From NCBI GenBank assembly GCA_003158175.1, contig PMHJ01000037.1, positions 242,433 to 306,432 on the forward strand: DNA of 64,000 nt, written 5' to 3'. Under the pieces are notes generated by a model. It saw only the letters and a list, made by a program, of their open reading frames with translations. It was not told the DNA's origin and did no database searches. This document shows positions 1 through 64,000 of the stretch, one piece after another. The position numbers and the translations under genes were made by a program. The stretch is from Candidatus Cybelea septentrionalis. Lineage in GTDB: Bacteria; Vulcanimicrobiota; Vulcanimicrobiia; Vulcanimicrobiales; Vulcanimicrobiaceae. Within the stretch, counting starts at the first letter, position 1. The number at the start of each line of letters is the position of its first letter.

Positions 1-2
1 TC

Positions 3-1637
3 GACGGCACCGTCGCTGCGAAGCGGCTCTTCTTCGATCGTGGAGAGGATTCCGAGCTGCACTGGTCGCCGGATGATTCGGCCCTCGCATTCGTCTCGAC
101 CCGAACCGATCACAGCTTCATCGGGATCTATCGCAACGACGCGACGCCGATCGAGTTTCTCGCGCCGACCACGTCGCAAGACTTCATGCCGCGCTGGTCG
201 CCCGACGGCAGAGAAATTGCGTTCATTCGATTGCCCGGCGACGGCGGACCCCCGCAGAACCCATTGAATTGGAATCCTACTCCCTGGCAGATTTGGGTCG
301 GCGACGCCGCGAATGCGAGCGCGCGTCTCGTCTGGTCCAGCGGGAACGAACCGCGCGATTCATTGCCGCAAAGCGGTCACGGGCCGCTGCTCGAGTGGGT
401 TTGGGGAAGTAGCCTGATCTTCCTAAGCGAGCGAGATAATTGGGCGCATCTTTATACGATCCGCGCCTTCCCGGCCGAAGCAGCGCTAAACTCTCATCCG
501 ATGGCGACCCTGCTGACGCCCGGAAACTTCATGATCGAGGACGTCTCGATCGCTCCGGATCGGGAGTCGATAGTTTTCTCAGCGAACACCGGCCCCGTTC
601 CCGGCGACGACGATCGGCGCCACCTCTTCAGCCTTAACGCCTCATCGGGCAGCGGCGTCTCGCAGTTCACCTATGGGGCGAGCAGCGAGACTGGCCCCGT
701 CGCGCTGGAAAATGGCGCGGTGGTTTTCAATCGTGCGACGGCGCAACAGCCGTTGATCGTAACGTTAGATTCCAAGAGCGGGCAGCACGTGCTCGATGCA
801 AACCTGTTACCCGCCGATTTCCCTTCAACGCAGCTCGTCACGCCGAAAGAGGCTTCGTTCAAAGCCGCCGACGGCACAAAGGTGTACGGGCAACTCTTCC
901 TACCGAGCGGCGGCGGAAAGCATCCCGGCATTATCTTCGTGCACGGCGGCCCCTTCCGGCAGATGCTGCTCAACTGGCACTACATGGACTATTACTCAAA
1001 CGCCTATGCGGTCAATCAGTATCTGGCAAGCCGCGGGTTCGTCGTGCTCTCAGTTAACTATCGCTGCGGCATCGGTTACGGCCACGACTTCAACTTTCCG
1101 GCGCGTTGGGGACCGACGGGCGCATCCGAATACCAGGACGTCGTCGCGGGAGCGCGATTCTTGCAAAGCGACGCGCGCGTCGATCCTGGACGCATCGGCA
1201 TCTGGGGCGGCTCGTACGGCGGCTATCTCACGGCGCTGGCACTCGCTCGTAACTCCAGCATCTTCAAAGCCGGCGTCGACTTTCACGGCGTCCACGACTG
1301 GTCGCTCGACATTGACAACTCCGTCTGGGGACTGGCACCGCAGCTCAAGCGGTACCAGCAGTTCGACACGCGCGCGATGATGAAGCTGGCGTGGGAATCG
1401 TCGCCCGACTCGGCGATCGCGACGTGGAGGTCGCCGGTTCTGCTCATTCAAGGCGACGACGATCGCAACGTCGAGTTCCATCAGATGGTCGATCTCGTGC
1501 AACGTCTGCGCCTCGCCGGTGTGCGGTTCGATGAGATCGTCGTTCCCAACGAGATCCACGGTTTTCTCCGCTACGCCTCGTGGCTGCAAGCCGACACCGC
1601 GACCGTGGATTATTTTACCCGTCAGCTCAAGCGCTAG
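3..1637 (+). CDS. S9 family peptidase (prolyl oligopeptidase type), 5' end outside window
   Basis: Serine exopeptidase or oligopeptidase that cleaves short peptides. The reading frame is open from the first in-frame codon of the window, so the true start lies upstream. The N-terminal half shows beta-propeller (PD40/WD40-like) motifs such as W-S-P-D-G. The C-terminal half is an alpha/beta hydrolase with the catalytic Ser in GGSYGGY (Ser codon 1212-1214), Asp in QGDDDRNV and His in NEIHGF. The stop overlaps the stop of the convergent typA by 4 bp. The family is clear; the substrate cannot be read from sequence. Confidence 0.9.
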   Translation, partial: DGTVAAKRLFFDRGEDSELHWSPDDSALAFVSTRTDHSFIGIYRNDATPIEFLAPTTSQDFMPRWSPDGREIAFIRLPGDGGPPQNPLNWNPTPWQIWVGDAANASARLVWSSGNEPRDSLPQSGHGPLLEWVWGSSLIFLSERDNWAHLYTIRAFPAEAALNSHPMATLLTPGNFMIEDVSIAPDRESIVFSANTGPVPGDDDRRHLFSLNASSGSGVSQFTYGASSETGPVALENGAVVFNRATAQQPLIVTLDSKSGQHVLDANLLPADFPSTQLVTPKEASFKAADGTKVYGQLFLPSGGGKHPGIIFVHGGPFRQMLLNWHYMDYYSNAYAVNQYLASRGFVVLSVNYRCGIGYGHDFNFPARWGPTGASEYQDVVAGARFLQSDARVDPGRIGIWGGSYGGYLTALALARNSSIFKAGVDFHGVHDWSLDIDNSVWGLAPQLKRYQQFDTRAMMKLAWESSPDSAIATWRSPVLLIQGDDDRNVEFHQMVDLVQRLRLAGVRFDEIVVPNEIHGFLRYASWLQADTATVDYFTRQLKR

Positions 1638-3457
1638 GGTACCGTTTCCCGCTTGCGAAGCCGAAGGCGAGCGGTTTCGCCGAGCAGGCGCTTCCGCAAT
1701 CGGATCGATTCTGGAGTCACTTCGACCAGTTCGTCGTCCTCAATGAACTCGATCGCCCGCTCGAGCGAGAGTTCGTCGGGGGGAGCAAGTTTCACGTTGT
1801 CGTCTGAGCCCGCGGCGCGCATATTCGTCATCTTCTTTGCGCGCGCGACGTTGAGCGCGATGTCCTTGTCGTCGTTGGCGCGCCCGACGATCATCCCCTC
1901 ATAGACGTCGACGCCGGGTCCGACGAAAAATCGCCCGCGCTGGTCGACGCCCGCCAGTGCGTAGGCGGTCGTTCGTCCCGTTTCGCTGGCAACTAACGCG
2001 CCGACGTTTCGCTCCGGCAGCTCTCCTTGCCACGGCTGATGATCGTAATAAGTGTGCGAAAGAACCGCGGTGCCTCGCGTCAGGGTGAGGAGTTCGCCGC
2101 GCAGCCCGAAAATGGCGCGCGTCGGCATCGTGTACTCCAGACGTTGGGCGTCGCCGACAGGCAGCATGTTGGACATTACCGCCTTGCGCCGCCCGAGCGC
2201 TTCGATCACGGCGCCGGCATATTCTTCGGGGACGTCGACGACGACGTACTCGACCGGTTCCCAGCGTTTTCCGTCGCGCTCCGTTATAATCACTTGCGGC
2301 TTTGAAACCGCCAACTCGTAGCCTTCGCGCCGCATCGTTTCGATGAGAATTGCCAGGTGCAGTTCGCCGCGTCCGCGCACTTCGAACGTGTCGGCAGAAG
2401 CGGTCTCGGTAACCCGCAGCGCGACGTTCGATTCGAGTTCGCGCATCAACCGGTCGCGTATCTGGCGCGACGTCAGAAAGCGTCCCTCTCTTCCGGCGAA
2501 CGGCGAGTTGTTGACGCTGAAGAACATCGAGACCGTGGGCTCGTCGACCGCGACGGCGTGAATGCTCTCGGGCATGGAGGCATCGGCGAGCGTGTCGCCG
2601 ATGTTCAAGTCGTCGATTCCGGAGATGCAGACGATGTCGCCCGCACTGGCTTCCTCTACGTCGATTCGCTCGAGACCAGCGAACGTCAAGAGGGTCGTAA
2701 GCCGGAGACCGCCCGTCACGACGCCATCGCGTCCGATCTTCACGATCGGATCGTTGCGCCGCGACGTTCCTCGAAAAATGCGCCCGATTCCAACGCGGCC
2801 GACGTAGGGATTGTGATCGATCGCCGAGATCAGCAGCTGGAACGGACCCTCCTCGGAAGGCGCTTCGGGGACTTTGGAAACGATCGTTTCGAAGAGGGGT
2901 TCGAGGTTTTCGCTGTGGTCGGATAGCGAGCGTTTGGCAATCCCCGCTTTTGCGTTGGTGAAAAGAACGGGGAAATCGGCTTGCTTGTCGTTGGCGCCCA
3001 GATCGACGAAAAGGTCGAAGGTTTGATTGACGACTTCTTGCGCGCGGGCATCTTTGCGATCGATCTTGTTCACGACGACGATTGCGCGCAGGTCGAGCTC
3101 GAGAGCTTTGCGCAGCACGAAGCGGGTTTGCGGCATGACGCCCTCGGCAGCGTCCACCAGCAGCAAGACGCCTTGAACCATCTGCAGCACCCGCTCGACC
3201 TCCCCGCCGAAGTCGGAGTGACCTGGCGTGTCGACGATATTGAACTTGACGTCGCCGTGGCGGACCGCAGTATTCTTCGCAAGAATTGTGATGCCGCGCT
3301 CCCGTTCCAGCGGGTTGGAGTCGAGGACGCGCGTCACTACTTGCTGGCCCTCTCTGAAGACTCCGCTCTGCTTGAGCATAGCGTCAACCAACGTCGTCTT
3401 GCCGTGGTCGACGTGTGCGATGATAGCGACATTACGGATATCGGAGCGAGTCTTCAT
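1634..3457 (-). CDS. typA: Translational GTPase TypA/BipA
   Basis: Ribosome-associated GTPase of the EF-G/LepA superfamily, involved in ribosome assembly and stress adaptation. The 607-aa length is normal for the family. G motifs are all present: AHVDHGKTT at residues 14-22 (G1), RERGITI near 52-58 (G2 Thr), DTPGH at 76-80 (G3) and NKID at 130-133 (G4). EF-G-like domains III and V and the TypA C-terminal domain follow. It converges with the S9 peptidase and diverges from the GNAT gene 38 bp away. This is ordinary chromosomal housekeeping context. Confidence 0.97.
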
Positions 3458-3495
3458 AGCTGGTCACCATCAAGCGTAGCGCGAACCGGTGGTAA

Positions 3496-4077
3496 ATGGC
3501 AACTATAGAAACGGCACGGCTGCTGCTTCGCGCCTGGCGCGATTCGGACGTCGAGCCGTGGGTCCAGATGAACGCCGATCCTCGAGTCACGGAGTTTTTC
3601 CACAGAATCTATACGCGCGAGCTCTCCGAAACGACGGCGCAAAGGCTGCGTGCGGGCCTCGAGCGTCGTGGCTACGGATGGTGGGTCGTTGAGGTTCGCA
3701 AGGGTACGGCCTTCGCCGGCGTCGTCGCCCTGCAAGAGGTTCCCTTCCCGGCGCATTTCACGCCTGCGCATGAGATCGGCTGGCGGCTTACGCCCGAATG
3801 TTGGGGACGCGGTTATGCGACCGAAGCTGCGCGGGCCGCGCTCGGCTTCGCCTTCAATCGGCTGGGTTGGAATGAGGTGGTCGCAATGACCACCGTGCCA
3901 AACCTCCGGTCGCAACGCGTCATGGAGCGTCTCGGCATGACTCGCGACGCCGATGGCGATTTCGACCACCCCCGGATCGAAGAAGGTCATCCGCTGCGCC
4001 GTCACGTCCTTTACCGCATCGGGGCGCCGGAGGCGGCGAGCGGAGGCCTGAACCGGCAAAGCCGACCATTACGATAG
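3496..4077 (+). CDS. GNAT family N-acetyltransferase (RimJ/RimL-like)
   Basis: Predicted acetyl-CoA dependent N-acetyltransferase of 193 aa. It opens with the RimJ/L-type start ETARLLLRAWRDSD and carries the acetyl-CoA binding loop in the segment around W-G-R-G-Y-A-T-E-A (about residues 103-111), followed by the typical N-x-x-S-x-R-V-M-E-R-L-G motif. The acceptor (ribosomal protein N-terminus, aminoglycoside or small molecule) cannot be decided. It is divergent from typA, and a short gene follows 9 bp downstream, possibly co-transcribed. Confidence 0.88.
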   Translation: MATIETARLLLRAWRDSDVEPWVQMNADPRVTEFFHRIYTRELSETTAQRLRAGLERRGYGWWVVEVRKGTAFAGVVALQEVPFPAHFTPAHEIGWRLTPECWGRGYATEAARAALGFAFNRLGWNEVVAMTTVPNLRSQRVMERLGMTRDADGDFDHPRIEEGHPLRRHVLYRIGAPEAASGGLNRQSRPLR

Positions 4078-4086
4078 GAGTTCGAC

Positions 4087-4392
4087 GTGAACGCAGACCC
4101 AGCGACAAAGATCGCGGAAATATTACATCAGGTTGGTGAAATCCACCATATGGTATTCTCCGACACCGACGGCAACGACGACGATTGGGCCACCTTTTAC
4201 TCGGACTGGCTTCTCGCTCACTCCGATCTGCCGCGGTTGCTCGCGCGCCGGCCGGTACGCAGCGATCTCACGCGCGACTTGGTCGAACTCGACGAACAGT
4301 ACACGAGTTCGGCACCGTCGCAACCCTGGCCGGTGTGGTATGCCGGGCGCTTAATTAAAAAGTACGGCCAGATTTATGGCGAGTCGGCGTAA
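4087..4392 (+). CDS. Small conserved-looking hypothetical protein
   Basis: A 101-aa acidic protein with no recognised domain. The start is GTG at 4087, supported by an AGGAG Shine-Dalgarno at 4076-4080 with 6-nt spacing. It is rich in Trp and Asp (DDDWATFYSDWLL). It lies 9 bp after the acetyltransferase and may share its transcript. The good ribosome binding site and codon-like composition make it likely real; no function is proposed. Confidence 0.6.
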   Translation: MNADPATKIAEILHQVGEIHHMVFSDTDGNDDDWATFYSDWLLAHSDLPRLLARRPVRSDLTRDLVELDEQYTSSAPSQPWPVWYAGRLIKKYGQIYGESA

Positions 4393-4554
4393 CTCGGTGT
4401 ATGGAGCTGCACGCGGATTTCGGTCGAGCCGGCGAGCAGCTTCGCTTTTCAACGATGTCGTCGATCGTGTTTCCCGAGATAATCTCGCGCAACTCGGCAC
4501 AGAGACCGACAAAGTGGCTGCCTTCCGGTCGAACGAAGACGTGGCAAGCTCCGC

Positions 4555-5304
4555 TTAACGGGCGCTCGTGGCCACGTACGTTTCCGCAACGAACCTAGCG
4601 AACGTGGCGGCCGCGCCGACTGCGAGCCGAGCATGACGCGGTGAAGCACCGGATAAGCTTCGCATTTTGCCGAGAGCAGCAACGAGAGCCACTAGCTGCT
4701 GGAGACATCTACGGTCGATGCCTGCCGGCTCGAGGGCCTTGAGCGTCGATTTGGCAATATCGACGAGGGCAGTAGTTTTCCGAGGGGCCGGCTCGCCTAC
4801 AAGACGTAGGAGCGTCCGACAGACAGATTCGACCAGCTCTTTTGCTCCATCGATAGCATCTTTAGGAGTATCGTTTGCAAGCAGATGCAGCCGTCCAGCA
4901 CGGTCCTCGATAAACGCCAAGTCCTCGGAACGCGTCACCGCGAACGAACTCGCGGCAGTCTTCGCCGGCCTGAAGACGCCGTCCGCAAAGGCGAAACCGT
5001 CACTCAGGGCGGCCTTCACGAGATAATCTTCCTTCGACGCAGCCGCGGCCTCAACCAATGCCCCGAGTGCATCACCAAGGCGATCCAGCTGTCTCGGATC
5101 CTGCTGATTTACACTGGCTACGTAACGGCGGAACTGCGTTCGGCGGTCTCCCTCGGACCCGCCGGGGTCCCCGCCCAGGCGAATATCCGCGGCTTGAAAT
5201 GCCCGATCGATCTGTCGAAGAACAATCGACGCTGATGCGTCCTCGAACTTCTCAAGCGTTCGTCGGCTGAAGACTTTCGGCACGCTGCCCACTTTCGATG
5301 CCAC
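4555..5304 (-). CDS. Abortive-infection C-terminal (Abi-C) domain-like protein
   Basis: A 249-aa protein with a probable GTG start. The N-terminal half is unassigned and helical. The C-terminal half (about residues 135-245) resembles the Abi_C family: a DGAKELVESVCRTLLR helix, then a segment ending in ALGKMR, and a closing RHARLAVGAAATFARFVAETY helix. In family members the equivalent position usually reads L-R-N-x-x-x-D-A-H-G; here it is MRSLSGASPRHA, so the match is imperfect. Members are associated with phage abortive infection. It sits outside the integrated element, on the chromosomal side. Confidence 0.5.
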   Translation of the reverse strand: MASKVGSVPKVFSRRTLEKFEDASASIVLRQIDRAFQAADIRLGGDPGGSEGDRRTQFRRYVASVNQQDPRQLDRLGDALGALVEAAAASKEDYLVKAALSDGFAFADGVFRPAKTAASSFAVTRSEDLAFIEDRAGRLHLLANDTPKDAIDGAKELVESVCRTLLRLVGEPAPRKTTALVDIAKSTLKALEPAGIDRRCLQQLVALVAALGKMRSLSGASPRHARLAVGAAATFARFVAETYVATSAR

Positions 5305-5324
5305 GCGCCCAGCTTACCCGCGCA

Positions 5325-5340
5325 AGTTAACGCGTTAACT
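5325..5340. promoter_or_regulatory. Perfect 16-bp palindrome, possible operator
   Basis: AGTTAACGCGTTAACT is a perfect palindrome in the 147-bp gap between the start of the Abi-C-like gene (to the left) and the beta-helix gene (to the right). The position suits a dimeric repressor controlling one or both divergent genes. No matching regulator is visible in the window. Confidence 0.4.
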
Positions 5341-5451
5341 GGCGATTATTCCAAGACAGACCTACGTTGTGTTGCGGCGAAAGCGGCCTTAGGGTACAGT
5401 TAGTCGGTCGAGGGCGGCCGAAGTGGGTCGACCCTTCGAGAGGAGAGAGTC

Positions 5452-7500
5452 TTGAACGGTCTGGAACTGCGCCGCCGCCATGTATTGGCAGGGGTCGCCT
5501 TCACGTTAGTCAGCGCGTCGCTGTTGTCAGGTTGCGCCTCGAGGGGCCAGTTGAATGCGATTCCCCCCAACAGCGTCGGAGGCTCGGCTTTTGAAGCGGT
5601 CGCTTCGAAGGATGGGGCGCGCCCGGCCATCACCATGGCGGTGACGAACGTGAACGATTCCGGCGCGGGTTCGTTGCGGGCAGCGATCCTGGCCGTCAAC
5701 GCACGGAAGGCCGCCCGAGCCATCATCACGTTTGCCGTAAGCGGTACCATACGGCTTGCGAGCGATCTTCCCCAAATTCGTACGGATGTTACGATCGATG
5801 GAACGTCTGCGCCGCAGTACGCGGGGCAACCCGTCGTGGAGGTCAACGCCAACCGTCATGGCGGGCTCGTCTTCCAATCGGGCTCGGCCGGTTCGAAGTT
5901 GCTCGCACTCGCGATCGCCAATGCCATGGGCAATGGCGTGACGCTGAGAGCCGGCTCGATTACTCTCAACCTCAATTACATCGGTCTAAACTTGAGGGGC
6001 GTCGCGTTCGGAAATGGCGGCGACGGCGTCTACGTATCGGCTTCGTCGTCGAACGACCGTATCGGCCTGAATCGATCGGGAGCCTCGGGTGCCGTCGCAA
6101 ACGTCATCTCCGGTAACGCCGGCAACGGTGTGAGCCTTCATGGATCGTCCGGTAACGTCATCGCCGCCAATCGCGTCGGCACGAACGTCAAAGGCAAGTT
6201 CGCGATTCCCAACGGACAGAACGGAATCTGGCTAACCGCGTCGTCGAGCGGCAACGAGATCGGCGGCACGAGGTTCATCGACAGCGTTACCGGGCAAGCT
6301 AACAATCCGACTGGAAGCAAAGGGACGGTCACCCCCGTGTTCGTGGTTCCACCCGATGGAAATCTTGTCTCGGGTAATGCCAAGAACGGCGTCCTGATCG
6401 ACAAAGGTTCGCAACAGACTACGCTTAATGGCAACTTCATCGGTACGACCGCCGATGGAGACGCAGCGATTGCGAACTCGGCCGACGGCGTGCGCATCGT
6501 CGACGCCCCCAATAACTCGCTGATCGGCTGCAAGTTCCGCAACAATCCGTTCGTCTATTACAACGTCATGAGCGGAAACCTCGGGAACGGCCTCCATATC
6601 ACCAACTCGGACACCGTCCTCGTCCAAGGCAACTTTTTCGGCATCGGCGCAAACAACTCGACCGTCGTCGCGAACAACGGCAACGGCATTCTGATCGATG
6701 GCTCGTCGCAGAATACCCAGGTCGGCGGCGTAATTCCGCTCGGAAACGTTTCGGCAGGCAACGTGCGCAACGGCATCGAGGTGGCCGGCACCGCCGCCGG
6801 CTTCATAACGTTCAACACGTTCGGCGGCCTTCTGGCCTTCAAAGGTGCCGCCCCCAACGGCAACGATGGACTGCTCATCACAGCCACCGGAGGCAACCAA
6901 CTCGCGCGCACCAACGTCTTCTCTGGAAACATAAACAACGGCATTGAAATTGCTGGGGATGCATCCGGCGTTACGATCGGTCCTGACATCGTCGGCCTCA
7001 GTACGAAGGGCGATAGTCTGCTACCGAACGGGAACAACGGCGTCCTCGTCAATGGCACGGCGCACGGCAACTTCATCGGTGATTACGATCGGTCGGTCAT
7101 TCCCCAAAATACGTTCTCGGGGAATCTCGGATACGGCCTCGCTATCGTCGCTGGCGCCCACGACAATCAGGTTCTCAACAACTTTGTCGGTCTCAACGTA
7201 GCTGGGCTAACTGCCCTTTCGAACCAGGAGGGCGGCATCTACATTGGGGCTTACGCCGCGCACAATGTGATCGGTGGTTCGAGCTCGGATTCAAAGGAAC
7301 CGAAGAAAAATCTTATTAGCGGCAACGTCGGCGACGGCGTGACGTTGGGGAAGGGAAGCAGCTACACCGAAGTGATCGACAACTGGATCGGTTTGGATCG
7401 CCGCGGCAAAAAGCTGTTGCCGAACTCCGGACACCCGATTGTCGTAAAACCCGGCAGCGTCCACAATAAGATCTCCGGCAACATCACGTGCTGTAACTAG
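5452..7500 (+). CDS. Secreted right-handed parallel beta-helix lipoprotein
   Basis: A 682-aa predicted surface protein. The start is TTG at 5452, chosen because an AGGAGAG ribosome binding site sits at 5441-5447. The N-terminus carries RRRHVLAG (twin-arginine like), a hydrophobic stretch and the lipobox LLSGC, so it is likely lipid-anchored. NDSGAGSLRAAI begins a region of repeated G-N-x-x-x-G-N-G-[VIL]-x-[VIL] strands, the pattern of parallel beta-helix repeats (pectate-lyase or CSLREA-type). Repeats run to the C-terminus with no catalytic domain that I can recognise. A carbohydrate-binding or adhesion role is inference. Confidence 0.8.
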   Translation: MNGLELRRRHVLAGVAFTLVSASLLSGCASRGQLNAIPPNSVGGSAFEAVASKDGARPAITMAVTNVNDSGAGSLRAAILAVNARKAARAIITFAVSGTIRLASDLPQIRTDVTIDGTSAPQYAGQPVVEVNANRHGGLVFQSGSAGSKLLALAIANAMGNGVTLRAGSITLNLNYIGLNLRGVAFGNGGDGVYVSASSSNDRIGLNRSGASGAVANVISGNAGNGVSLHGSSGNVIAANRVGTNVKGKFAIPNGQNGIWLTASSSGNEIGGTRFIDSVTGQANNPTGSKGTVTPVFVVPPDGNLVSGNAKNGVLIDKGSQQTTLNGNFIGTTADGDAAIANSADGVRIVDAPNNSLIGCKFRNNPFVYYNVMSGNLGNGLHITNSDTVLVQGNFFGIGANNSTVVANNGNGILIDGSSQNTQVGGVIPLGNVSAGNVRNGIEVAGTAAGFITFNTFGGLLAFKGAAPNGNDGLLITATGGNQLARTNVFSGNINNGIEIAGDASGVTIGPDIVGLSTKGDSLLPNGNNGVLVNGTAHGNFIGDYDRSVIPQNTFSGNLGYGLAIVAGAHDNQVLNNFVGLNVAGLTALSNQEGGIYIGAYAAHNVIGGSSSDSKEPKKNLISGNVGDGVTLGKGSSYTEVIDNWIGLDRRGKKLLPNSGHPIVVKPGSVHNKISGNITCCN

Positions 7501-7583
7501 CTCGTACACGGCTTCCGGCAGGGGCTTCTGGGGCGGTCGCGTAGGCGGAAGTGACGTTGCAAAATAACGCACTTTGCAACCGT

Positions 7584-7677
7584 GGGAGCGTACGGATCTG
7601 GTGGTTCGCACGGTCTTCAAAATCGCTGAGGTCGTCGCAAGGCGACTGGTAGGTTCGATTCCTACACGCTCCCGCCA
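7584..7677 (+). tRNA. selC: tRNA-Sec (anticodon UCA)
   Basis: The 94-nt molecule folds as a bacterial selenocysteine tRNA: 8-bp acceptor stem (GGGAGCGT with ACGCTCCC), 6-bp D stem with a 4-nt loop, anticodon loop CTTCAAA giving UCA (7617-7619), a long variable arm (GTCGTC-GCAA-GGCGAC), a 5-bp T stem around TTCGATT, discriminator G and an encoded CCA. The 8+5 acceptor/T architecture and long variable arm separate it from tRNA-Ser and suppressors. The anticodon stem has a G-U pair and one A-C mismatch at its base. An integrase follows 86 bp downstream, so it is the insertion target of the element. Confidence 0.92.
7654..7677 (+). other. Inferred attachment site (attL) in the 3' end of selC
   Basis: Tyrosine integrases of genomic islands usually cross over in the T arm and 3' end of a tRNA and rebuild the gene. 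The integrase gene lies immediately downstream and reads toward the tRNA. The exact core cannot be fixed because no second copy was noticed in the window; boundaries given are the T loop to CCA end. Confidence 0.5.
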
Positions 7678-7762
7678 CTTGCTCGATTCCACGTTATTCT
7701 ACGCGGGTTTGCGGGGCGACGGTGTTTTCGCTACACCGTTTACTACACAGAATCCCTGGGCC

Positions 7763-8926
7763 CTAGGCGGTCCGAACGGCCCCATCGAGGTGGTTGTCGA
7801 GCAGCTGCGCTGCCGCCCTGCGTTGCTCGTCCATGATATGGGTGTAGACGTTTGCCGTTACGTTAATCCCGGAGTGCCCGAGCAGCTCGCTCGCCGTCTT
7901 CAATGGGACGCCGGCGGCGAATGCCAGTGACGCGTATCCGTGGCGTAGATCGTGGAACCGTGTTGCGGGCAACTTCTTGCGCCGTACAAGACGCGAGAAC
8001 TGACGCGAGAGCTCGTTCGGGTTCCAGCGCGAGCCGTTGTAGCGGTCGAACACGACCCCTTCTGCACCCCGGTTCCCAATACCGAGAAGTCGGTAGCGCT
8101 CTTCCTGTCGCTCGCGATGGACTCGTAGCGCTGTCACAACGAAGTCCGGCATAGATACGTCACGGCGCGACCCTTTCGTCTTGGGAGCCTTCGTGATGAT
8201 CCTACCGTCGAGTAGAGCAGCGGACTGGCGCACGCGGAGCACGGCTTTATCGAGGTCGATATCGCACCAACGAAGTGCGCACAGTTCGCCTCGCCGCAGC
8301 CCTGTCCCGATCGCCGCGATCACGGCGGCTTCGATTTCGGTACCCTTAGCCGCCTTGAGAAGCTTCCGCACGCGCTCGCCGTCGAACGCGACGTCCTCAC
8401 GGTCTTCTATGAGCGGCGGCTCGACATTACGCGCGATGTTCCGAACGCCTTCGTAGTTCTTGGAACCCCATGCGAGCACAGATCGCACCCGAATGAGAAT
8501 GTTCCGCTTCGTGCGACCGCACAGCGGTTGCCCCTTGCGCTTTCGCGTTGAGCAGTCGCGCGCATCATCCAAAATGCGCTCGACGTGCTCCCGGGTTAGC
8601 TTATCAAGACGAACGTTGCCGATCTTCGGGCGCACGTGTTGATTGATCGTGCGCCGATAGAGTGCGAGCGTCGTCTCCTGCAAGCGGCCTTTGCGCGCAT
8701 CGAAATAACGGTCGAGCAGGTCCCCAAAGGTCATCTTTGAGGATGCCTCAAACTCGCCCGCCTCGATCGCGTCGAGACGCTTTCCGAGAAGCCGGCGCGC
8801 TTGCGCCTCGCTCTTTACGGATATCGTTTCGTAGTGCTGTTTGCGCTTGCCATCGAGTACACGGGGTTCGTCGTAGATGAGCATCCACTTTCCCGATGGC
8901 AAGAGCTTTACGCTCCCTTTTTTCAA
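7763..8926 (-). CDS. Tyrosine recombinase / ICE integrase
   Basis: A 387-aa site-specific integrase expected to integrate and excise the element at selC. The N-terminus looks like an arm-binding domain (KKGSVKLLPSGKW), then a SAM-like core-binding domain, then the catalytic domain. Catalytic residues are visible: Arg in GTGLRRGELCALRW (about residue 208), H-x-x-R in HDLRHGY (about 327), His in LGHSG (about 349) and the nucleophile Tyr in NVYTH (about 362). Its start overlaps the stop of the excisionase-like gene by 4 bp, so the two form an operon. It appears intact. Confidence 0.95.
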   Translation of the reverse strand: MKKGSVKLLPSGKWMLIYDEPRVLDGKRKQHYETISVKSEAQARRLLGKRLDAIEAGEFEASSKMTFGDLLDRYFDARKGRLQETTLALYRRTINQHVRPKIGNVRLDKLTREHVERILDDARDCSTRKRKGQPLCGRTKRNILIRVRSVLAWGSKNYEGVRNIARNVEPPLIEDREDVAFDGERVRKLLKAAKGTEIEAAVIAAIGTGLRRGELCALRWCDIDLDKAVLRVRQSAALLDGRIITKAPKTKGSRRDVSMPDFVVTALRVHRERQEERYRLLGIGNRGAEGVVFDRYNGSRWNPNELSRQFSRLVRRKKLPATRFHDLRHGYASLAFAAGVPLKTASELLGHSGINVTANVYTHIMDEQRRAAAQLLDNHLDGAVRTA

Positions 8927-9177
8927 GGTATCTCTCCTTTCGCCGCTCTCGGTGGAGCGGTGCGCTGGAGTTCGTCTTGCATTGAAAGCAGCCTTTCAAG
9001 CGCGGCGACCGGGACGAGGTAGCGCGTTGGCCGGCCGTCACCTTTCCGCTCGCCAAAGGCGATGGTCGGAAGGGTTCCAGCGTGCGCTGCTTCGTAAGCT
9101 TGGTTACGGCCGATGCCGAGAATTTGGGCGGCCTCAGTGATCGTCACGGTACGCTTGCCGTATCGAGTCGACTTCAT
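8923..9177 (-). CDS. Excisionase-like helix-turn-helix protein (HTH_17)
   Basis: An 84-aa DNA-binding protein of the MerR/excisionase fold, with the TITEAAQILGIGRNQAYEAA helix-turn-helix at the N-terminus and a basic wing (ERKGDGRPTRYLVP). Such proteins act as recombination directionality factors or regulators of the adjacent integrase. It overlaps the integrase start by 4 bp, so translation is likely coupled. Start is ATG at 9177. Confidence 0.85.
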   Translation of the reverse strand: MKSTRYGKRTVTITEAAQILGIGRNQAYEAAHAGTLPTIAFGERKGDGRPTRYLVPVAALERLLSMQDELQRTAPPRAAKGEIP

Positions 9178-9245
9178 AAACGTTCGTCCTGCTGAGTGAT
9201 CTTGACGAGTCCGATGCGAGCATCGCTTTGGGACGTTACCAAATA

Positions 9246-9275
9246 AAAAAACCGAGCTGTGCTCGGGCTTTTTGC
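9246..9275. terminator. Bidirectional rho-independent terminator
   Basis: The stem CCGAGC-TGT-GCTCGG at 9253-9267 is flanked by an A-run on the left and a T-run on the right, so it can terminate transcripts in both directions. It separates the integrase operon's upstream region from the genes to the right. Confidence 0.7.
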
Positions 9276-9455
9276 ACGCATTATTATGCGGGCATAAATC
9301 GCGCGTTGTCGCGTACCACGATTATCCTACGCGGCTGCGACTCCGTCAACTAGGTGGTTTGACGCAAGACGCCGTGTATGGCCCCGCCGTGCGAAGGTCG
9401 AACCAGCAGCCCTCCATTCCGCTTGCCGCCAGTTCAGGCTACCGCGCTAGCGCAT

Positions 9456-9512
9456 CCCGCGCTCAAGGCGACCGCTAACGCGGCTCCGCTTCGCTTCGGC
9501 CTTGAGCGCGGG
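9456..9512. repeat. GC-rich inverted repeat (14-bp perfect arms)
   Basis: Arms at 9456-9469 and 9499-9512 (CCCGCGCTCAAGGC and its complement) enclose a 29-nt loop that contains a second small stem (CCGC-TAAC-GCGG) and a TCCGCTTCGCTTCG stretch. It lies in the otherwise gene-free 9,276-9,574 region, upstream of the small gene at 9575. It resembles hairpins before the genes at 15614, 29170, 32243 and 50508. Confidence 0.75.
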
Positions 9513-9574
9513 TCCCGGCGCGCGCGTTTCCGCCGGCGGGCGGCAGCCCATCTGTCGGGCCGCAGGAGGACCGG

Positions 9575-9766
9575 ATGATTTCGGTTTACGGCACAACGTT
9601 CGCGCACGCTAGTGAGATCTCGCGTGGCATGCTCGTCCGGCGCCTCGCCGGATTTCAAGTCGTTGTCGACGTCAAGTCCATCGAGGACGGCGGTGTACGC
9701 CTTTGGTTGAGCGATGGAAATACGATTACACTCGGCCGCGAGGGTCTAGTCGAGGTAGCGCGATAA
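9575..9766 (+). CDS. Small hypothetical protein of the element
   Basis: A 63-aa protein with no recognised domain and a strand-rich pattern (FQVVVDVKSIEDGGVRLWLSDG). A strong GCAGGAGGA ribosome binding site precedes the ATG. Its position after a long inverted repeat matches other element housekeeping genes here. It is probably a real accessory gene; its function is unknown. Confidence 0.55.
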   Translation: MISVYGTTFAHASEISRGMLVRRLAGFQVVVDVKSIEDGGVRLWLSDGNTITLGREGLVEVAR

Positions 9767-9805
9767 GTGCGAGTCGACCGGCCGGTGCTGCGCAACTGCC
9801 GATGA

Positions 9806-10762
9806 CTAACCGGTGGTATCTAGGCTGGTATATCGGGGCCGCTGACGAGACTTGGTAAAGGTAACGCCGGCGGTGAAGCATCCGACAAGGACACGTTCAA
9901 AAGGTGCGGGATCGAACGAATCGAGGCCCTGGAGAAACTGCACGAAACCGAGAGCTTGGAATGGAGTGATAACCGACTCGACAGCGATAGAAAGCCATAC
10001 TGGATAGCCCTCACTATAGTCAGCGAACTTTGCCTTTTTCTTGGTCACGAGTCGTTCGAAGATCTGCAAGGTGGCCTGGTGACTCGACGTCACCAAGGCC
10101 GGGCGCAGAGAGAAGCGGGGTGGTCCGCCCGCACTCAGGTATGCCAGGCATGCGCCCAGCTTCTTCAGCGTTGAATACTCGGAATCGGCCGGCCACAAAG
10201 TCACAGAGGGCTCGCGTCGCCGCACAATATCTTGCATGAATGAAACGAACTCGTCTGCTGCCGACGCGACATCGCCCCAAGTCGGGTCGGCTCCCGGATA
10301 GAGACGCGCGCTAAATTCGCCGCCAGTGACACCAGGCATCCCGCGGACAAGACGAGCTTGGACTTCCGAGTGAATGCCTGTCACCGCATTGAGCAAACGC
10401 TTTTCGCGCTCGTCAACGACATTACCGAGTTCAATGCGAACCAGACTACCGCTGACGGTGGTCGCCTCGAAGTCGGCAGTGGGAACCGATCGTGGAGCCA
10501 GTGATGTCACTGTGCGTACTTCCCGATCCGCGTCGCAACCGATGAGCGAGATGGCTAGCCACTGCAGCTCGGTGGAACGTTTAGCGCTTTCTTTGCCGCT
10601 GGCAGCATCCAACTCGTAGTCGCCTAAAGGTCGACCGTCAACGATGAGTGATTTTAGGCGCAACCGGCGTCCTGCGGCGTAGTCAGGCGCACCACTCACG
10701 TCAACTTTGGTGGCTTCGACGTAGTCGGCGAGCGTTTTCGGCGTATCAGGCATCTTCTTCAT
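9806..10762 (-). CDS. Hypothetical protein, divergent from the XRE-nuclease giant gene
   Basis: A 318-aa soluble protein with no domain I recognise. It has no signal peptide and no clear membrane helix. The start is ATG at 10762, with an in-frame alternative three codons later. It is divergently arranged with the 1,379-aa gene across about 250 bp, so it may belong to the same functional unit. Possible roles as a partner or immunity protein are inference only. Confidence 0.65.
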   Translation of the reverse strand: MKKMPDTPKTLADYVEATKVDVSGAPDYAAGRRLRLKSLIVDGRPLGDYELDAASGKESAKRSTELQWLAISLIGCDADREVRTVTSLAPRSVPTADFEATTVSGSLVRIELGNVVDEREKRLLNAVTGIHSEVQARLVRGMPGVTGGEFSARLYPGADPTWGDVASAADEFVSFMQDIVRRREPSVTLWPADSEYSTLKKLGACLAYLSAGGPPRFSLRPALVTSSHQATLQIFERLVTKKKAKFADYSEGYPVWLSIAVESVITPFQALGFVQFLQGLDSFDPAPFERVLVGCFTAGVTFTKSRQRPRYTSLDTTG

Positions 10763-11020
10763 GGCAACGAGATCGTCGACGCGCGTTGGCCTTGCTGAAA
10801 ACTTCTACTATCGCGTCGCAAACTAAAACAAACTTCAAGGCGTTCCTAGGAATTCGTGCTAAAGGCCCCTCGCCTTCCGCCCACGAGACCAGTAGCAGTG
10901 AATCAGCACTCTTCATGCAAGAGCGCTAGCCTCTGCTTGATTGACCGGTAACAGGACGCGGGGGAGGCCGAGGCCGCCTTCAGCTTGCAAATGTGGCATC
11001 AGTGTTTTAATATGACCTTG

Positions 11021-14000
11021 ATGTCATTGACGCCGGAACTCTGCCGAGCCGGACGCGCCTTGCTCGCTTGGACTCAACGCGATCTCGCTAATCGCGCGCA
11101 CGCGGCCGTCTCAACGGTTGCGGATTTTGAGCGTGGCAAGCGTACGCCCATCCCAAACAGCCTCGACGCGCTCAGAGAGGCATTAGAGGCTGGCGGCATT
11201 CGCTTTGATGGCAGTTCCGCGACCCTGACGTCGGGGACGGCGACGTTCTCCGCACTGGCCGGCGGACAGCCGACGCGCTGGGTCGATGCTGCGGATCTTA
11301 CGGGTTGGGCAGATCGTCGCGATGGCCAGTCGGGTCTGCCGGAACTGATCAGCAGGCTGATCCTCGCATCGGCAGGCACAGACGCGAGACCGCACTTTCC
11401 CGCCAGCGAGAGCGTCCAGCACGGCGGATGGGATGGCTGGTCCGAATCGCCGCGCGCCGTTGACGACCTGCCCGCCGGATCGGTCGGGTGGGAATTAACC
11501 GCCCAGCGCGAGCGTATCAAACAGAAGGCGCAGGACGATTTCGAGAAGCGCGCGGCCGCGAGCGATCCGGCGACGCGCGCGGCGACGACATTTGTGTTCG
11601 TTGTGATGCGGACGTGGCCCGACAAAGATGTGTGGGCTGCAGAGCAGCGCAAGCGCCGCATTTTCGCCGACGTGCGTGCGCTCGACGTCGACAACCTCGT
11701 TCACTGGCTCGACGCATACCCGGGCGTTCAAGGATGGCTCGCCGAGAGAATCGGAAAGCGCCCGCGCTCCGGCGTCGCTTCGCTCGAGGAGATGTGGCAG
11801 CGCTGGTCGCTCGCGACGAACCCGCCGCTTCCCGAACGCATCGTGCTCGCGGGTCGGGACGTCGAGGCGACGCGCATTCACGAGTGGCTGAAGAATCCGC
11901 CTTCCGTGCTCACCGTTCGGGCAGCAACGACGGAGGAAGCTGTCGCCTTTTTGTGGTCCGCGATTTCGGTGCTGCCGGAGGAAACTCGCGACGCCTACTT
12001 GATGCACGCACTCTACGCGCAATCCGACGACGCCGTGCGTGAACTGAGCGTCGCGATGAAAGCCTTGATCGTCGTGATGGACGGCGAAAGTCCGGGTTTC
12101 GCGCAAAGCGTCGCCGCTAAGGGACACTATGTCTACGCGATGCTCAGTCCGAGCGGTGGGACGAAGAGCGATGTTCTGCTCGCGAGTGTGCGCAAGTACG
12201 ACCTCGAGGACGCGCTGGAATCGATTGGAGCGGAGAGCGATGCGACGAGTGCATTAGGCGCGGAAACTGAACGTGGAAGGGCGCGTGCGCTCGCGATCCG
12301 ATCTGGTGGAAGCATCGCCACACTGCGCCGGATCATGGCGAACCAGACAATGCCGCCGCCACGCTGGGTTGAAACGACGCCACCGGCAGCGTTGCGGGCA
12401 TTGCTTTTGGCCGGCGCATGGGATGAGGCATTCGCAGGCGATCGAACGATGATTGCAACACTTGCCGAACGCCCGTACCATGATGTCGCGCGTGATCTTG
12501 AACCTCTGGCGAGCGGCGTTGACGCACCACGTCGACGCTCCGGTACAAAATTGCGGCTCGTTTCACCCCTCGACTCGTGGCTGCTGCTCGCACCGCGCTT
12601 CACAAAGGCTGACGTCGACGCGTTCTTCGACATCGCGCACAAAGTGTTGCACGAAATCGACGAGCGCTTTGGACAGCGCGGGCGTTCGCAGCTCCTTGCG
12701 TTCGGTGAGCAGAAGCCGGCGCATTCGCGCGAGTTGCGTCGCGGCATCGTCGAGGTGCTCGACATCATGGCGATGTTCGGTGATCACGCGCCTAAGCATC
12801 TCTTTCTCGCCGAACGTGTCGATGGTTTTGTGCGCGAGCTTTTTAAGGATGCTGACGCGCCGTTATGGTGGTCGCTCCGCGACAACCTCCCGGGTCTGGC
12901 TGAAGCCTCGCCAGATTCATTTCTCGATGCAATTGAAGCATCGCTAGATAAGACGAACGCTCCCGTGACGGCGCTGCTGCATGGCGACAGCGACGGCATC
13001 TTCGCGCGCGACTATGTTTCGGATCTCACATCTGCGCTTGAGCGGCTTGCGTGGCCTAGCCGGTACTTCCCACGCGCGATCTCAGTGCTCGCCCGACTCG
13101 CGGCGAGAGACGCTAAGGAAAATCGCCACGGCAACCGGCCCGCGGCGACCCTTCGACAGATTTTCTTGCCGTGGATGCCGCAAACGTTCGTTCGGCTTGA
13201 AGATCGTCTCACGGTCCTTGACACAATGCGGCGCGAACAGCCGGACGTCGCCTGGAAGCTCATGGTGTCTCTGTTGCCAAAGAGCCACGACACATCGTCG
13301 TACTCGTCGCAGCCAGTCTGGCGGCGTGTGGTCGACGAAAAAGACAATGACGACGAAGAGGAAGCTGACGTCGAAGCGGAGCTCGCTACGCCACAACTTT
13401 TGCAGATGAGCGCTGATCAGATCTTCAAATGGCTGCTCGAGGATGCGGGCCGCGATACCGTTCGGTGGAACGAGCTTTTCGGCAATTTGATCGGCCTGTC
13501 AGTTGAACAACAGGAACAGGCCGCAGTGCGGCTCCTCGACATCGCGCGTCAGATGGATAAAGAAGACGATCGACTCGCCGCCCGCGATTTCATCCGCGGC
13601 ATTCTGAACCGTCATCGCGAATTTGCTCATACCTTCTGGGCGATGCCAGAGTCGGTGCTCAATCCGCTCGAAGAAGCCTACGTGCTCCTCGCGCCGGCGA
13701 GCATTGTTGATCGCGAGCGCTGGGTCTTCGACAATCGCCCGACGCCGCCGCTTTCCGAGCCGGGTCACGACCTTAAGAGAATGGAGCAGCGCGACCATGC
13801 GAATCGGTTTCGCGTCGCGCGCGAACTAGTCGCGCTTGGCGACGTCGATCTGATCTTCGCCATGGCTTCGTCTGTTGAGAATCCGGTCGTGCTCGGCATG
13901 GCGCTGATCGACGCTGGCATCGCTGGGCCGCTTCGGGAGGCGGTCCTCGAGCGCGCGTGCCGGTCAGAGGATGCGAAATCGGCTGAACTCGGCCGTGGGA

Positions 14001-15124
14001 TGGTCCTTGCCGGTGTACCTGAGCTCGGCGCCGACTGGGCAGCAGCGATCGTACGTGTAGCAGTCACTGCGGAGTGGCCGTCGTCGGCGACCGCGGTCGT
14101 GCTTCGGGGTATGCCGGCGACGTCGCAGACGTGGGGGCTTGCGCGCGAAGCCGGACCTGATGTCGAAAAACGCTACTGGGAGTCGATCCCATGGTTGTTC
14201 TTGATCCACAGCGATTCGGAGGATCTCCTCGTCGCGGCTCAGGCGTTGCTCAACGCCGGCCGTTTTATCGAATCGGTTGCGCTGATCGGTCAAACTGGCC
14301 CGGCAAAGTACCCGTCTGACCTCCTCCTCCGCGCGATGACCGCCGCCGGCCCGCACCTCGGCAAGCGTCGCGATCACAACGACGATGCGATGCTGTCGCA
14401 CTATTGCGGACTCATTTTCGATCGGCTCATTGCGGATGAAAGCGTCGACCGAGACGTCCTTCTCAAGCTTGAGTGGACTTACTTCGGACTGCTGCACTCG
14501 TCGGGACGGGAAGCGCAACTGCTCCAAGAGGGCCTTGCAGCGAGCGCCGAGTTTTTTTTAACGGTCGTTTCGACCGTGTACCGGGGCGAGGGTGAGGACG
14601 ATGCCGACGCTAGTGAAGAAGAAGTTGCGCGTCGCAGCGGCATCGCAACCCAGAGCTACACGTTGCTTGATTCCTGGTCGAAGGTTCCTGGATCGAGGGA
14701 AGACGGCATGATCGACGGCGACGCGCTGGACGCATGGGTCAAGACAGCACGCAAGCTTGCAGTGTCCGCGAAGCGCACTGCCATCGTCGACCAGCAAATC
14801 GGCGCGATTCTCTCGGCAGCAAAGCCAGACGCGTACGGCGACTGGCCGCCGAAGCAAGTACGCGACGTGATCGAACGGGTGAAGAGCAAAGAGCTCGAAC
14901 TTGGATTTCAAATCGGGACTCGCAACCGCCGCGGTGCGACCTCGCGTGGACCGCTCGACGGCGGCGAGCTCGAACGCGACTTGAAGAGTCACTACGATGC
15001 GCTATCCAAGAAATTCCGCATCGCTGCGCCACGTACCGCGCGGGTTCTCCGAGAAATCGGAGGCGACTATAAAGTCGAGGCAGTATATTTTGATCAGTTC
15101 TCGGATGCTGTCGACCTGATCTAA
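11021..15124 (+). CDS. Very large XRE-family protein with nuclease-like N-terminal domain (putative defence protein)
   Basis: A protein of about 1,370 aa. I place the start at ATG 11021 (MSLTPELC), since XRE proteins of this type begin there; an in-frame ATG exists at 10985. Residue numbers below count from 10985. The first ~75 residues are an XRE helix-turn-helix (GRALLAWTQRDLANRA, VSTVADFERGKRTP). Next comes a segment with GGWDGWSE (D150) and VGWELT (E170), then FVFVVMRTWPDKDVWAAE and VDNLVHWLD. I know this pattern from large uncharacterised actinobacterial proteins, where it resembles a PD-(D/E)XK fold. The Lys expected after E170 is not obvious. The ~1,000-aa remainder is helical and unassigned. 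A GRDVEATRIHEWL stretch resembles the start of a degenerate ATPase module, but no Walker A motif is visible. Confidence 0.75.
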   Translation: MSLTPELCRAGRALLAWTQRDLANRAHAAVSTVADFERGKRTPIPNSLDALREALEAGGIRFDGSSATLTSGTATFSALAGGQPTRWVDAADLTGWADRRDGQSGLPELISRLILASAGTDARPHFPASESVQHGGWDGWSESPRAVDDLPAGSVGWELTAQRERIKQKAQDDFEKRAAASDPATRAATTFVFVVMRTWPDKDVWAAEQRKRRIFADVRALDVDNLVHWLDAYPGVQGWLAERIGKRPRSGVASLEEMWQRWSLATNPPLPERIVLAGRDVEATRIHEWLKNPPSVLTVRAATTEEAVAFLWSAISVLPEETRDAYLMHALYAQSDDAVRELSVAMKALIVVMDGESPGFAQSVAAKGHYVYAMLSPSGGTKSDVLLASVRKYDLEDALESIGAESDATSALGAETERGRARALAIRSGGSIATLRRIMANQTMPPPRWVETTPPAALRALLLAGAWDEAFAGDRTMIATLAERPYHDVARDLEPLASGVDAPRRRSGTKLRLVSPLDSWLLLAPRFTKADVDAFFDIAHKVLHEIDERFGQRGRSQLLAFGEQKPAHSRELRRGIVEVLDIMAMFGDHAPKHLFLAERVDGFVRELFKDADAPLWWSLRDNLPGLAEASPDSFLDAIEASLDKTNAPVTALLHGDSDGIFARDYVSDLTSALERLAWPSRYFPRAISVLARLAARDAKENRHGNRPAATLRQIFLPWMPQTFVRLEDRLTVLDTMRREQPDVAWKLMVSLLPKSHDTSSYSSQPVWRRVVDEKDNDDEEEADVEAELATPQLLQMSADQIFKWLLEDAGRDTVRWNELFGNLIGLSVEQQEQAAVRLLDIARQMDKEDDRLAARDFIRGILNRHREFAHTFWAMPESVLNPLEEAYVLLAPASIVDRERWVFDNRPTPPLSEPGHDLKRMEQRDHANRFRVARELVALGDVDLIFAMASSVENPVVLGMALIDAGIAGPLREAVLERACRSEDAKSAELGRGMVLAGVPELGADWAAAIVRVAVTAEWPSSATAVVLRGMPATSQTWGLAREAGPDVEKRYWESIPWLFLIHSDSEDLLVAAQALLNAGRFIESVALIGQTGPAKYPSDLLLRAMTAAGPHLGKRRDHNDDAMLSHYCGLIFDRLIADESVDRDVLLKLEWTYFGLLHSSGREAQLLQEGLAASAEFFLTVVSTVYRGEGEDDADASEEEVARRSGIATQSYTLLDSWSKVPGSREDGMIDGDALDAWVKTARKLAVSAKRTAIVDQQIGAILSAAKPDAYGDWPPKQVRDVIERVKSKELELGFQIGTRNRRGATSRGPLDGGELERDLKSHYDALSKKFRIAAPRTARVLREIGGDYKVEAVYFDQFSDAVDLI

Positions 15125-15613
15125 GCCTCTCAAGCAGCACGTTATAAACTAACTGGAAAGCGATATCGATTCCCGTTGACGCACGTTCAGATCTCCATAT
15201 TCTCGCCGGAACTCCGCGACAGACAAATCGTCGACAGACAAATCGTCGAAATCAAACGTCTGTCCAACGCCACCGAGAGAACGCACCCGCGTCCCCGATT
15301 CCGGCGCCGCCCACTGGACAAGGCTACCGCGCTCGCGCCTGCCTAAACGGCTCCATCGTGCGCTGCTGAGCAAATGAGTAGCCGAAACGCGGCAGCCGCC
15401 GCAACCGTCGTCTCCGATCCTCGCGCTGCGCGCTGCGGTCTCCGTCTCGGCGCTAACGCGCCGCAGTTGCCCCGGTTGCCGCGCTTCGGCTCAGGCCACT
15501 GCATTAGCAGCGCCCGTTGGAGCCAAGCCTGTCACCTAAAGGATATGGGGCTTCGACGCGCCGCTCAGACGCCAATAGTTCGCGCGCGATAGACGCGCGA
15601 GGAGGATACGGTC
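15125..15613. other. Gene-free leader region with inverted repeats and a short tandem repeat
   Basis: No convincing gene lies here. It holds a perfect two-copy 15-bp tandem repeat (GACAGACAAATCGTC, 15218-15247) and a GC-rich region (15418-15603). In that region TCCTCGCGC at 15418-15426 can pair with GCGCGAGGA at 15595-15603, which overlaps the ribosome binding site of the gene at 15614. The hairpin could therefore limit translation of that gene. Confidence 0.5.
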
Positions 15614-16672
15614 ATGATCGAAGGGACCCCACTAAGCCAGCTGGCCCAGCAACTGATCGCCGAACGCCAGAAGCAGCGCGACTTCGTCGCAGACACGCGC
15701 CGGCTCACCCCGCATCCGGTGGGTGCAGGGGTGAGCATCGAGCTTCAGCACACCGACGGCACAACCGCCGTCGCGCCCACACGGTTCGCACTCGGCCAGA
15801 TTGCGAGCCACTACAAGATCCCCATGGCCTACGTCGATCGGATGACCCAAGCCGGCGCCGGGCCGCTACTTGCGCAGAACCTCGCGTACTGGTTTGCCGA
15901 GCAGCCGTCAACGAGGCTGCTGCGAACACGCACTGGGGAAACCGGAGAGCTACGGGCATTTCTCTCGCGCCGGTATCGTCCGCTCGACAACTACGAGCTC
16001 GCCGAAGCCGTGATCCCGCAGCTTGAGCGGCCCGGCGTGCATGTCGTGTCAGCCCGGATCACCGACACTCATTTCTACCTTCAGGCGACCAGCGATCGCG
16101 TCACGGCAGAAGTCCGCCGAGGCGACATCGTCCAGGCAGGCGTGGTAATCGCCAACAGCGAGGTTGGGGCATCGTCGCTGCGGATTTCGCCCATGGTTTA
16201 TCGATTGATCTGCACGAACGGTTTGATCTCGGGATCCGAGCTTCGCCAGCACCACGTCGGCCGAGGGATCGATCCTGCCGATGATGGAGCATCGGAGTTT
16301 TACAGGGACGAGACATGCAGGGCCGTCGATCGAGCGTTCTGGCTGAAGGTCGTTGATACCGTCGATGCCGCGATGAACGAAGCGCTCTTCGGTCAACTGG
16401 TCGACAAGCTTCGCGTCGCGGCCGGAGAGCCGCTCGATGCAAAGCCGAGTGAGATCGTGGAAGTCGTTGCCCGGCGATTCGGCTTGACCGAAGTGGAGCA
16501 GGACGGCGTGCTTCACCAGCTCGCACTCGGCGCGGACTGGACTCGCTACGGTGTCGTCAACGCCGTAACACGTATCGCCGAAGATTCCGCGACCTACGAT
16601 CGCGCGGTTGAACTCGAGCGCATCGGTGGCGAGGTCTTGGATCTGCCGGCTTCGGCGTTCAGTCACAACTGA
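15614..16672 (+). CDS. DUF932 family plasmid/phage-like protein
   Basis: A 352-aa protein of the DUF932 family, common on plasmids, phages and ICEs and of uncertain function. Diagnostic stretches are HYKIPMAYVDRM, TGELRAFLSRRYRPLDN (followed by a short helix), SARITDTHFYLQ, and the SSLRISPMVYRLICTNGL segment. GAGGAGG is the ribosome binding site. The length is normal. It is preceded by an inverted-repeat leader and followed by a terminator, so it is probably a monocistronic unit. Confidence 0.85.
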   Translation: MIEGTPLSQLAQQLIAERQKQRDFVADTRRLTPHPVGAGVSIELQHTDGTTAVAPTRFALGQIASHYKIPMAYVDRMTQAGAGPLLAQNLAYWFAEQPSTRLLRTRTGETGELRAFLSRRYRPLDNYELAEAVIPQLERPGVHVVSARITDTHFYLQATSDRVTAEVRRGDIVQAGVVIANSEVGASSLRISPMVYRLICTNGLISGSELRQHHVGRGIDPADDGASEFYRDETCRAVDRAFWLKVVDTVDAAMNEALFGQLVDKLRVAAGEPLDAKPSEIVEVVARRFGLTEVEQDGVLHQLALGADWTRYGVVNAVTRIAEDSATYDRAVELERIGGEVLDLPASAFSHN

Positions 16673-16706
16673 AGGAAGGGCGATGGCCTCGGCGACGTGG
16701 CTGACG

Positions 16707-16738
16707 AAGGCCGAGGAGGTTTCGTACTCCTCGGCCTT
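16707..16738 (+). terminator. Terminator after the DUF932 gene
   Basis: A 12-bp perfect stem, AAGGCCGAGGAG with CTCCTCGGCCTT around an 8-nt loop, begins 35 bp after the stop codon. The T-tract is weak (TTGTTCATT). Confidence 0.65.
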
Positions 16739-17108
16739 GTTCATTCGGCGCCGTGCGCGGACGAGTCGTAGTAAGGTGCCCACTGTGCCACAGGGCGCGG
16801 ATTCCAAAAAGCGTGCGTAGCACTGTAAGAAATTATGTCTTTGAAAGAACATTTGGGCGAGTCCGTGATGTAAGAGCCCCGAGGAGCAAGGCAGCTTTTC
16901 GTCGTCGAACGGTGGCGGCCTCGCTCACTCGCGACGCTTGGATTGCCACGGCCATTCGCATAACCGGAACTGCCGCTGGATAAGAGGGCAAGGCGCCCCA
17001 AAAGTGGCTGTCGACGCGCGTGTCCGACGAATCCCGAAGCGCGCACCGAGCAAATCGTCAAAGTCAAGACGGAAACCCGGCTGTTGACGCACAAGGGACC
17101 AGATTGTC
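16739..17108. other. Intergenic region, no supported gene
   Basis: Several short open frames exist on both strands, but none has a good ribosome binding site or protein-like composition. I see nothing definite beyond likely promoter space for the protease-nuclease operon. Confidence 0.5.
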
Positions 17109-18275
17109 ATGGCTAATGAGCTTTCCGAGAACCTTCAATACGTCACCCTCAACATAGAAAATGATGTCGGCCAGCGCGTTGGTACTGGATTCTTGGTCGC
17201 CGACACGGCGTCTGTGGTTGGTGAGTTCGGCGAAACCAGAGTAACCTGGGGGCCGCCAAAGACACGCGCGTATCTCGTCACGGCGCGCCACGTGCTCGGG
17301 GAGAACGCAAGTGTGATCTCCTGCAGCTATGATTACGGTCTACGCTACAATGCTATTGGCGATAACGGCCTAGAAATGAGGGCGAGGCGCTTTCGGATTC
17401 TTTCGGACCCGCCAAACTGGGCCGTTCATCCCGACGAAAAGGTCGACGTAGCAGCGTTAGACGTGACAACCTGGATCTCGGAAGATGCCGCCGCGCATCT
17501 GCGCTTTTGCCCACTGAGTGAAATTGCAAACGCCATAAACCTAGCGGCTGTGGACTGCGATGCCGGCGACGAGGTCTTCGTCATAGGCTACCCTCTGACG
17601 CTACGCCAAGGCCGCACGAACCTGCCGCTGGTGCGCAAGGGAGTCCTGGCCACATCGCCGCGCCGCCGACTTATCGATCCAGACGACGAACAACAGATAC
17701 GGGGTTTTCTCGTTGATGGTGCGATCCTACCAGGGTCGAGCGGCAGCCCGGTTATTAGTCTCAGCAAGCGCTTTCTCGGCGGGGATCTCGCGATGACGAC
17801 CTATCGACCCCTGGTCGTAGGGGTTGTCGCACAAGAATGGGGCCGCGGCAAACTTCAGCGTTATGATGCGTCGCAACGCTGCACAGGAGATTGCGCGATT
17901 GAAGGTTATGCCAATCTGGGGTTTGCCCACTCGGGGGCCGCCATCATCGAAACGGTCGCCGCACTAGGACGCCACGGGCCGACAGATTTTCTAAAGTTGG
18001 ACCACGATCAGAACTGGGCTGCGCCCACCGGCATTCCGGAATGGGCAATTGAGCACGAAGGACCGGCCGCCGATTCCGTGACCATCGATCGAATCCAGCG
18101 TCGACTAAATCGCGACAGAATGAGGGCGCTTGGGAAGCCGGTGATCTTCAGCGAGTTCCACGACGCTCCCGAGATTATGGGGCCGGTTCCCGAATCGTCC
18201 GCAAACGTAGCCACTGCGGAGAATTTCATTTCGACGCATATGAGGACTCGCGGGCCGCTCGGAATGAACACCTAG
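17109..18275 (+). CDS. Trypsin-like serine protease, first gene of a protease-nuclease pair
   Basis: A 388-aa cytosolic (no signal peptide) chymotrypsin-fold protease. The catalytic triad is readable: H61 in VTARHVLG, D113 in EKVDVAAL, and S211 in LPGSSGSPV. N-terminal strands (VGTGFLV) fit the fold. After the protease domain (to about residue 280) there is a ~100-aa tail with IDRIQRRLNRDRMRALG. An 11-bp gap separates it from the nuclease-like gene, so they are surely co-transcribed. Intracellular trypsin-like proteases in islands are known partners or effectors of defence systems; that role here is inference. Confidence 0.85.
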   Translation: MANELSENLQYVTLNIENDVGQRVGTGFLVADTASVVGEFGETRVTWGPPKTRAYLVTARHVLGENASVISCSYDYGLRYNAIGDNGLEMRARRFRILSDPPNWAVHPDEKVDVAALDVTTWISEDAAAHLRFCPLSEIANAINLAAVDCDAGDEVFVIGYPLTLRQGRTNLPLVRKGVLATSPRRRLIDPDDEQQIRGFLVDGAILPGSSGSPVISLSKRFLGGDLAMTTYRPLVVGVVAQEWGRGKLQRYDASQRCTGDCAIEGYANLGFAHSGAAIIETVAALGRHGPTDFLKLDHDQNWAAPTGIPEWAIEHEGPAADSVTIDRIQRRLNRDRMRALGKPVIFSEFHDAPEIMGPVPESSANVATAENFISTHMRTRGPLGMNT

Positions 18276-18286
18276 ATCGTCGGAAT

Positions 18287-20608
18287 ATGGCTACTGTCGA
18301 TTACACCGTACGATACCGGCCACTTAGGGGTGGCTTTCTCGTCCCTGGTGGCTCTATTGACGACCTCGTCAAAGCGGCAGGGCTCGCAACGCTCCTGTGG
18401 GGCGGAATATACTGCCCGATTATCCCGGTCTCGGCTGATGCCAGAGTTGCTCAGCAACTGATTGATCTTTTTAACGTCGATGTGCTCTTCCCACTCGTCG
18501 AGTCTCCCGAAATAAATCAGATCGTTGAAGCCAATCGATTCCTTTCGTTCATGCACCCATACGAGATGGGGTTGTTGTTTCAACAGTGGCAGTCGGAGAA
18601 GAAGGGTCTGGCGTGCCTAGACGTATTGCATCCCATTCTTCTCTGTTGGGCGAAGCAGATCAAAGAAATGCCGGAAGGGGAGTCGAGCCACGCTCGATTG
18701 GTGCATTGGCACGAAAGCGATTCACTGGCTAATCTGTTTGCACTCCAGTTTGGCTACTTTCCAAGCGTGTACGATCTCAAAATCGATTTTAGCCGGGCAT
18801 TCGTCGAAGGGCTACGGGGCGAGGAACAGACAATTGCAACGGACGACGCCGTGCACGAGAGCTTAAACGAGAAGATAACACCCATTGCGTTCACGTCCCA
18901 TTACGTTGAATCGACAAGGAGCCGATGGGACTCGGGCGTATATATCGGCGACGCTGCATCTTTTGTGGACCTTGTTTCGTTTTGGAATCTTCGAGCAGCC
19001 GGTGCGGCGCTGACGTTTTATCCCTTGAAGCAACGGGATCGGCTTGAAGTATATACCAAACGATTTGCGGCCTCACTAAAAGCCACCCCACCTAACCCCT
19101 ATCTGTTGCCTGCCAAATTCGCGGTCCATTACACCGAGACACACGAGGAAGAGGCTCGTGCTTTTATTATCGCACTAGAAACCAAGCGCGAAAAGGTACT
19201 AGCGCGCGTAGAACCGACGATCTGGAATGGGCTTAATGTTAAACCATCGAGCATTCAGTTTGATCGGCAGCAAGTGCTGGCCAATATAGATCGCAAATTT
19301 GACCGTCCATCCGTAGCACTCGCGCTTCCGCCGCGACGCTTCATCGTGGACGATGACGAGCAGCATCCCCACGCGCGCGAGCAGCACCTGGCTGTCTCAC
19401 TCGATCCGCTGACCGAATTTGATTACCCTGATCGTACCCTTCGCCCGCCACTCATTCATAGGCTGAACGAATTTTACAGCCGCCAGGCGGCCTTTGACCC
19501 ATGGGCTTTGAGGGTTGAGAAGGAGGGCGTCGCCCGTGTTATCGATGCCGCTGATAGCAGCGTCAGCCTTTATCCCATCGAGCGCAAACGAATAGTAGAG
19601 AGAATCTTCTCTCTGGCTGGCATTACGGCGACATCGAGCCTGCCAGGGAGAATGGCTTCGCGAATCATCGAGAAGTTAGGCGGCTGGGATTCCATTGAGC
19701 CCGGCCGCGTGTTCAAGATACGCGGCGTGCGAAAACTCTTGAAAGAAACCCCCCTAACGGACAAGATCACTCTGGAAACGGCGCTTGGTACAATTGGCTC
19801 CGAGCAATTTGCCGACTTCAAAAACTTACACCTTGCTGGTCAAGTGGGAAGTGAGCTAACCCCAACCGATGTTTTCAACGCCTTAATTAGAAAGGGCATT
19901 TTTGCTCCGAAAGTAAAGCCGTCGTTTGCAAGACGTACCAAGAAGTTTAATTGCAACGCCTGCGGGCTGTCTTCGCAGGTCAAACTGAAAGCATTTGAGG
20001 GTTCGTGGACGTGTCCGTATTGCGACTATCAGCAGAGCCTACCGAACCTACTCCGGAACACGTTCGGTCAACAAGATATGAAGATGTGGACATTCCGTAA
20101 GGCAGGTCTGTTCGCGAAGGACAATAACCAGGAAGGGTTCGTCCCGGTCATCCTGGCCTTGATGTGGTTCGAGTCGGCTTTTCGAAATGCTGATGCTTGC
20201 TTCACAACTGCCCTTGAGCTTAAGTCCGGCGACCCAAATGCGGAGATCGATTTTTGCGTATTGCAGTACAAATACGGCGATCACATTGAACTTGGCCTCG
20301 GCGAGGCGAAAGCCAGGGCGGGCCGCTTCACCGAAACAAAAATCGATGCCCTGAAGGCCGTGTGCAAGAAGGTGGAGGCCGTCGGCATTTCTTGCTTTCC
20401 GATATTTGCTAAGACCAGCGACGCATTCCCCGAGTCCGAGATCGCGCTTTTCAAAAAACTAAAAGGGGAGTGGCTTCAGGTTATCGCGTTGAGCAACCGC
20501 GAGCTTGAGTCGTACGAGCCGTATTCGGGTGATGAGGATCTGCCGGTTCGCCACCCGTTTACCCTTGCTGAAATGGCGAGGAACACCGACTTTCGCTACC
20601 TGAGTTAA
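18287..20608 (+). CDS. Zinc-ribbon protein with C-terminal PD-(D/E)XK nuclease-like domain
   Basis: A 773-aa protein paired with the protease. Residues 1 to ~540 are unassigned. A four-cysteine zinc ribbon is present: C556-x2-C559-x16-C576-x2-C579. The C-terminal domain has D655 in AEIDFCVL, followed by a strand and E673-A-K675 in GLGEAKA. That is the D-x17-E-x-K pattern of PD-(D/E)XK nucleases, with a following helix (ETKIDALKAVCKKVEA). Base composition is visibly less GC-rich than the flanking element, suggesting recent acquisition. The family was not recognised. Alternatively it could act as a DNA-binding sensor for the protease, with the nuclease as effector. Confidence 0.75.
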   Translation: MATVDYTVRYRPLRGGFLVPGGSIDDLVKAAGLATLLWGGIYCPIIPVSADARVAQQLIDLFNVDVLFPLVESPEINQIVEANRFLSFMHPYEMGLLFQQWQSEKKGLACLDVLHPILLCWAKQIKEMPEGESSHARLVHWHESDSLANLFALQFGYFPSVYDLKIDFSRAFVEGLRGEEQTIATDDAVHESLNEKITPIAFTSHYVESTRSRWDSGVYIGDAASFVDLVSFWNLRAAGAALTFYPLKQRDRLEVYTKRFAASLKATPPNPYLLPAKFAVHYTETHEEEARAFIIALETKREKVLARVEPTIWNGLNVKPSSIQFDRQQVLANIDRKFDRPSVALALPPRRFIVDDDEQHPHAREQHLAVSLDPLTEFDYPDRTLRPPLIHRLNEFYSRQAAFDPWALRVEKEGVARVIDAADSSVSLYPIERKRIVERIFSLAGITATSSLPGRMASRIIEKLGGWDSIEPGRVFKIRGVRKLLKETPLTDKITLETALGTIGSEQFADFKNLHLAGQVGSELTPTDVFNALIRKGIFAPKVKPSFARRTKKFNCNACGLSSQVKLKAFEGSWTCPYCDYQQSLPNLLRNTFGQQDMKMWTFRKAGLFAKDNNQEGFVPVILALMWFESAFRNADACFTTALELKSGDPNAEIDFCVLQYKYGDHIELGLGEAKARAGRFTETKIDALKAVCKKVEAVGISCFPIFAKTSDAFPESEIALFKKLKGEWLQVIALSNRELESYEPYSGDEDLPVRHPFTLAEMARNTDFRYLS

Positions 20609-20750
20609 GGGGAAGCCGAGGGTTCAACGACCAGCGCTTTTTCGTAAAAAACGCATCGTTCATAACGGCTATGCGTAAATGATTTAGTCGAGCTGAACGG
20701 GCAGTTCACGTTTATTAACTCCTTGGGTTAAGGAGTAGGGCTGAACAGAG

Positions 20751-21512
20751 CTATCCTTCGGACGGATCGATTCTCCATTCAGAAAGAAGCTTCGCTGCGA
20801 CTTCTTCCATTTCAGCATCCATCTCGTTGTGCGCGCGGTAGTAAGCGATGTTCTCCTCTAGCATTGTAATCGCTGGCAGGCCGCTGACGAAGTTCTCTAT
20901 CGCTCCCTTTGGGATCGTGCGCTTCCCGTAGTATTCGGTGTAATAGATCTTCCGCTGGTCCATTAGTTCGCGAACTCGACTCGTTGAGATGTGCAGGATC
21001 CTCGCCGCCTCCGTGATGCTTACCGAGCTCTTTTCTTTAATTTCTCGCTTTTCTGGTGGACGACGAACCGGAGTGACGGCCTCGGGCAAGGTGGACTTTT
21101 TCACCGGATTACGTCGCATCGGCCGACTTGGCGAAACCGGTTCCGGCGAGACCGGCTCCTTCAATGGAAGTTCGCCATTCAAAAAAGCGACAAGCGTGTT
21201 TCTTGGGATAAGGACTCTCCGTCCCAGTCGCGTACTGGAACTACTGCGTCTGGCCAGTTCATATACGGAGCTTCTACTCGTTCCAAGGATCGACGCAACC
21301 TCGGTCACGGTGTATACAGGCTTTGTTAGGCCGTGCTGATCAGGTGATTTTGATTCTATTGGCGACGCTGCCTCATGCCGCTCACGCACGGAGTATTCGA
21401 CAGCGATTGTCTCGTCATCCTGAATTCCTGACGATACGAGCTTCAAGGCCTCATCTGCGCTATCGGCGCGCACATCATAACCGAGCCGTACTTCGACTAA
21501 ATATCGTTTCAT
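20751..21512 (-). CDS. Protein with two excisionase-type (HTH_17) helix-turn-helix domains
   Basis: A 253-aa DNA-binding protein. A ~60-residue N-terminal segment (RYLVEVRLGYDVRADSADEA) looks like a small alpha/beta unit. It is followed by one HTH (YTVTEVASILGTSRSSVYEL, about residues 66-120), a Pro/Arg-rich linker, and a second HTH (VSITEAARILHISTSRVREL, about 165-215), ending in a helical tail. Tandem HTH_17 domains in one chain are unusual and imply binding to two half sites. It is probably a regulator of neighbouring genes. The start is ATG at 21512. Confidence 0.8.
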   Translation of the reverse strand: MKRYLVEVRLGYDVRADSADEALKLVSSGIQDDETIAVEYSVRERHEAASPIESKSPDQHGLTKPVYTVTEVASILGTSRSSVYELARRSSSSTRLGRRVLIPRNTLVAFLNGELPLKEPVSPEPVSPSRPMRRNPVKKSTLPEAVTPVRRPPEKREIKEKSSVSITEAARILHISTSRVRELMDQRKIYYTEYYGKRTIPKGAIENFVSGLPAITMLEENIAYYRAHNEMDAEMEEVAAKLLSEWRIDPSEG

Positions 21513-21550
21513 CGTGAGCGGTCAGCTATCTTCGACGATTTGTACTTCGT

Positions 21551-21799
21551 TTATGGAGCTTCGTTGTACGCGCCACAGGCGTAGCAGACGAAGATCACCG
21601 GCCCAGTATCACTCATGAACTGAATCTTATCCGGGACCGACGCGACGACCTTACCGCATATCCCGCACACGAAGTCCACCTCGTGCACGCCTGCGTGTAC
21701 GTACGGACCGCCTTGAAAGTTCAGGACCGCGCGACCTTCTGGCGGCTTAGACAGGGGTTGCAAGGCTATGCGCTTACGGTGGCCATTTCCACGTGCCAT
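21551..21799 (-). CDS. Small zinc-ribbon protein
   Basis: An 82-aa protein with two CxxC knuckles (CGIC and CYAC, 22 residues between pairs) forming a zinc ribbon, and a basic N-terminus (MARGNGHRKR). Nothing else is recognised. It is 38 bp upstream of the double-HTH gene on the same strand and may be its operon partner. Confidence 0.65.
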   Translation of the reverse strand: MARGNGHRKRIALQPLSKPPEGRAVLNFQGGPYVHAGVHEVDFVCGICGKVVASVPDKIQFMSDTGPVIFVCYACGAYNEAP

Positions 21800-22388
21800 G
21801 GAGTCATTCTAGCTGGCCAGGTCGCCCGAAACAATGGACCGACAAGGGTCCACGCCGCGCCGACACCGATGCACTTAAAGATACGGAATGCTGACGACGA
21901 CACGGCGCCTCCGCGGCCACGCAGCTTCCTGATTCAGTCGGCTCGCGACGGTCCAATGCAAGGGACCGCACATTCAGTTATTATCCCAAAACGGAAACTT
22001 CTATTATCCCAAATGGAAACTCCGATCGGACTAATTCAAAATGAGTAGAGACGCGCGCTGCGTCCGCCACGTACGTTCAACGCATGGATCACGAGCCGGA
22101 CACACCATCGAGCAACCGACTGGCTGTCGTGCGACGAAAACTTGTGCGCGTGATCGCCCTTTTCTTGCTACGTCTCGCAAATGAAGAATCGCAGTGCCGA
22201 ACTCGGCGGCGTCGCCGACGACGGAAGCGATTTCGCCGATTGGCATGCCCAGCAAGGAACGAATCCTCGCGCCTGCACGTTCTCCAAGAAGGCGAGCCTT
22301 TGAAGCCCGCCGGCAACAAGTTTACTGATCGCCCCGCTTAGGACGATCGGGAGTTGAGGCATGGACGGAGGACCGAACGACCGGCTAG
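21800..22388. other. Region with two related short segments
   Basis: No strong gene. Segments near 22084-22190 and 22361-22450 are related: translated on the + strand they read NRLAVVRRKLVRVIALFL and DRLATVRTKLLRVIAIL, both after a start MD. The second overlaps the 3' end of the XRE gene on the opposite strand. They may be remnants of a duplicated gene end, or small genes; I cannot decide. Confidence 0.35.
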
Positions 22389-22808
22389 CTACGGTGAGGA
22401 CGAAGCTGTTGCGTGTGATTGCAATTCTTCGACAGCGGCTTCAAGCCGACGAACCCGAGCGCGCAACTCCACCACCTCGTCGTGAAGAAGCAGGGCGCTC
22501 TCGGCGGTTTCCAACTGAGCCCGCTCAAGCTCCCGACTCCCGTCACGACGCCTCTTCCGGTCCCGAGCCCCCTCCGGAGGTCCCGCCGAAAGCGGGATAG
22601 CCGGCTCCGACTCTCCCGCCAGATACCAAGGCGAAACCTTGAGCTCCTTAGCTAGGCGGAGCGCCGCCTCCAGCTTGAGACTCTTGATGTCACCTGTACG
22701 CATCTTGCGCGCCGCGTCGGCCGAGACTCCGAGAATGTAACCCAGTTCCGTGTCACTCAGACCCCGAACAAGCTCCTTAAAACGTTTACTGAAGTTAACA
22801 ACGGCCAC
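22389..22808 (-). CDS. XRE-family transcriptional regulator with coiled-coil tail
   Basis: A 139-aa regulator. The N-terminal HTH (LSDTELGYILGVSADAARKM) is followed by an Arg-rich linker and a coiled coil (LHDEVVELRARVRRLEAAVEEL) for dimerisation. The start is GTG at 22808 with no clear ribosome binding site, so it may be leaderless or weakly translated. It diverges from the gene at 22997, and a perfect palindrome in between is its likely operator. This is the layout of a phage- or ICE-type repressor switch. Confidence 0.8.
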   Translation of the reverse strand: MAVVNFSKRFKELVRGLSDTELGYILGVSADAARKMRTGDIKSLKLEAALRLAKELKVSPWYLAGESEPAIPLSAGPPEGARDRKRRRDGSRELERAQLETAESALLLHDEVVELRARVRRLEAAVEELQSHATASSSP

Positions 22809-22830
22809 GCGGTTAGGATACCATAAGAAG

Positions 22831-22848
22831 TCAATAGTTTCCTATTGA
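22831..22848. promoter_or_regulatory. Palindromic operator candidate for the XRE regulator
   Basis: TCAATAG-TTTC-CTATTGA is a perfect 7-bp inverted repeat with a 4-bp spacer. Its right arm overlaps the -35 box of the rightward promoter, so a bound repressor would block RNA polymerase. Confidence 0.55.
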
Positions 22849-22872
22849 CCTTTATCGTGAGCTTGCTATTAT
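22845..22872 (+). promoter_or_regulatory. Sigma-70-type promoter toward the gene at 22997
   Basis: TTGACC, a 16-bp spacer and TATTAT read rightward. The same place carries TATAAT on the opposite strand (22869-22874), so leftward transcription of the XRE gene may also start here. The leader to 22997 is ~120 nt and GC-rich with a small inverted repeat (CGGCGTA/TACGCCG). Confidence 0.5.
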
Positions 22873-22996
22873 ACTGGTAGGAAGTAAGACCAACGCGATG
22901 CCTCCTCAGGCCAGGGCTTCGGCGTACCGCACCCTTACGCCGTAGCCTAAGCCTACCGGTCGCCACCACGCCCCTTGCCTCCGCTCGCGAAACGGC

Positions 22997-23401
22997 ATGG
23001 CTACTATGGACTCAGACGTCCCTTCCGGTGCTTCCGCTCAGGCGTTCGACTACTCGCACCTGAACGACAGACAGCTTCGCTCGGCGATTCGGTTCGCGGA
23101 GAAACATCTTCGCTGGGTCGAGGAAGATCACGTCACGCTTCTGCGGGCCTACCGTGAAGAGATCGACGCGATGCGCCGGCACCTCATCGATCGCATGCTG
23201 AGGCGAATGGTTACTAGCTCGGCACCACTCTCGGGTGAGCAACAGCGCGACCTAAGCCACGCCTTCGAGCGGCGCGCTATGGACGCCAGCGAGATCACGG
23301 TAGCCGTCCGTGCAGCTTCGAGAGGCCGAGTGGGTCACCTCGATGCGTTGACGGAGATCGAGGCGATGGCGTTGCTTCTGCGCTTAGACCGAGAAGCGTG
23401 A
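22997..23401 (+). CDS. Hypothetical element protein
   Basis: A 134-aa helical protein without recognised domains (e.g. RSAIRFAEKHLRWVEEDHVTLL). It follows the rightward promoter controlled by the XRE regulator, so it is likely a repressed early gene of the element. Two more small genes follow on the same strand. Confidence 0.55.
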   Translation: MATMDSDVPSGASAQAFDYSHLNDRQLRSAIRFAEKHLRWVEEDHVTLLRAYREEIDAMRRHLIDRMLRRMVTSSAPLSGEQQRDLSHAFERRAMDASEITVAVRAASRGRVGHLDALTEIEAMALLLRLDREA

Positions 23402-23447
23402 GTGCCAGGACTGCTGGCCAGCCTGGTCTGTAGAGGGGATTAGTCGC

Positions 23448-23858
23448 ATGTCCTACGACGACGAGCTCAACTGGTTGCGCGACCGCGGCGTTCAAGTTGA
23501 CCGCAAGGGTCGGATCATCGTCAGTCTTCCGGCGGTACCGGATGGTGTTGACTTCGACGTTGTTGAGCGCGAGCCGTCGATCGCCGAACTCATGCGCCGC
23601 GAGATCAATCCTCGCCTGGCGGGATCGCACGGGCGGCGTCGCCGCCGCTTGTCAACGCCGGTCCAGCGTAATCCAGGCGCTACACGAATTTATCAGCAAC
23701 AGGCGGCGCGTGTCGGCCGGCCGACGATCGGCTCGGAGGCGCGGGTTCACGTGCAAACGATGATCGCTCAAGAAACGCGGGATATTCTTGTAAAACACCG
23801 CGTAACGCTCGCCGACGTCTTTGACGATTGCGCCCGAAGACTCTTGCGTGTGCCCTGA
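23448..23858 (+). CDS. Hypothetical element protein
   Basis: A 136-aa protein. The N-terminal part is acidic (MSYDDELNWLRDRGVQVD), the middle is Arg-rich, and the C-terminal helices (VHVQTMIAQETRDILVKHRVTLADVFDDCARRLL, in two stretches) look like a small DNA-binding or dimerisation domain. It overlaps the next gene by 38 bp in another frame. Not recognised. Confidence 0.5.
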   Translation: MSYDDELNWLRDRGVQVDRKGRIIVSLPAVPDGVDFDVVEREPSIAELMRREINPRLAGSHGRRRRRLSTPVQRNPGATRIYQQQAARVGRPTIGSEARVHVQTMIAQETRDILVKHRVTLADVFDDCARRLLRVP

Positions 23859-24072
23859 CGACGACGAAGCGGCAGGCGGAGAGAAGCGCCGGCCGTCTGC
23901 CGGGCGCCCAAAGTCGGGACGCCCGAAGCGTGTCCGCATTACGACGACCATAGAACCGTCCAAACTCGCGGTCCTCCGCGAACACGCACGCTGCGAGAAG
24001 AAATCTTTAGGGCAGCTCGCCGACGAGTACGTCGCCGAGCATTTCCCTGCACCCGAGATTCCGCCGGAATGA
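23821..24072 (+). CDS. Putative ribbon-helix-helix DNA-binding protein
   Basis: An 83-aa protein. The basic segment RVRITTTIEPSKLAVLREHA followed by KKSLGQLADEYVAEHF fits a ribbon-helix-helix strand plus two helices. The start is uncertain: TTG at 23821 lies within the preceding gene, and no good ATG exists before the domain. It may regulate this small operon. Confidence 0.45.
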   Translation: MTIAPEDSCVCPDDDEAAGGEKRRPSAGRPKSGRPKRVRITTTIEPSKLAVLREHARCEKKSLGQLADEYVAEHFPAPEIPPE

Positions 24073-24343
24073 TCGTTCAGCATGCCACGCTGCACCCGCG
24101 CTCTCAAGGGACTGCCCGCGCTCCCGGCGCAAAGGGCGCGCAATGTTATTCGGATCGATTCGCCGCGGCCTGACCCGCGTCCGTAGGCTTTCAGCCTAAA
24201 CCACCGCGTTGCGCCAGGTGCTGCGGCTTAGGAACCTCTTGCGTATATCGGAGTAATGAGCCAACTTTGGGTTTACTCGAATCGCCCTACATTGACAAGC
24301 AAACAGGGCCGTCGTCGCTGCGCGCAAGGCGCTTGCAGCTCAG

Positions 24344-24643
24344 GTGGCGGCCGGCGAGGATCCACGTAAGGATTCCGAGCTAAACCGCCGGCGCGCCGCA
24401 GCGATCTCCGAGGGCCATCGCCGCAACCGCGATAGGAGTGGCGAGCACGCTAGCAATAGAGGCGACGAGGCATGGTTGCGTCGTGAGGTATTGCCGAAGC
24501 TCGATTCCTTCTCTCTGACCGTGATCGCGGCAGCCACGGGGTTATCGCTAGCGGCCTGCTCGCGCATTCGGTCCGGTAAGCGTGTCCCTGACCCGCGCCA
24601 CTGGGAGGCACTGGTCGCTCTCGTCGAAGAAACAAACTCGTGA
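24344..24643 (+). CDS. HTH protein with C-terminal 'PRHW' motif, possibly 5' truncated
   Basis: A 99-aa protein from a GTG at 24344; in-frame sequence continues upstream to 24296 without a start, so the gene may be truncated. The basic N-terminal half (SEGHRRNRDRSGEH) is followed by an HTH (FSLTVIAAATGLSLAACSRI) and the ending RVPDPRHWEALVALV. I know similar 'PHPRHW' HTH tails from uncharacterised actinobacterial proteins, but no function. Its stop overlaps the start of the nuclease-like gene (GTGA), and a second copy of this tail lies just after that gene. Confidence 0.5.
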   Translation: MAAGEDPRKDSELNRRRAAAISEGHRRNRDRSGEHASNRGDEAWLRREVLPKLDSFSLTVIAAATGLSLAACSRIRSGKRVPDPRHWEALVALVEETNS

Positions 24644-26382
24644 CCGTAGCGGAAGAAGACACAGAAATCTATCGCCGAGCCTCCGAAGCTTTTTCTGGCG
24701 ATAACCCAACTGCTGAAGTTCTTGTCCAGGAAAGTACCGAAACGGTTTTCGGTCGATCGGCCTCCTGGAGTTACATACGAAAGCGAATCCGGAAATTTCC
24801 GAGACGGCCTCTCCTGGCACTCTTCTCTTTATTGAGCGTTCAACTAGACCAAGGACGCCACCCGTTAGATGCTGTTCTTCAGTATCGAGTCACGCAGCGG
24901 TTAGCGGATGAATCGCGACGATCCCGGGGCCTCTTGCGCCGACTCAGAGAGGAGCCGCACCGCGTCGTCATTAGCGAGGAACAGCTTGGAATACTAGCCG
25001 CAGTCGCCATTTCGTACGCGGAAGGAGAGCAATGGCCGCCTGACGGCAACATAATGCTTCTTGAGGCATTCCTTGCATTCAATAGCCTTCGTTACTCCGA
25101 GATTGAGTCGCGTACATCAGACGCGATTACGAGGCTTCTTTTCACCGAAGTGCGTGCGAGCGTGACTGACGTGGGCAATAAAGCTGAGGTGCTAAAACGG
25201 TGGGGTGCCTTCGCCTTTTGGGCACGCACGGATGCTGCTCGCGCCAGTCGGACGTACATCGACCTAGATGGCCTCTTCGAGCGCGCTCTCGGGATGTCGT
25301 ATCTAGACTTCGCTGCGTCTATGTTCGCATTTTACTCTAACTTCGGAGCTCCGGTGATGGGGCCGGGTGGCGATATACGGAATTATCCGTTTCTCGACAC
25401 AGCGGCATTTCTTGCATCCGTCGAGCGGCCAGAAACCTTGCACCGCTGGCTTCGGCAAGTCAGCGTCGGCATGGTCGATGCAAAAGACAGGTTGCTAGAG
25501 TCTCAGTTGTATGCATCGATCGCTTCGCTCGTGCAATTCATGGCAACGCCGCTATTGATAGATGGCGAAGCAACCTATTGCCCGGCCCTACGTTATCTTC
25601 CAAATGCAGCCGGCGAAGGGTTGCTGTTCCGTCTCGGACACTTCTTAGAGGCGTCGGAAAATAGAATGGCCTCCGATCGGTTGCGTAGCTTTTACGGAGA
25701 CTTCCTAGAGAGCTACGTGACGGATTTCATGCGCGAAGCCACTCGAAGCAGGGGTTGCAGTATATTTAGGGAGCGAACGTTCGGGAAGAGCGAGGAGCGT
25801 ACTAGTGACATTGCCATATTCGATCATCAAGACGCGATCTTCATCGACGTTAACTCAAAACGATTCAACGTAACTCATTCCGTGCTCGCCCTTGACCTCG
25901 ACTGGATTCGGCGGGACTTGGAAAGCATGATTGTGGCAAAGCTCAGGAAGATCGCGAAACGAGCCCGCGAATTTCGAAGCGGTAGACTCGCCTACGAAGG
26001 CGTGCGCAACGAGAACATAAAACGGATTACTGGGATCGTGGTTACACCGCAAGGCCTTACGAGGCTTGTGGGTATAACGCAGGAGTTAGACGCAATGCTT
26101 CCCTCGATGCCGGACGGCTTGGACCAGTGGGAGTTCTTTGACCTATCTGAAGTGGAAACGCTTCCGCAAATGTTCGACGGTGATCTCAATATCGGGGATC
26201 TCGTGGAGCGAAAGCGTCGCGATGAGGCTGGACGACGGCGGAGTCTGACTAACTATCTGTGGCTTAGGGAGCGCGATCGGCTTAGTGACCGTCGCACGGA
26301 CGAGGACCGGCTCGACGACCCTTGGTTCCAAGAGGTACTTGCGCGAGCCCAGTCGTGGGGCTTACGCGGAGACCGTCAATAG
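24640..26382 (+). CDS. Hypothetical protein with PD-(D/E)XK-like C-terminal signature
   Basis: A 580-aa protein starting at GTG 24640, translationally coupled to the preceding HTH gene. Residues 1 to ~380 are helical and unassigned. Near residues 388-407 the run SDIAIFDHQDAIFIDVNSK gives D390 and D403-V-N405-S-K407. It resembles the D...(D/E)xK core of restriction-like nucleases but has Asn where Lys is usual, so activity is uncertain. A helix with KLRKIAKRAREF follows. Codon use is less GC-rich than the conjugation genes. It is probably a defence or effector gene; the family was not recognised. Confidence 0.65.
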   Translation: MTVAEEDTEIYRRASEAFSGDNPTAEVLVQESTETVFGRSASWSYIRKRIRKFPRRPLLALFSLLSVQLDQGRHPLDAVLQYRVTQRLADESRRSRGLLRRLREEPHRVVISEEQLGILAAVAISYAEGEQWPPDGNIMLLEAFLAFNSLRYSEIESRTSDAITRLLFTEVRASVTDVGNKAEVLKRWGAFAFWARTDAARASRTYIDLDGLFERALGMSYLDFAASMFAFYSNFGAPVMGPGGDIRNYPFLDTAAFLASVERPETLHRWLRQVSVGMVDAKDRLLESQLYASIASLVQFMATPLLIDGEATYCPALRYLPNAAGEGLLFRLGHFLEASENRMASDRLRSFYGDFLESYVTDFMREATRSRGCSIFRERTFGKSEERTSDIAIFDHQDAIFIDVNSKRFNVTHSVLALDLDWIRRDLESMIVAKLRKIAKRAREFRSGRLAYEGVRNENIKRITGIVVTPQGLTRLVGITQELDAMLPSMPDGLDQWEFFDLSEVETLPQMFDGDLNIGDLVERKRRDEAGRRRSLTNYLWLRERDRLSDRRTDEDRLDDPWFQEVLARAQSWGLRGDRQ

Positions 26383-26400
26383 CGTCGCCGCGATGATTAG

Positions 26401-26547
26401 CGACGCCCCGCGCACGCCGCGTTCTCGCTCAACGAGATCGCAACGGCCACGGGATTGTCGCTCGCGGCCTGCTCGCGCATCCGCGCAAGAGCGAGGGTGC
26501 CGCACCCGAGGCATTGGGATGAGCTCATCGCGCTCGTTGGTAAGTAA
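26401..26547 (+). pseudogene. Remnant copy of the 'PRHW' HTH gene
   Basis: The frame reads FSLNEIATATGLSLAACSRI then RVPHPRHWDELIALV and a stop at 26545-26547. It matches the C-terminal ~45 residues of the gene at 24344-24643 with clear divergence. There is no start: the frame is closed by a stop at 26398-26400. The nuclease-like gene therefore sits between two copies of this HTH end. Confidence 0.6.
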
Positions 26548-26652
26548 AAGTGGGTGCACCTCCCAGTCACGCAAGCGTCGCGAGGGCTGCAACCCAGTCC
26601 TTGGTTAATCGGCCAAGGCGCTCGCCCCGGCAGAATCAAACTAAGACGATCA

Positions 26653-28821
26653 ATGGGTAAACGTCAAAAGCTGCTTTGCTCTGCGGGTGTTGCCGTGGGC
26701 TGCGTCGTCTTAGCCTTAGCGCCTGCCGCGCCTTCCCGTTCGGCGGACAATGATGCAGCAATTCGCGCGGCATACAAAACGATGGAACGAGCGCTGCTCG
26801 CAAAGAACGCAGCGCAACTGTCACAGATTTTAGCACCTGGTTTCTACCAATGCTTGCTCGACGGTACTATCGAGAGCCGGGATGCTTATATCCGAGACGA
26901 GACGGACGCCGATCCAGGAGTAACCCTGTCGTCGCTCACCTATCAGCCGTTGAAAATCACGGTGCGAGGTAACGAAGCCGTTGCCGAGGTGACACATACC
27001 TACGTCGGCACGTACGCCGTTAACGGAATTCCAAAGCCGTTTAACGGCACGGTGCATCTGGCGGAGCAATGGACGGTGGGCAGCGATGGCACATGGAAAC
27101 TAGTCTTGAGCACCCCGCAGGACGCCGTTTCATACGTAGATGGTAAACAGATCGTAAACCAACGACAGCAGGCTCCGCCGACAAGTGCGCTTATTGCGGA
27201 GCTGCAAGCCCATGCGCTAGTGATTCCTACGCTCGCCTTCGATGCGGATTCCGCTCAGCTTGCAAAAGTCGGCGCTGCCGTCGGCGATTCCCACATTGTT
27301 GGTATGGGTGAAGGCAGCCACGGTACGAGCCAGTTCTTTGCGTTCAAGGACCGCCTGTTCAAGTACCTCGTCGAAAGGAAAGGCTTCACGGTCTTTGCGA
27401 TGGAGGCGTATTGGGGCGCTGGCCTTTATGTGGATCGCTACATCAAAACCGGGCGCGGTACCGCGGAACAGGCCGTCGCCTCACTCGCCTTTTGGACCTG
27501 GGATACCCCCCAGGTAGTGGACCTTGTGCGGTGGATGCGCGAGTACAACGCTAAACCCGGAAACCATCCGATCTTGAGCTTCGTGGGCATTGACATGCAA
27601 AGCGCAATGGGCGCGATCGGCTATCTGGCAACGTACTTCAGCTTGCATGACTCCGCGCACGCGGCCGGTGTCAATGAGGCACTCAACTGCGTGGCCGCTG
27701 CGGCGGCATACTTCCGCGCCAAGCCGGACGCAGGATGCCGGGAAAAGGTCGTGGCTGTCGGCGACCGCCTTGGTGCACTCAAGAACGTTCCTGACCTTGG
27801 CGTCGCGCAGCATTCTGTGGCGATCATTCTGCAGTATCTCGATTGGAAGAACACACCGGAAGAGGATCAACTTGGAGCCCGCGATCGCGCCATGGCAGAG
27901 AACCTTAAATGGCTGGTCGCTTTCCACCCAGACGCCAAGATCGCTGTCTGGGCGCATAACTACCACATTGGGACTAGCGCAAAGGAATTGCCGTCTCGAC
28001 CGATGGGCTCGTACCTGCGCGCGGCGTTTGGCCGTGGCTACTACGCGATCGGGCAGACGTTTGGGAGCGGGACAGTGCGCGCAATAGTTAGTCCTCACGG
28101 CCTCCAGGCCGTAACCGTGCCTCTGAGCCCTGGCGATACTATCGCTGCCGCTTTCAGGTGGCTTAACGGTACGGCGGCCTTTATCGATCTTCGAGGACTC
28201 GCGGCGACTGGCGCGTTACAGGCCTTCTTTTCAACCGATCGCAGCATTGAAGAGATCGGCGCGACGATCGATCCCCTACATCCCGCGTACGTCGTACCGA
28301 TGATTGTGCCCAATATGTTCGATGGCTTGGTTTACATACCAGTGAGCACTGCCGCAACCGATGGATCCCGTTATTCGGAGATGCAACGCGAAATACGGAC
28401 AAAAGACGGCAGCGCCTGGGAGGTGTCCGGCCTCGGTTTTAATGATGTGACGGCGGAGCCTTCCACTGACAGCGCGACGCTTGCGAATAGCGACGCGCTA
28501 AACTCATCTACCAACCAGCTGTTACGGCGCTTCGATGCCGCGGGCTATGCTGGGGTAACCGTGCGTGTTACCGGTGAAACGCGAGCTAAAGGCTTGTTGG
28601 GTTTTGTATACCCATTTAGTCAGGCCGTGGCACCGAGCGGTTCGGTCGCGAGTTCGTCCCAAGGGAAAGCGACAAGTGGCGCGGGCAATAATACGTGGCA
28701 AAAGTTTGCAATTAATCTGAACGTACCGCGTAACGCCCGGTTCGTCGACGTAGGCTTCTGGGCGGAGGGACTAGGAAGCGTCGAAGTCCGAAAACTCAAA
28801 GTGACGCGCCCGTCGAGCTAA
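26653..28821 (+). CDS. Secreted erythromycin-esterase family protein with N-terminal NTF2-like domain
   Basis: A predicted periplasmic or secreted protein of ~722 aa. I start at ATG 26653 (MGKRQKLL) because a signal peptide follows directly; an upstream in-frame start would bury it. After the signal (cleavage near PSRSADN) comes a ~125-aa SnoaL/NTF2-like (DUF4440) domain. Then an erythromycin-esterase domain follows with VGMGEGSHGTSQFF (Glu and His), MEAYWG, GIDMQS and WAHNYHIG. A C-terminal ~150-aa beta-rich domain ends it. Ere enzymes hydrolyse macrolide lactones, but many family members have other or unknown substrates, so resistance is only a possibility. Confidence 0.85.
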   Translation: MGKRQKLLCSAGVAVGCVVLALAPAAPSRSADNDAAIRAAYKTMERALLAKNAAQLSQILAPGFYQCLLDGTIESRDAYIRDETDADPGVTLSSLTYQPLKITVRGNEAVAEVTHTYVGTYAVNGIPKPFNGTVHLAEQWTVGSDGTWKLVLSTPQDAVSYVDGKQIVNQRQQAPPTSALIAELQAHALVIPTLAFDADSAQLAKVGAAVGDSHIVGMGEGSHGTSQFFAFKDRLFKYLVERKGFTVFAMEAYWGAGLYVDRYIKTGRGTAEQAVASLAFWTWDTPQVVDLVRWMREYNAKPGNHPILSFVGIDMQSAMGAIGYLATYFSLHDSAHAAGVNEALNCVAAAAAYFRAKPDAGCREKVVAVGDRLGALKNVPDLGVAQHSVAIILQYLDWKNTPEEDQLGARDRAMAENLKWLVAFHPDAKIAVWAHNYHIGTSAKELPSRPMGSYLRAAFGRGYYAIGQTFGSGTVRAIVSPHGLQAVTVPLSPGDTIAAAFRWLNGTAAFIDLRGLAATGALQAFFSTDRSIEEIGATIDPLHPAYVVPMIVPNMFDGLVYIPVSTAATDGSRYSEMQREIRTKDGSAWEVSGLGFNDVTAEPSTDSATLANSDALNSSTNQLLRRFDAAGYAGVTVRVTGETRAKGLLGFVYPFSQAVAPSGSVASSSQGKATSGAGNNTWQKFAINLNVPRNARFVDVGFWAEGLGSVEVRKLKVTRPSS

Positions 28822-28970
28822 TCGCTCCCCCTTGCTGCCTACCCCTCTGCACGGCTTCGCGAAAGCGGGCCGTGTTGCTATGCAGGCATTGCTGCATTGC
28901 GGGCATCGCAGCGTGGCATTGCAGTTCCGCGCACCTGAAAACCGGCGACGGTGATGCCGCAGGTGGGCGT

Positions 28971-29160
28971 TCCTTTCGCGCCCGAGGCGCTCGCCGTTGT
29001 TTGATAGATCCTAGCCACGCCCGTCGAGGCGCGCAAGGAGCGGCTTCCGGTCCTCACTGCGCTCCGGTCCATGCCTCTCCGCTTCGCTTCGTCCTTGCGC
29101 GCCTCGCCGGTCGCGGCTGTGCCGGATCCATCAACGGCGAGCGCCTCGAGCGCGAAAGGA
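28971..29160 (+). repeat. Long nested inverted repeat in the leader of the gene at 29170
   Basis: Outer arms at 28971-28999 and 29132-29160 pair over 29 bp with one mismatch. Inside them, arms at 29025-29039 and 29092-29106 pair perfectly over 15 bp. The whole 190 bp can form one large hairpin or cruciform. The 3' outer arm ends in AAAGGA, part of the AAAGGAG ribosome binding site (29155-29161) of the next gene; the 5' arm starts with its complement TCCTTT. The 28,822-29,169 interval contains nothing else I can support. Confidence 0.85.
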
Positions 29161-29169
29161 GAATCGACG

Positions 29170-29610
29170 ATGTCTCAACTTTATACGATCAAAGATGAAC
29201 GGACTGTCTACTGCCGAGCGGCCATGAAAGCTAACGGCGGTGAATGGAATCCCGTGACTCGTGAGTGGATCTTCCACGACGCGAGCGATCACGCGAATGC
29301 CGCAGCCGAGCTGTACCGGGTGACGCGTCCCACCATCGGGATGCGCGAAGCACTGCAGGCTATGGTTACCGACGGCACGGGAGCCCTCGCGTGGGGCTTC
29401 GATCCGGTGGAGAAGCCGCTTGCGATCGATGAGCTCGACCGCAGCGAGGCCTCCAAGCTTCTCGCTGCCGGCTATGCGGTGCGTCGCGTTCTTGGCGTGC
29501 ATCCGCTCGACGATGTCGAGCAGCCCAGCGATGAGCCCGCAAGCTTCGACTCGTCCGAGTTCGAAGCGCGCGAGCAAGCGCGCCGTCGACGTCGCCGGAA
29601 CGCCGCATAA
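29170..29610 (+). CDS. Hypothetical element protein with hairpin-masked ribosome binding site
   Basis: A 146-aa protein. The start is ATG 29170, 8 nt after AAAGGAG; an upstream in-frame ATG lies inside the inverted repeat and is rejected. The sequence (YCRAAMKANGGEWNPVTREW, then a helical middle and a very basic RRRRRRNAA end) matches no domain I know. Its leader folds over the ribosome binding site, so expression is likely controlled at translation. A terminator hairpin follows. Confidence 0.65.
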   Translation: MSQLYTIKDERTVYCRAAMKANGGEWNPVTREWIFHDASDHANAAAELYRVTRPTIGMREALQAMVTDGTGALAWGFDPVEKPLAIDELDRSEASKLLAAGYAVRRVLGVHPLDDVEQPSDEPASFDSSEFEAREQARRRRRRNAA

Positions 29611-29638
29611 CAGCGGCTCAGCAAAACAAACGTTCACG

Positions 29639-29672
29639 AGAGCTCGCCACACCCGGCGGGCTCTTCCCTTTC
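29639..29672 (+). terminator. Terminator/attenuator hairpin
   Basis: AGAGCTCGCC-ACACCC-GGCGGGCTCT is a 10-bp stem with one G-U pair, followed by a short pyrimidine-rich tract. It lies between the genes at 29170 and 29694. Confidence 0.55.
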
Positions 29673-29693
29673 TATACCGTCGGAGATGTCTCA

Positions 29694-30230
29694 ATGATTA
29701 CGACATTCCAAGACGTCACAAGCCATGACACGGAGCCGCGCTCGCGCAACCGGCTGACGACGCGATCGCTACGCGACGATGAAATCCGCGCGATCGCCGA
29801 TGCCAACTACCGTGGCGATAATCCGCTGCGATTCGACTGCGTCAGGCAGGCGGCCCTCATGTTTGAGCGTGCGGGCTACAGCATCAGCCTCTCGCCGGAA
29901 GTCAGCCCCTTGGCAGTCCCGCCGCAACCGATCGTCGTCGGCGACCTGGTCGTCGATGTGATGCATCGTACCGTGCGCTTCGGCCGCCGCGAGCTCGACC
30001 TGAAACCACGCGAGTTTGGTCTGCTCGAAATCCTCGCACGCCATCCCGGCCAGGTTTTCTCTCGCGCGCACCTGCTCGACTGCGTCTGGCCGCGCGACTA
30101 TGACGGTGACGAGCGCACCGTCGACGTCCACATCGCTCGCCTCCGCGGCCGCCTCGGTGCGCGGCTTATCCTGACCGTTCACGGCGCCGGCTACAAGCTG
30201 GCCGCACCCTGTGCAAACCTCGCCGCCTAA
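29694..30230 (+). CDS. Orphan OmpR/PhoB-type winged-helix protein without receiver domain
   Basis: A 178-aa protein. The C-terminal ~95 residues are a Trans_reg_C winged helix: LDLKPREFGLLEILARHPG, VFSRAHLLDCVWP, DERTVDVHIARLRGRLG and VHGAGYKL. The N-terminal ~75 residues are not a response-regulator receiver: no DD...D...T/S...K pattern. It is thus a stand-alone DNA-binding regulator of the element, perhaps sensing something other than phosphorylation. A terminator follows. Confidence 0.85.
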   Translation: MITTFQDVTSHDTEPRSRNRLTTRSLRDDEIRAIADANYRGDNPLRFDCVRQAALMFERAGYSISLSPEVSPLAVPPQPIVVGDLVVDVMHRTVRFGRRELDLKPREFGLLEILARHPGQVFSRAHLLDCVWPRDYDGDERTVDVHIARLRGRLGARLILTVHGAGYKLAAPCANLAA

Positions 30231-30254
30231 AAAAGCGGCACTTGCCATAGAGCC

Positions 30255-30292
30255 ACGCTTCGGCGCTCGATCACGAGCGCCACGGCGTTTTT
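30255..30292 (+). terminator. Rho-independent terminator
   Basis: The perfect stem GGCGCTC-GATCAC-GAGCGCC has an additional outer ACGC/GCGT pair and is followed by TTTTT. It lies just after the winged-helix gene. Confidence 0.65.
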
Positions 30293-30324
30293 CACATCCT
30301 AACACCAGGAAACAGGAGATAACC

Positions 30325-30972
30325 ATGCCACGAAACCGCAAATCAAACTCGAACGGTACCGCGCTCGCGACCCTCGAGCCGTCCGCGCTGCCGACGATCA
30401 GTCGTTCCGAGGCGAACAAGCTGCTCAAGCAGCGTGCCCAGGACCTCTACCACGAAGCGCGAGCGGAGCGCGAGGATCGCATCCGCCAGTTTGAAACCGA
30501 GTACGGGCGCGCCGACCGGATCGACCACACGCTGCTGCGCGACCTCCAGCACCTGCAGACGCGCTTTGCCGCGATCGCCGCACGTCAGTTCAAGTATGCC
30601 GCCGACAACCACGAGCCGAAGGTCTCGAAGTTTACCAAGCAGCTCGGCGAGATCATCGGCGAACTCAGCTCGCATCTCGCGACCGAGCGCGCTTTGGAAC
30701 TCTTCGCACCGGTCGAGGAACGAGACTTCGTCGGAGCCGGCGGCACGATCGGCCGCAAGGGCCTCGACGATTCGATCCTAGCCAACTACAATGTTATCGA
30801 CGATCCGCTCGGCCCGAAGAACGTGACGCCGACGCCGATCTACCAAGACGCGGACGAAGTTTGCCTCCACGGCGACGTCGAGCCGTACGAGGATGATCCG
30901 TCGCGCGGCGCCTGCGCCGAGTGCGGTGAGGAGTTCGACCTCGCGACCGCCGGCAACACCGAGGACACGTGA
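30325..30972 (+). CDS. Hypothetical element protein with possible C-terminal zinc finger
   Basis: A 215-aa protein starting at ATG 30325 behind a clear AGGAGAT ribosome binding site. The N-terminal half is a charged helical region (KLLKQRAQDLYHEARAERED). The end carries C-x-H and C-x2-C groups (VCLHGDVEPYED, ACAECGEEF), which may bind zinc. It is followed with overlapping stop/start by the gene at 30975. Not recognised. Confidence 0.6.
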   Translation: MPRNRKSNSNGTALATLEPSALPTISRSEANKLLKQRAQDLYHEARAEREDRIRQFETEYGRADRIDHTLLRDLQHLQTRFAAIAARQFKYAADNHEPKVSKFTKQLGEIIGELSSHLATERALELFAPVEERDFVGAGGTIGRKGLDDSILANYNVIDDPLGPKNVTPTPIYQDADEVCLHGDVEPYEDDPSRGACAECGEEFDLATAGNTEDT

Positions 30973-30974
30973 TG

Positions 30975-31190
30975 ATGAGCAAGGCGGTCGCGGTGCAGAG
31001 CCGAGGCCGCCTCATCGGCATTAGCGTGGAGTTTCTCCATGCTGCGCGCGAGCTCGCGATTCGGCGCGCCGCGCGTGACGCCCACCGCACTGAGTGCGAT
31101 ACCGATGCCCTGGAATGCAGTATCTGCCGAATGCACGCTGCGCGCATCGCCGACGCGAAGGCGGCGCTTCGGAGCGACGCATTCGCGTAA
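30975..31190 (+). CDS. Small Cys-containing hypothetical protein
   Basis: A ~71-aa protein. Possible starts are GTG 30969, ATG 30972 or ATG 30975, all overlapping or abutting the stop of the previous gene, so translation is probably coupled. It contains CDTDALECSICRMHAARIAD, a possible zinc knuckle (C-x2-C). Function unknown. Confidence 0.5.
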   Translation: MSKAVAVQSRGRLIGISVEFLHAARELAIRRAARDAHRTECDTDALECSICRMHAARIADAKAALRSDAFA

Positions 31191-31222
31191 CGCGGCGTTA
31201 GCGGCCGCGCAGCGCGACCGCT

Positions 31223-31618
31223 TCACTGACTCATCTCGTCGAGTACCTGCGGCGGCTCGGTCTTGCCGAGGAGCCGCTCAAGGCCGTCACCGGAGAGCAC
31301 CAGCCGCGTGCCGTCGACATGATAATCGACCACCGCGCTGCCGAGCTCTTCGGTGATCTTGAGCGTATTCGGGGCGATGACCTGATACTGGCCGGTCGAC
31401 GTCGTCGCCGAATGCCAGCCCGCAGCCGCGAACGCGTCGATTGCGCTGATCGTCACCGTGTCTTTGGGCAGGAACTCGATCGATACGATCGCGGGCCGCC
31501 TCGCGACAACACGATGGTTGACCCATTCCCCAAGCAGAGCATCCTCGCCCGATCCATGCGTGCATCCGCCGAGAATCACAAGCGCCGCTGCGGCGTAGCA
31601 ATGCCCGTACAGCTTCAT
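31223..31618 (-). CDS. Small lipoprotein
   Basis: A 131-aa protein with a lipoprotein signal peptide: basic start MKLYGH, hydrophobic core and lipobox LVILGGC. The mature part is beta-rich (WHSATTSTGQYQVI, LKITEELGSAVVDYHVDG) like small lipocalin-like or DUF-type lipoproteins. Its ATG overlaps the stop of the upstream gene (ATGA). On ICEs such proteins may serve entry exclusion or cell-envelope roles; this is inference. Confidence 0.65.
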   Translation of the reverse strand: MKLYGHCYAAAALVILGGCTHGSGEDALLGEWVNHRVVARRPAIVSIEFLPKDTVTISAIDAFAAAGWHSATTSTGQYQVIAPNTLKITEELGSAVVDYHVDGTRLVLSGDGLERLLGKTEPPQVLDEMSQ

Positions 31619-31968
31619 GGCTTTTTCGTATCCGGCCGCTGCACGGCGGAGGAACCGCCATTGCGCGTTTGCAGCGGCTTGCGTCGCGCGGCGTTTCTTC
31701 CGCCCTGTTTCTGCGTGTCCGGCGTCTGTTTGCGCCGCCGCTGCACGGCGAGGCGCAGCGTATTCGTCTTGATCGGGTAGCCACTCTCGCTCATCTGTTT
31801 GGCGATCTCGGCGTACGTGGCCCCGCGCTCTTGCGCTGCACGAATCTTTCCTTCGATGCGCGAGACCAGCACGTCGAGCTCGCGGCGCGACGCCGGCTTC
31901 GGCGACATCGCGTCGAGGCTATCCCCGATCTTTGCGATCAACTCATCCGACAGCATTTCTTGCCTCAT
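31615..31968 (-). CDS. Putative DNA-binding accessory protein (HTH-like)
   Basis: A 117-aa basic protein. An N-terminal helical part is followed by a helix-turn-helix-like run (GATYAEIAKQMSESGYPIKT, then TLRLAVQRRRKQ) and a long basic tail. Proteins with this pattern occur beside mobilisation genes of conjugative plasmids. It is divergent from the mob operon, upstream of the small lipoprotein gene. An alternative start four codons later has a better ribosome binding site (GAGG). Confidence 0.6.
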   Translation of the reverse strand: MRQEMLSDELIAKIGDSLDAMSPKPASRRELDVLVSRIEGKIRAAQERGATYAEIAKQMSESGYPIKTNTLRLAVQRRRKQTPDTQKQGGRNAARRKPLQTRNGGSSAVQRPDTKKP

Positions 31969-31999
31969 TATTGCCTGGATTTGTATCCATATGAAATGA

Positions 32000-32027
32000 T
32001 TGACTTTCCTATGGAGGTTGTTATGAT
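32000..32027 (+). promoter_or_regulatory. Sigma-70-type promoter toward the mobilisation operon
   Basis: TTGACT, a 16-bp spacer and TATGAT lie 216 bp upstream of the mobilisation gene at 32243. The leader between contains the inverted repeats at 32118-32229. Confidence 0.5.
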
Positions 32028-32117
32028 TCTAGCATGGCTCTTGCACCGGCGCACCAGGCAGGCAACACGCCCCAACTCTTTTTCACGACGCAAGCCGGTG
32101 GCTGTGCGTACAACGCC

Positions 32118-32229
32118 TGCGGCGTCGTCCGCCCAGCGCAGGGGAGCGAGGTCGCGTCGCCTTCGGCGCCGCTCAGCTCGCGTGCGGACGTGCCGGCGTC
32201 GGGGTCGCTTCGCTCAGCCCGACGCCGCA
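32118..32229. repeat. Competing inverted repeats upstream of mob genes (oriT candidate region)
   Basis: TGCGGCGTCG (32118-32127) pairs with CGACGCCGCA (32220-32229). The same 3' segment can instead pair locally as GGCGTCGGG (32195-32203) with CCCGACGCC (32218-32226), whose loop is TCGCTTCGCT-like. The location directly before a relaxosome protein and relaxase gene makes this the best place to look for the transfer origin; a nic site is not identifiable by eye. Confidence 0.45.
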
Positions 32230-32242
32230 CGACGAGCGCGCA

Positions 32243-32584
32243 ATGAATGCCGGGTTTTCGCCCTCGAAGCGTAGCGAGCGGCTTTACATCCGGCTCACGG
32301 CCGACGAAGCCGAGTACGTCGCCGGCCTTGCTGATGTGCGCGGGTTGAGCGTTTCGGACTTCGTACGGAAACGCGTTCTTCGAGGCAGCGGCTGTCGATC
32401 GCTAATAGTGAGGCGCCGTGTACTGCCGACCGATGTGGCTGGCACCATCCGCGAGCTAAGCGCGATCGCGTGCGACCTACGCCATCTCGTTGCGCTCGCC
32501 GAGGCGAACAAAGCCATCGCCCCGGATCACCTCACTATATGCCTGGCGGCGGTGCACGCGGCGCTCGACGGGTTTAGCGTATGA
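32243..32584 (+). CDS. MobC-like mobilisation protein (ribbon-helix-helix)
   Basis: A 113-aa relaxosome accessory protein. RLYIRLTADEAEYVAGLADV followed by LSVSDFVRKRVL is the strand-helix-helix of MobC/TraJ-type proteins. A helical C-terminal region (TIRELSAIACDLRHLVALAE) is also typical of MobC. It binds oriT and assists the relaxase. Its stop overlaps the relaxase start (ATGA), showing a mob operon. Confidence 0.8.
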   Translation: MNAGFSPSKRSERLYIRLTADEAEYVAGLADVRGLSVSDFVRKRVLRGSGCRSLIVRRRVLPTDVAGTIRELSAIACDLRHLVALAEANKAIAPDHLTICLAAVHAALDGFSV

Positions 32585-35043
32585 TCACGAAATCCGTTCC
32601 GGCGCGAGCGCACACGCGGACCTTTGCCGTCGGCGTCGACTACATTACGCGGCATACGCACCAGCGTGCCGTCGCGATGGCTGGGCACAGCTTCGAGCGA
32701 GGCGTGAACTATGCCAACGCGCCGGAGAAGGCCGAGTGGGTCCATCTGCGTGGCGTCATGTCGGTTGAGACGGCGGCCATCGAGATGGAGGCCGTCGCGG
32801 CGTTGTCATCGCGCTGTCGCGACCCTGTCTACCACCTGATCATCGCTTACGCCAAGCGCGAGCGGACAACGCGCGAGCAGGTCGTCAGCGACGCGGAGCG
32901 CCTGCTCAAGGCGATCGGTATGGAGAAGAGCCAGTACGTGCTCGCGGCGCATAAGGATACGGATGACTTCCACGCGCACGTGATTGCTAACCGCGTTGGT
33001 CTCGATGGCCGGGCCAACGACCTGTGGCATGAGCGGATCGTCCGCGAGCGTGTTTGCGCGGAGATCGCGGCCGAGCGCGGTTGGGATATCGTCGTGGGCC
33101 ACCACAACCGCGACATCGTCCAGCGCATCGAGCGCCTACACGAGCTGCCAGCTGAGCCGCAGCGGCGGCTGAGCGATGGCGCGTACCGCCGGCTGCACGA
33201 ACGCGGGGCGCTGCCATGGCAAGAGAGCGCACGACCCTACGTGCTCGATGCCGTCGATCGCGCACACGATTGGAGCGACCTACATCAGCGCCTTGCCGCC
33301 CATGGTGTCGTCGTGAAGCTCGTTCGACGTGGCGAGCGCGTCCAAGGCCTGGCATTCGCCGAAGGCCTCGATCGCAGAGCACCCGGGTGCGCAGCGTCCC
33401 GTATCGATGCGCGCTGTGCACTGTCAGCGCTCGAACGCCGCTTCGGGCCGTTCGCGCCATCGCGCGATCCCGTTCCAGACATTGCGCGTGTCACGCCATG
33501 GAGCGATACAGTTCGTCCCACGATTCTCACCGCCGTTGACGCCGCGACGTCGTGGGAGGATCTCACTGCGCGGCTCGACCAGCACGGTATCGTCATCAAA
33601 GTCGTGCAGCGTGGTGCCCGCGTGCAGGGCCTCGCGTTTGCGCAAGGCCGAGATGCCACTGCCCCGGGATGTGGAGCGTCGCGCATCGATCCGCGTTGCA
33701 AAAAGGCTGCACTCGAGCAGCGCTTAGGGCCATTCCCACGAGCAGGGCGGCAACACGAACGTATCACCGAGCCGAACGTCCGCGCCGACCCACATTTCCG
33801 TAATCGCATTCGCCTGCGCGAGCGAGTGGAGCGTGACGCCTGCACCAATCGAGGCTGGGCGATGCACGAGGCTCGTTCCATCGCTGACCACGCTCGGATG
33901 CGCTCCGAGTATGCCGCGTACCGCGACCGTTTCGCTGCTGAACGCGACCGCGTCACTGGCGCACAGCGAAACGCTGCCTGGGAGCGCGAGCGCGCGCTGC
34001 GGCAGCAGGAAACCCAGCGCCGCCGCGAAGCACGCCAGTTGCTCCGTGCGGCGGCGCGCCTGGGCACGCGCGGTCTGCTCGCACATCAGCTTGCGTATTG
34101 GTCGATCGACGCCGTCATAGCACGCCGGCGCGCGCAGGAGCATGTCGCAGCACGTGTCCGCTGGGAAGCCACCAAGATCGTGCTGGCGTCACAGCGACGG
34201 CTGGCGCGCGAGGAGAAGCCGATGGACTATCGTTCGTTTGTCACCCACAGAGCGCGCACTGGCGATCCGGCAGCGTGGACCGTGCTAGACTCGCTCGTAA
34301 CGCCAACGCGTGAGCAGCAACGCCGTGCGCCGCGAAGTGAACCGCAGCGCGCGACCCTTAATGAAGTACGCGCCCGGCTCGACGTCATCCGGGGCGAGGA
34401 GGAGGCGCGTTGCAAGCGTGCCAACGCCGAGCGCGACGGGCTTCAACGCATCGCACAGCCACTGTCCCTGGACGATGTCCTTGCCGCAGAGCGCCAGCGC
34501 ATCCGACAGCGCGTCGCCGATGCGACTCGGTTTACGGATGTGGAGCGGGTTCGGCTCACGCACCTCAGCAAAGAGAAGCGATCCTGGAACCCGCTAACAA
34601 AGGCCGTAGCGGCAAAGGCGGAGGCGGAGTTGCACGCCGCACACCGCTCCCGCTACGACCAGGCAACTGCCGAAGCGATGCGCGAGTTCGACGAACGAAA
34701 CGTGCCGCAGATCGTCCAGCGCGTCGCTTCCGACGAACGCCGGTACGGGCAATACGTCGCCGCGTCACTGAACCTTGAGCGGGAGATGAACGAAGCGCGT
34801 GTTATTTATAGGCAGCGAATACCGCAGGTCGAGCATCAGGTGAGCGTCCTTGAGCATGCGGGGCTTTCCAAGCTGGACGTCCTCGATGCCACACCAAATG
34901 CGAGCCTCAACCAGCTTGCGGCCGCCATCGATAAGCAGTATCGGGCTGTGCCGGACCCGGTAAAACATGAAATTGAGCGCGCCCTTCGTCGGGAGCGCGA
35001 CCGCGGCCGTTGGCGAGAATCGATATCGATGGGGGACCTGTAG
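32581..35043 (+). CDS. MobP-family relaxase
   Basis: An 820-aa DNA-nicking relaxase for conjugative transfer. The catalytic Tyr is probably Y21 in VDYITR. The metal-binding motif is HKDTDDFHAHV (about residues 123-133), preceded by YHLIIAYAKRE. After the relaxase domain come two copies of a ~75-aa unit (see the repeat entry), then a long charged helical region to the end. Length and architecture fit TraI/RlxS-like relaxases of ICEs. It is coupled to the MobC-like gene and followed by a membrane protein gene. Confidence 0.92.
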   Translation: MITKSVPARAHTRTFAVGVDYITRHTHQRAVAMAGHSFERGVNYANAPEKAEWVHLRGVMSVETAAIEMEAVAALSSRCRDPVYHLIIAYAKRERTTREQVVSDAERLLKAIGMEKSQYVLAAHKDTDDFHAHVIANRVGLDGRANDLWHERIVRERVCAEIAAERGWDIVVGHHNRDIVQRIERLHELPAEPQRRLSDGAYRRLHERGALPWQESARPYVLDAVDRAHDWSDLHQRLAAHGVVVKLVRRGERVQGLAFAEGLDRRAPGCAASRIDARCALSALERRFGPFAPSRDPVPDIARVTPWSDTVRPTILTAVDAATSWEDLTARLDQHGIVIKVVQRGARVQGLAFAQGRDATAPGCGASRIDPRCKKAALEQRLGPFPRAGRQHERITEPNVRADPHFRNRIRLRERVERDACTNRGWAMHEARSIADHARMRSEYAAYRDRFAAERDRVTGAQRNAAWERERALRQQETQRRREARQLLRAAARLGTRGLLAHQLAYWSIDAVIARRRAQEHVAARVRWEATKIVLASQRRLAREEKPMDYRSFVTHRARTGDPAAWTVLDSLVTPTREQQRRAPRSEPQRATLNEVRARLDVIRGEEEARCKRANAERDGLQRIAQPLSLDDVLAAERQRIRQRVADATRFTDVERVRLTHLSKEKRSWNPLTKAVAAKAEAELHAAHRSRYDQATAEAMREFDERNVPQIVQRVASDERRYGQYVAASLNLEREMNEARVIYRQRIPQVEHQVSVLEHAGLSKLDVLDATPNASLNQLAAAIDKQYRAVPDPVKHEIERALRRERDRGRWRESISMGDL
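33229..33738 (+). repeat. Two tandem ~75-aa repeats inside the relaxase
   Basis: Copies at about 33229-33456 and 33511-33738 encode the parallel runs VKLVRRGERVQGLAFAEG / IKVVQRGARVQGLAFAQG, RRAPGCAASRIDARC / ATAPGCGASRIDPRC and LERRFGPF / LEQRLGPF. The DNA has diverged, so this is an old internal duplication. Confidence 0.85.
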
Positions 35044-35044
35044 T

Positions 35045-35551
35045 GTGCTAGGGCTCATCTATGTCTTCGTCATCGCCAAGCCGGTCTCGATCCGACGGCT
35101 TTTCCTGCTGTTCGTCCTTGGGCTGATGTTAACGCCGAGCGTACTCGCCATTTTCCATGCGAAGGATTCGCCTAGTCACGCGCTTGTTATCGCGACATCG
35201 GTCGTGCTACTCGTCTGGAGCCTCCCCCTGGTTGGAATAGTTCATGACACTATCCGGCTCGGCAGGCTATCGCTCGATGCGCTTGTTCCGGTCTCCGACG
35301 GCGTTCGGTGGACCTATGGATTCGCTCTGCTAGCTGTGCCGACGCTCACGATAGGATGCTTACTCAACCCGGCGCACCGTCTCGCGTTAGCGGCCGCCCC
35401 GCAGTTGACGGCGATCGCTGGGCTTGCCGTCCTCGTATTGCACGCCCGATTGAATCGATGGCGTCAGCCCAAGCTTTCGTTGGAGGTTAGCTGTTACCAA
35501 CATCGCGCGGTCGCGCGCCGTGTTTGGGGAGAATTCGCAGAAGGCCCATAA
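35045..35551 (+). CDS. Multi-pass membrane protein after the relaxase
   Basis: A 168-aa hydrophobic protein. The start is GTG 35045, right after the relaxase stop; the longer frame would overlap the relaxase. Four or five membrane segments are visible (LFLLFVLGLMLTPSVLAIF, ALVIATSVVLLVWSLPLV, WTYGFALLAVPTLTIGCLL, LTAIAGLAVLVLHA). It may be a transfer-associated inner-membrane protein; no family was recognised. Confidence 0.55.
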   Translation: MLGLIYVFVIAKPVSIRRLFLLFVLGLMLTPSVLAIFHAKDSPSHALVIATSVVLLVWSLPLVGIVHDTIRLGRLSLDALVPVSDGVRWTYGFALLAVPTLTIGCLLNPAHRLALAAAPQLTAIAGLAVLVLHARLNRWRQPKLSLEVSCYQHRAVARRVWGEFAEGP

Positions 35552-35677
35552 AAGCGAGTTTTTCCTAGCGACCATACGCGCCATAGTCGCCTCTAGTGAC
35601 GGTACATTGCCTAGCCAACTGCCTAGCCAGGGTCAAGGTTCCCTCACGGAAGCGGCCAGAGTTCCCAAGAACCTGCC

Positions 35678-35854
35678 TTAGGACCCAGGCTCGCCTTCAG
35701 GTGCAGCCTCAAGTTCGTCACCCAGGGCGCGAATGGGCGGCGGCACTTTCGAGAGCGTGTACATGTGGCCGAGAGCAGCAATTGCCGGACCCGCGATGAT
35801 ATAATAAAACTCGCCTCGGTACTTCACTCGATCACCAACTTGCAGTTTCGCCAT
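35678..35854 (-). CDS. Very small SH3-like hypothetical protein
   Basis: A 58-aa protein with ATG at 35854 and stop at 35678. It reads MAKLQVGDRVKYRGEFYYII and continues with a Pro-rich, acidic tail. The VGDRVKYRGEFYYI strand pattern is typical of small SH3/KOW-like barrels. It starts 11 bp after the upstream gene on the same strand, so the two form an operon. Confidence 0.55.
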   Translation of the reverse strand: MAKLQVGDRVKYRGEFYYIIAGPAIAALGHMYTLSKVPPPIRALGDELEAAPEGEPGS

Positions 35855-35865
35855 AGCTCTAGCCC

Positions 35866-36054
35866 CTAAGATTGTCGTTCAAGTAAGACGTAGAACTGAG
35901 AGTTTACCGAAGACGGCATTATCTGAACGATGCGCCAACCGTCAGCAACGTCAGCGTCTAACGTTCGCCCCGCCGCGTCCGTTCTAAACAACTGACCCAT
36001 CCTAGAATCCGCCTGCTCTGAAATCCGCTGATAAAGATTAATCCTGTGCTCCAT
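35866..36054 (-). CDS. Small DUF4177-like hypothetical protein
   Basis: I take ATG 36054 (MEHRINLYQ) as start; an in-frame ATG at 36075 is also possible, while longer forms overlap the divergent gene at 36101. The ~62-aa product ends VADGWRIVQIMPSSVN and FYVLLERQ, the pattern of DUF4177-type small proteins (G-W-[RE]-[LIV]-V). Function unknown. Confidence 0.5.
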   Translation of the reverse strand: MEHRINLYQRISEQADSRMGQLFRTDAAGRTLDADVADGWRIVQIMPSSVNSQFYVLLERQS

Positions 36055-36100
36055 AAGGTTAGGCAGGTACCCCATCCCGGTCCCGAACACCTGTTCGCCT

Positions 36101-36331
36101 ATGGGCCGCCCGCCGCAGTTCCCTCTGTCCGAACCGGATTCGGTTGCGGTCGCGAAGGTCAAGGCGAGTCTCAAGGAACTCAGCCCCGAGGGTCGCGCGC
36201 ACATTCTGAAGTGGTTAGCGAAATACTACAACGATAGGGGGATGATGTACTCGCCTTCCATCACGCAAGAACGTCGACGGGTTACGATTGATGGCGAAAC
36301 ATTCTGGCTTGTTCGGGTTCCGAAGAAGTGA
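36101..36331 (+). CDS. Small hypothetical protein
   Basis: A 76-aa protein: an N-terminal Pro-rich start, then ELSPEGRAHILKWLAKYYND and a beta-rich end (RRVTIDGETFWLVRVPKK). Composition is protein-like and different from the opposite strand. It is divergent from the pair of small genes at 35678-36054. Not recognised. Confidence 0.5.
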   Translation: MGRPPQFPLSEPDSVAVAKVKASLKELSPEGRAHILKWLAKYYNDRGMMYSPSITQERRRVTIDGETFWLVRVPKK

Positions 36332-36803
36332 AGATGACCGATGCCAAAGCCAAGACTCACTAAAGCACCGTGCCCAACCTGCGGCAAACTTCGCCCGTTA
36401 ACATGCTGAGTGAAGAGATGCTGGTAAGTCGTTACCGGCGTAGTCCTTGGCGCCGGTCGAAACTTTGCGATAATGTGCGAAACGCATGGACCGAAAAACT
36501 GGAATGAAAAAATGGGGCACCACGGCACGCTACAAGAGGCCCAATTAAAAAGCTCTTTCCGTAGGTTGCGAGGGTCCGAATAAAGCCGCATCTCTCCGGA
36601 GATGAGTGGCAAATATTTAGCGAAGCTGTAGATGGCAAGCACGAAGCGACAACAGAGATGGTTGCCTATTGGCTGCAAATCCTGAAAGGGCAGACCAGCT
36701 AACGAGCAGCAATCGAGCCCGCCAATTGTCGGCATATATGCATCTGAAAGTTGGGTTCCCATGACAACCGCGATTCTAGCCCAGGCCCTCCCGATCGGCG
36801 CGA
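36332..36803. other. Degraded region with gene fragments
   Basis: No intact gene of normal size. A 22-codon frame at 36341-36409 encodes a half zinc knuckle (PCPTCGK). A frame ending at 36702 encodes DEWQIFSEAVDGKHEATTEM and more, but lacks a start codon. Both look like remnants. It lies just before the decayed recombinase. Confidence 0.4.
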
Positions 36804-37440
36804 GTGAGGATAACGGCTTCGGCTCTCGTCGTCGATCGCGCCCGCGGTTACGCCGAGGCGGCGCACGCCGAGAACACCCGCCGCGCATATCGCGGCTGGA
36901 ACGGCTTTAACGCCGACTGCGGTGGTCCACAGCTTCGATGCGTTGCCAGCGCGTCCGCGGACGGTTGCGCTGTACGACGGCGCTGGCCGAACGGCCGAAG
37001 CTGTCGACGATCCGGCTATATGTGGCGGATATCGCTGAAAAGCACCCGGAAACGGGCTGGATTCGCCTGGCGGCGCATCGCCGGATAGTTCGGGGCATCG
37101 CACGGACGAATGGCGCATCACGGGTCCCGCAAATCAGACTGTTACGCTCGACCACCTGCGGGCGATGCTGCTGGAGATCGGCGACTACCGAAAGGCCGAG
37201 CGCGACCGCGCAATTTGTACTGCTAGGCTTCGCCGCGGCGCTGCGTCGGTCGGAGCTGGTGGCGCTGCGGGTCGAGGATCCGCCCACCCCACGGCTGATC
37301 GAGACCGTTGTCGGCCTCCGTGCAGAGGCGGACGGCGCCCGGCAGGTTCGACGGAACGTTTGGATTGCGCCACCTTCTGCGGGCCTTTGGCGGGGGCGAA
37401 GGGCGAAGATCCCCGTAGCTCATCCATCGGGTTGGGCCTA
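36804..37440 (+). pseudogene. Decayed tyrosine recombinase
   Basis: Pieces of one integrase-like protein occur in order but in different frames: AEAAHAENTRRAYRGW (N-terminal core-binding domain), LAERPKLSTIRLYVADIAEK, HRRIVRGIARTNGASRVPQI, LDHLRAMLLEIGDYRKAERD, then LLGFAAALRRSELVALRVED carrying the first catalytic Arg. Frames change at least three times and the C-terminal H-x-x-R...H...Y part is missing. It marks an old insertion event beside the restriction-like operon. Confidence 0.7.
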
Positions 37441-37533
37441 TTTTTCCTGTATGGAGAGTATGGTGTATATTCCTAGGGCTAGGAGGTTTACTATTCCGAA
37501 CACAGCCACGCAGAGACGAGGTGCTTAGCATAA

Positions 37534-40254
37534 ATGAATCCCACCGAGATCGAGTTCGCCGTCCGAGACCTCGTCGCGAAGCCGTACGACCCGGCGACGT
37601 TTCCGTTCGATCTCATCGGAATTCTTAACACCTCGAAGGTCACCGTCAGCCGGCTCAAGAGCGGGCAGACCAACGCGGCAAAACAACCGGGAGACGTGCT
37701 CTGGAGAAAGCACCTCTTCTTCCGCGCAGCCGGCATTGGGGATGACGTGGGCGTGATCGGAGACGCGCTGGCCGCCGATCCTCTGACGGTCAAGCACAAA
37801 CCCCGGTTCATTCTTGTCACGAACGGCGACCAGGTCCACGCGCGGGACATGGAACTCGACGACACCCTCAACGTCGTATACGCGCAGCTCGACGAAAGTT
37901 CAGATTTCCTGCTACCCCTGGCTGGCTACGAACGCCGAGCCGTTGTAGAGGAGCACCCGGCCGACATCAAGGCCGCGAAGAAGCTCAAAAAGCTGTACGA
38001 TGCGATTCTCACTGCTAACCCGACGTGGAGCACCGGCCACCACACCCACGAACTCAATCTCCTCATGACCCGCCTGTTATTCTGCTTCTACGCAGAAAAG
38101 ACAGGAATTTTCGCTACGCCGAAGATTTTCACAAACACCCTTACCCAGTATACGACTGAAAACGGCAGCGATGTTGCGCCACTGCTTGATCGGCTGTTCC
38201 GGATTATGAACCTTGAAGACAAGGAGCGCCCGAAGAACACCACGGCCGTTGAAGCAAAGTTTCCCTACGTCAACGGCAGTCTCTTCGAGGACACCGTCCA
38301 GATTCCGCAATTCAACCGAACAGCGCGACGGCAGATGCTTGAGTGCGGTGACCTTGACTGGACGACGATCAATCCTGACATCTTCGGTTCAATGATCCAA
38401 ACTATCGTTGAACCAGGGTCGCGTAGCGATTACGGCTTGCACTACACGAGCAGGCCGAATATCATGAAAGTGCTTCAGCCGCTCTTCCTCGACGATCTCC
38501 ACGACGCGTACGGCAAGGCTAAGGGCAGCGTTCCAAAGCTCGAAGCGCTGCTCGGAAGATTGTCAAGAATTCGCGTATTCGATCCCGCGTGCGGGTCCGG
38601 CAACTTCCTCGTCAACGCGTACAAGGAAATGCGCCGGCTCGAGATCGACATACTAAAGCATATCGGCGAGATAGCACCAAGAGCTCCTTTCCGCCTCTCC
38701 AGCATTTCGCTACAGCACTTCTACGGGATCGACATCGTTGACTTCGCATGCGAAACCGCGAAGCTATCGCTTTGGATTGGCGAGCATCAAATGAATGTCA
38801 CGTTCAAAGAAATCTTTGGAGCAGCAAACGCTACGTTACCACTAGCAAAGATAACCACCGTTCGCAACGGAAACGCGATACGTGAAGATTGGCTCGACTT
38901 TTGTCCGCCACGGAACAGCCTAGAGATATACATTTGCGGTAACCCGCCATATCAAGGTAGCGTTGGGCAAGATCAAAGTCAAAAGGATGACATAACTCTG
39001 ATCTTTTCTCCGATCCTTAAGGCGTATAGAGACGTCGACTATGTCTCGTGTTGGTTTGTCAAGCTCGCCGATTACATTTCGAATTCTGGGGACGTAAGGG
39101 GTGCACTAGTTTCGACAAATTCCGTTTGTCAAGGCGAGCAGGTTCCATTTCTGTGGCCGTACGTCCTGGATCGTGATATTAGGATCATGTTCGCGCATAC
39201 ATCTTTCAAGTGGAGTAACAGCGCGTCACACAACGCGGGTGTTACTTGCGTCATCGTGGGGCTTTGCCGTACCGATGATCACCACAAGAAGACTCTCTAC
39301 CACGACAATCATGCGCAGATCGTTAGCTACATAAACCCGTACCTTACGCCTGGCGAAACTCCGATTGTCTTGAAGGCGCAGAATCCGCTGTTTCAGCTGC
39401 CGCCCATAGCGAAGGGCAATCTTCCGAACGATGGCGGACACCTAATCCTATTGCCAGCTGAGAAGGATGAGATCTTAGATAAGTATCCCACGGCCGCTGG
39501 ACTGATCCGGAGGTACATTGGATCTAGTGAATTTATTCATGGCACGGACCGATACTGTCTTTGGATATCAGACACAAATCTGCCCATTGCGCAGTCCATC
39601 CCGCCAATCCGTGATCGAATCCTCGCTGTTTTAAGGACACGCCAGAAAGGCGGAACTCAGGCGAGAGCGGCCGTGAATGTGCCTCACCGTTTCGTCTATA
39701 TTTCTCACCGCGATGCGGAGGCGATTATCATCCCCGAAGTATCATCCGAGCATAGACAGTACCTGCAAATCGGGCTAATTGGCAAGAGCGACGTTCCCAA
39801 CAACAAGCTCTATGTGTGCTATGACCCACCGTCGTATTTGCTTGCGACTCTATCATCGCGAATGCATCGACTTTGGCTTCTTACAGTTGGTGGTGGCCTC
39901 GAAACCCGCCCCTCGTACTCTAACACTCTGGTCTACAATACATTCCCGATACCGGCGCTATCAAGCGAGCAGCGGCAAGTTCTTTCAGAGCACTCAATGG
40001 CTATCCTGAAAGCCCGCGCCAAACATCTTGGCAAGACGATTGCATGGCTCTACGACCCGGCGACGATGCCGGCTAATCTGGCGAAAGCGCACGAAGACAA
40101 TGACGGATATCTTGAGCAATATGTTTATGGACGTGCATTCAAGGACGACACTCAGCGCCTTGAGCACCTCTTTGCTATGTACGCCCGACTAATACAGGCC
40201 AAGAAGCAGGAAAGTCGTCTGTTCGATGAACGACCTGAGAAGAGAGCAGTTTAA
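37534..40254 (+). CDS. Large class I N6-adenine-type DNA methyltransferase
   Basis: A 906-aa DNA methyltransferase. Motif I is FDPACGSGNFLV (about residue 349) and motif IV is NPPY (about residue 471), which indicates amino-methylation, probably of adenine. The N-terminal ~330 residues resemble the helical/regulatory part of type IIG and PglX-like enzymes. The C-terminal ~300 residues (LYVCYDPPSYLLATLSSRMH, YNTFPIP) look like a target-recognition domain. It overlaps the helicase start, as the first gene of a three-gene operon. No nuclease motif is apparent in it. Confidence 0.9.
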   Translation: MNPTEIEFAVRDLVAKPYDPATFPFDLIGILNTSKVTVSRLKSGQTNAAKQPGDVLWRKHLFFRAAGIGDDVGVIGDALAADPLTVKHKPRFILVTNGDQVHARDMELDDTLNVVYAQLDESSDFLLPLAGYERRAVVEEHPADIKAAKKLKKLYDAILTANPTWSTGHHTHELNLLMTRLLFCFYAEKTGIFATPKIFTNTLTQYTTENGSDVAPLLDRLFRIMNLEDKERPKNTTAVEAKFPYVNGSLFEDTVQIPQFNRTARRQMLECGDLDWTTINPDIFGSMIQTIVEPGSRSDYGLHYTSRPNIMKVLQPLFLDDLHDAYGKAKGSVPKLEALLGRLSRIRVFDPACGSGNFLVNAYKEMRRLEIDILKHIGEIAPRAPFRLSSISLQHFYGIDIVDFACETAKLSLWIGEHQMNVTFKEIFGAANATLPLAKITTVRNGNAIREDWLDFCPPRNSLEIYICGNPPYQGSVGQDQSQKDDITLIFSPILKAYRDVDYVSCWFVKLADYISNSGDVRGALVSTNSVCQGEQVPFLWPYVLDRDIRIMFAHTSFKWSNSASHNAGVTCVIVGLCRTDDHHKKTLYHDNHAQIVSYINPYLTPGETPIVLKAQNPLFQLPPIAKGNLPNDGGHLILLPAEKDEILDKYPTAAGLIRRYIGSSEFIHGTDRYCLWISDTNLPIAQSIPPIRDRILAVLRTRQKGGTQARAAVNVPHRFVYISHRDAEAIIIPEVSSEHRQYLQIGLIGKSDVPNNKLYVCYDPPSYLLATLSSRMHRLWLLTVGGGLETRPSYSNTLVYNTFPIPALSSEQRQVLSEHSMAILKARAKHLGKTIAWLYDPATMPANLAKAHEDNDGYLEQYVYGRAFKDDTQRLEHLFAMYARLIQAKKQESRLFDERPEKRAV

Positions 40255-42236
40255 TGCCAAACCTGGTAACCCACGTCTGCGGCACCCGTAAGGCCACCCT
40301 GAACGAGATGGGTATGCGCGAAATGCAGGCGCGTGCATTCGACGCTCGCAACGCGCGATATCTTCTGATCAAAGCTCCACCGGCTTCGGGCAAGTCCCGC
40401 GCCCTTATGTATATCGGGCTCGACAAGATCGTCAACCAGGGGCTCAAGAAGGTGATCGTCGCGGTCCCCGAGCGTTCCATCGGCAACTCGTTCAAAACCA
40501 CGCCCCTCAAGCCGAGTGGCTTCTTCACGGACTGGCTCGTCACGCCGAAGTACAACCTCACGACTTCGGGTGGCGGGCAGAAGACCGTAGCGGTTGCAGA
40601 ATTCCTCACTTCAGACGAGGCCGTGCTCGTTTGCACGCACGCGACGCTACGCTTCGCATACGAGAAGCTCGGCGCGGCCGCCTTCGCGGGCTGCGCGGTC
40701 GCGATCGACGAGTTCCACCATACCTCGGCCGACGTCGGGTCGAAACTCGGCGAACTCGTCCGCGGGCTCATTGCCGACGGCCGGTCGCACATCGTCGCCA
40801 TGACCGGCTCCTACTTCCGCGGCGACACGATGCCGGTACTCAGGCCCGAAGACGAGAATCGCTTCATGCACGTCACCTACACGTACTATGAGCAGCTCGC
40901 CTCGTACCAGTACCTGAAGAAGCTCGGTATCGGGTATCACTTTTACAGCGAGTCCTATATCAAGGCCATCGAAGAGGTTCTCGACCTTTCGATGAAGACG
41001 ATCATCCATATCCCAAGCGTCAACTCTGCGGAATCGCCAAAGGGAAAGAACGAGCAAGTAGACGATCTCCTCGAGTTCATCGCTGGCGGGGATGCTAGTC
41101 GCGTGATCCGCGATACCGCTTCCGGTTTCTACCACGTCACGCGGACGGACGGCAGCGTCCTGAAGGTAGCTGACCTGGTGGACGACAGCCCATACCGCGA
41201 AACCGTCCTCGCGAGTCTCCGTAAAGTGGAAAAACGCGACGACCTCGACATCATCATCGCGCTCGGTATGGCCAAGGAGGGCTTCGACTGGATCTGGTGC
41301 GAGCATGTCCTTACGGTCGGCTACCGCAACTCCATGACGGAAGTCATCCAGATTATCGGTCGCGCCACGCGCGACGCCGAAGGTAAGACGCACGCGCAAT
41401 TCACCAACCTCGTCGCCGAACCGCTCGAGGAGCAATCAGCTGTAACCGAAGCCGTCAACAACATGCTCAAGGCGATTTCCGTGTCGCTCATCATGGAGCA
41501 GGTGCTCGCGCCCAACTTCAACTTCAAGACGAAGATTCCGGAATCGCCGGTCCCAGAGCCTGCTCCGGGCGTTCCACTCTATATTAAGGGACTTCAGGAG
41601 CCATCCACCGACCGCGTCAAGCAGATCGTCGAGGAGCAACTCGACGAACTCAAGGTGGACATCATTCAGAACCCGCTCATCCGGCTGGTGATGAATCAGC
41701 CTGAAGTCTACACGCCAGCGGAAATAAACACGCAAATCGTCCCCATGGTCATCGCGAAGCGGTACCCCGACCTTACCGAATCCCAGGTCAACGAAGTACG
41801 TCACGCCGTGCTGCTCGACCTCAACTTCAAGAACGCTGTCTCGCCCGAGCCCGGAGATCCCAATCCGACTACAAACGGGGAACTTGAGACGAAGCACGAG
41901 GGTGAGAACGTCCTTATCAAGCTCGCGAAGAAGTTCGTCAACCTCGATGAGTTGTCGATCGACCTCATCGACAGCATCAATCCGTTCGAGCACGCCTACG
42001 AGATTCTCTCGAAGAACCTCGACGAGCGCATCCTCCGGACGATCCACGGCAACATCGCCGCCGCGCGCCTACCGATGAGCGACGAGGAGGCCGCGATGCT
42101 GTGGCCGAGCGTGAAAGCCTTCTTTCAAAGCCGCGGACGCGAGCCGAATCTCAACGCGCCGGACCCGCGAGAACAGCGGCTTGCGCATGCGCTCTCGATC
42201 ATCCGTAATGCCAAGCGGGAACGGTCGTCAGGCTGA
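40254..42236 (+). CDS. DEAD/DEAH-box (SF2) helicase of the methyltransferase operon
   Basis: A 660-aa superfamily 2 ATPase. Walker A is PPASGKSRAL (about residue 43), motif II is DEFHHT (about 152), motif III is MTGSY, and motif VI is QIIGRATRD (about 366). A ~230-aa C-terminal helical extension follows. It overlaps both neighbours by 1 bp. In restriction-like systems such a helicase translocates DNA; here it is expected to work with the GIY-YIG nuclease. Confidence 0.9.
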   Translation: MPNLVTHVCGTRKATLNEMGMREMQARAFDARNARYLLIKAPPASGKSRALMYIGLDKIVNQGLKKVIVAVPERSIGNSFKTTPLKPSGFFTDWLVTPKYNLTTSGGGQKTVAVAEFLTSDEAVLVCTHATLRFAYEKLGAAAFAGCAVAIDEFHHTSADVGSKLGELVRGLIADGRSHIVAMTGSYFRGDTMPVLRPEDENRFMHVTYTYYEQLASYQYLKKLGIGYHFYSESYIKAIEEVLDLSMKTIIHIPSVNSAESPKGKNEQVDDLLEFIAGGDASRVIRDTASGFYHVTRTDGSVLKVADLVDDSPYRETVLASLRKVEKRDDLDIIIALGMAKEGFDWIWCEHVLTVGYRNSMTEVIQIIGRATRDAEGKTHAQFTNLVAEPLEEQSAVTEAVNNMLKAISVSLIMEQVLAPNFNFKTKIPESPVPEPAPGVPLYIKGLQEPSTDRVKQIVEEQLDELKVDIIQNPLIRLVMNQPEVYTPAEINTQIVPMVIAKRYPDLTESQVNEVRHAVLLDLNFKNAVSPEPGDPNPTTNGELETKHEGENVLIKLAKKFVNLDELSIDLIDSINPFEHAYEILSKNLDERILRTIHGNIAAARLPMSDEEAAMLWPSVKAFFQSRGREPNLNAPDPREQRLAHALSIIRNAKRERSSG

Positions 42237-43477
42237 TGAGCGACAAGCCGGCGCGGTTCGGCGACATCTTCGCCGAGGAAGACACGCTCGGGCTTCTCGC
42301 CGACAAACCCGCTGGACGGTCGCGCTCCAGCGAGGAAGACATCGTCATCGGCCAGTTCAAAGCGATCAGCGCCTTCATCGACGAGTACGGCTTCTTGCCG
42401 GGCAGCACGGAGAACGACCGCGATCCGGGCCTTCAGGAATACTCGCTCGAAGGCAATCTCGAAGCGATCCGCGCCGACGAAACGCACCGTCAATGTCTCG
42501 CGCCGTTCGATAAGCATGGCCTCCTCGGGCCTGCCGCGAGCACGCCCTCGATCCCGGCGAGCATGGACGAGATCCTCGCGTCCGACGACCCGCTTCTTTC
42601 AAGTCCGGCTGACAATATCTTCGACCTCAAGCACGTTGCCGATCCGGCCCTGAGCAAACCTGCTGTTCCCGACGAGATCGCCAAGCGGCGGCCGTGTCCC
42701 GACTTCGAACGCTTCGCGCCGATTTTCGCCGAACTTAAGGAAGACCTCAAGTCCGGGAGACGCTCCACGAAGCCCTTCGAGCGCGAAGGAAGCGTCGTTC
42801 CCGGCGCGGCGTTCATTCTGAACGGGATCATGGCGTACGTCGCCGCCGTAGACGAACTGCAACGGCGCGGCAAGGAATACGATGCGCGCACCCGTGTCAT
42901 CTTCGACAACGGCATGGAGGGTAATCATCTGTTACGCTCCTTCGCGCGGCTTCTCTACGAAGATGAGAACGGACGGCAAATCATCGAGGCCGCTCCAAGC
43001 ATTAGCGGCCCTCTCTTTGGCGGAGCCGGTCACGTCTCCGGACCTCTCTTCACCGGTGAACCAGCCCAAGAGGAGTTTGGCGAAGTGAAGGGCACTGTCT
43101 ACATCGTAGAGAGCCTATCAGAAGATCCAAACATCGTCGCGCTCAAGGGAAAACTCTACAAGATCGGTTTTACAACGCAGCCTGTCGAAAGGCGGCTCGC
43201 GGATGTTGAGAAAGATCCGACGTTCCTATGCTCCAAGGTTCAACTACGCGCGACCTACGACACGAACTTCAACCCGCACAAGCTCGAGCAACTACTTCAT
43301 CAGTTGTTTACGCACGCTAATCTCCAGATTGAGGTCGTACTCGGAAAGCCCATCGTTCCAAAGGAGTGGTTCGTCGTACCGCTCGATCTCGTCGAGGAAG
43401 CGGTGACCCGCATCCTCGACCGGACCATCGTCAACTACCGATACGACGCGATAAGTCGCAAACTTCTGCCGCGATGA
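42236..43477 (+). CDS. GIY-YIG (T5orf172-type) nuclease of the methyltransferase operon
   Basis: A 413-aa protein. The first ~280 residues are unassigned. The C-terminus is a T5orf172-type GIY-YIG nuclease: TVYIVE (about 288), LYKIGFTTQPVERRLADVEK (about 305-324) with the catalytic Arg, KVQLRATYDT, and a HKLEQLLHQLF helix with the metal-binding Glu, closing with KEWFVV. It overlaps the helicase stop by 1 bp and is the likely cleaving subunit. Confidence 0.85.
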   Translation: MSDKPARFGDIFAEEDTLGLLADKPAGRSRSSEEDIVIGQFKAISAFIDEYGFLPGSTENDRDPGLQEYSLEGNLEAIRADETHRQCLAPFDKHGLLGPAASTPSIPASMDEILASDDPLLSSPADNIFDLKHVADPALSKPAVPDEIAKRRPCPDFERFAPIFAELKEDLKSGRRSTKPFEREGSVVPGAAFILNGIMAYVAAVDELQRRGKEYDARTRVIFDNGMEGNHLLRSFARLLYEDENGRQIIEAAPSISGPLFGGAGHVSGPLFTGEPAQEEFGEVKGTVYIVESLSEDPNIVALKGKLYKIGFTTQPVERRLADVEKDPTFLCSKVQLRATYDTNFNPHKLEQLLHQLFTHANLQIEVVLGKPIVPKEWFVVPLDLVEEAVTRILDRTIVNYRYDAISRKLLPR

Positions 43478-43487
43478 GCCGAACAGC

Positions 43488-43715
43488 ATGAAATCTGGGC
43501 GCCAGGCGAAGAGCGCGAAGAACGTGCCTGTTGGGCCACACAAGAAAGCGACGTATACGCTACCTCCGGACGCTCTGCACGATGTAGACGAAAACTGGCG
43601 GTTCCACAAGAAACTTGATGAACGCTTCGCCGACAGCAAAAGCGACTACATCTCCGATCTCATTCGACGGGATTCGGTCAAGAAGGGTGCCAGCAATTCG
43701 AAATCCGGAGAATAG
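43488..43715 (+). CDS. Putative ribbon-helix-helix small protein
   Basis: A 75-aa basic protein starting 10 bp after the nuclease gene. HKKATYTLPPDALHDVDENW followed by SKSDYISDLIRRD fits a ribbon-helix-helix strand and helices. It could regulate the upstream operon or act as antitoxin for the SEC-C/HEPN-like gene just downstream. Confidence 0.55.
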   Translation: MKSGRQAKSAKNVPVGPHKKATYTLPPDALHDVDENWRFHKKLDERFADSKSDYISDLIRRDSVKKGASNSKSGE

Positions 43716-43737
43716 CTTCCGTACTGCACCAACGAAC

Positions 43738-43848
43738 ATGCCAGGACGCCGACAACCGTGTCACTGCGGAAGCGGCAGACGCTACAAGAACCGCTGCTAC
43801 CGCAGGACGCTGCGAAGGCGCCCAGACCGAGGGCCAGTGCACCGGTGA
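43738..43848 (+). pseudogene. Out-of-frame N-terminal SEC-C fragment of the next gene
   Basis: The frame reads MPGRRQPCHCGSGRRYKNRC, a SEC-C zinc motif, then runs out of register. The next frame over continues LPQDAAKAPRP, the normal continuation after a SEC-C motif. The two halves join if one base is restored near 43790-43805. This is either a real frameshift mutation, a sequencing error, or (less likely) programmed -1 frameshifting. Confidence 0.6.
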
Positions 43849-44879
43849 CAAGCACGAAAGTGCCCTTATCTAAAATGGGCATCCCAGGCGAGGAAGCTTA
43901 CCTTCTCATCACCTTTACCACCGCTAGCGGGAAAGAGTCAGCGAAGGAAGGCGGTCACGGCGAGTATGAGATCGTGTTCTTCTTTCGCCGACCCGGTACT
44001 TTGTTGGACGAATCGAACATATCTCTCGGAACGGACGAGCACGTTGGCTCGTCATTGCTTGGTATCGCGAACCCTGCCGTGACATTCAAGGACCCGCGCT
44101 TCGACGGCCAAGATACGAAGATCAAATTGTACGTCGCGACCGAGAGTGGTCTTAAGGCCGAGGCGTTCGGCGCTCCCAACAAGGATGGCTACCTCAGTGA
44201 CCTGCGTGTCACCCTCGTTGCGGACTCGCTCCTAGACGCGGGCAACCAGGCCAAGGCGCTCCTGATCCCTGCCATCAGCGCGCTTTCCTTCTCGTCCGAT
44301 ATTCCGCTCCATATTTCGCACACCGTCGTCCGAGAAAAGGCGACCGGCGTCGTCCAAAGAGATATCGTCGTGCCCTTTCAGCCCACGGCGACAACGATGC
44401 AGCCGCATGCGCAACAGCCGGAAGCACGCGTCCTCTTCAATCGATATCGGGATGCCATCAATTCGGACGACCCGAACTGGCGTTTCCTTTGCTTTGCATC
44501 CATCGTCGAGCAGCTGTGGAAGAGAACCAAGGCCGACAAGACGATACAAGTAGATTTGGAAAACATCGTCATTCCCAAAGACGACGATAAATATGTAGCC
44601 TGGTTCAAATCCGGCTTTCCGCAATCATACGCTCTTGAGGACCGAAACTGCTTAAACGACGTCCCGCTCGAAGCGCGCGGGATGACCACGAACGAGGTCA
44701 TCGTCAACTACATTCGCCCTCTGCGAACAGCCATCGCTCATAGCCTTCTCGAAGACGGAACCTTGCCTTCGGAGCGAGACGACGTCAAGCATCGAGCTGA
44801 GGTAAGAAAGTGGTCAACGCTACTACGATGCATTACGCGGCTCCACTTGCAGGCGGTTTACGCACTTCCGACCGTTTAA
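43758..44879 (+). CDS. SEC-C-associated protein with HEPN-like RX4H motif (frameshifted)
   Basis: The 373-aa frame from 43758 begins with residues (RKRQTLQEPLL) that are an artefact of the shifted SEC-C motif; the authentic start is probably ATG 43738. The middle is beta-rich and unassigned. The C-terminal ~150 residues are helical with YIRPLRTAIAHSLLEDG, whose R-x4-H matches the HEPN RNase motif; the same region also resembles MauJ-type proteins. If active, it could be an RNase toxin or effector of the adjacent restriction-like operon. Function is unproven. Confidence 0.6.
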   Translation: MSLRKRQTLQEPLLPQDAAKAPRPRASAPVTSTKVPLSKMGIPGEEAYLLITFTTASGKESAKEGGHGEYEIVFFFRRPGTLLDESNISLGTDEHVGSSLLGIANPAVTFKDPRFDGQDTKIKLYVATESGLKAEAFGAPNKDGYLSDLRVTLVADSLLDAGNQAKALLIPAISALSFSSDIPLHISHTVVREKATGVVQRDIVVPFQPTATTMQPHAQQPEARVLFNRYRDAINSDDPNWRFLCFASIVEQLWKRTKADKTIQVDLENIVIPKDDDKYVAWFKSGFPQSYALEDRNCLNDVPLEARGMTTNEVIVNYIRPLRTAIAHSLLEDGTLPSERDDVKHRAEVRKWSTLLRCITRLHLQAVYALPTV

Positions 44880-45437
44880 AAGCAAATTAGGTTCCGAGCG
44901 AAGCAGGATAGATCGAAACGTTGATGCCAACCTAGACCGATCCACTGTGGCGCACCAGAAGAGCGAAGCTCACACCAAAGCACCCAAGAAGACGACGCGC
45001 CACGCCATGAAGCAACGCGCCAAACAACGCCGCTCCGTAATGCTGAAGGTCCGGGTCAAGATTCCACCATCTTCGGAACTGCCGGAGGCACGGCTTTTGC
45101 GATGATCGCCGCGAACGGCGGGGTTCTACCGGCAGGTCGAAGTCTTCACACCACGAGGAAAATCGGCACCTAGAGCCGCTGATGTAGATGCACGCTATGT
45201 TTTAAGCGATCATCGAGCTAAGGGCAACGTCGTCGAACGCTTACGCCGAAGATGCGTTCGACCGAGCTGCGGTACGAGACACCGATCGACGGCTCACGGC
45301 CAACACGCGGCGGCGTTGTCTCAGCTAACATGAACATTCGGCTACTCGGCTCCATCAACGTCCATTCCTATCCCGAGGTAGGCAACTCAATATATGCACT
45401 GGTGTAATGCTCCGACTTGGCCCCCGCGCCGTGCTTC
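44880..45437. other. Intergenic region, no firm gene
   Basis: A possible 52-codon basic frame from GTG 44947 to 45105 (VAHQKSEAHTKAPKKTTRHA at its start) is too weak to call. The rest has no protein-like frame. It separates the + strand restriction-like genes from the convergent Lamassu-type operon, so it probably holds terminators, but I see no clear stem with a T-run. Confidence 0.4.
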
Positions 45438-47591
45438 CTATGACACCACCTGCAGGCGTGGCGGGATGTCAACCTCGCTACTTTGCTCTAAGCTGACGCC
45501 GGAGCGCTCCCAGTTCCGCAGGGTAACGAGTGAGGTACGCTGTCCTACTTCCAGCGGCCGAAATTTCCGTCTCAGCAGCGCAGCGAAGTCTTCGTCGTGT
45601 GTAGAAATAATTAATTGGCGACGCTCCCGGATCCTGCGCAGAGCGTCGAGCATGCCCAGCACGTTGATGTCGTCCAAGCTTTGCAAGGGATCGTCCAGGA
45701 TCGCGGTGTGTAGAGGTATTCCGTCGCTAGCAAGATTCATCGCCAGGAAAATACTGACTGCCAAGGCGCCTGTCTGCGCACTACTGAACACTTGAGCCGG
45801 CTTGTCGATCTCCTTCTCGCCTCGTGGGTCAAGCACCGGCGTATCGACACGACCTCGCCCTTTTGTGAATTTGCTCCGTAGTTCCGCGACACGAAACGCC
45901 GGATGAGGATCTATTCGCGTATATATTTTCTGCAGAAGTGGCGCGATGCGCTCTATCTGGCGGTTCACGGCATCGTCGGCAACGTGGCGTATCGCTTCGA
46001 TGACATTGCTCGCCTCGTCGTAAGCAGATTGGTACGACGCGTGCAACTCCCGCAATCGCTTCGCCTCCATCTCTGCGCTGATCTCTTGCTGGAGTAGCTC
46101 TTCGCGCTTACCCTCCTCGCCCATCTGAGCGATGGCCAGCGACAAAGCTTCACCGGCACTGTAGGCCTCGCTAATATCATTGATATGTTGACGCAAACAA
46201 ACTTCTAGGTCATTCAACCCTCCAAGCGTAGCTGTACCCAAGTCAAGATCGGCCAATTGAGAAGCCAAGAGGGCCCGCCGAGCGGACAATCCCTTATTGT
46301 ACTCGATTGCGTTGTCTAGATCGCCTTGCGCTTTTTTGGCTTGCAAACCAACTCTCTCGGCCTCTACCCGCAACCTTGCGGCTTCGCCCAGCGCCATGCC
46401 CGGCAACGACTCATCTTTTCGCGCAACCTGTTTCCTCAATCGCCGTTCAACAGCTTTCATGTCGATTGATTGAGCGCAGACAGGACAATGCGAAGAAAGG
46501 TGCCGCAGAGCCAACTGAGCGAGTGTATGCATCTCATCCTCGACATCTCGCTTTGCGAGGATCTCTGCACGAGCTCTTGCGTCGACTTCCTCCGCCGCAG
46601 CCACAAGGGCCTTCGCTTTTGAGGACTGTTCCTCGAATTGATTTGTAGTCGCCTTTAAACGTGCGACTTGCTCTTCGGGAACCTCTCTGAGCGTTTCGAA
46701 CTGAGCGAGGTCATCACGAACCTGTGGTAAGATCGAAAGACGCCTTTGAAACGTGAGTTTTGACGCCTGGAGCGTGCGGAGCATCTGCTCCAAAACCTGG
46801 CCTGCAATCGGCGTCGACACTTCGGGAATCGGACGGATACCCAGATTCTTGCCGAGCAAGCCGTTCCACCATTCGTTCCACTGTCGAACGGTATCGTCTT
46901 CTTTCGATTCTCTACCTATTCGTGTAAGTTGCGCGCGTGTCTCGGCCAGACGCTGTTCCGCCCTCAACGCTTCAACATCGCGTTGTGTCATCGCCCGGTG
47001 CCAGGCGTTTCTGGAACTCTCAAGTTTGCGCTGCAAGTCGTCTATACGGCCCACACCCGTGAGTTGACTGATGGCTGCGAACCGGTCTTGAGGCGAATCG
47101 CGGTCGACGAACTGCCGTACAAGATCCTGCTGCAGATACACCGAGCGGGTCAGCGCCTCGTGGAGATCGTCCAGCGGCGAGGCGCTCGAAGCGCCGGAAT
47201 CCCACATTCGTCGCAGTAACGTGGCAACGGCCGATGGGCCTTCGGTCGCCGCCTCCCCAACGTGTACGACAAGGTTTGATCGTCCATCCAGCACTGTCCT
47301 GATGACAGTAATCTCCGGTTTGCTGTTGCCTAACGTCAATGCGACCCGCGCAAGCCCAGCTGGCGCGTACAGAGATACAATTCTTTCCTGGCTTTCAGCG
47401 CTTTTTGCCCGTTCGCCATCTTCACTGATGCGTTTCAAACGACCGGTGAGCCCCCAAAGAATGGAGTCAAGGAGCGATGTCTTACCGGTTCCGTTTGGGC
47501 CGACAAGAATCGTGATGTCCGCCGACAAATCGATTTCGACACGCTTGGTGAAGGCGCGGAACCCCTCGATGCTGGCGCCAAGAAGCCTCAT
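45438..47591 (-). CDS. SMC-like ATPase of a Lamassu / ABC-three-component system (LmuB-like)
   Basis: A 717-aa SMC/Rad50-type ATPase. Walker A is GPNGTGKT at residues 31-38. Long coiled coils surround a zinc-hook-like HCPVCAQSI in the middle. Near the end are a signature-like VFSSAQTGALAVSIFLAM, Walker B TAILDDPLQSLDD and STHDEDF. In Lamassu systems the LmuB ATPase senses phage or plasmid DNA structures and licenses the LmuA effector. It is the last gene of the operon and overlaps the middle component by 4 bp. Confidence 0.85.
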   Translation of the reverse strand: MRLLGASIEGFRAFTKRVEIDLSADITILVGPNGTGKTSLLDSILWGLTGRLKRISEDGERAKSAESQERIVSLYAPAGLARVALTLGNSKPEITVIRTVLDGRSNLVVHVGEAATEGPSAVATLLRRMWDSGASSASPLDDLHEALTRSVYLQQDLVRQFVDRDSPQDRFAAISQLTGVGRIDDLQRKLESSRNAWHRAMTQRDVEALRAEQRLAETRAQLTRIGRESKEDDTVRQWNEWWNGLLGKNLGIRPIPEVSTPIAGQVLEQMLRTLQASKLTFQRRLSILPQVRDDLAQFETLREVPEEQVARLKATTNQFEEQSSKAKALVAAAEEVDARARAEILAKRDVEDEMHTLAQLALRHLSSHCPVCAQSIDMKAVERRLRKQVARKDESLPGMALGEAARLRVEAERVGLQAKKAQGDLDNAIEYNKGLSARRALLASQLADLDLGTATLGGLNDLEVCLRQHINDISEAYSAGEALSLAIAQMGEEGKREELLQQEISAEMEAKRLRELHASYQSAYDEASNVIEAIRHVADDAVNRQIERIAPLLQKIYTRIDPHPAFRVAELRSKFTKGRGRVDTPVLDPRGEKEIDKPAQVFSSAQTGALAVSIFLAMNLASDGIPLHTAILDDPLQSLDDINVLGMLDALRRIRERRQLIISTHDEDFAALLRRKFRPLEVGQRTSLVTLRNWERSGVSLEQSSEVDIPPRLQVVS

Positions 47592-48184
47592 CGCATCAAA
47601 GCCTCAGCGATACACTCGAGGAGAGGCTCGTCTTTCTTAAACCCTTCGACGACCGCGTGCGCTACGCTCGGTTTTACGCCTCGTTCGATCAACATGTCCG
47701 CCAAGCGATCGACGACCGACGTTGCTCCCTCAGTCGCGCCGACGTCGCCGACGCTCAGCGGCAAAAGTGGCATCAACACATTCGTCAAGTCACCGATGAA
47801 ATGGATCGACTCTCCGGTGCCGACAATCTTCCGTACACGAAGTGTATCGTACCGGATTTCATCTTCCGCACGCTCGTCCCCGCTGGGAGACGGGGTCAAG
47901 AGCGCAAGGTAGCCTTCCCAGGCCTTCGGGTTGCTCTGCGTTAGCTTTTCATTCAGAAGACGCACAAGCTCGCCTTGTGCCGCCTGCCAGCCGTCGAGTA
48001 GTGAGGACCACGTTTCGTACGTGACCAGCAAGACCACGCCGAACGGGTCTTCGGCCACGAAGCATAGTTCGCCGATAGACGCCTTTGCACGTGAATCGGT
48101 ACTAATTTGGTAACTAGCTTCCCGCAGAGTTTGCTGCGCTTGCGCCAGCAGGACGCGCGCCGTCAACGATTGGAACTCCGGCAC
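47588..48184 (-). CDS. Middle component of the Lamassu / ABC-three-component system (LmuC-like)
   Basis: A 198-aa protein. Features that I associate with ABC-three-component middle components are EDPFGVVLLVTYETW, KAWEGYLALLT, and EIRYDTLRVRKIVGTGE. A helical C-terminal part follows. It lies between effector and ATPase with overlaps of 1 and 4 bp, the typical gene order. Such proteins bridge the effector to the SMC-like ATPase. Confidence 0.75.
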   Translation of the reverse strand: MPEFQSLTARVLLAQAQQTLREASYQISTDSRAKASIGELCFVAEDPFGVVLLVTYETWSSLLDGWQAAQGELVRLLNEKLTQSNPKAWEGYLALLTPSPSGDERAEDEIRYDTLRVRKIVGTGESIHFIGDLTNVLMPLLPLSVGDVGATEGATSVVDRLADMLIERGVKPSVAHAVVEGFKKDEPLLECIAEALMR

Positions 48185-49593
48185 TAGCTTCTCACCATCT
48201 GTCTCAGCGCGTCAGGACCAGCGAGCAACGCTGAAGGAGAAAAACAGGCAAAATCGGGCGGGGACGCGGTGACCTCCTTCTGCTCCGGCTTCGGAACGAT
48301 GCTCTCGGGTACTGAGGTCGGTTTATCCATGTCAAGGACGGCCGTTGTAAGATACACCACCGGTGTAGTCTTGTCGATGCGCCTAAACTTGCGCAAGCGC
48401 GATCTAATCTCCGCCTCGGCGCGCGCCCAAAACATCGAACCCGCTCCGGAGCATGAGAACACACGGAAGAGCGGCTTGCCGTCCTTTCGAAATTCCATTC
48501 CGTCTTCGACGACAACGCATTCGTTCGCCTGAACAATCCTCAACGCAATGGCTAATGCCCGAACGATGTCGACGAGATGATCTAACATCGTATTGATAAA
48601 CGTCTTATATTCTGCCTTGCTCATAAACCACGCGGCGCGCAGCTTTCCTAAAATCAGAATGTCCATCGGGAGCGATTCCATCACCAAGGTGATGTCCTCA
48701 CGGTGCAGTCGGTTTTCCTCGCAAAAAGTGGGATGTCGATCAGATATCGCATTCAGAAAGCCGCGGGACGCGCTGCCCCCGAGCGCGCCCATAAATCCCG
48801 TCCAACACGACCGAATATAATCACCAAGTGGAATTTCTAAGGCATCAGCCAGCCTGTTGTCACCTCTGTCCAGGGCATCGACCTGAAAGACGTTCCTCGG
48901 CGGGACCAAAACTCCGCGGACCTTGAGCACGGTTTCCGATATGACAGGCGTCGGTGAACCGAGCCCGGCAAAAATAACGTTGGGCGTGAGCGCGAAATCA
49001 GTGAGAATGTATTCCTGCCACGTGTCTTCCCAGTTCGCGTCGATTTGAGCGGTTCTTAGAATCCAGCGACTGTCGGGCGACTCGACGTTGCCGTGCAAAT
49101 AAACTAAACCTTGTCGGGTGCGAGCTCGCAGGTCTTCGACGCCATGAATAATTGCGACGTAAGCCTCCGTAGCTATATCGGAGATCGCGGTGTCGAGCGC
49201 CCTATCGAAGTTGAGGGTCAAGATCAACCCGACGATGCCCTCGGCCAAGAGTGAGGCAGCGATCTTGTGGCCGTCATTGGGCGAAGCGTTCGCTAACTGC
49301 CGACGAAGAATATCGACGAGAGCCTCTTGCGAGCCCGTAATCGCGAAGACCGCATCGGCAAGAGCGCCGAGGTCTTCGCGATCGCAGCAACCGTCGACTA
49401 TGATTCGCTGCTCCACCAGATCGCGGTAAGCGCGTTTCGCATAATCGCTCGCAGATGCGAGGTTGGTCGGCGCGTCCATCGAACAACCGGCGCCCAGAAC
49501 AATAGCAATCTGGCCGGTACCCGGCTGCGCCACGGCTGCCACAAGAGGCGCCGGAACTGTCACGGCGTCGCGATCACACACTGCATTGGACAT
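48184..49593 (-). CDS. SIR2-domain effector of the Lamassu-type system (LmuA-Sir2-like)
   Basis: A 469-aa protein, first gene of the operon. The N-terminal SIR2 fold is marked by the NAD-binding VLGAGCS (G34-S38), LTLNFDRAL, and VYLHGN with the catalytic His. The C-terminal ~170 residues are unassigned. SIR2 effectors in defence systems deplete NAD+ and stop growth on infection. With the adjacent middle component and SMC-like ATPase it fits the Lamassu-Sir2 subtype. Confidence 0.8.
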   Translation of the reverse strand: MSNAVCDRDAVTVPAPLVAAVAQPGTGQIAIVLGAGCSMDAPTNLASASDYAKRAYRDLVEQRIIVDGCCDREDLGALADAVFAITGSQEALVDILRRQLANASPNDGHKIAASLLAEGIVGLILTLNFDRALDTAISDIATEAYVAIIHGVEDLRARTRQGLVYLHGNVESPDSRWILRTAQIDANWEDTWQEYILTDFALTPNVIFAGLGSPTPVISETVLKVRGVLVPPRNVFQVDALDRGDNRLADALEIPLGDYIRSCWTGFMGALGGSASRGFLNAISDRHPTFCEENRLHREDITLVMESLPMDILILGKLRAAWFMSKAEYKTFINTMLDHLVDIVRALAIALRIVQANECVVVEDGMEFRKDGKPLFRVFSCSGAGSMFWARAEAEIRSRLRKFRRIDKTTPVVYLTTAVLDMDKPTSVPESIVPKPEQKEVTASPPDFACFSPSALLAGPDALRQMVRS

Positions 49594-50403
49594 TTGACTT
49601 TGGACGCGAACCTCATTCGCGGCGGGCGAAGGTCACGGATCCGCATCGTGGACGGCTCTGCAGTCGAATTCAGTCGGGGTTAAGTCCTTCTTGATTGGTC
49701 CTGGTCTTGGACCCCTTCGCCGGATTCGCCTAGCCGAAGGGGGACTGCCATTACTCAGCGGTGCGGCATGTCGTCACAGAGAGGTCCCACCGGCGATTTT
49801 GGTGTCTATCGCCCCCGCGGCCATTTCTGTCGCCGGCCTGGTCGCGCTAAAGCAGAAAGTCCCCATGCATCCAACAAGCAAGACGTCGCTGAAGGCTCAA
49901 CGTGTAAGGTTCGTAAGATTCTGGCCCACGCTAGGTAATCGGCGCACGAGCACTGCTCCCTCGTAACGCCAATACTGAAGAGTCGCTCGATTCTTTCAAT
50001 CCGGGATCCAACGCCTAGGAATCGCACACGGAGACAAGATAATGAAGCACTCTTCTTAGCACGGACTCAGGTGCGCGGCGGCGACATTGGAGCATCCTTG
50101 CAGGCCCTCGCAAATACGCGAGTGTTCGGGCGATTCGGCTCCGGGATGTGCCCTTACCATAACTCGCGGCCCTCCGTCCGGCGCTGCCGAAGCGCAGGCT
50201 ACCACCGGCCCCACTCCGTGTCAACGCTTCCCGTCGGCTCGCTGCGCTCGGCGTTGACGCGGAGCCTCTGCGCCGGCGGTACCCGCGCCGTGCGGCAGCG
50301 CTGTGTCGGGCCGCTTGGCGATGCGTGTTACGCCTAGAACGAATCATCGTGAGGACCCCCCTTGACGACTGCACATGCTGCCGTAGATAATTGGCTTGTA
50401 CGA
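49594..50403. other. Long leader region of the transfer operon
   Basis: No supported gene; short frames on both strands have poor composition. It holds the nested inverted repeat at 50180-50302 and ends at the promoter of traG. Confidence 0.5.
50180..50302. repeat. Nested GC-rich inverted repeat upstream of traG
   Basis: Three nested arm pairs: GGCGCTGCCG (50180-50189) with 50293-50302, ACCACCGG (50201-50208) with 50273-50280, and TCCGTGTCAACGC (50215-50227) with 50251-50263, each with one mismatch. The loop holds GCTCGCTGCGCTCGG, like the loops of the other leader hairpins. Confidence 0.7.
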
Positions 50404-50432
50404 GAACACGCGACTTTCGCCCGCATTATAAT
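50404..50432 (+). promoter_or_regulatory. Candidate promoter of the traG-trb operon
   Basis: A perfect -10 box TATAAT lies at 50427-50432; the -35 position (GAACAC) is poor, so an activator may be needed. The expected transcript starts just before the hairpin at 50444. Confidence 0.4.
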
Positions 50433-50443
50433 GCTGGCGTAAT

Positions 50444-50477
50444 GCCTCCGAAGCACCATCGCTTCGGGGGCTTTACT
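50444..50477 (+). terminator. Leader hairpin (possible attenuator) before traG
   Basis: CCTCCGAAGC-ACCATC-GCTTCGGGGG gives a 10-bp stem with one G-U pair, followed by CTTTACTTTT. It lies between the promoter and the traG start, where termination would limit expression of the whole transfer operon. Confidence 0.5.
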
Positions 50478-50507
50478 TTTGCGAGCGTGTCTCGAGGTCA
50501 ATTACGA

Positions 50508-52391
50508 ATGAAAAACACTTCTCTTCCAAACCTCTACGCGCTGCCGCGGAGCGAGCGCGATCCAATGACCGTGGTCTTTCCATCGATCGGGATCGTCATT
50601 TGGGTCGGCGCTGCTTCGTGCTGGGCTGCCACGCAAGAGGTTGCGCGCGCGTTCGCCTATCAACCCTCGCTTGGCCGGCCGCTCTTTGGGCACGTCTATT
50701 CGCCCTTCGACCTAGTCGCCTGGGCGATCAAGTTCGATCATCCGGCGCGCTTCGGGTTCGAGATTCATCGCGTATTCGTTCACGCCTACGTGATCGTTGT
50801 GCTTGGCAACGCTCTTGGCATATTCGTCGCCGTCGTAATGGTGGTCCGGCGCGCCGGCCGCTTGCGGCGGCACACCGACCTTCACGGCTCCGCGCATTGG
50901 GCTTCACGGCTGGAAGTCCGGGCGACAGGTTTGCTGGGTCGCGATCGCGGCGTGTATGTTGGTGCGTGGCGCGATCCCCAATCAGGCCGAATCAAGTACC
51001 TGCGTGACGCAAGCTCTACCCATGACCTGGCGTTCATGCCAACCGGCGCCGGCAAGACCACCGGCTCCGTATTTATGACGTTGCTTTCGTGGTTGGGATC
51101 CGTCTTCGCGCTCGATCTTACCGGCGGAGAGCTTTGGGTCCACACGGCGGGCTGGCGTGCTGCGAGTGCGCAAGATGGCGGCCTGGGCCAGCGCGTCTAC
51201 AAGTTTGAGCCCACGGCGACTGATGGTTCCAGCATCCACTTGAACCCATTCGACCGAATCCGTATCGGAACGAACTACGAAATCCAGGACGTTCAGAACA
51301 TTGTCGAGCTGGTCGCCGACGAGGGCGAGAAGCCCGTACGGGGAGACAACCGCTTCTGGGTCGAGATGGCGAAGCGGTTGCTGGTCGGACTCAGCCTGCA
51401 CGTCAAGCATGATGCCGACCCCGAGAACGACTCGCTCACGGGCGTTGCCGCGATGCTCGCCGATCCGCGCTTCAACGATTTCGATAAGCTCTTCGAGCAC
51501 CTGCGCAGCTACGCGCACGATCCCTCGCACGCGCGCGGATGGCTCGATGCGAAAGGCCTTCCGTCCGTGACGCATCCGCTCGTGGCGCAGATCGCGACGC
51601 AGATGCAGGCGATGGAGCCGCGCGTTAAAGCGAACATCGTGGCGGAAGCGCAGAGCTTTCTGACACTCTACAGTGATCCGATCATCGCGGCGAACATCGC
51701 ATCCAGCGATTTCGACCTTGGCGACCTCGCCAACGGCGGCATCAGCTTGTACTTCGTCGTCCACCAAGTTGACAAGAAGCGGTTGCGCCCGCTGACGCGG
51801 CTGATTACGACGCAAGTTCTGCTCGCGCTGATGCGCCGGCATGAGCACGTGGCCGAACCACGGGTCCTGATCATGCTCGAAGAAGTGGCAGAGCTGGGCG
51901 CTTTGGACGTGGTTGCAACAGCGCTTGCGCTTGGCCGAGGCTACGGGCTTAAGCTGTTTCTGATCGCGCAGGACTTGAGCCAGCTGGAGACGGCGTGGGG
52001 GAGCAAGAGCAAGACGATCATCGCCAACTGCGCTGTTCGCATCGCTTCAGCGCCCAACGACGTCGGGACCGCCGAGCTGCTTTCGAAGATGTGCGGCACA
52101 ATGACGGTTCGGCACACGGTGCGTAACTACTCGGGAAGCCGCATGAGTGCCCTGCTACCGCATACCATGACGACCGAGCACGACACGCAACGCCTGCTCT
52201 TGACGCCTGATGAAGTGATGCGGCTTCCGGGCCCGCGCAAGACCGACACGGGCGAAATCGTCTCACCGGGCAACATCCTCGTGTTCGTCTCAGGACATCC
52301 GCCGATCTATGGCGTGCAACCACTCTATTTCCGCGACCGAACCTTCCTCCAGCGCGCGTCGATTCCGCTGCCGGAGGTACATTGTGCCTGA
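50508..52391 (+). CDS. traG: Type IV coupling protein TraG/VirD4
   Basis: A ~627-aa inner-membrane ATPase that links relaxosome and T4SS. The start is ATG 50508 (MKNTSLPN) with GAGGT upstream; ATG 50442 lies within the leader hairpin. Two N-terminal membrane segments (VFPSIGIVIWVGAASCWAA and IVVLGNALGIFVAVVMVV) are followed by Walker A PTGAGKTT (about residue 178) and Walker B-like RVLIMLEEVAEL. It heads the trb operon. Confidence 0.92.
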   Translation: MKNTSLPNLYALPRSERDPMTVVFPSIGIVIWVGAASCWAATQEVARAFAYQPSLGRPLFGHVYSPFDLVAWAIKFDHPARFGFEIHRVFVHAYVIVVLGNALGIFVAVVMVVRRAGRLRRHTDLHGSAHWASRLEVRATGLLGRDRGVYVGAWRDPQSGRIKYLRDASSTHDLAFMPTGAGKTTGSVFMTLLSWLGSVFALDLTGGELWVHTAGWRAASAQDGGLGQRVYKFEPTATDGSSIHLNPFDRIRIGTNYEIQDVQNIVELVADEGEKPVRGDNRFWVEMAKRLLVGLSLHVKHDADPENDSLTGVAAMLADPRFNDFDKLFEHLRSYAHDPSHARGWLDAKGLPSVTHPLVAQIATQMQAMEPRVKANIVAEAQSFLTLYSDPIIAANIASSDFDLGDLANGGISLYFVVHQVDKKRLRPLTRLITTQVLLALMRRHEHVAEPRVLIMLEEVAELGALDVVATALALGRGYGLKLFLIAQDLSQLETAWGSKSKTIIANCAVRIASAPNDVGTAELLSKMCGTMTVRHTVRNYSGSRMSALLPHTMTTEHDTQRLLLTPDEVMRLPGPRKTDTGEIVSPGNILVFVSGHPPIYGVQPLYFRDRTFLQRASIPLPEVHCA

Positions 52392-53445
52392 GCAGTTGTC
52401 GCTGCACGATCAACTGCACGTGCGCTTACAGGAGAAACTGCGCCGCGAGCTTGGCGCGGCGGTGCTCGACGCACTGGCTGACCCGCGCGTCATCGAAGTG
52501 ATGCTTAATCCCGATGGCCGCTTGTGGATCGACGAGCTCGGGGTGGGTATGCGCGATACGGGGAGTCGGATATCTCCTGCGCAAGCCGAGAATCTGCTCG
52601 GCACCGTCGCCGCTACGCTCGGCTACGTGATTACGCCGGAGCGCCCGGTGCTCGAAGGCGAGCTACATCTCGACGGTAGCCGCGTGTGCGGGCTGCTGCC
52701 GCCGGTCGTGCTCGCGCCGACGTTCTGCATTCGCAAGGCCGCGGCGCTGGTCTACGGTCTCGACGACTACGTGCGCGACGGAATTCTCGACGGCGTGGTG
52801 ACGCCGACGCTGGCGAGCATCGATCCTGCGCCAACATGCGGACACGCCGCCGTTTTGCGCCACGCGATTCGCACGCGCCAGAACATCTTGGTCGTCGGCG
52901 GCACGCAAAGCGGCAAGACAACGCTGGCAAACGGACTGCTCCACGAGCTGAGCACGTCGGTTGGCTCAACGCAGCGGGTGCTGACGATCGAAGAGACGCG
53001 TGAGCTGCGCTGCACCGTTCCCAATCACGTCGCTCTGCGCACGACCGAAGCGGTTGACATGACGCGCCTCGTTCGTACAGCACTTCGTTTGCGTCCCGAC
53101 CGCATCATTGTCGGCGAGGTGCGCGGCGCGGAGGCGCTGGCGATGCTCAAGTCCTGGAACACCGGCCATCCCGGCGGCATTGCGACCGTGCATGCCAACG
53201 ACGCCCGTGCGGGACTCATTCGGCTCGAGCAGTTGGTGCAGGAAGCTAACGTGCCACCGCAGCCCGCGCTCATTGCTGAGGCTGTCGACCTCATCGTCGT
53301 CATTGTGCGCACGCCCACGGGCCGAAAAATCACCGAGATCGCGCGTGTCCACGGGGCGTCCGCCTCCGGCTACGTGCTCGAACCGATCGATCCCACGATT
53401 GTCGAGCAGACTCCGCAAATGCACCGCCATTTGATCGCCCTATGA
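52384..53445 (+). CDS. trbB: Conjugal transfer ATPase TrbB (VirB11)
   Basis: A 353-aa hexameric secretion ATPase. The start is GTG 52384, overlapping the traG stop by 8 bp. Walker A is GGTQSGKTT (about residue 172); other family motifs are LTIEETREL, RLRPDRIIVGEVRG (Walker B box) and GHPGGIATVHAN. Normal length. It powers pilus assembly and substrate transfer. Confidence 0.93.
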   Translation: MPEQLSLHDQLHVRLQEKLRRELGAAVLDALADPRVIEVMLNPDGRLWIDELGVGMRDTGSRISPAQAENLLGTVAATLGYVITPERPVLEGELHLDGSRVCGLLPPVVLAPTFCIRKAAALVYGLDDYVRDGILDGVVTPTLASIDPAPTCGHAAVLRHAIRTRQNILVVGGTQSGKTTLANGLLHELSTSVGSTQRVLTIEETRELRCTVPNHVALRTTEAVDMTRLVRTALRLRPDRIIVGEVRGAEALAMLKSWNTGHPGGIATVHANDARAGLIRLEQLVQEANVPPQPALIAEAVDLIVVIVRTPTGRKITEIARVHGASASGYVLEPIDPTIVEQTPQMHRHLIAL

Positions 53446-53472
53446 CTTACTAAACCAAGAAAGGATTACGTT

Positions 53473-53796
53473 ATGATTCGCATGCCCGCCGCGGTGAGAA
53501 CTGCGGCGTCGTTATTTCCGCTCTTCGCCATCGCAATGCTCCAGCCGGTGCTCGCGAGCACCGGCGGCGGTCTGCCCTGGGATACGCCCCTGCAGACGCT
53601 GCAAAACGACCTCACCGGACCGGTTGCCACGGCGGTCTCGGTGCTCGCGCTCTTTGCGGCCGGCGCAGCGCTGGTTTTCGGCGAGGAGCTTGGGCACCTG
53701 GTGCGGCGCGCGCTCTTGCTCGTCGTCGCGATCGCCTTTCTCGTGCTCGGCAACAACTTCTTGACGGCGCTGGGCCTGACGGGAGCGGTGATATGA
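53473..53796 (+). CDS. trbC: Conjugal pilin TrbC (VirB2)
   Basis: A 107-aa pilin precursor with an N-terminal signal segment, then two hydrophobic helices (VATAVSVLALFAAGAALVFG and LLLVVAIAFLVLGNNFLTAL) separated by a short polar loop. Size and position between trbB and trbD identify it. It overlaps the trbD start by 4 bp. Confidence 0.88.
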   Translation: MIRMPAAVRTAASLFPLFAIAMLQPVLASTGGGLPWDTPLQTLQNDLTGPVATAVSVLALFAAGAALVFGEELGHLVRRALLLVVAIAFLVLGNNFLTALGLTGAVI

Positions 53797-54110
53797 CCGA
53801 TCGACCGCGCACGATTCCGATTCACCTGTCGCTAATTCGTCCGATCCTGCTGATGGGGGCGGAGCGTGAGCTCGTGCTCATCTCGGGGATTCTCGCGGCG
53901 GTGCTCGTGATGAGCCTCGCACGGCTGCTCTTCACGGTCATCGGCGTTGTCTTTTGGGGCTTGAGCCTCGGGGCGTTGCAACGCGCTGCGAAGTCCGATC
54001 CGCAGTTCACCCGCGTCTATCTGCGCCACACGCGCTACCGCGGCTATTATTCGGCGCAGTCGCGCGCGACATCTCGCCTTTCAACCGTACGGGAGGGCAT
54101 GCCGTGCTGA
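53793..54110 (+). CDS. trbD: Conjugal transfer protein TrbD (VirB3)
   Basis: A 105-aa inner-membrane protein with IPIHLSLIRPILLMGAERE at the N-terminus and two hydrophobic segments, as in VirB3/TrbD. It overlaps trbC by 4 bp and trbE by 7 bp. Confidence 0.9.
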   Translation: MTDRPRTIPIHLSLIRPILLMGAERELVLISGILAAVLVMSLARLLFTVIGVVFWGLSLGALQRAAKSDPQFTRVYLRHTRYRGYYSAQSRATSRLSTVREGMPC

Positions 54111-56593
54111 ACCTGCGCGAATTTCGCTCCACGGCCAAAGGTTTGCCGGATCTGCTGAACTACGCGGCGGTCGTCGACGACGGCGTCGTGCTCAACAAGG
54201 ACGGCAGCCTCACCGCAGCGTGGACGTATCGTGGCGAAGATCTCGATTCGGCCAGCGCGCCGGAACTCTCAGCGCTCTCGGCACGCGTCAACGCGGCGTT
54301 CGCGCGGCGCGGCAGCGGATGGATGGTCCACGTCGACGCGCTGCGTACCGAGGCGCGCGGCTATCCGGAGGCGGGGGCGTTTCCCGATCGTACGACGCTG
54401 CTCATCGACGCGGAGCGGCGGGCGGCCTACGAGGCCGAGGGCGCGCACTACGAGAGTCGCTACGTCCTCTCCGTGACCTACCTTCCGCCGATCGACGCGC
54501 ATCACGCGATCGCGACCTTCTTTGTCGAGGGCGACCGGCCGCGGGAGCACGCCGGCATGGCTTCCCGGGCGCTGGAAACCTTCGCGGGCGCCCTCGTGGA
54601 AATCGAGGATAACCTGTCAGCGGCGGTGCGGCTGGTGCGCTTGCGCGGCCGCCGGATCGAGGATCCCTTCGGGCGCGGGCACATTCACGACGAGCTGCTG
54701 CGCCACTTCATGGTGTGTCTCACCGGCGAGGACCATCCGGTCAACCTCCCGCCAGTTCCGATGTACCTCGACGCGGTCTTTGGCTCGCAGGACTTCTTCG
54801 GGGGGCTGCGGCCGCGGATCGGCTGCCGCCACATTCGCCCGATCGCGATCACCGGATTTCCGGCCGAGAGCTATCCAGGAATACTCGACTTCCTGAACCG
54901 CTTGCCGCTCTGCTATCGGTGGTCGACCCGGTTTATTCTGCTCGACGCGCCGGCGGCGCAGCAGCGGATCAACCGCTACCGTGCGCGCTGGTGGCAGAAA
55001 CGCAAGAGCTTGCGCAACCTCGTGCGCGAACAGACCGGCACCGCCGCGACGCACGTGGATGCCGACGCCGATGCGATGGCCAACGATGCCGTTGCGGCAC
55101 TGGCCGATGCGTCGAGCGGTGCAGTGAAGTTCGGTTACTACACCAGCGTCGTCGTGCTGATGGATGAGAACGCCGAGCTCGTCGATGCCGCGGCGCGCGA
55201 CGTGCTCAAAGCGATCCATCATGCCGGCTTCGGTGCGCGCATCGAAGACGTCAACGCCGTCGAGGCGTTCTTGGGGACGTTGCCCGGCCACGGCGTTCCG
55301 AATATCCGCCGCCCACTACTTCATACGCTCAACCTCGCCGATCTGCTGCCGCTCACGACCATCTGGCCTGGACTCGCGCAACAGCCGTGCCCGTTCTATC
55401 CGCCGCACAGCCCGCCGCTCGCGTACGCGGCGACCACTGGCGCAACGCCGTTTCGTTTGAACCTCCACGTCGGCGACGTCGGGCATACGCTGGTCGTCGG
55501 GCCGACCGGCAGTGGGAAATCGACGCTGCTGGCGTTCCTGCTCGCGCAGCATTTTCGCTATCCCGACGCACACGTCTTCGCGTTTGACAAGGGTTACTCG
55601 CTCTATGTGCTCTGCGCCGCCAGCGGCGGATCGTACTACGAGATCGGCGCAGATAGCGGTCCGGCGTTCACGCCGCTCGCGCAGATCGACGCACCGTCGG
55701 AGCGCTTGTGGGCGCAGGAGTGGCTGGAGACGCTGGTCACGCTGCAAGGCGTCACCGTTACGCCCGTGCACCGGCGCGCGTTGCATCGCGCGCTCGAGCT
55801 GCTGGCCAGTGCGCAGAGCCGCACGCTCACCGATCTCGTCAACACCGTGCAAGACCAGCTCTTGCGCGACGCGCTCACGCCGTATACGCTGGCTGGGCCG
55901 CTCGGCCGCTTACTCGACGCCGAACGCGACGAGCTCGACGAGAACCTCTTCCAAGTCTTCGAGCTCGACCACGTCGCGATGATGGGCGAGAAGAACCTCG
56001 TACCAGTCCTGCTCTACCTCTTTCATCGGGTGCAGCGACGCCTGGCGCGCGGGCGCCCGGCAATCGTTGCGCTGGGTGAAGCGTGGCTAGCGCTCTCGCA
56101 TCCGCTCTTTCGCGAAAAGATCCGCGAGTGGCTCAAGACGTTGCGCAAGAGCAACGGCGCCGCCATTCTCGAAACGCAATCGATCAGCGACATCACCGAG
56201 TCGCCGATTCGCGACGTCATCATCGAGTCGTGCCTGACTAAGATTTTCTTACCCAACAGCGAGGCGCAGACCGAACACGCCGCAGGCGCCTATAAAGCCT
56301 TGGGGCTTTCGGCGCGGCAAATCGAGCTGATCGCGCGCGCCGTGCCCAAGCGTCAATACTACTACAGCAGTCCGCTAGGCAAGCGGCTCTTCGAACTGGG
56401 CCTGGGGCCGATTGCGGTCAGCTTTCTCGGTGCGGCCGGCCGTGATGATCTCGCCGCGGTGCGCAGCCTGCGCGATCGCTTTCCCGCTACGTGGCCGGCC
56501 GAGTGGCTCTACCGGCGTGGGCTGCGCGACGCGGCCGCGCAGTGGGCCGAGTTGCCACCACCCGCTCCAACGCTCACCTCACCTTCTCTTTAA
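54104..56593 (+). CDS. trbE: Conjugal transfer ATPase TrbE (VirB4)
   Basis: An 829-aa VirB4-type ATPase. The start is GTG 54104 (VLNLREFR) with a GGGAGG ribosome binding site; a longer frame would lie within trbD. Walker A is GPTGSGKST (about residue 467); the Walker B region is IVALGEAWLAL with ETQSISDI beyond. It energises T4SS assembly at the inner membrane. Confidence 0.93.
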   Translation: MLNLREFRSTAKGLPDLLNYAAVVDDGVVLNKDGSLTAAWTYRGEDLDSASAPELSALSARVNAAFARRGSGWMVHVDALRTEARGYPEAGAFPDRTTLLIDAERRAAYEAEGAHYESRYVLSVTYLPPIDAHHAIATFFVEGDRPREHAGMASRALETFAGALVEIEDNLSAAVRLVRLRGRRIEDPFGRGHIHDELLRHFMVCLTGEDHPVNLPPVPMYLDAVFGSQDFFGGLRPRIGCRHIRPIAITGFPAESYPGILDFLNRLPLCYRWSTRFILLDAPAAQQRINRYRARWWQKRKSLRNLVREQTGTAATHVDADADAMANDAVAALADASSGAVKFGYYTSVVVLMDENAELVDAAARDVLKAIHHAGFGARIEDVNAVEAFLGTLPGHGVPNIRRPLLHTLNLADLLPLTTIWPGLAQQPCPFYPPHSPPLAYAATTGATPFRLNLHVGDVGHTLVVGPTGSGKSTLLAFLLAQHFRYPDAHVFAFDKGYSLYVLCAASGGSYYEIGADSGPAFTPLAQIDAPSERLWAQEWLETLVTLQGVTVTPVHRRALHRALELLASAQSRTLTDLVNTVQDQLLRDALTPYTLAGPLGRLLDAERDELDENLFQVFELDHVAMMGEKNLVPVLLYLFHRVQRRLARGRPAIVALGEAWLALSHPLFREKIREWLKTLRKSNGAAILETQSISDITESPIRDVIIESCLTKIFLPNSEAQTEHAAGAYKALGLSARQIELIARAVPKRQYYYSSPLGKRLFELGLGPIAVSFLGAAGRDDLAAVRSLRDRFPATWPAEWLYRRGLRDAAAQWAELPPPAPTLTSPSL

Positions 56594-56603
56594 GGAGACC
56601 ACC

Positions 56604-57311
56604 ATGAAACGAAATCTCTTCCGCGCCGTCGCGCTAATGGCGGCGCTTCTCTGCGCGCCCGCGCAGCCGGCCCAAGCGCAAGTGGCCGTCTATGACGCGG
56701 CGAACTACGTCAAGAACACGCTGACCGAACTGCACACGTTGCAGATTGTCACTGATCAGGCGACCCAGATCGCCAACCAGCTTCAGCAAATCGACTACCA
56801 GGTGCAGAGCTTGCGAAACTTTCCCAACGGCATCTGGGGGCAAATCCAAGGCGATCTGCAGGCACTCACCCAGATCGCGAAGGTCGGGCAGAGCATCAGC
56901 TACGGCGATGCGAACTTAAGCACCGAGTTCACGCACATGTACCCCGGCTACGAAGTGCCGACAAACTACACGCAGGCCTACACGCAATGGGGGAGCAACG
57001 CGCTGGGCGGAATGCAAGGCGCGCTGCAGTCAGCGGGGTTGCAGAGCACGCAGTTCCAGAGCGAAGATGCACTCTTCAGCCAGCTTCAAGGACTCTCCAA
57101 CGGCTCGGTCGGCCAAATGCAGGCGCTGCAAGTCGGTAACATGATCAGCATCCAGGAGGTGCAGCAGCTCGAAAAACTCCGGCAGCTGCAGATGGCTCAA
57201 GTCCAAGGTGAGTTCGACTACCTCGCGACGCAGCAGCAGAACGACCTGGTGAAGTTCGCAACCCTGCGCGCGTGGCTGGACAGCCAGCAAAACTACAAGT
57301 CTAGCGAGTAG
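56604..57311 (+). CDS. trbJ: Conjugal transfer protein TrbJ (VirB5)
   Basis: A 235-aa periplasmic/pilus-tip protein starting at ATG 56604 behind AAGGAGA. It has a Sec signal peptide (MKRNLFRAVALMAALLCAP, cleaved near QAQ), then VYDAANYVKNTLTEL and Gln-rich helices (TQIANQLQQIDYQVQSL) typical of TrbJ. Position after trbE is as in Tn4371-type modules. Confidence 0.9.
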   Translation: MKRNLFRAVALMAALLCAPAQPAQAQVAVYDAANYVKNTLTELHTLQIVTDQATQIANQLQQIDYQVQSLRNFPNGIWGQIQGDLQALTQIAKVGQSISYGDANLSTEFTHMYPGYEVPTNYTQAYTQWGSNALGGMQGALQSAGLQSTQFQSEDALFSQLQGLSNGSVGQMQALQVGNMISIQEVQQLEKLRQLQMAQVQGEFDYLATQQQNDLVKFATLRAWLDSQQNYKSSE

Positions 57312-57317
57312 CGTTCG

Positions 57318-58787
57318 ATGCAAAGGTTCACGAGAGCAGCATCGCTGCTCTTTTTTCTTGCGCTCCTGCCGACAGCAGCGCTGGCGGATTCGCAGCCGGT
57401 CTGCGTACCGGGCGCGGGCCAGGGCGGCATTCTCACCGGCCTGGCGCATCAGTTCAGCACGACGACCCAACCATGGATGACGACCGCCCTGCACTATGCG
57501 CAAGGCCTCTTCTTTGCGCTGGTCGCGATCGAAATCGCGTGGTCGGCGATCACGTACGTCCTGCAGAAGGACAGTCTGCCGGACTTCGTCGCGTCGCTGC
57601 TGCTTAAGATCCTGGGCGTCGGGTTCTTCTTTATCGTGTTGCAGCCGCAGTACGGACCGGTCTGGATCGGCGACATCATCTCCAGCTTCAGCCAAGCCGG
57701 CAGCGCGATTAGCGGGCAGGTGCAGCTGACGCCCGGCGACCCGAGCTCGGTCTTCAACTGCGGGACAGACATCGCCAACGCGATGCTCGAAAGCACCTCG
57801 GAAAATCAGGGCATGACGCTCGGCAATCTCTTGCCGATGATCGAGATCGTTCTTACCTCGATGATCTGCGCGCTTGGCGTCGTGCTGGCCTTTGCGATCA
57901 TCGCGGGCCAGCTGCTCATCACGCTGGTCGAGTCGTATATCGTCATCGGTGCTGGGGTTTTCATGCTCGGTTTTACCGGCAGCCGCTGGACGCTAGTGTT
58001 TGGGGAAAAGTACGTTGGCTACGCGGTCAGTATTGGCATCAAGCTTTTCATGCTGGAGTTAATCGTCGGGTTGGGGTTCGATCTCGGACAGCAGTGGGGT
58101 TCACTGTTCGCTAACGGCATCGCACCGCCGGAGACCTACATCGAGGTGGTGGGCGCGGCGCTGGTCTTCGGCTTTCTCGCCTGGCAGATTCCCAGCCTCG
58201 CGGCTTCCCTCATGAACGGCGCGCCGCGCATGACCCTGGGAAGCTTCGTAAGTACCGCCGGCGCCGTTGCGGTCGGCGGCGTGATCGTCGGCAGCGGTGT
58301 CGGCGCGCTGGCCGCCGGTGCGACTACGCTTGCCGGCGGCAGCACGGAAACCGTTCGCGCGGCCGGCAACGTCGGCGATGTCGAAAGCGCGCGCCTCCTC
58401 GATACCGGCGGCCCCGGAAACGGGCGTTCCGGGTACGGCGGAAGCGCCGACGATCCCGACGCGTATGCGCGTGATTCGGACACGTTTGCGAGCAGCACGA
58501 CCTCGGATCGCGACGACCAAATCGCGGACGCCGCTGACGCGGTCAGCGAATCCGACGATTCAACTGAGGCCGAGGGCACCGAAGAAGAACTCGCCGCAAC
58601 GCGCGCGAGCGACGCGGCCGTTGCCGGCGACGATGCTCGCGAGGTTACCCAAGCCGAAGAGAGTGACGTGAGCAGCGATCCAACCGGCACGCCGCGCGGC
58701 ATCAATCCGATGCTCTTTCGACAGCCGCCCGTGCCCGACGACTCCGCCGACGGCAACGTCGAGATTCGCTTCAAACATCCTGAATGA
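57318..58787 (+). CDS. trbL: Conjugal transfer protein TrbL (VirB6)
   Basis: A 489-aa polytopic inner-membrane channel component with a signal-like N-terminus and five to six membrane helices between residues ~50 and 340. The acidic C-terminal tail (about 120 residues, rich in Asp, Glu and Ser) is cytosolic or disordered. Its stop is immediately followed by the trbF start. Confidence 0.9.
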   Translation: MQRFTRAASLLFFLALLPTAALADSQPVCVPGAGQGGILTGLAHQFSTTTQPWMTTALHYAQGLFFALVAIEIAWSAITYVLQKDSLPDFVASLLLKILGVGFFFIVLQPQYGPVWIGDIISSFSQAGSAISGQVQLTPGDPSSVFNCGTDIANAMLESTSENQGMTLGNLLPMIEIVLTSMICALGVVLAFAIIAGQLLITLVESYIVIGAGVFMLGFTGSRWTLVFGEKYVGYAVSIGIKLFMLELIVGLGFDLGQQWGSLFANGIAPPETYIEVVGAALVFGFLAWQIPSLAASLMNGAPRMTLGSFVSTAGAVAVGGVIVGSGVGALAAGATTLAGGSTETVRAAGNVGDVESARLLDTGGPGNGRSGYGGSADDPDAYARDSDTFASSTTSDRDDQIADAADAVSESDDSTEAEGTEEELAATRASDAAVAGDDAREVTQAEESDVSSDPTGTPRGINPMLFRQPPVPDDSADGNVEIRFKHPE

Positions 58788-59468
58788 GTGAGTGAACATA
58801 TGAAAACAAGCGAACACGCCGCCGATGCAGCGGCACTAGAAACCCCGTATCTCTCGGCACGCCGAGAGTGGAACGAACGCTACGGCGACTACATCGCACG
58901 CGCACGCACGTGGCGATGGGCCGCGTTCGCCGCGCTCGCCGTGTCGCTGGTACTCGCGATCGGCGTGGTCTGGCAAGGCGCGCAAAGTAAAGTCGTGCCG
59001 TACGTCGTCGAGGTTGACAAGCTCGGCGACGCGGTCGCAGTTGGCCGCGCCGATCGCGCCACCCCGGCCGATGTACGTGTGATCAAGGCGCAACTTGCGG
59101 CCTGGATCGTCGACGTGCGCTCGGTCAGCTCCGATCCGCTCGCGCAGAAAGCCGCGCTCTCACGTTCGTACGCTGTGACCGCGGCGACCGCGACGCTCTT
59201 TCTCAACGACTACTACCGGCAGCACTCGCCATTTAGCCAGAACCGCACGGTTGCGGTCAGTGTGGATTCGGTGCTGCCGATCAGCAAACAAACCTATCAG
59301 ATTCAATGGAGCGAGGACGGACGCGACCTCCAAGGCCGCGACCTCGGCACGACGCACTGGCTCGCCAGCGTCACGGTCGCCTTCGATCCGCCAACTGATG
59401 AACGAGGGGTCCTGAGCAACCCGCTCGGGCTCTACGTGACTGGCATCAGCTGGACCCAACACTTGTAA
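58788..59468 (+). CDS. trbF: Conjugal transfer protein TrbF (VirB8)
   Basis: A 226-aa bitopic inner-membrane protein. GTG 58788 or ATG 58800 could be the start. It has one N-terminal membrane helix (WAAFAALAVSLVLAIGVVW) followed by the VirB8 periplasmic NTF2-like domain (VPYVVEVDKLGDAVAVG, YQIQWSEDGRD). It joins inner-membrane and core complexes. Confidence 0.9.
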   Translation: MSEHMKTSEHAADAAALETPYLSARREWNERYGDYIARARTWRWAAFAALAVSLVLAIGVVWQGAQSKVVPYVVEVDKLGDAVAVGRADRATPADVRVIKAQLAAWIVDVRSVSSDPLAQKAALSRSYAVTAATATLFLNDYYRQHSPFSQNRTVAVSVDSVLPISKQTYQIQWSEDGRDLQGRDLGTTHWLASVTVAFDPPTDERGVLSNPLGLYVTGISWTQHL

Positions 59469-59498
59469 CTCTTCATCGCTTTTTGTGAGGAATAACCA

Positions 59499-60248
59499 AT
59501 GCTGCGACAGATCAGGATCTTCGCTCTTCTTACCTGTGCCCTCATCCCGGCGGTTGCCCACGCCGGTCCGATCGCCGGACCCGACGGCGTGCTGCGCTAT
59601 CCTTTTGGAGAACGCACCCCGCCGACGTTGCGCTGCAAGCCGCTCTTCGTCTGTGACCTCGTGCTCGAACCCGGCGAGGCGATTGTCAACGTCGCGGTCG
59701 GCGACTCGGTGCGCTGGCTCATTGCGCCGGCGTCAAGCGGCGGCGGCGACGGTGCCACGCCGCATGTGCTAGTCAAGCCGACCGAGGCCGGCTTGCGCAC
59801 AAACCTCATCGTGACGACGAACCGGCGGACGTATTACCTGACGCTAGTGTCAAGTTACAACTTCCCGATGCCGCGGATCGGCTTTCTCTATCCGCAAGAT
59901 CCGCAGCAGGTCTTCGCCACTGCCGCTATCGGGCGCGGGGTACGCGTTGACGCACCGCTGCCCGACACGGCGATCGACAGGCTCGATTTCAACTACCGCA
60001 TGAGCGGCGACCACGACTTGCAGCCGGTGCGCGTCTTCAACGACGGCACTCACACGTATCTGCAAATGCCCCAAGGCATGCGCGAGGTTCCGGTGCTATT
60101 CGCGATCGGCAGCGACAGCGGCGATACACTCGTGAACTACCGTTTCACGGGCCTCTACTACGTCGTCGACGGTGTGCCGCCGGGCATCGCCCTTGTTGAG
60201 GGCAGCGGCAAGCACCAGCGCCGCGCGCTCGTGACCCGTGGGAGCTAA
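59499..60248 (+). CDS. trbG: Conjugal transfer protein TrbG (VirB9)
   Basis: A 249-aa periplasmic core-complex protein with signal peptide (cleavage near AHAGP), and VirB9 strands (PGEAIVNVAVGDSVRWLI, HVLVKPTEAGLRTNLIVTT, RRTYYLTL). GAGG ribosome binding site. It forms the outer-membrane ring with TrbI. Confidence 0.9.
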   Translation: MLRQIRIFALLTCALIPAVAHAGPIAGPDGVLRYPFGERTPPTLRCKPLFVCDLVLEPGEAIVNVAVGDSVRWLIAPASSGGGDGATPHVLVKPTEAGLRTNLIVTTNRRTYYLTLVSSYNFPMPRIGFLYPQDPQQVFATAAIGRGVRVDAPLPDTAIDRLDFNYRMSGDHDLQPVRVFNDGTHTYLQMPQGMREVPVLFAIGSDSGDTLVNYRFTGLYYVVDGVPPGIALVEGSGKHQRRALVTRGS

Positions 60249-60251
60249 ATC

Positions 60252-61508
60252 ATGGATCCAAAACACCCAAGTTCACCGGTCGAGCTGGTCGAAAAGGCTT
60301 GGCGCGGCCCAGTTCTCGGGGTCATCAAGATCAGCGCGAAAGCCGGGTTCATGGCAGCGCTGCTGCTCGCTGGCCTCGTCGGACTGATCGTCTACGGCAT
60401 ATCGACAGCGGGACACCGCCGCGCTTCGAACCTCAACTCCGCAGCAACCCTGACGAAAGCTTCCGAGCAGCAGACGCCGTGGTGGAACGCCATTCCTGAT
60501 GCCCGACCCTCAGCGCTGCAGCTTCCTACGCTTCCGGCGCCCGCGCAAGTTCCGCCGCTGCTTAAGCAGGCTGAGAACTCCGTGCACGTGCCACCGCTCG
60601 CGCCAATCTCCGCAACACAGATGCAAGCAGCGCAACTGGCGCACGAGCTGCAAGAGCGGCGGCGAGCGCTACTCGATGCGGCGCAAGCAGCGCCGGTCAT
60701 GGTGCGGCTCAACCAGAGCGGCACGCCCGAGCTTGCCGGTGCGGCGCAGCCGGCACCCGGTGCTCTGCCCTCGCCAGGTTCTGCCTCCGGAATCGCAGGA
60801 AACGCATCGCAATCGCGAGCGTCTGGAAATCAAGATGAGCGCGATGCCTTTCTGGCTTCGGCTGCAAGCGCTTCGCGCAATCAAATCTTTGCGGCACGCC
60901 AAGACGATCCGTCGCCCTACGAACTTCACTCCGGTAGCGTCATACCGGCCGTCCTGCTAACCGGAATCAACGCAGATCTTCCCGGCACGATCGTCGCGCA
61001 AGTGCGAAACGACGTCTTCGACAGCGTCACCGGGCGCTATCTCCTTATTCCCCGCGGCACGAGACTCGTCGGCACCTACGATAACCGGATCGTACAGGGC
61101 CAACGTCGCGTGCTTGTTGCGTGGACGAGGCTGCTCTATCCCGACGGCTCGAGTGTCGACCTCCTCGGCATGCCTGGGACGGACGAGGCTGGGTACGCCG
61201 GTTTTGGCGCCAACGTCGACGAGCACCTCAATAAGGTCTTCACGTCCGCACTGCTGCTCAGCATCATCGGCGCGGGGGCGCAGCTGAGTCAGCCACAGCA
61301 GTCATCGAGCCTGTACACGGCGCCGAGCGTTGGGCAAACGATTGCCGGCGCCGTCGGACAGCAGATTGGCAACACGAGCATCCAGCTCACGCAGCGGCAA
61401 TTGGAAATCCCGCCGACCCTTGAAGTGCCGCCAGGTTATCTTTTTAACGTGCTTGTCGATCGCGACGTCGTGTTGACCGCACCGTACGGCGAGGCGGGTG
61501 CACGATGA
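60252..61508 (+). CDS. trbI: Conjugal transfer protein TrbI (VirB10)
   Basis: A 418-aa core-complex scaffold: one N-terminal membrane helix (AGFMAALLLAGLVGLIVYGI), a long Pro/Ala/Gln-rich periplasmic linker, and the C-terminal VirB10 beta-barrel domain (SGSVIPAVLLTGINADLPG, LLIPRGTRLVGTYD, VLVDRDVVL). It overlaps the next gene by 4 bp. Confidence 0.92.
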   Translation: MDPKHPSSPVELVEKAWRGPVLGVIKISAKAGFMAALLLAGLVGLIVYGISTAGHRRASNLNSAATLTKASEQQTPWWNAIPDARPSALQLPTLPAPAQVPPLLKQAENSVHVPPLAPISATQMQAAQLAHELQERRRALLDAAQAAPVMVRLNQSGTPELAGAAQPAPGALPSPGSASGIAGNASQSRASGNQDERDAFLASAASASRNQIFAARQDDPSPYELHSGSVIPAVLLTGINADLPGTIVAQVRNDVFDSVTGRYLLIPRGTRLVGTYDNRIVQGQRRVLVAWTRLLYPDGSSVDLLGMPGTDEAGYAGFGANVDEHLNKVFTSALLLSIIGAGAQLSQPQQSSSLYTAPSVGQTIAGAVGQQIGNTSIQLTQRQLEIPPTLEVPPGYLFNVLVDRDVVLTAPYGEAGAR

Positions 61509-62143
61509 CACTCCACGTGCTTGCGCTGGCAGCGCTCATTCGGCATTGCGCGCCGGCCATCGCCCCGTCAACCATGACGGCGATCGTACGCGTGGAAAGC
61601 GGGGGCAATCCGTTCGCGATCGGCGACAATACCACGAGGCGTTCGTACTACCCACACGACCGCGCGACTGCGGAAACTTTGGCACGCCGGCTGTTGGGCG
61701 CGGGGCACTTGCTTGACCTCGGGATCGCCCAAATCGACAGCATAAACCTCGCCGGTTTTGGCGTGACGGTGCACACGATCTTCGATCCGTGTACAAATCT
61801 GAACGTAGGTGGGAGGATCCTTAGCGGCGACTACACCTTTGCTGCGCAGCGGTACGGTGACGGGCAGGTCGCGCTACGTCATGCCATCGGTATGTACAAC
61901 ACCGGACGCCTCAATGGCGGAGCGAGCTACGTCGCCCGCGTGCTCGCTGCGGCCAGACTGCGAGAAGAGTATGCTAGTGGTCCACAAGTCTTTTTTCAAC
62001 ACGACGCGAGGCGCTCTCCGATCATGATTCGCGTCGCAACGGTCCAGCGCAGGCAACCGGTTCCGCGCCGCAGTGTAGTCACGCCATCACGCTCACCAAT
62101 CCTCGTTACCGTTGCCCGAACGGCGCTCCCGCAGCTCTTCTAG
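61505..62143 (+). CDS. VirB1-like lytic transglycosylase
   Basis: A 212-aa peptidoglycan hydrolase that opens the cell wall for the T4SS. The catalytic Glu is E31 in VRVESGGNPFAIG; DLGIAQIDSINL and AIGMYNTGRLNGGASYVARV are the usual VirB1/Slt motifs. A 5' ATGA overlap couples it to trbI. The C-terminal ~50 residues are a basic tail. Confidence 0.88.
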   Translation: MTLHVLALAALIRHCAPAIAPSTMTAIVRVESGGNPFAIGDNTTRRSYYPHDRATAETLARRLLGAGHLLDLGIAQIDSINLAGFGVTVHTIFDPCTNLNVGGRILSGDYTFAAQRYGDGQVALRHAIGMYNTGRLNGGASYVARVLAAARLREEYASGPQVFFQHDARRSPIMIRVATVQRRQPVPRRSVVTPSRSPILVTVARTALPQLF

Positions 62144-62164
62144 CGAACGGTCGCACGTGCACTC

Positions 62165-62860
62165 GTGACTCAATCGGTGTTCGTGCTATCTCTTGCACTA
62201 GGATCTGGTCTTGTGGGTACTGCATTGATCGCACGTAGCATTTCGATGAAGACGCGGAGGCTACGCATTCTTTGGTTATGCGTATTATTCGGCGTAATGG
62301 TCCTCATTGTACACGCGATTGCCGCAACCGATTTCCACTTCAACCTCACGCCGAGTATGCCGATCGGCATTTATCGCCTCACTCCGCTGTCGAAGAGTGG
62401 AGTTGAACGCGGCGGGTTCGTCGCGGTGTGCGCACCGCCCGTCGCCGCCGAGCTCGGTCGCCGCCGAGGATACCTTGCAGCAGGACGTTGCCCCACCGCA
62501 GCGGAGCCGCTCCTAAAGGTCGTCGCCGCCGTCGCCGGCGACTCTGTCACAGTCTCGGCCAACGGAGTGATTGTCAACGGGTGCCTTTTGCCGCATAGCC
62601 GGGCGCTCTCGCACGACGCCGCAGGGCGCCGGCTGTCGCCGTGGCCTCAGGGCCACTATCGGCTCAGCCGCGGCGATTTTTGGCTCTATGCCGATAACGA
62701 CCGAAGCTGGGATTCCCGATATTGGGGCCCGGGACAGGCCGCCGCCGTCCGAGCCATGGCGTTTCCCCTCCTTGTCGTCCGGTTCGATTCCGCTCTGCGA
62801 GCCGCAGCCGTGCTCCGGTGCGGCGCGCTCCACTGGCGCGCATCCTCGGCCCCTTCTTAG
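62165..62860 (+). CDS. traF: TraF-like conjugative transfer protease (peptidase S26)
   Basis: A 231-aa protein from GTG 62165. Two N-terminal membrane segments precede the S26 signal-peptidase fold: nucleophile S64 in NLTPSMPIGIY and general base K118 in PLLKVVAAVAGD, then WLYADNDRSWDSRYWGP. TraF matures and cyclises the TrbC pilin in P-type systems, fitting the position at the end of the trb operon. Confidence 0.88.
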   Translation: MTQSVFVLSLALGSGLVGTALIARSISMKTRRLRILWLCVLFGVMVLIVHAIAATDFHFNLTPSMPIGIYRLTPLSKSGVERGGFVAVCAPPVAAELGRRRGYLAAGRCPTAAEPLLKVVAAVAGDSVTVSANGVIVNGCLLPHSRALSHDAAGRRLSPWPQGHYRLSRGDFWLYADNDRSWDSRYWGPGQAAAVRAMAFPLLVVRFDSALRAAAVLRCGALHWRASSAPS

Positions 62861-62898
62861 AATCGCTCGCTCGCTCGCGTGTGCTATAGTGCCGATGA

Positions 62899-63825
62899 AT
62901 GTTCACGGCTGAGGAATGGTCAGGCCATCTCGAACGGTTGCTCCCGACACTGCAGGGCCCAAATTCGATTCTGGCCCGTACGGCTGCTCAGAATTTCTCG
63001 AATCAGTTCAGGGAGCAGAGCTACCTCGACGTGAGGTCCGTCACGAGCGCTGCCCAAGCGCTACCGACGATAGGTCCGCGGCAGGTTGGTCGTGGAATCA
63101 CAGTGCAACGCCAACCGCAGGATCGCGACGAGGCATTCGATCGGGCGATGAATGCCTTCATCGAAGCGGCACGAACGGCGATAGGTGCGCGCGCATCTTT
63201 CGAGCAAGAGGTTGCGGCAAACGAGCACCTCGGCCGTGAAGAGTGTCGCGTACTCGTGCACCAGTATCTTGGAACGCAGCGCGATCGTGTTCAGGGTCCA
63301 GCGATTGTCGTATCAACGAAGTTGAGCGGTGAACAGGTGCATGATGCACTCGAACAACTTGAACACGAAGGGTTGCTCAGCAGCGACACTATCAAGAGCG
63401 AACCACTCGTCGGCGGCGTTGGGTGGTGTGTCCGATTAAATCCCGCCGGACGTAGTTTGCTGGACGGAACGAAGCCTGCCCGACCCATGCCTTCGTTTGG
63501 CCCGGTCACAACAATCACCGGTTCCACGTTTACCAATTCGCCTTTCGCAATTACTGGGGCTGGCGATGCGACCGTAACTGTGCAAATACCGTCAATCCCG
63601 CCCGACTTGCGCGGAGCTATAGATGCGGACTCGACGGCTTCGCTACAGTTGCGCGCGCTTGAAGAAGAAATCGCTAAACCGGCCCCCCGCGGCGCGATCG
63701 TCGGTCAACTCTTCGGCGGTCTTCGCACTACGATTGAATCGATGAACCTCAGCGCCGAAATTGCAGCGCACGGTCACGAGTGGCTTGCGGCGCTCCACAC
63801 GGCGATACAGAATTTGCTGCAATAG
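62899..63825 (+). CDS. Hypothetical protein after the transfer operon
   Basis: A 308-aa soluble protein without recognised family. A middle segment (SGEQVHDALEQLEHEGLLSS) looks like a small winged helix, and the C-terminal third is helical. It starts with ATG 38 bp after traF. It may be a regulator or a cargo gene. The last ~175 bp of the window contain no supported gene. Confidence 0.6.
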   Translation: MFTAEEWSGHLERLLPTLQGPNSILARTAAQNFSNQFREQSYLDVRSVTSAAQALPTIGPRQVGRGITVQRQPQDRDEAFDRAMNAFIEAARTAIGARASFEQEVAANEHLGREECRVLVHQYLGTQRDRVQGPAIVVSTKLSGEQVHDALEQLEHEGLLSSDTIKSEPLVGGVGWCVRLNPAGRSLLDGTKPARPMPSFGPVTTITGSTFTNSPFAITGAGDATVTVQIPSIPPDLRGAIDADSTASLQLRALEEEIAKPAPRGAIVGQLFGGLRTTIESMNLSAEIAAHGHEWLAALHTAIQNLLQ

Positions 63826-64000
63826 GGACTTTCGAAGAAAAGCTTCGGTTCAGTCAAGCGTGACTGGCACATGCCAACTGGTCATAGATTTTTCGCCAAT
63901 CGTCGATCAGTGGAAGCTCGCCGCCGTTGCCTGCTCTTGCCTCGTTGAGAACACTGCAGATGCAGCGTGCACGGTCGGCACCGCCGCCTTGTGAGATGAA

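Follow-up and report, generated by a model that had tools for sequence, protein, structure and literature searches.

A conserved hairpin before the first genes of a putative transferable element in Candidatus Eremiobacterota is probably a promoter for single-stranded DNA

Upstream of a 146-aa gene of Candidatus Cybelea septentrionalis lies a 190-nt hairpin that is probably a promoter of the Frpo kind, working on single-stranded DNA (ssDNA) and serving the first genes of a transferable element. Positions are those of the window, the whole 64,000-nucleotide stretch that was analysed, which belongs to contig C23 in a genome of 3.19 Mb. In PMC9849209 Frpo1 and Frpo2 of plasmid F are described as stem-loops that contain -10 and -35 boxes, precede ygeAB and ssb-psiB, and are required for early expression in recipients; PMC7690428 also holds a precedent. 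Our reading draws on the fold, its conservation and covariation, a bias as to which strand folds, a host-type promoter with its orientation, and the gene layout, all obtained by computation. Taken with its counterparts elsewhere in the phylum, the best reading of the sequences is that these hairpins form a new Frpo-like family.

An earlier note had described at this place two outer arms matching at 28 of 29 positions, a second perfect 15-bp pair nested inside them, and a ribosome binding site lying mostly in the 3' arm, and all of this was confirmed. Read directly, the arms 28971-28999 and 29132-29160 pair throughout except for a single C.A mismatch among their 29 positions, and the nested pair, CGAGGCGCGCAAGGA / TCCTTGCGCGCCTCG, has no mismatch. 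Both pairs are parts of one hairpin, larger than first described; a repeat search gives ungapped arms of 69 nt (28971-29039 and 29092-29160) that are 83% complementary. The features concerned are these:

28971-29160, minus strand (the bottom strand, thought to be the one that folds as ssDNA): hairpin, from fold, conservation and covariance model
29155-29161, plus strand: Shine-Dalgarno (SD) AAAGGAG, six of its seven bases within the 3' arm
29170-29610, plus strand: gene for a 146-aa protein that follows the hairpin, without a match in Pfam or NCBIfam

Folding of 28960-29185 as RNA, a check proposed in the earlier note, gave a strong structure (-126.7 kcal/mol, z -8.0; none of 200 dinucleotide shuffles folded as well), and among 1596 windows of 200 nt in the 64 kb the hairpin is the strongest GC-corrected fold outlier, at -5.24 sd with the next at -3.85. 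The SD is almost wholly paired in the full leader RNA (0.05 unpaired over its 7 nt). At the Rfam gathering score nothing matched the hairpin; a selenocysteine tRNA was the one match across the 64 kb. The 146-aa protein has a predicted structure of pLDDT 62.8, too poor for a fold search; a PDB profile search with it returned chance matches only.

The inverted repeat is genuine and not a product of chance, because its pairing is kept across seven homologous leaders with changes on both sides, which also answers a second check proposed earlier, that of homologous leaders. Homologues of the 146-aa gene occur in 8 of 99 family genomes, its own genome counted, and the hairpin, with compensatory changes, is conserved before this gene elsewhere in Candidatus Eremiobacterota; those carriers of close homologues that have names are Candidatus Eremiobacterota MAGs labelled palsa. 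In the seven complete leaders conservation starts at the 5' arm, and the sequence upstream is unrelated in most of them. Standard pairs make up 93.5% of the 402 pair cells of these leaders, and 9 of 58 pairs have changed on both sides (shuffle mean 4.0, 0 of 500 as high; slid controls 0-3).

A covariance model (R1), which scores the window hairpin at 219.6 bits with the window itself part of its alignment, found matches in 18 of the 99 family genomes at E <= 0.1, and a broader model (R2), at E <= 0.01, in 19 of the 149 genomes from the phylum; the matches of both include some outside the hairpin family. Before any counts were made we dropped G047 (its hairpin is the same as that of G050), G048 and G060:C91 (runs of N), the weak matches G025, G057 and G135, and G014, G010:1742945, G006, G007:C29 and G000:C23:251883, where the loop part alone matched. 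Also dropped, as members of another palindrome family, were G016:C62, G002:C99, G009:C170, G000:C23:61928 and G034:C4, and minus-strand matches to the same palindromes were left uncounted. Hairpins of one type are not independent, and the counts below cover few independent families. A pattern of promoter plus loop was no commoner in the 149 genomes than its backward control, and no new hairpin was recognised with it.

The other palindromes are about 170-190 bp long, with ends CCTAGGAGCCTGTAGGG / CCCTACAGGCTCCTAGG and a conserved centre. They are scattered over several genomes, out of register with start codons (G000:C23:61928-62119, outside the window; G016:C62:36467; G002:C99:2260; G009:C170:8998; G034:C4:15003), and look REP- or MITE-like. 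Several assemblies have runs of N inside or at the hairpin (L009/L033, L013 and L012, in G048, G060 and G009), as though the fold impedes sequencing or assembly.

Members of the hairpin family stand before different genes. One directly precedes ssb in G120, an element that holds two hairpins, each tight to a gene. Others precede genes for winged-helix (wHTH) Trans_reg_C proteins (G111, G031, G054), a small gene adjoining a tyrosine integrase (G016:C30 and G007, with related ones in G008 and G000:C3), or a gene for an approximately 185-aa HExxH protein (G030, G050/G047, G108). The SD lies inside the arm in the 146-aa, wHTH and HExxH types. The HExxH-motif protein, encoded behind the hairpins of L081, L082 and L086 (G030, G050, G108), has no Pfam match and is possibly a new establishment protein. 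The window itself has a second, weaker member, placed 84 nt upstream of its gene:

15348-15525, minus strand: second family hairpin, 38.7 bits, no promoter match
15614-16672, plus strand: DUF932 gene (PF06067, 7e-7)

The fold under selection seems to be one of DNA, on the strand opposite the mRNA. With DNA parameters the bottom strand is predicted to be more stable in 15 of 17 hairpins and in all 4 of another set, distinct from these, which makes 19 of 21; for the window hairpin the values are -81.8 (z -11.5) for the bottom strand versus -73.4 (z -8.7) for the top. RNA parameters favour the bottom strand in 13 of 17. When the loop was replaced, so that the stem only was compared (energies computed for 20 of the 21), the bottom strand was more stable in 17 of 20, and every type leaned that way but the ssb hairpin, whose stem folds better as the top strand. 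The consensus pair count of the seven leaders leans the other way (top-strand G.U over A.C, 16 versus 10 stem cells), and an arm-by-arm count on 17 hairpins (30 versus 47) is the opposite of that consensus count; because the two methods gave opposite leanings, these counts were not used alone. With the bottom strand antisense to the gene, its better predicted fold argues against the view that an RNA leader is the structure under selection.

The same strand carries a promoter of host type. In the alignment of groES upstream regions (14 rows, 2 partial ones dropped) TTGCAC-17-TA[G/A]NAT is found in 12 of 12 genus genomes, and therefore we regard it as a housekeeping-type promoter of the host. 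Its counterpart in the hairpin is made up as follows:

29031-29036, minus strand: -35 hexamer TTGCGC, beside the loop (compare groES TTGCAC)
29008-29013, minus strand: -10 hexamer TAGGAT, separated from the -35 by 17 nt and situated where pairing is partly mismatched (compare groES TA[G/A]NAT)
29128-29137, plus strand: CCATCAACGG in the 3' arm, with the predicted RNA start near A29130

Read on the bottom strand from loop to base, the 5' arm of the window thus has TTGCGC-17-TAGGAT. The corresponding sites are TTGCAC-17-TAGTAT in G010, TTGCGC-17-TAGCAT in G111 and G031, TTGCAT-17-TAGCAT in G054, TTGCAT-18-TAGGAT in G030 and TTGCGT-19-TAGGAT in G050. A matrix built on the 12 groES promoters matches the 5' arm on its bottom strand in 19 of the 21 hairpins, that of the window included (300 shuffles each, p 0.003-0.013), and has no match in any of the 21 mirror arms (p >= 0.09), although the arms are near-copies of each other; the ssb hairpin and the DUF932 hairpin have no match to it. 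Within the 64 kb the hairpin site ranks second among just nine sites scoring at least 13, and on the top strand of 28700-29170 no site of this matrix exceeds 5.3. The motif tAGgaT is a -10 consensus of GC-rich Streptomyces; a literature search on this point found nothing, and it is not used as support.

On duplex DNA the hairpin promoter is directed leftward, away from the 146-aa gene, and a transcript from it would run antisense to the gene that lies upstream, both in the window and in L029, L089, L090, L091 and L067. Folding of the bottom strand alone directs it into the 146-aa gene. The sequence CATCA is common to the 146-aa, wHTH and HExxH hairpins, and the start codon lies 32-42 nt past the predicted start near it. 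In RNA without the 5' arm the SD is predicted to be freer in 13 of 14 hairpins; for the window its seven nucleotides stand at 0.34 in RNA from 29130 versus 0.05 in the full leader.

From these data a mechanism may be outlined. The bottom strand, which would be the transferred one, would enter the recipient as ssDNA and fold, its two arms forming a duplex with the -35 box TTGCGC by the loop, the -10 box TAGGAT 17 nt on, and then about 28 bp of stem. The 5'-arm copy of the bottom strand would serve as the non-template and the 3'-arm copy as the template, and host RNA polymerase, using this folded strand, would start near 29130 and proceed through the base of the stem into 29170 and the genes behind. 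Such an RNA would lack the 5' arm and have a freer ribosome binding site, and it would therefore need no opener. Once the DNA is double-stranded the hairpin would be gone and the promoter would point away from the gene, and expression would be transient; read-through RNA from the duplex would have its ribosome binding site buried and be silenced. The earlier interpretation had as its main point an RNA whose ribosome binding site must be opened, and this part is not supported: the bottom strand is the better predicted folder in 19 of 21 hairpins and carries the host-type promoter. Its fold, its buried ribosome binding site and its expectation of conservation stand, and one of the openers it listed, entry of single-stranded DNA during conjugation, was probably right.

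The surroundings of the hairpin are those of a mobile element, with the following features conserved or recognised:

22389-24072, both strands: conserved far end of the cluster, an HTH gene (minus), then two ORFs and a small gene (plus), from comparison with relatives, no family match; by eye the small gene looks like a ribbon-helix-helix (RHH) protein
29694-30230, plus strand: wHTH gene, Trans_reg_C without a receiver domain (PF00486, 2e-25)
30328-30972, plus strand: the cluster's third gene, conserved among relatives
31618-31968, minus strand: conserved ORF divergent from nikA, from comparison with relatives
31969-32242, no strand assigned: conserved non-coding stretch, candidate oriT, from three elements compared
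32243-32584, plus strand: NikA-like relaxosome accessory gene (PF21983, 6.7e-8)
32581-35043, plus strand: MOBP relaxase gene (PF03432; NF041893 below its cut-off)

The order in relatives, HTH (minus), three ORFs, [ssb], [cargo], hairpin with 146-aa gene, wHTH, third gene, ORF (minus), nikA, relaxase, is kept with losses, to the limits of their contigs. An ssb gene (PF00436) is found in three elements (L029, L030, L033), and ssb lies once directly behind a family hairpin; tblastn found none in the window. On all eight contigs that carry both, the hairpin gene lies upstream of the relaxase, on the same strand and pointing at it. As a general rule the relaxase side enters last. In elements of the HExxH type a coupling-protein gene stands between hairpin and nikA, which is unusual for a leading region.

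The candidate oriT contains a duplex-type promoter, TTGACT-16-TATGAT. No nic motif was recognised in it or in alignments of the region upstream of nikA; ATCCTGY, which we take to be a nic motif, is not enriched in the window and is absent from 31969-32242. The sequence CATCCTGC, on the bottom strand upstream of nikA in HExxH elements, was not counted because it overlies the SD and start codon of nikA. Directly upstream of the hairpin is an erythromycin-esterase-like gene (PF05139, 26554-28821), absent there in the relatives read and apparently cargo. The selenocysteine tRNA gene (7584-7677) is adjoined by a tyrosine-integrase-related ORF (7796-8734, minus strand) and is possibly an integration site.

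This layout resembles that of plasmid F. Its record has ssb, psiB and a DUF932 gene, presumably ygeB, running toward the traM side, and we take the F oriT to lie just before traM; as with the Frpo of F upstream of ssb and the DUF932 operon, the genes here point at an oriT, in our case the candidate, and the hairpin/relaxase arrangement on the eight contigs agrees with the F layout. PMC11541004 describes leading-region anti-defence genes and ssb as sharing one orientation, which allows transcription from the entering strand, and places the relaxase typically in the lagging region. Like Frpo1, Frpo2 and the ssi of ColIb-P9, the hairpin would in ssDNA be a long stem-loop rebuilding -10 and -35 boxes. 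Unlike them, the present hairpins are single, GC-rich, about 145-190 nt long and near-perfect in their arms, with the SD inside the arm, a TTGC-17-TAGGAT host promoter, a MOBP-type relaxase and a home in the phylum Eremiobacterota. In F Frpo a scan for consensus promoters showed no clear site and hence gave no clear positive control for promoter geometry; F was for this reason used as a control of gene layout only.

Two further systems are comparable in part. The RNA-polymerase-dependent sso of rolling-circle elements also uses an ssDNA fold as a promoter (PMC4595007), but our hairpins are in register with the SD and start codon of protein genes. The EGeRS of pLS20-type plasmids are likewise conserved repeats before different establishment genes. 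For these repeats the authors, in PMC8708921, rejected ssDNA promoters, the transferred strand being the non-template one, and no promoter was found in the pLS20 fold, whereas the hairpin here has one.

Three other explanations deserve consideration. It is unlikely that the hairpin is chiefly an RNA translational switch, in which the full leader hides the SD until a protein, another RNA or temperature opens it. The RNA fold (z -8.0), the SD at 0.05 unpaired, the covariation in the leaders and the SD within the arm in the 146-aa, wHTH and HExxH types would all suit a switch; however, the antisense strand is the better predicted folder, even with RNA parameters in 13 of 17, no conserved promoter lies upstream of the hairpin, and a switch gives the fixed-spacing, host-type antisense promoter no role. 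Quite unlikely is a single-strand origin (sso/ssi), where the folded strand draws in RNA polymerase chiefly for the priming of complementary-strand synthesis and the gene is incidental. Priming in vitro is known for Frpo as well, RNA polymerase acts on folds in the sso of rolling-circle elements, and the same promoter evidence is compatible with priming, but the hairpins end at the SD of several different genes and the two of G120 are each tight to a gene, a register that priming does not require. The promoter and priming roles may coexist.

A duplex-DNA element is very unlikely, whether as a leftward promoter, as a site bound by a regulator or as a cruciform. A CTAG-containing stretch like the -10 region also occurs upstream of nikA, so that a shared regulator site is possible, and the wHTH partner could bind such a site. 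Nevertheless, the spacing and hexamers equal those of groES promoters, a better fold of one strand would be unexpected, and leftward transcription would give RNA antisense to the gene upstream, here and at the five other loci named above. An ssDNA promoter of the Frpo kind stays our preferred reading.

A wider proposal we offer tentatively, as possible but short of probable: a portable, strand-gated 'arrival switch' across mobile elements of Eremiobacterota, giving expression from entering ssDNA only, through a host-type promoter that folding rebuilds, with translation of duplex-derived RNA blocked by the SD's place in the arm, and joined to varied settling-in genes, among them the 146-aa gene, the wHTH gene, ssb, the gene for the HExxH protein, the integrase-adjacent gene and DUF932. 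In a distant blastn search against PLSDB (72,556 plasmid records) the hairpin gave short chance matches only, unlike what a relative of Frpo by sequence would show, and the 146-aa protein has no relatives in plasmids or in IMG/VR. The family would belong with the ssDNA promoters and, as far as tested, share no similarity with the sequences of plasmids.

A few enterobacterial plasmids have supplied the best-known ssDNA promoters, and the Frpo literature found deals mainly with enterobacterial and some Gram-positive elements; by title, we found nothing on such hairpins in the literature on conjugative or integrative elements and relaxases of Eremiobacterota. The present family, from a distant phylum, suggests a grammar of host promoter, nearly fixed spacing, strand-biased fold and buried SD, and a clear grammar would let ssDNA promoters be found by rule and not by similarity. 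In unculturable lineages such a family would show where leading regions lie and which strand is transferred, and its hairpins would lead to unknown establishment genes that follow them. The hairpin suggests a means by which 'settling-in' genes could be switched on before the DNA turns double-stranded.
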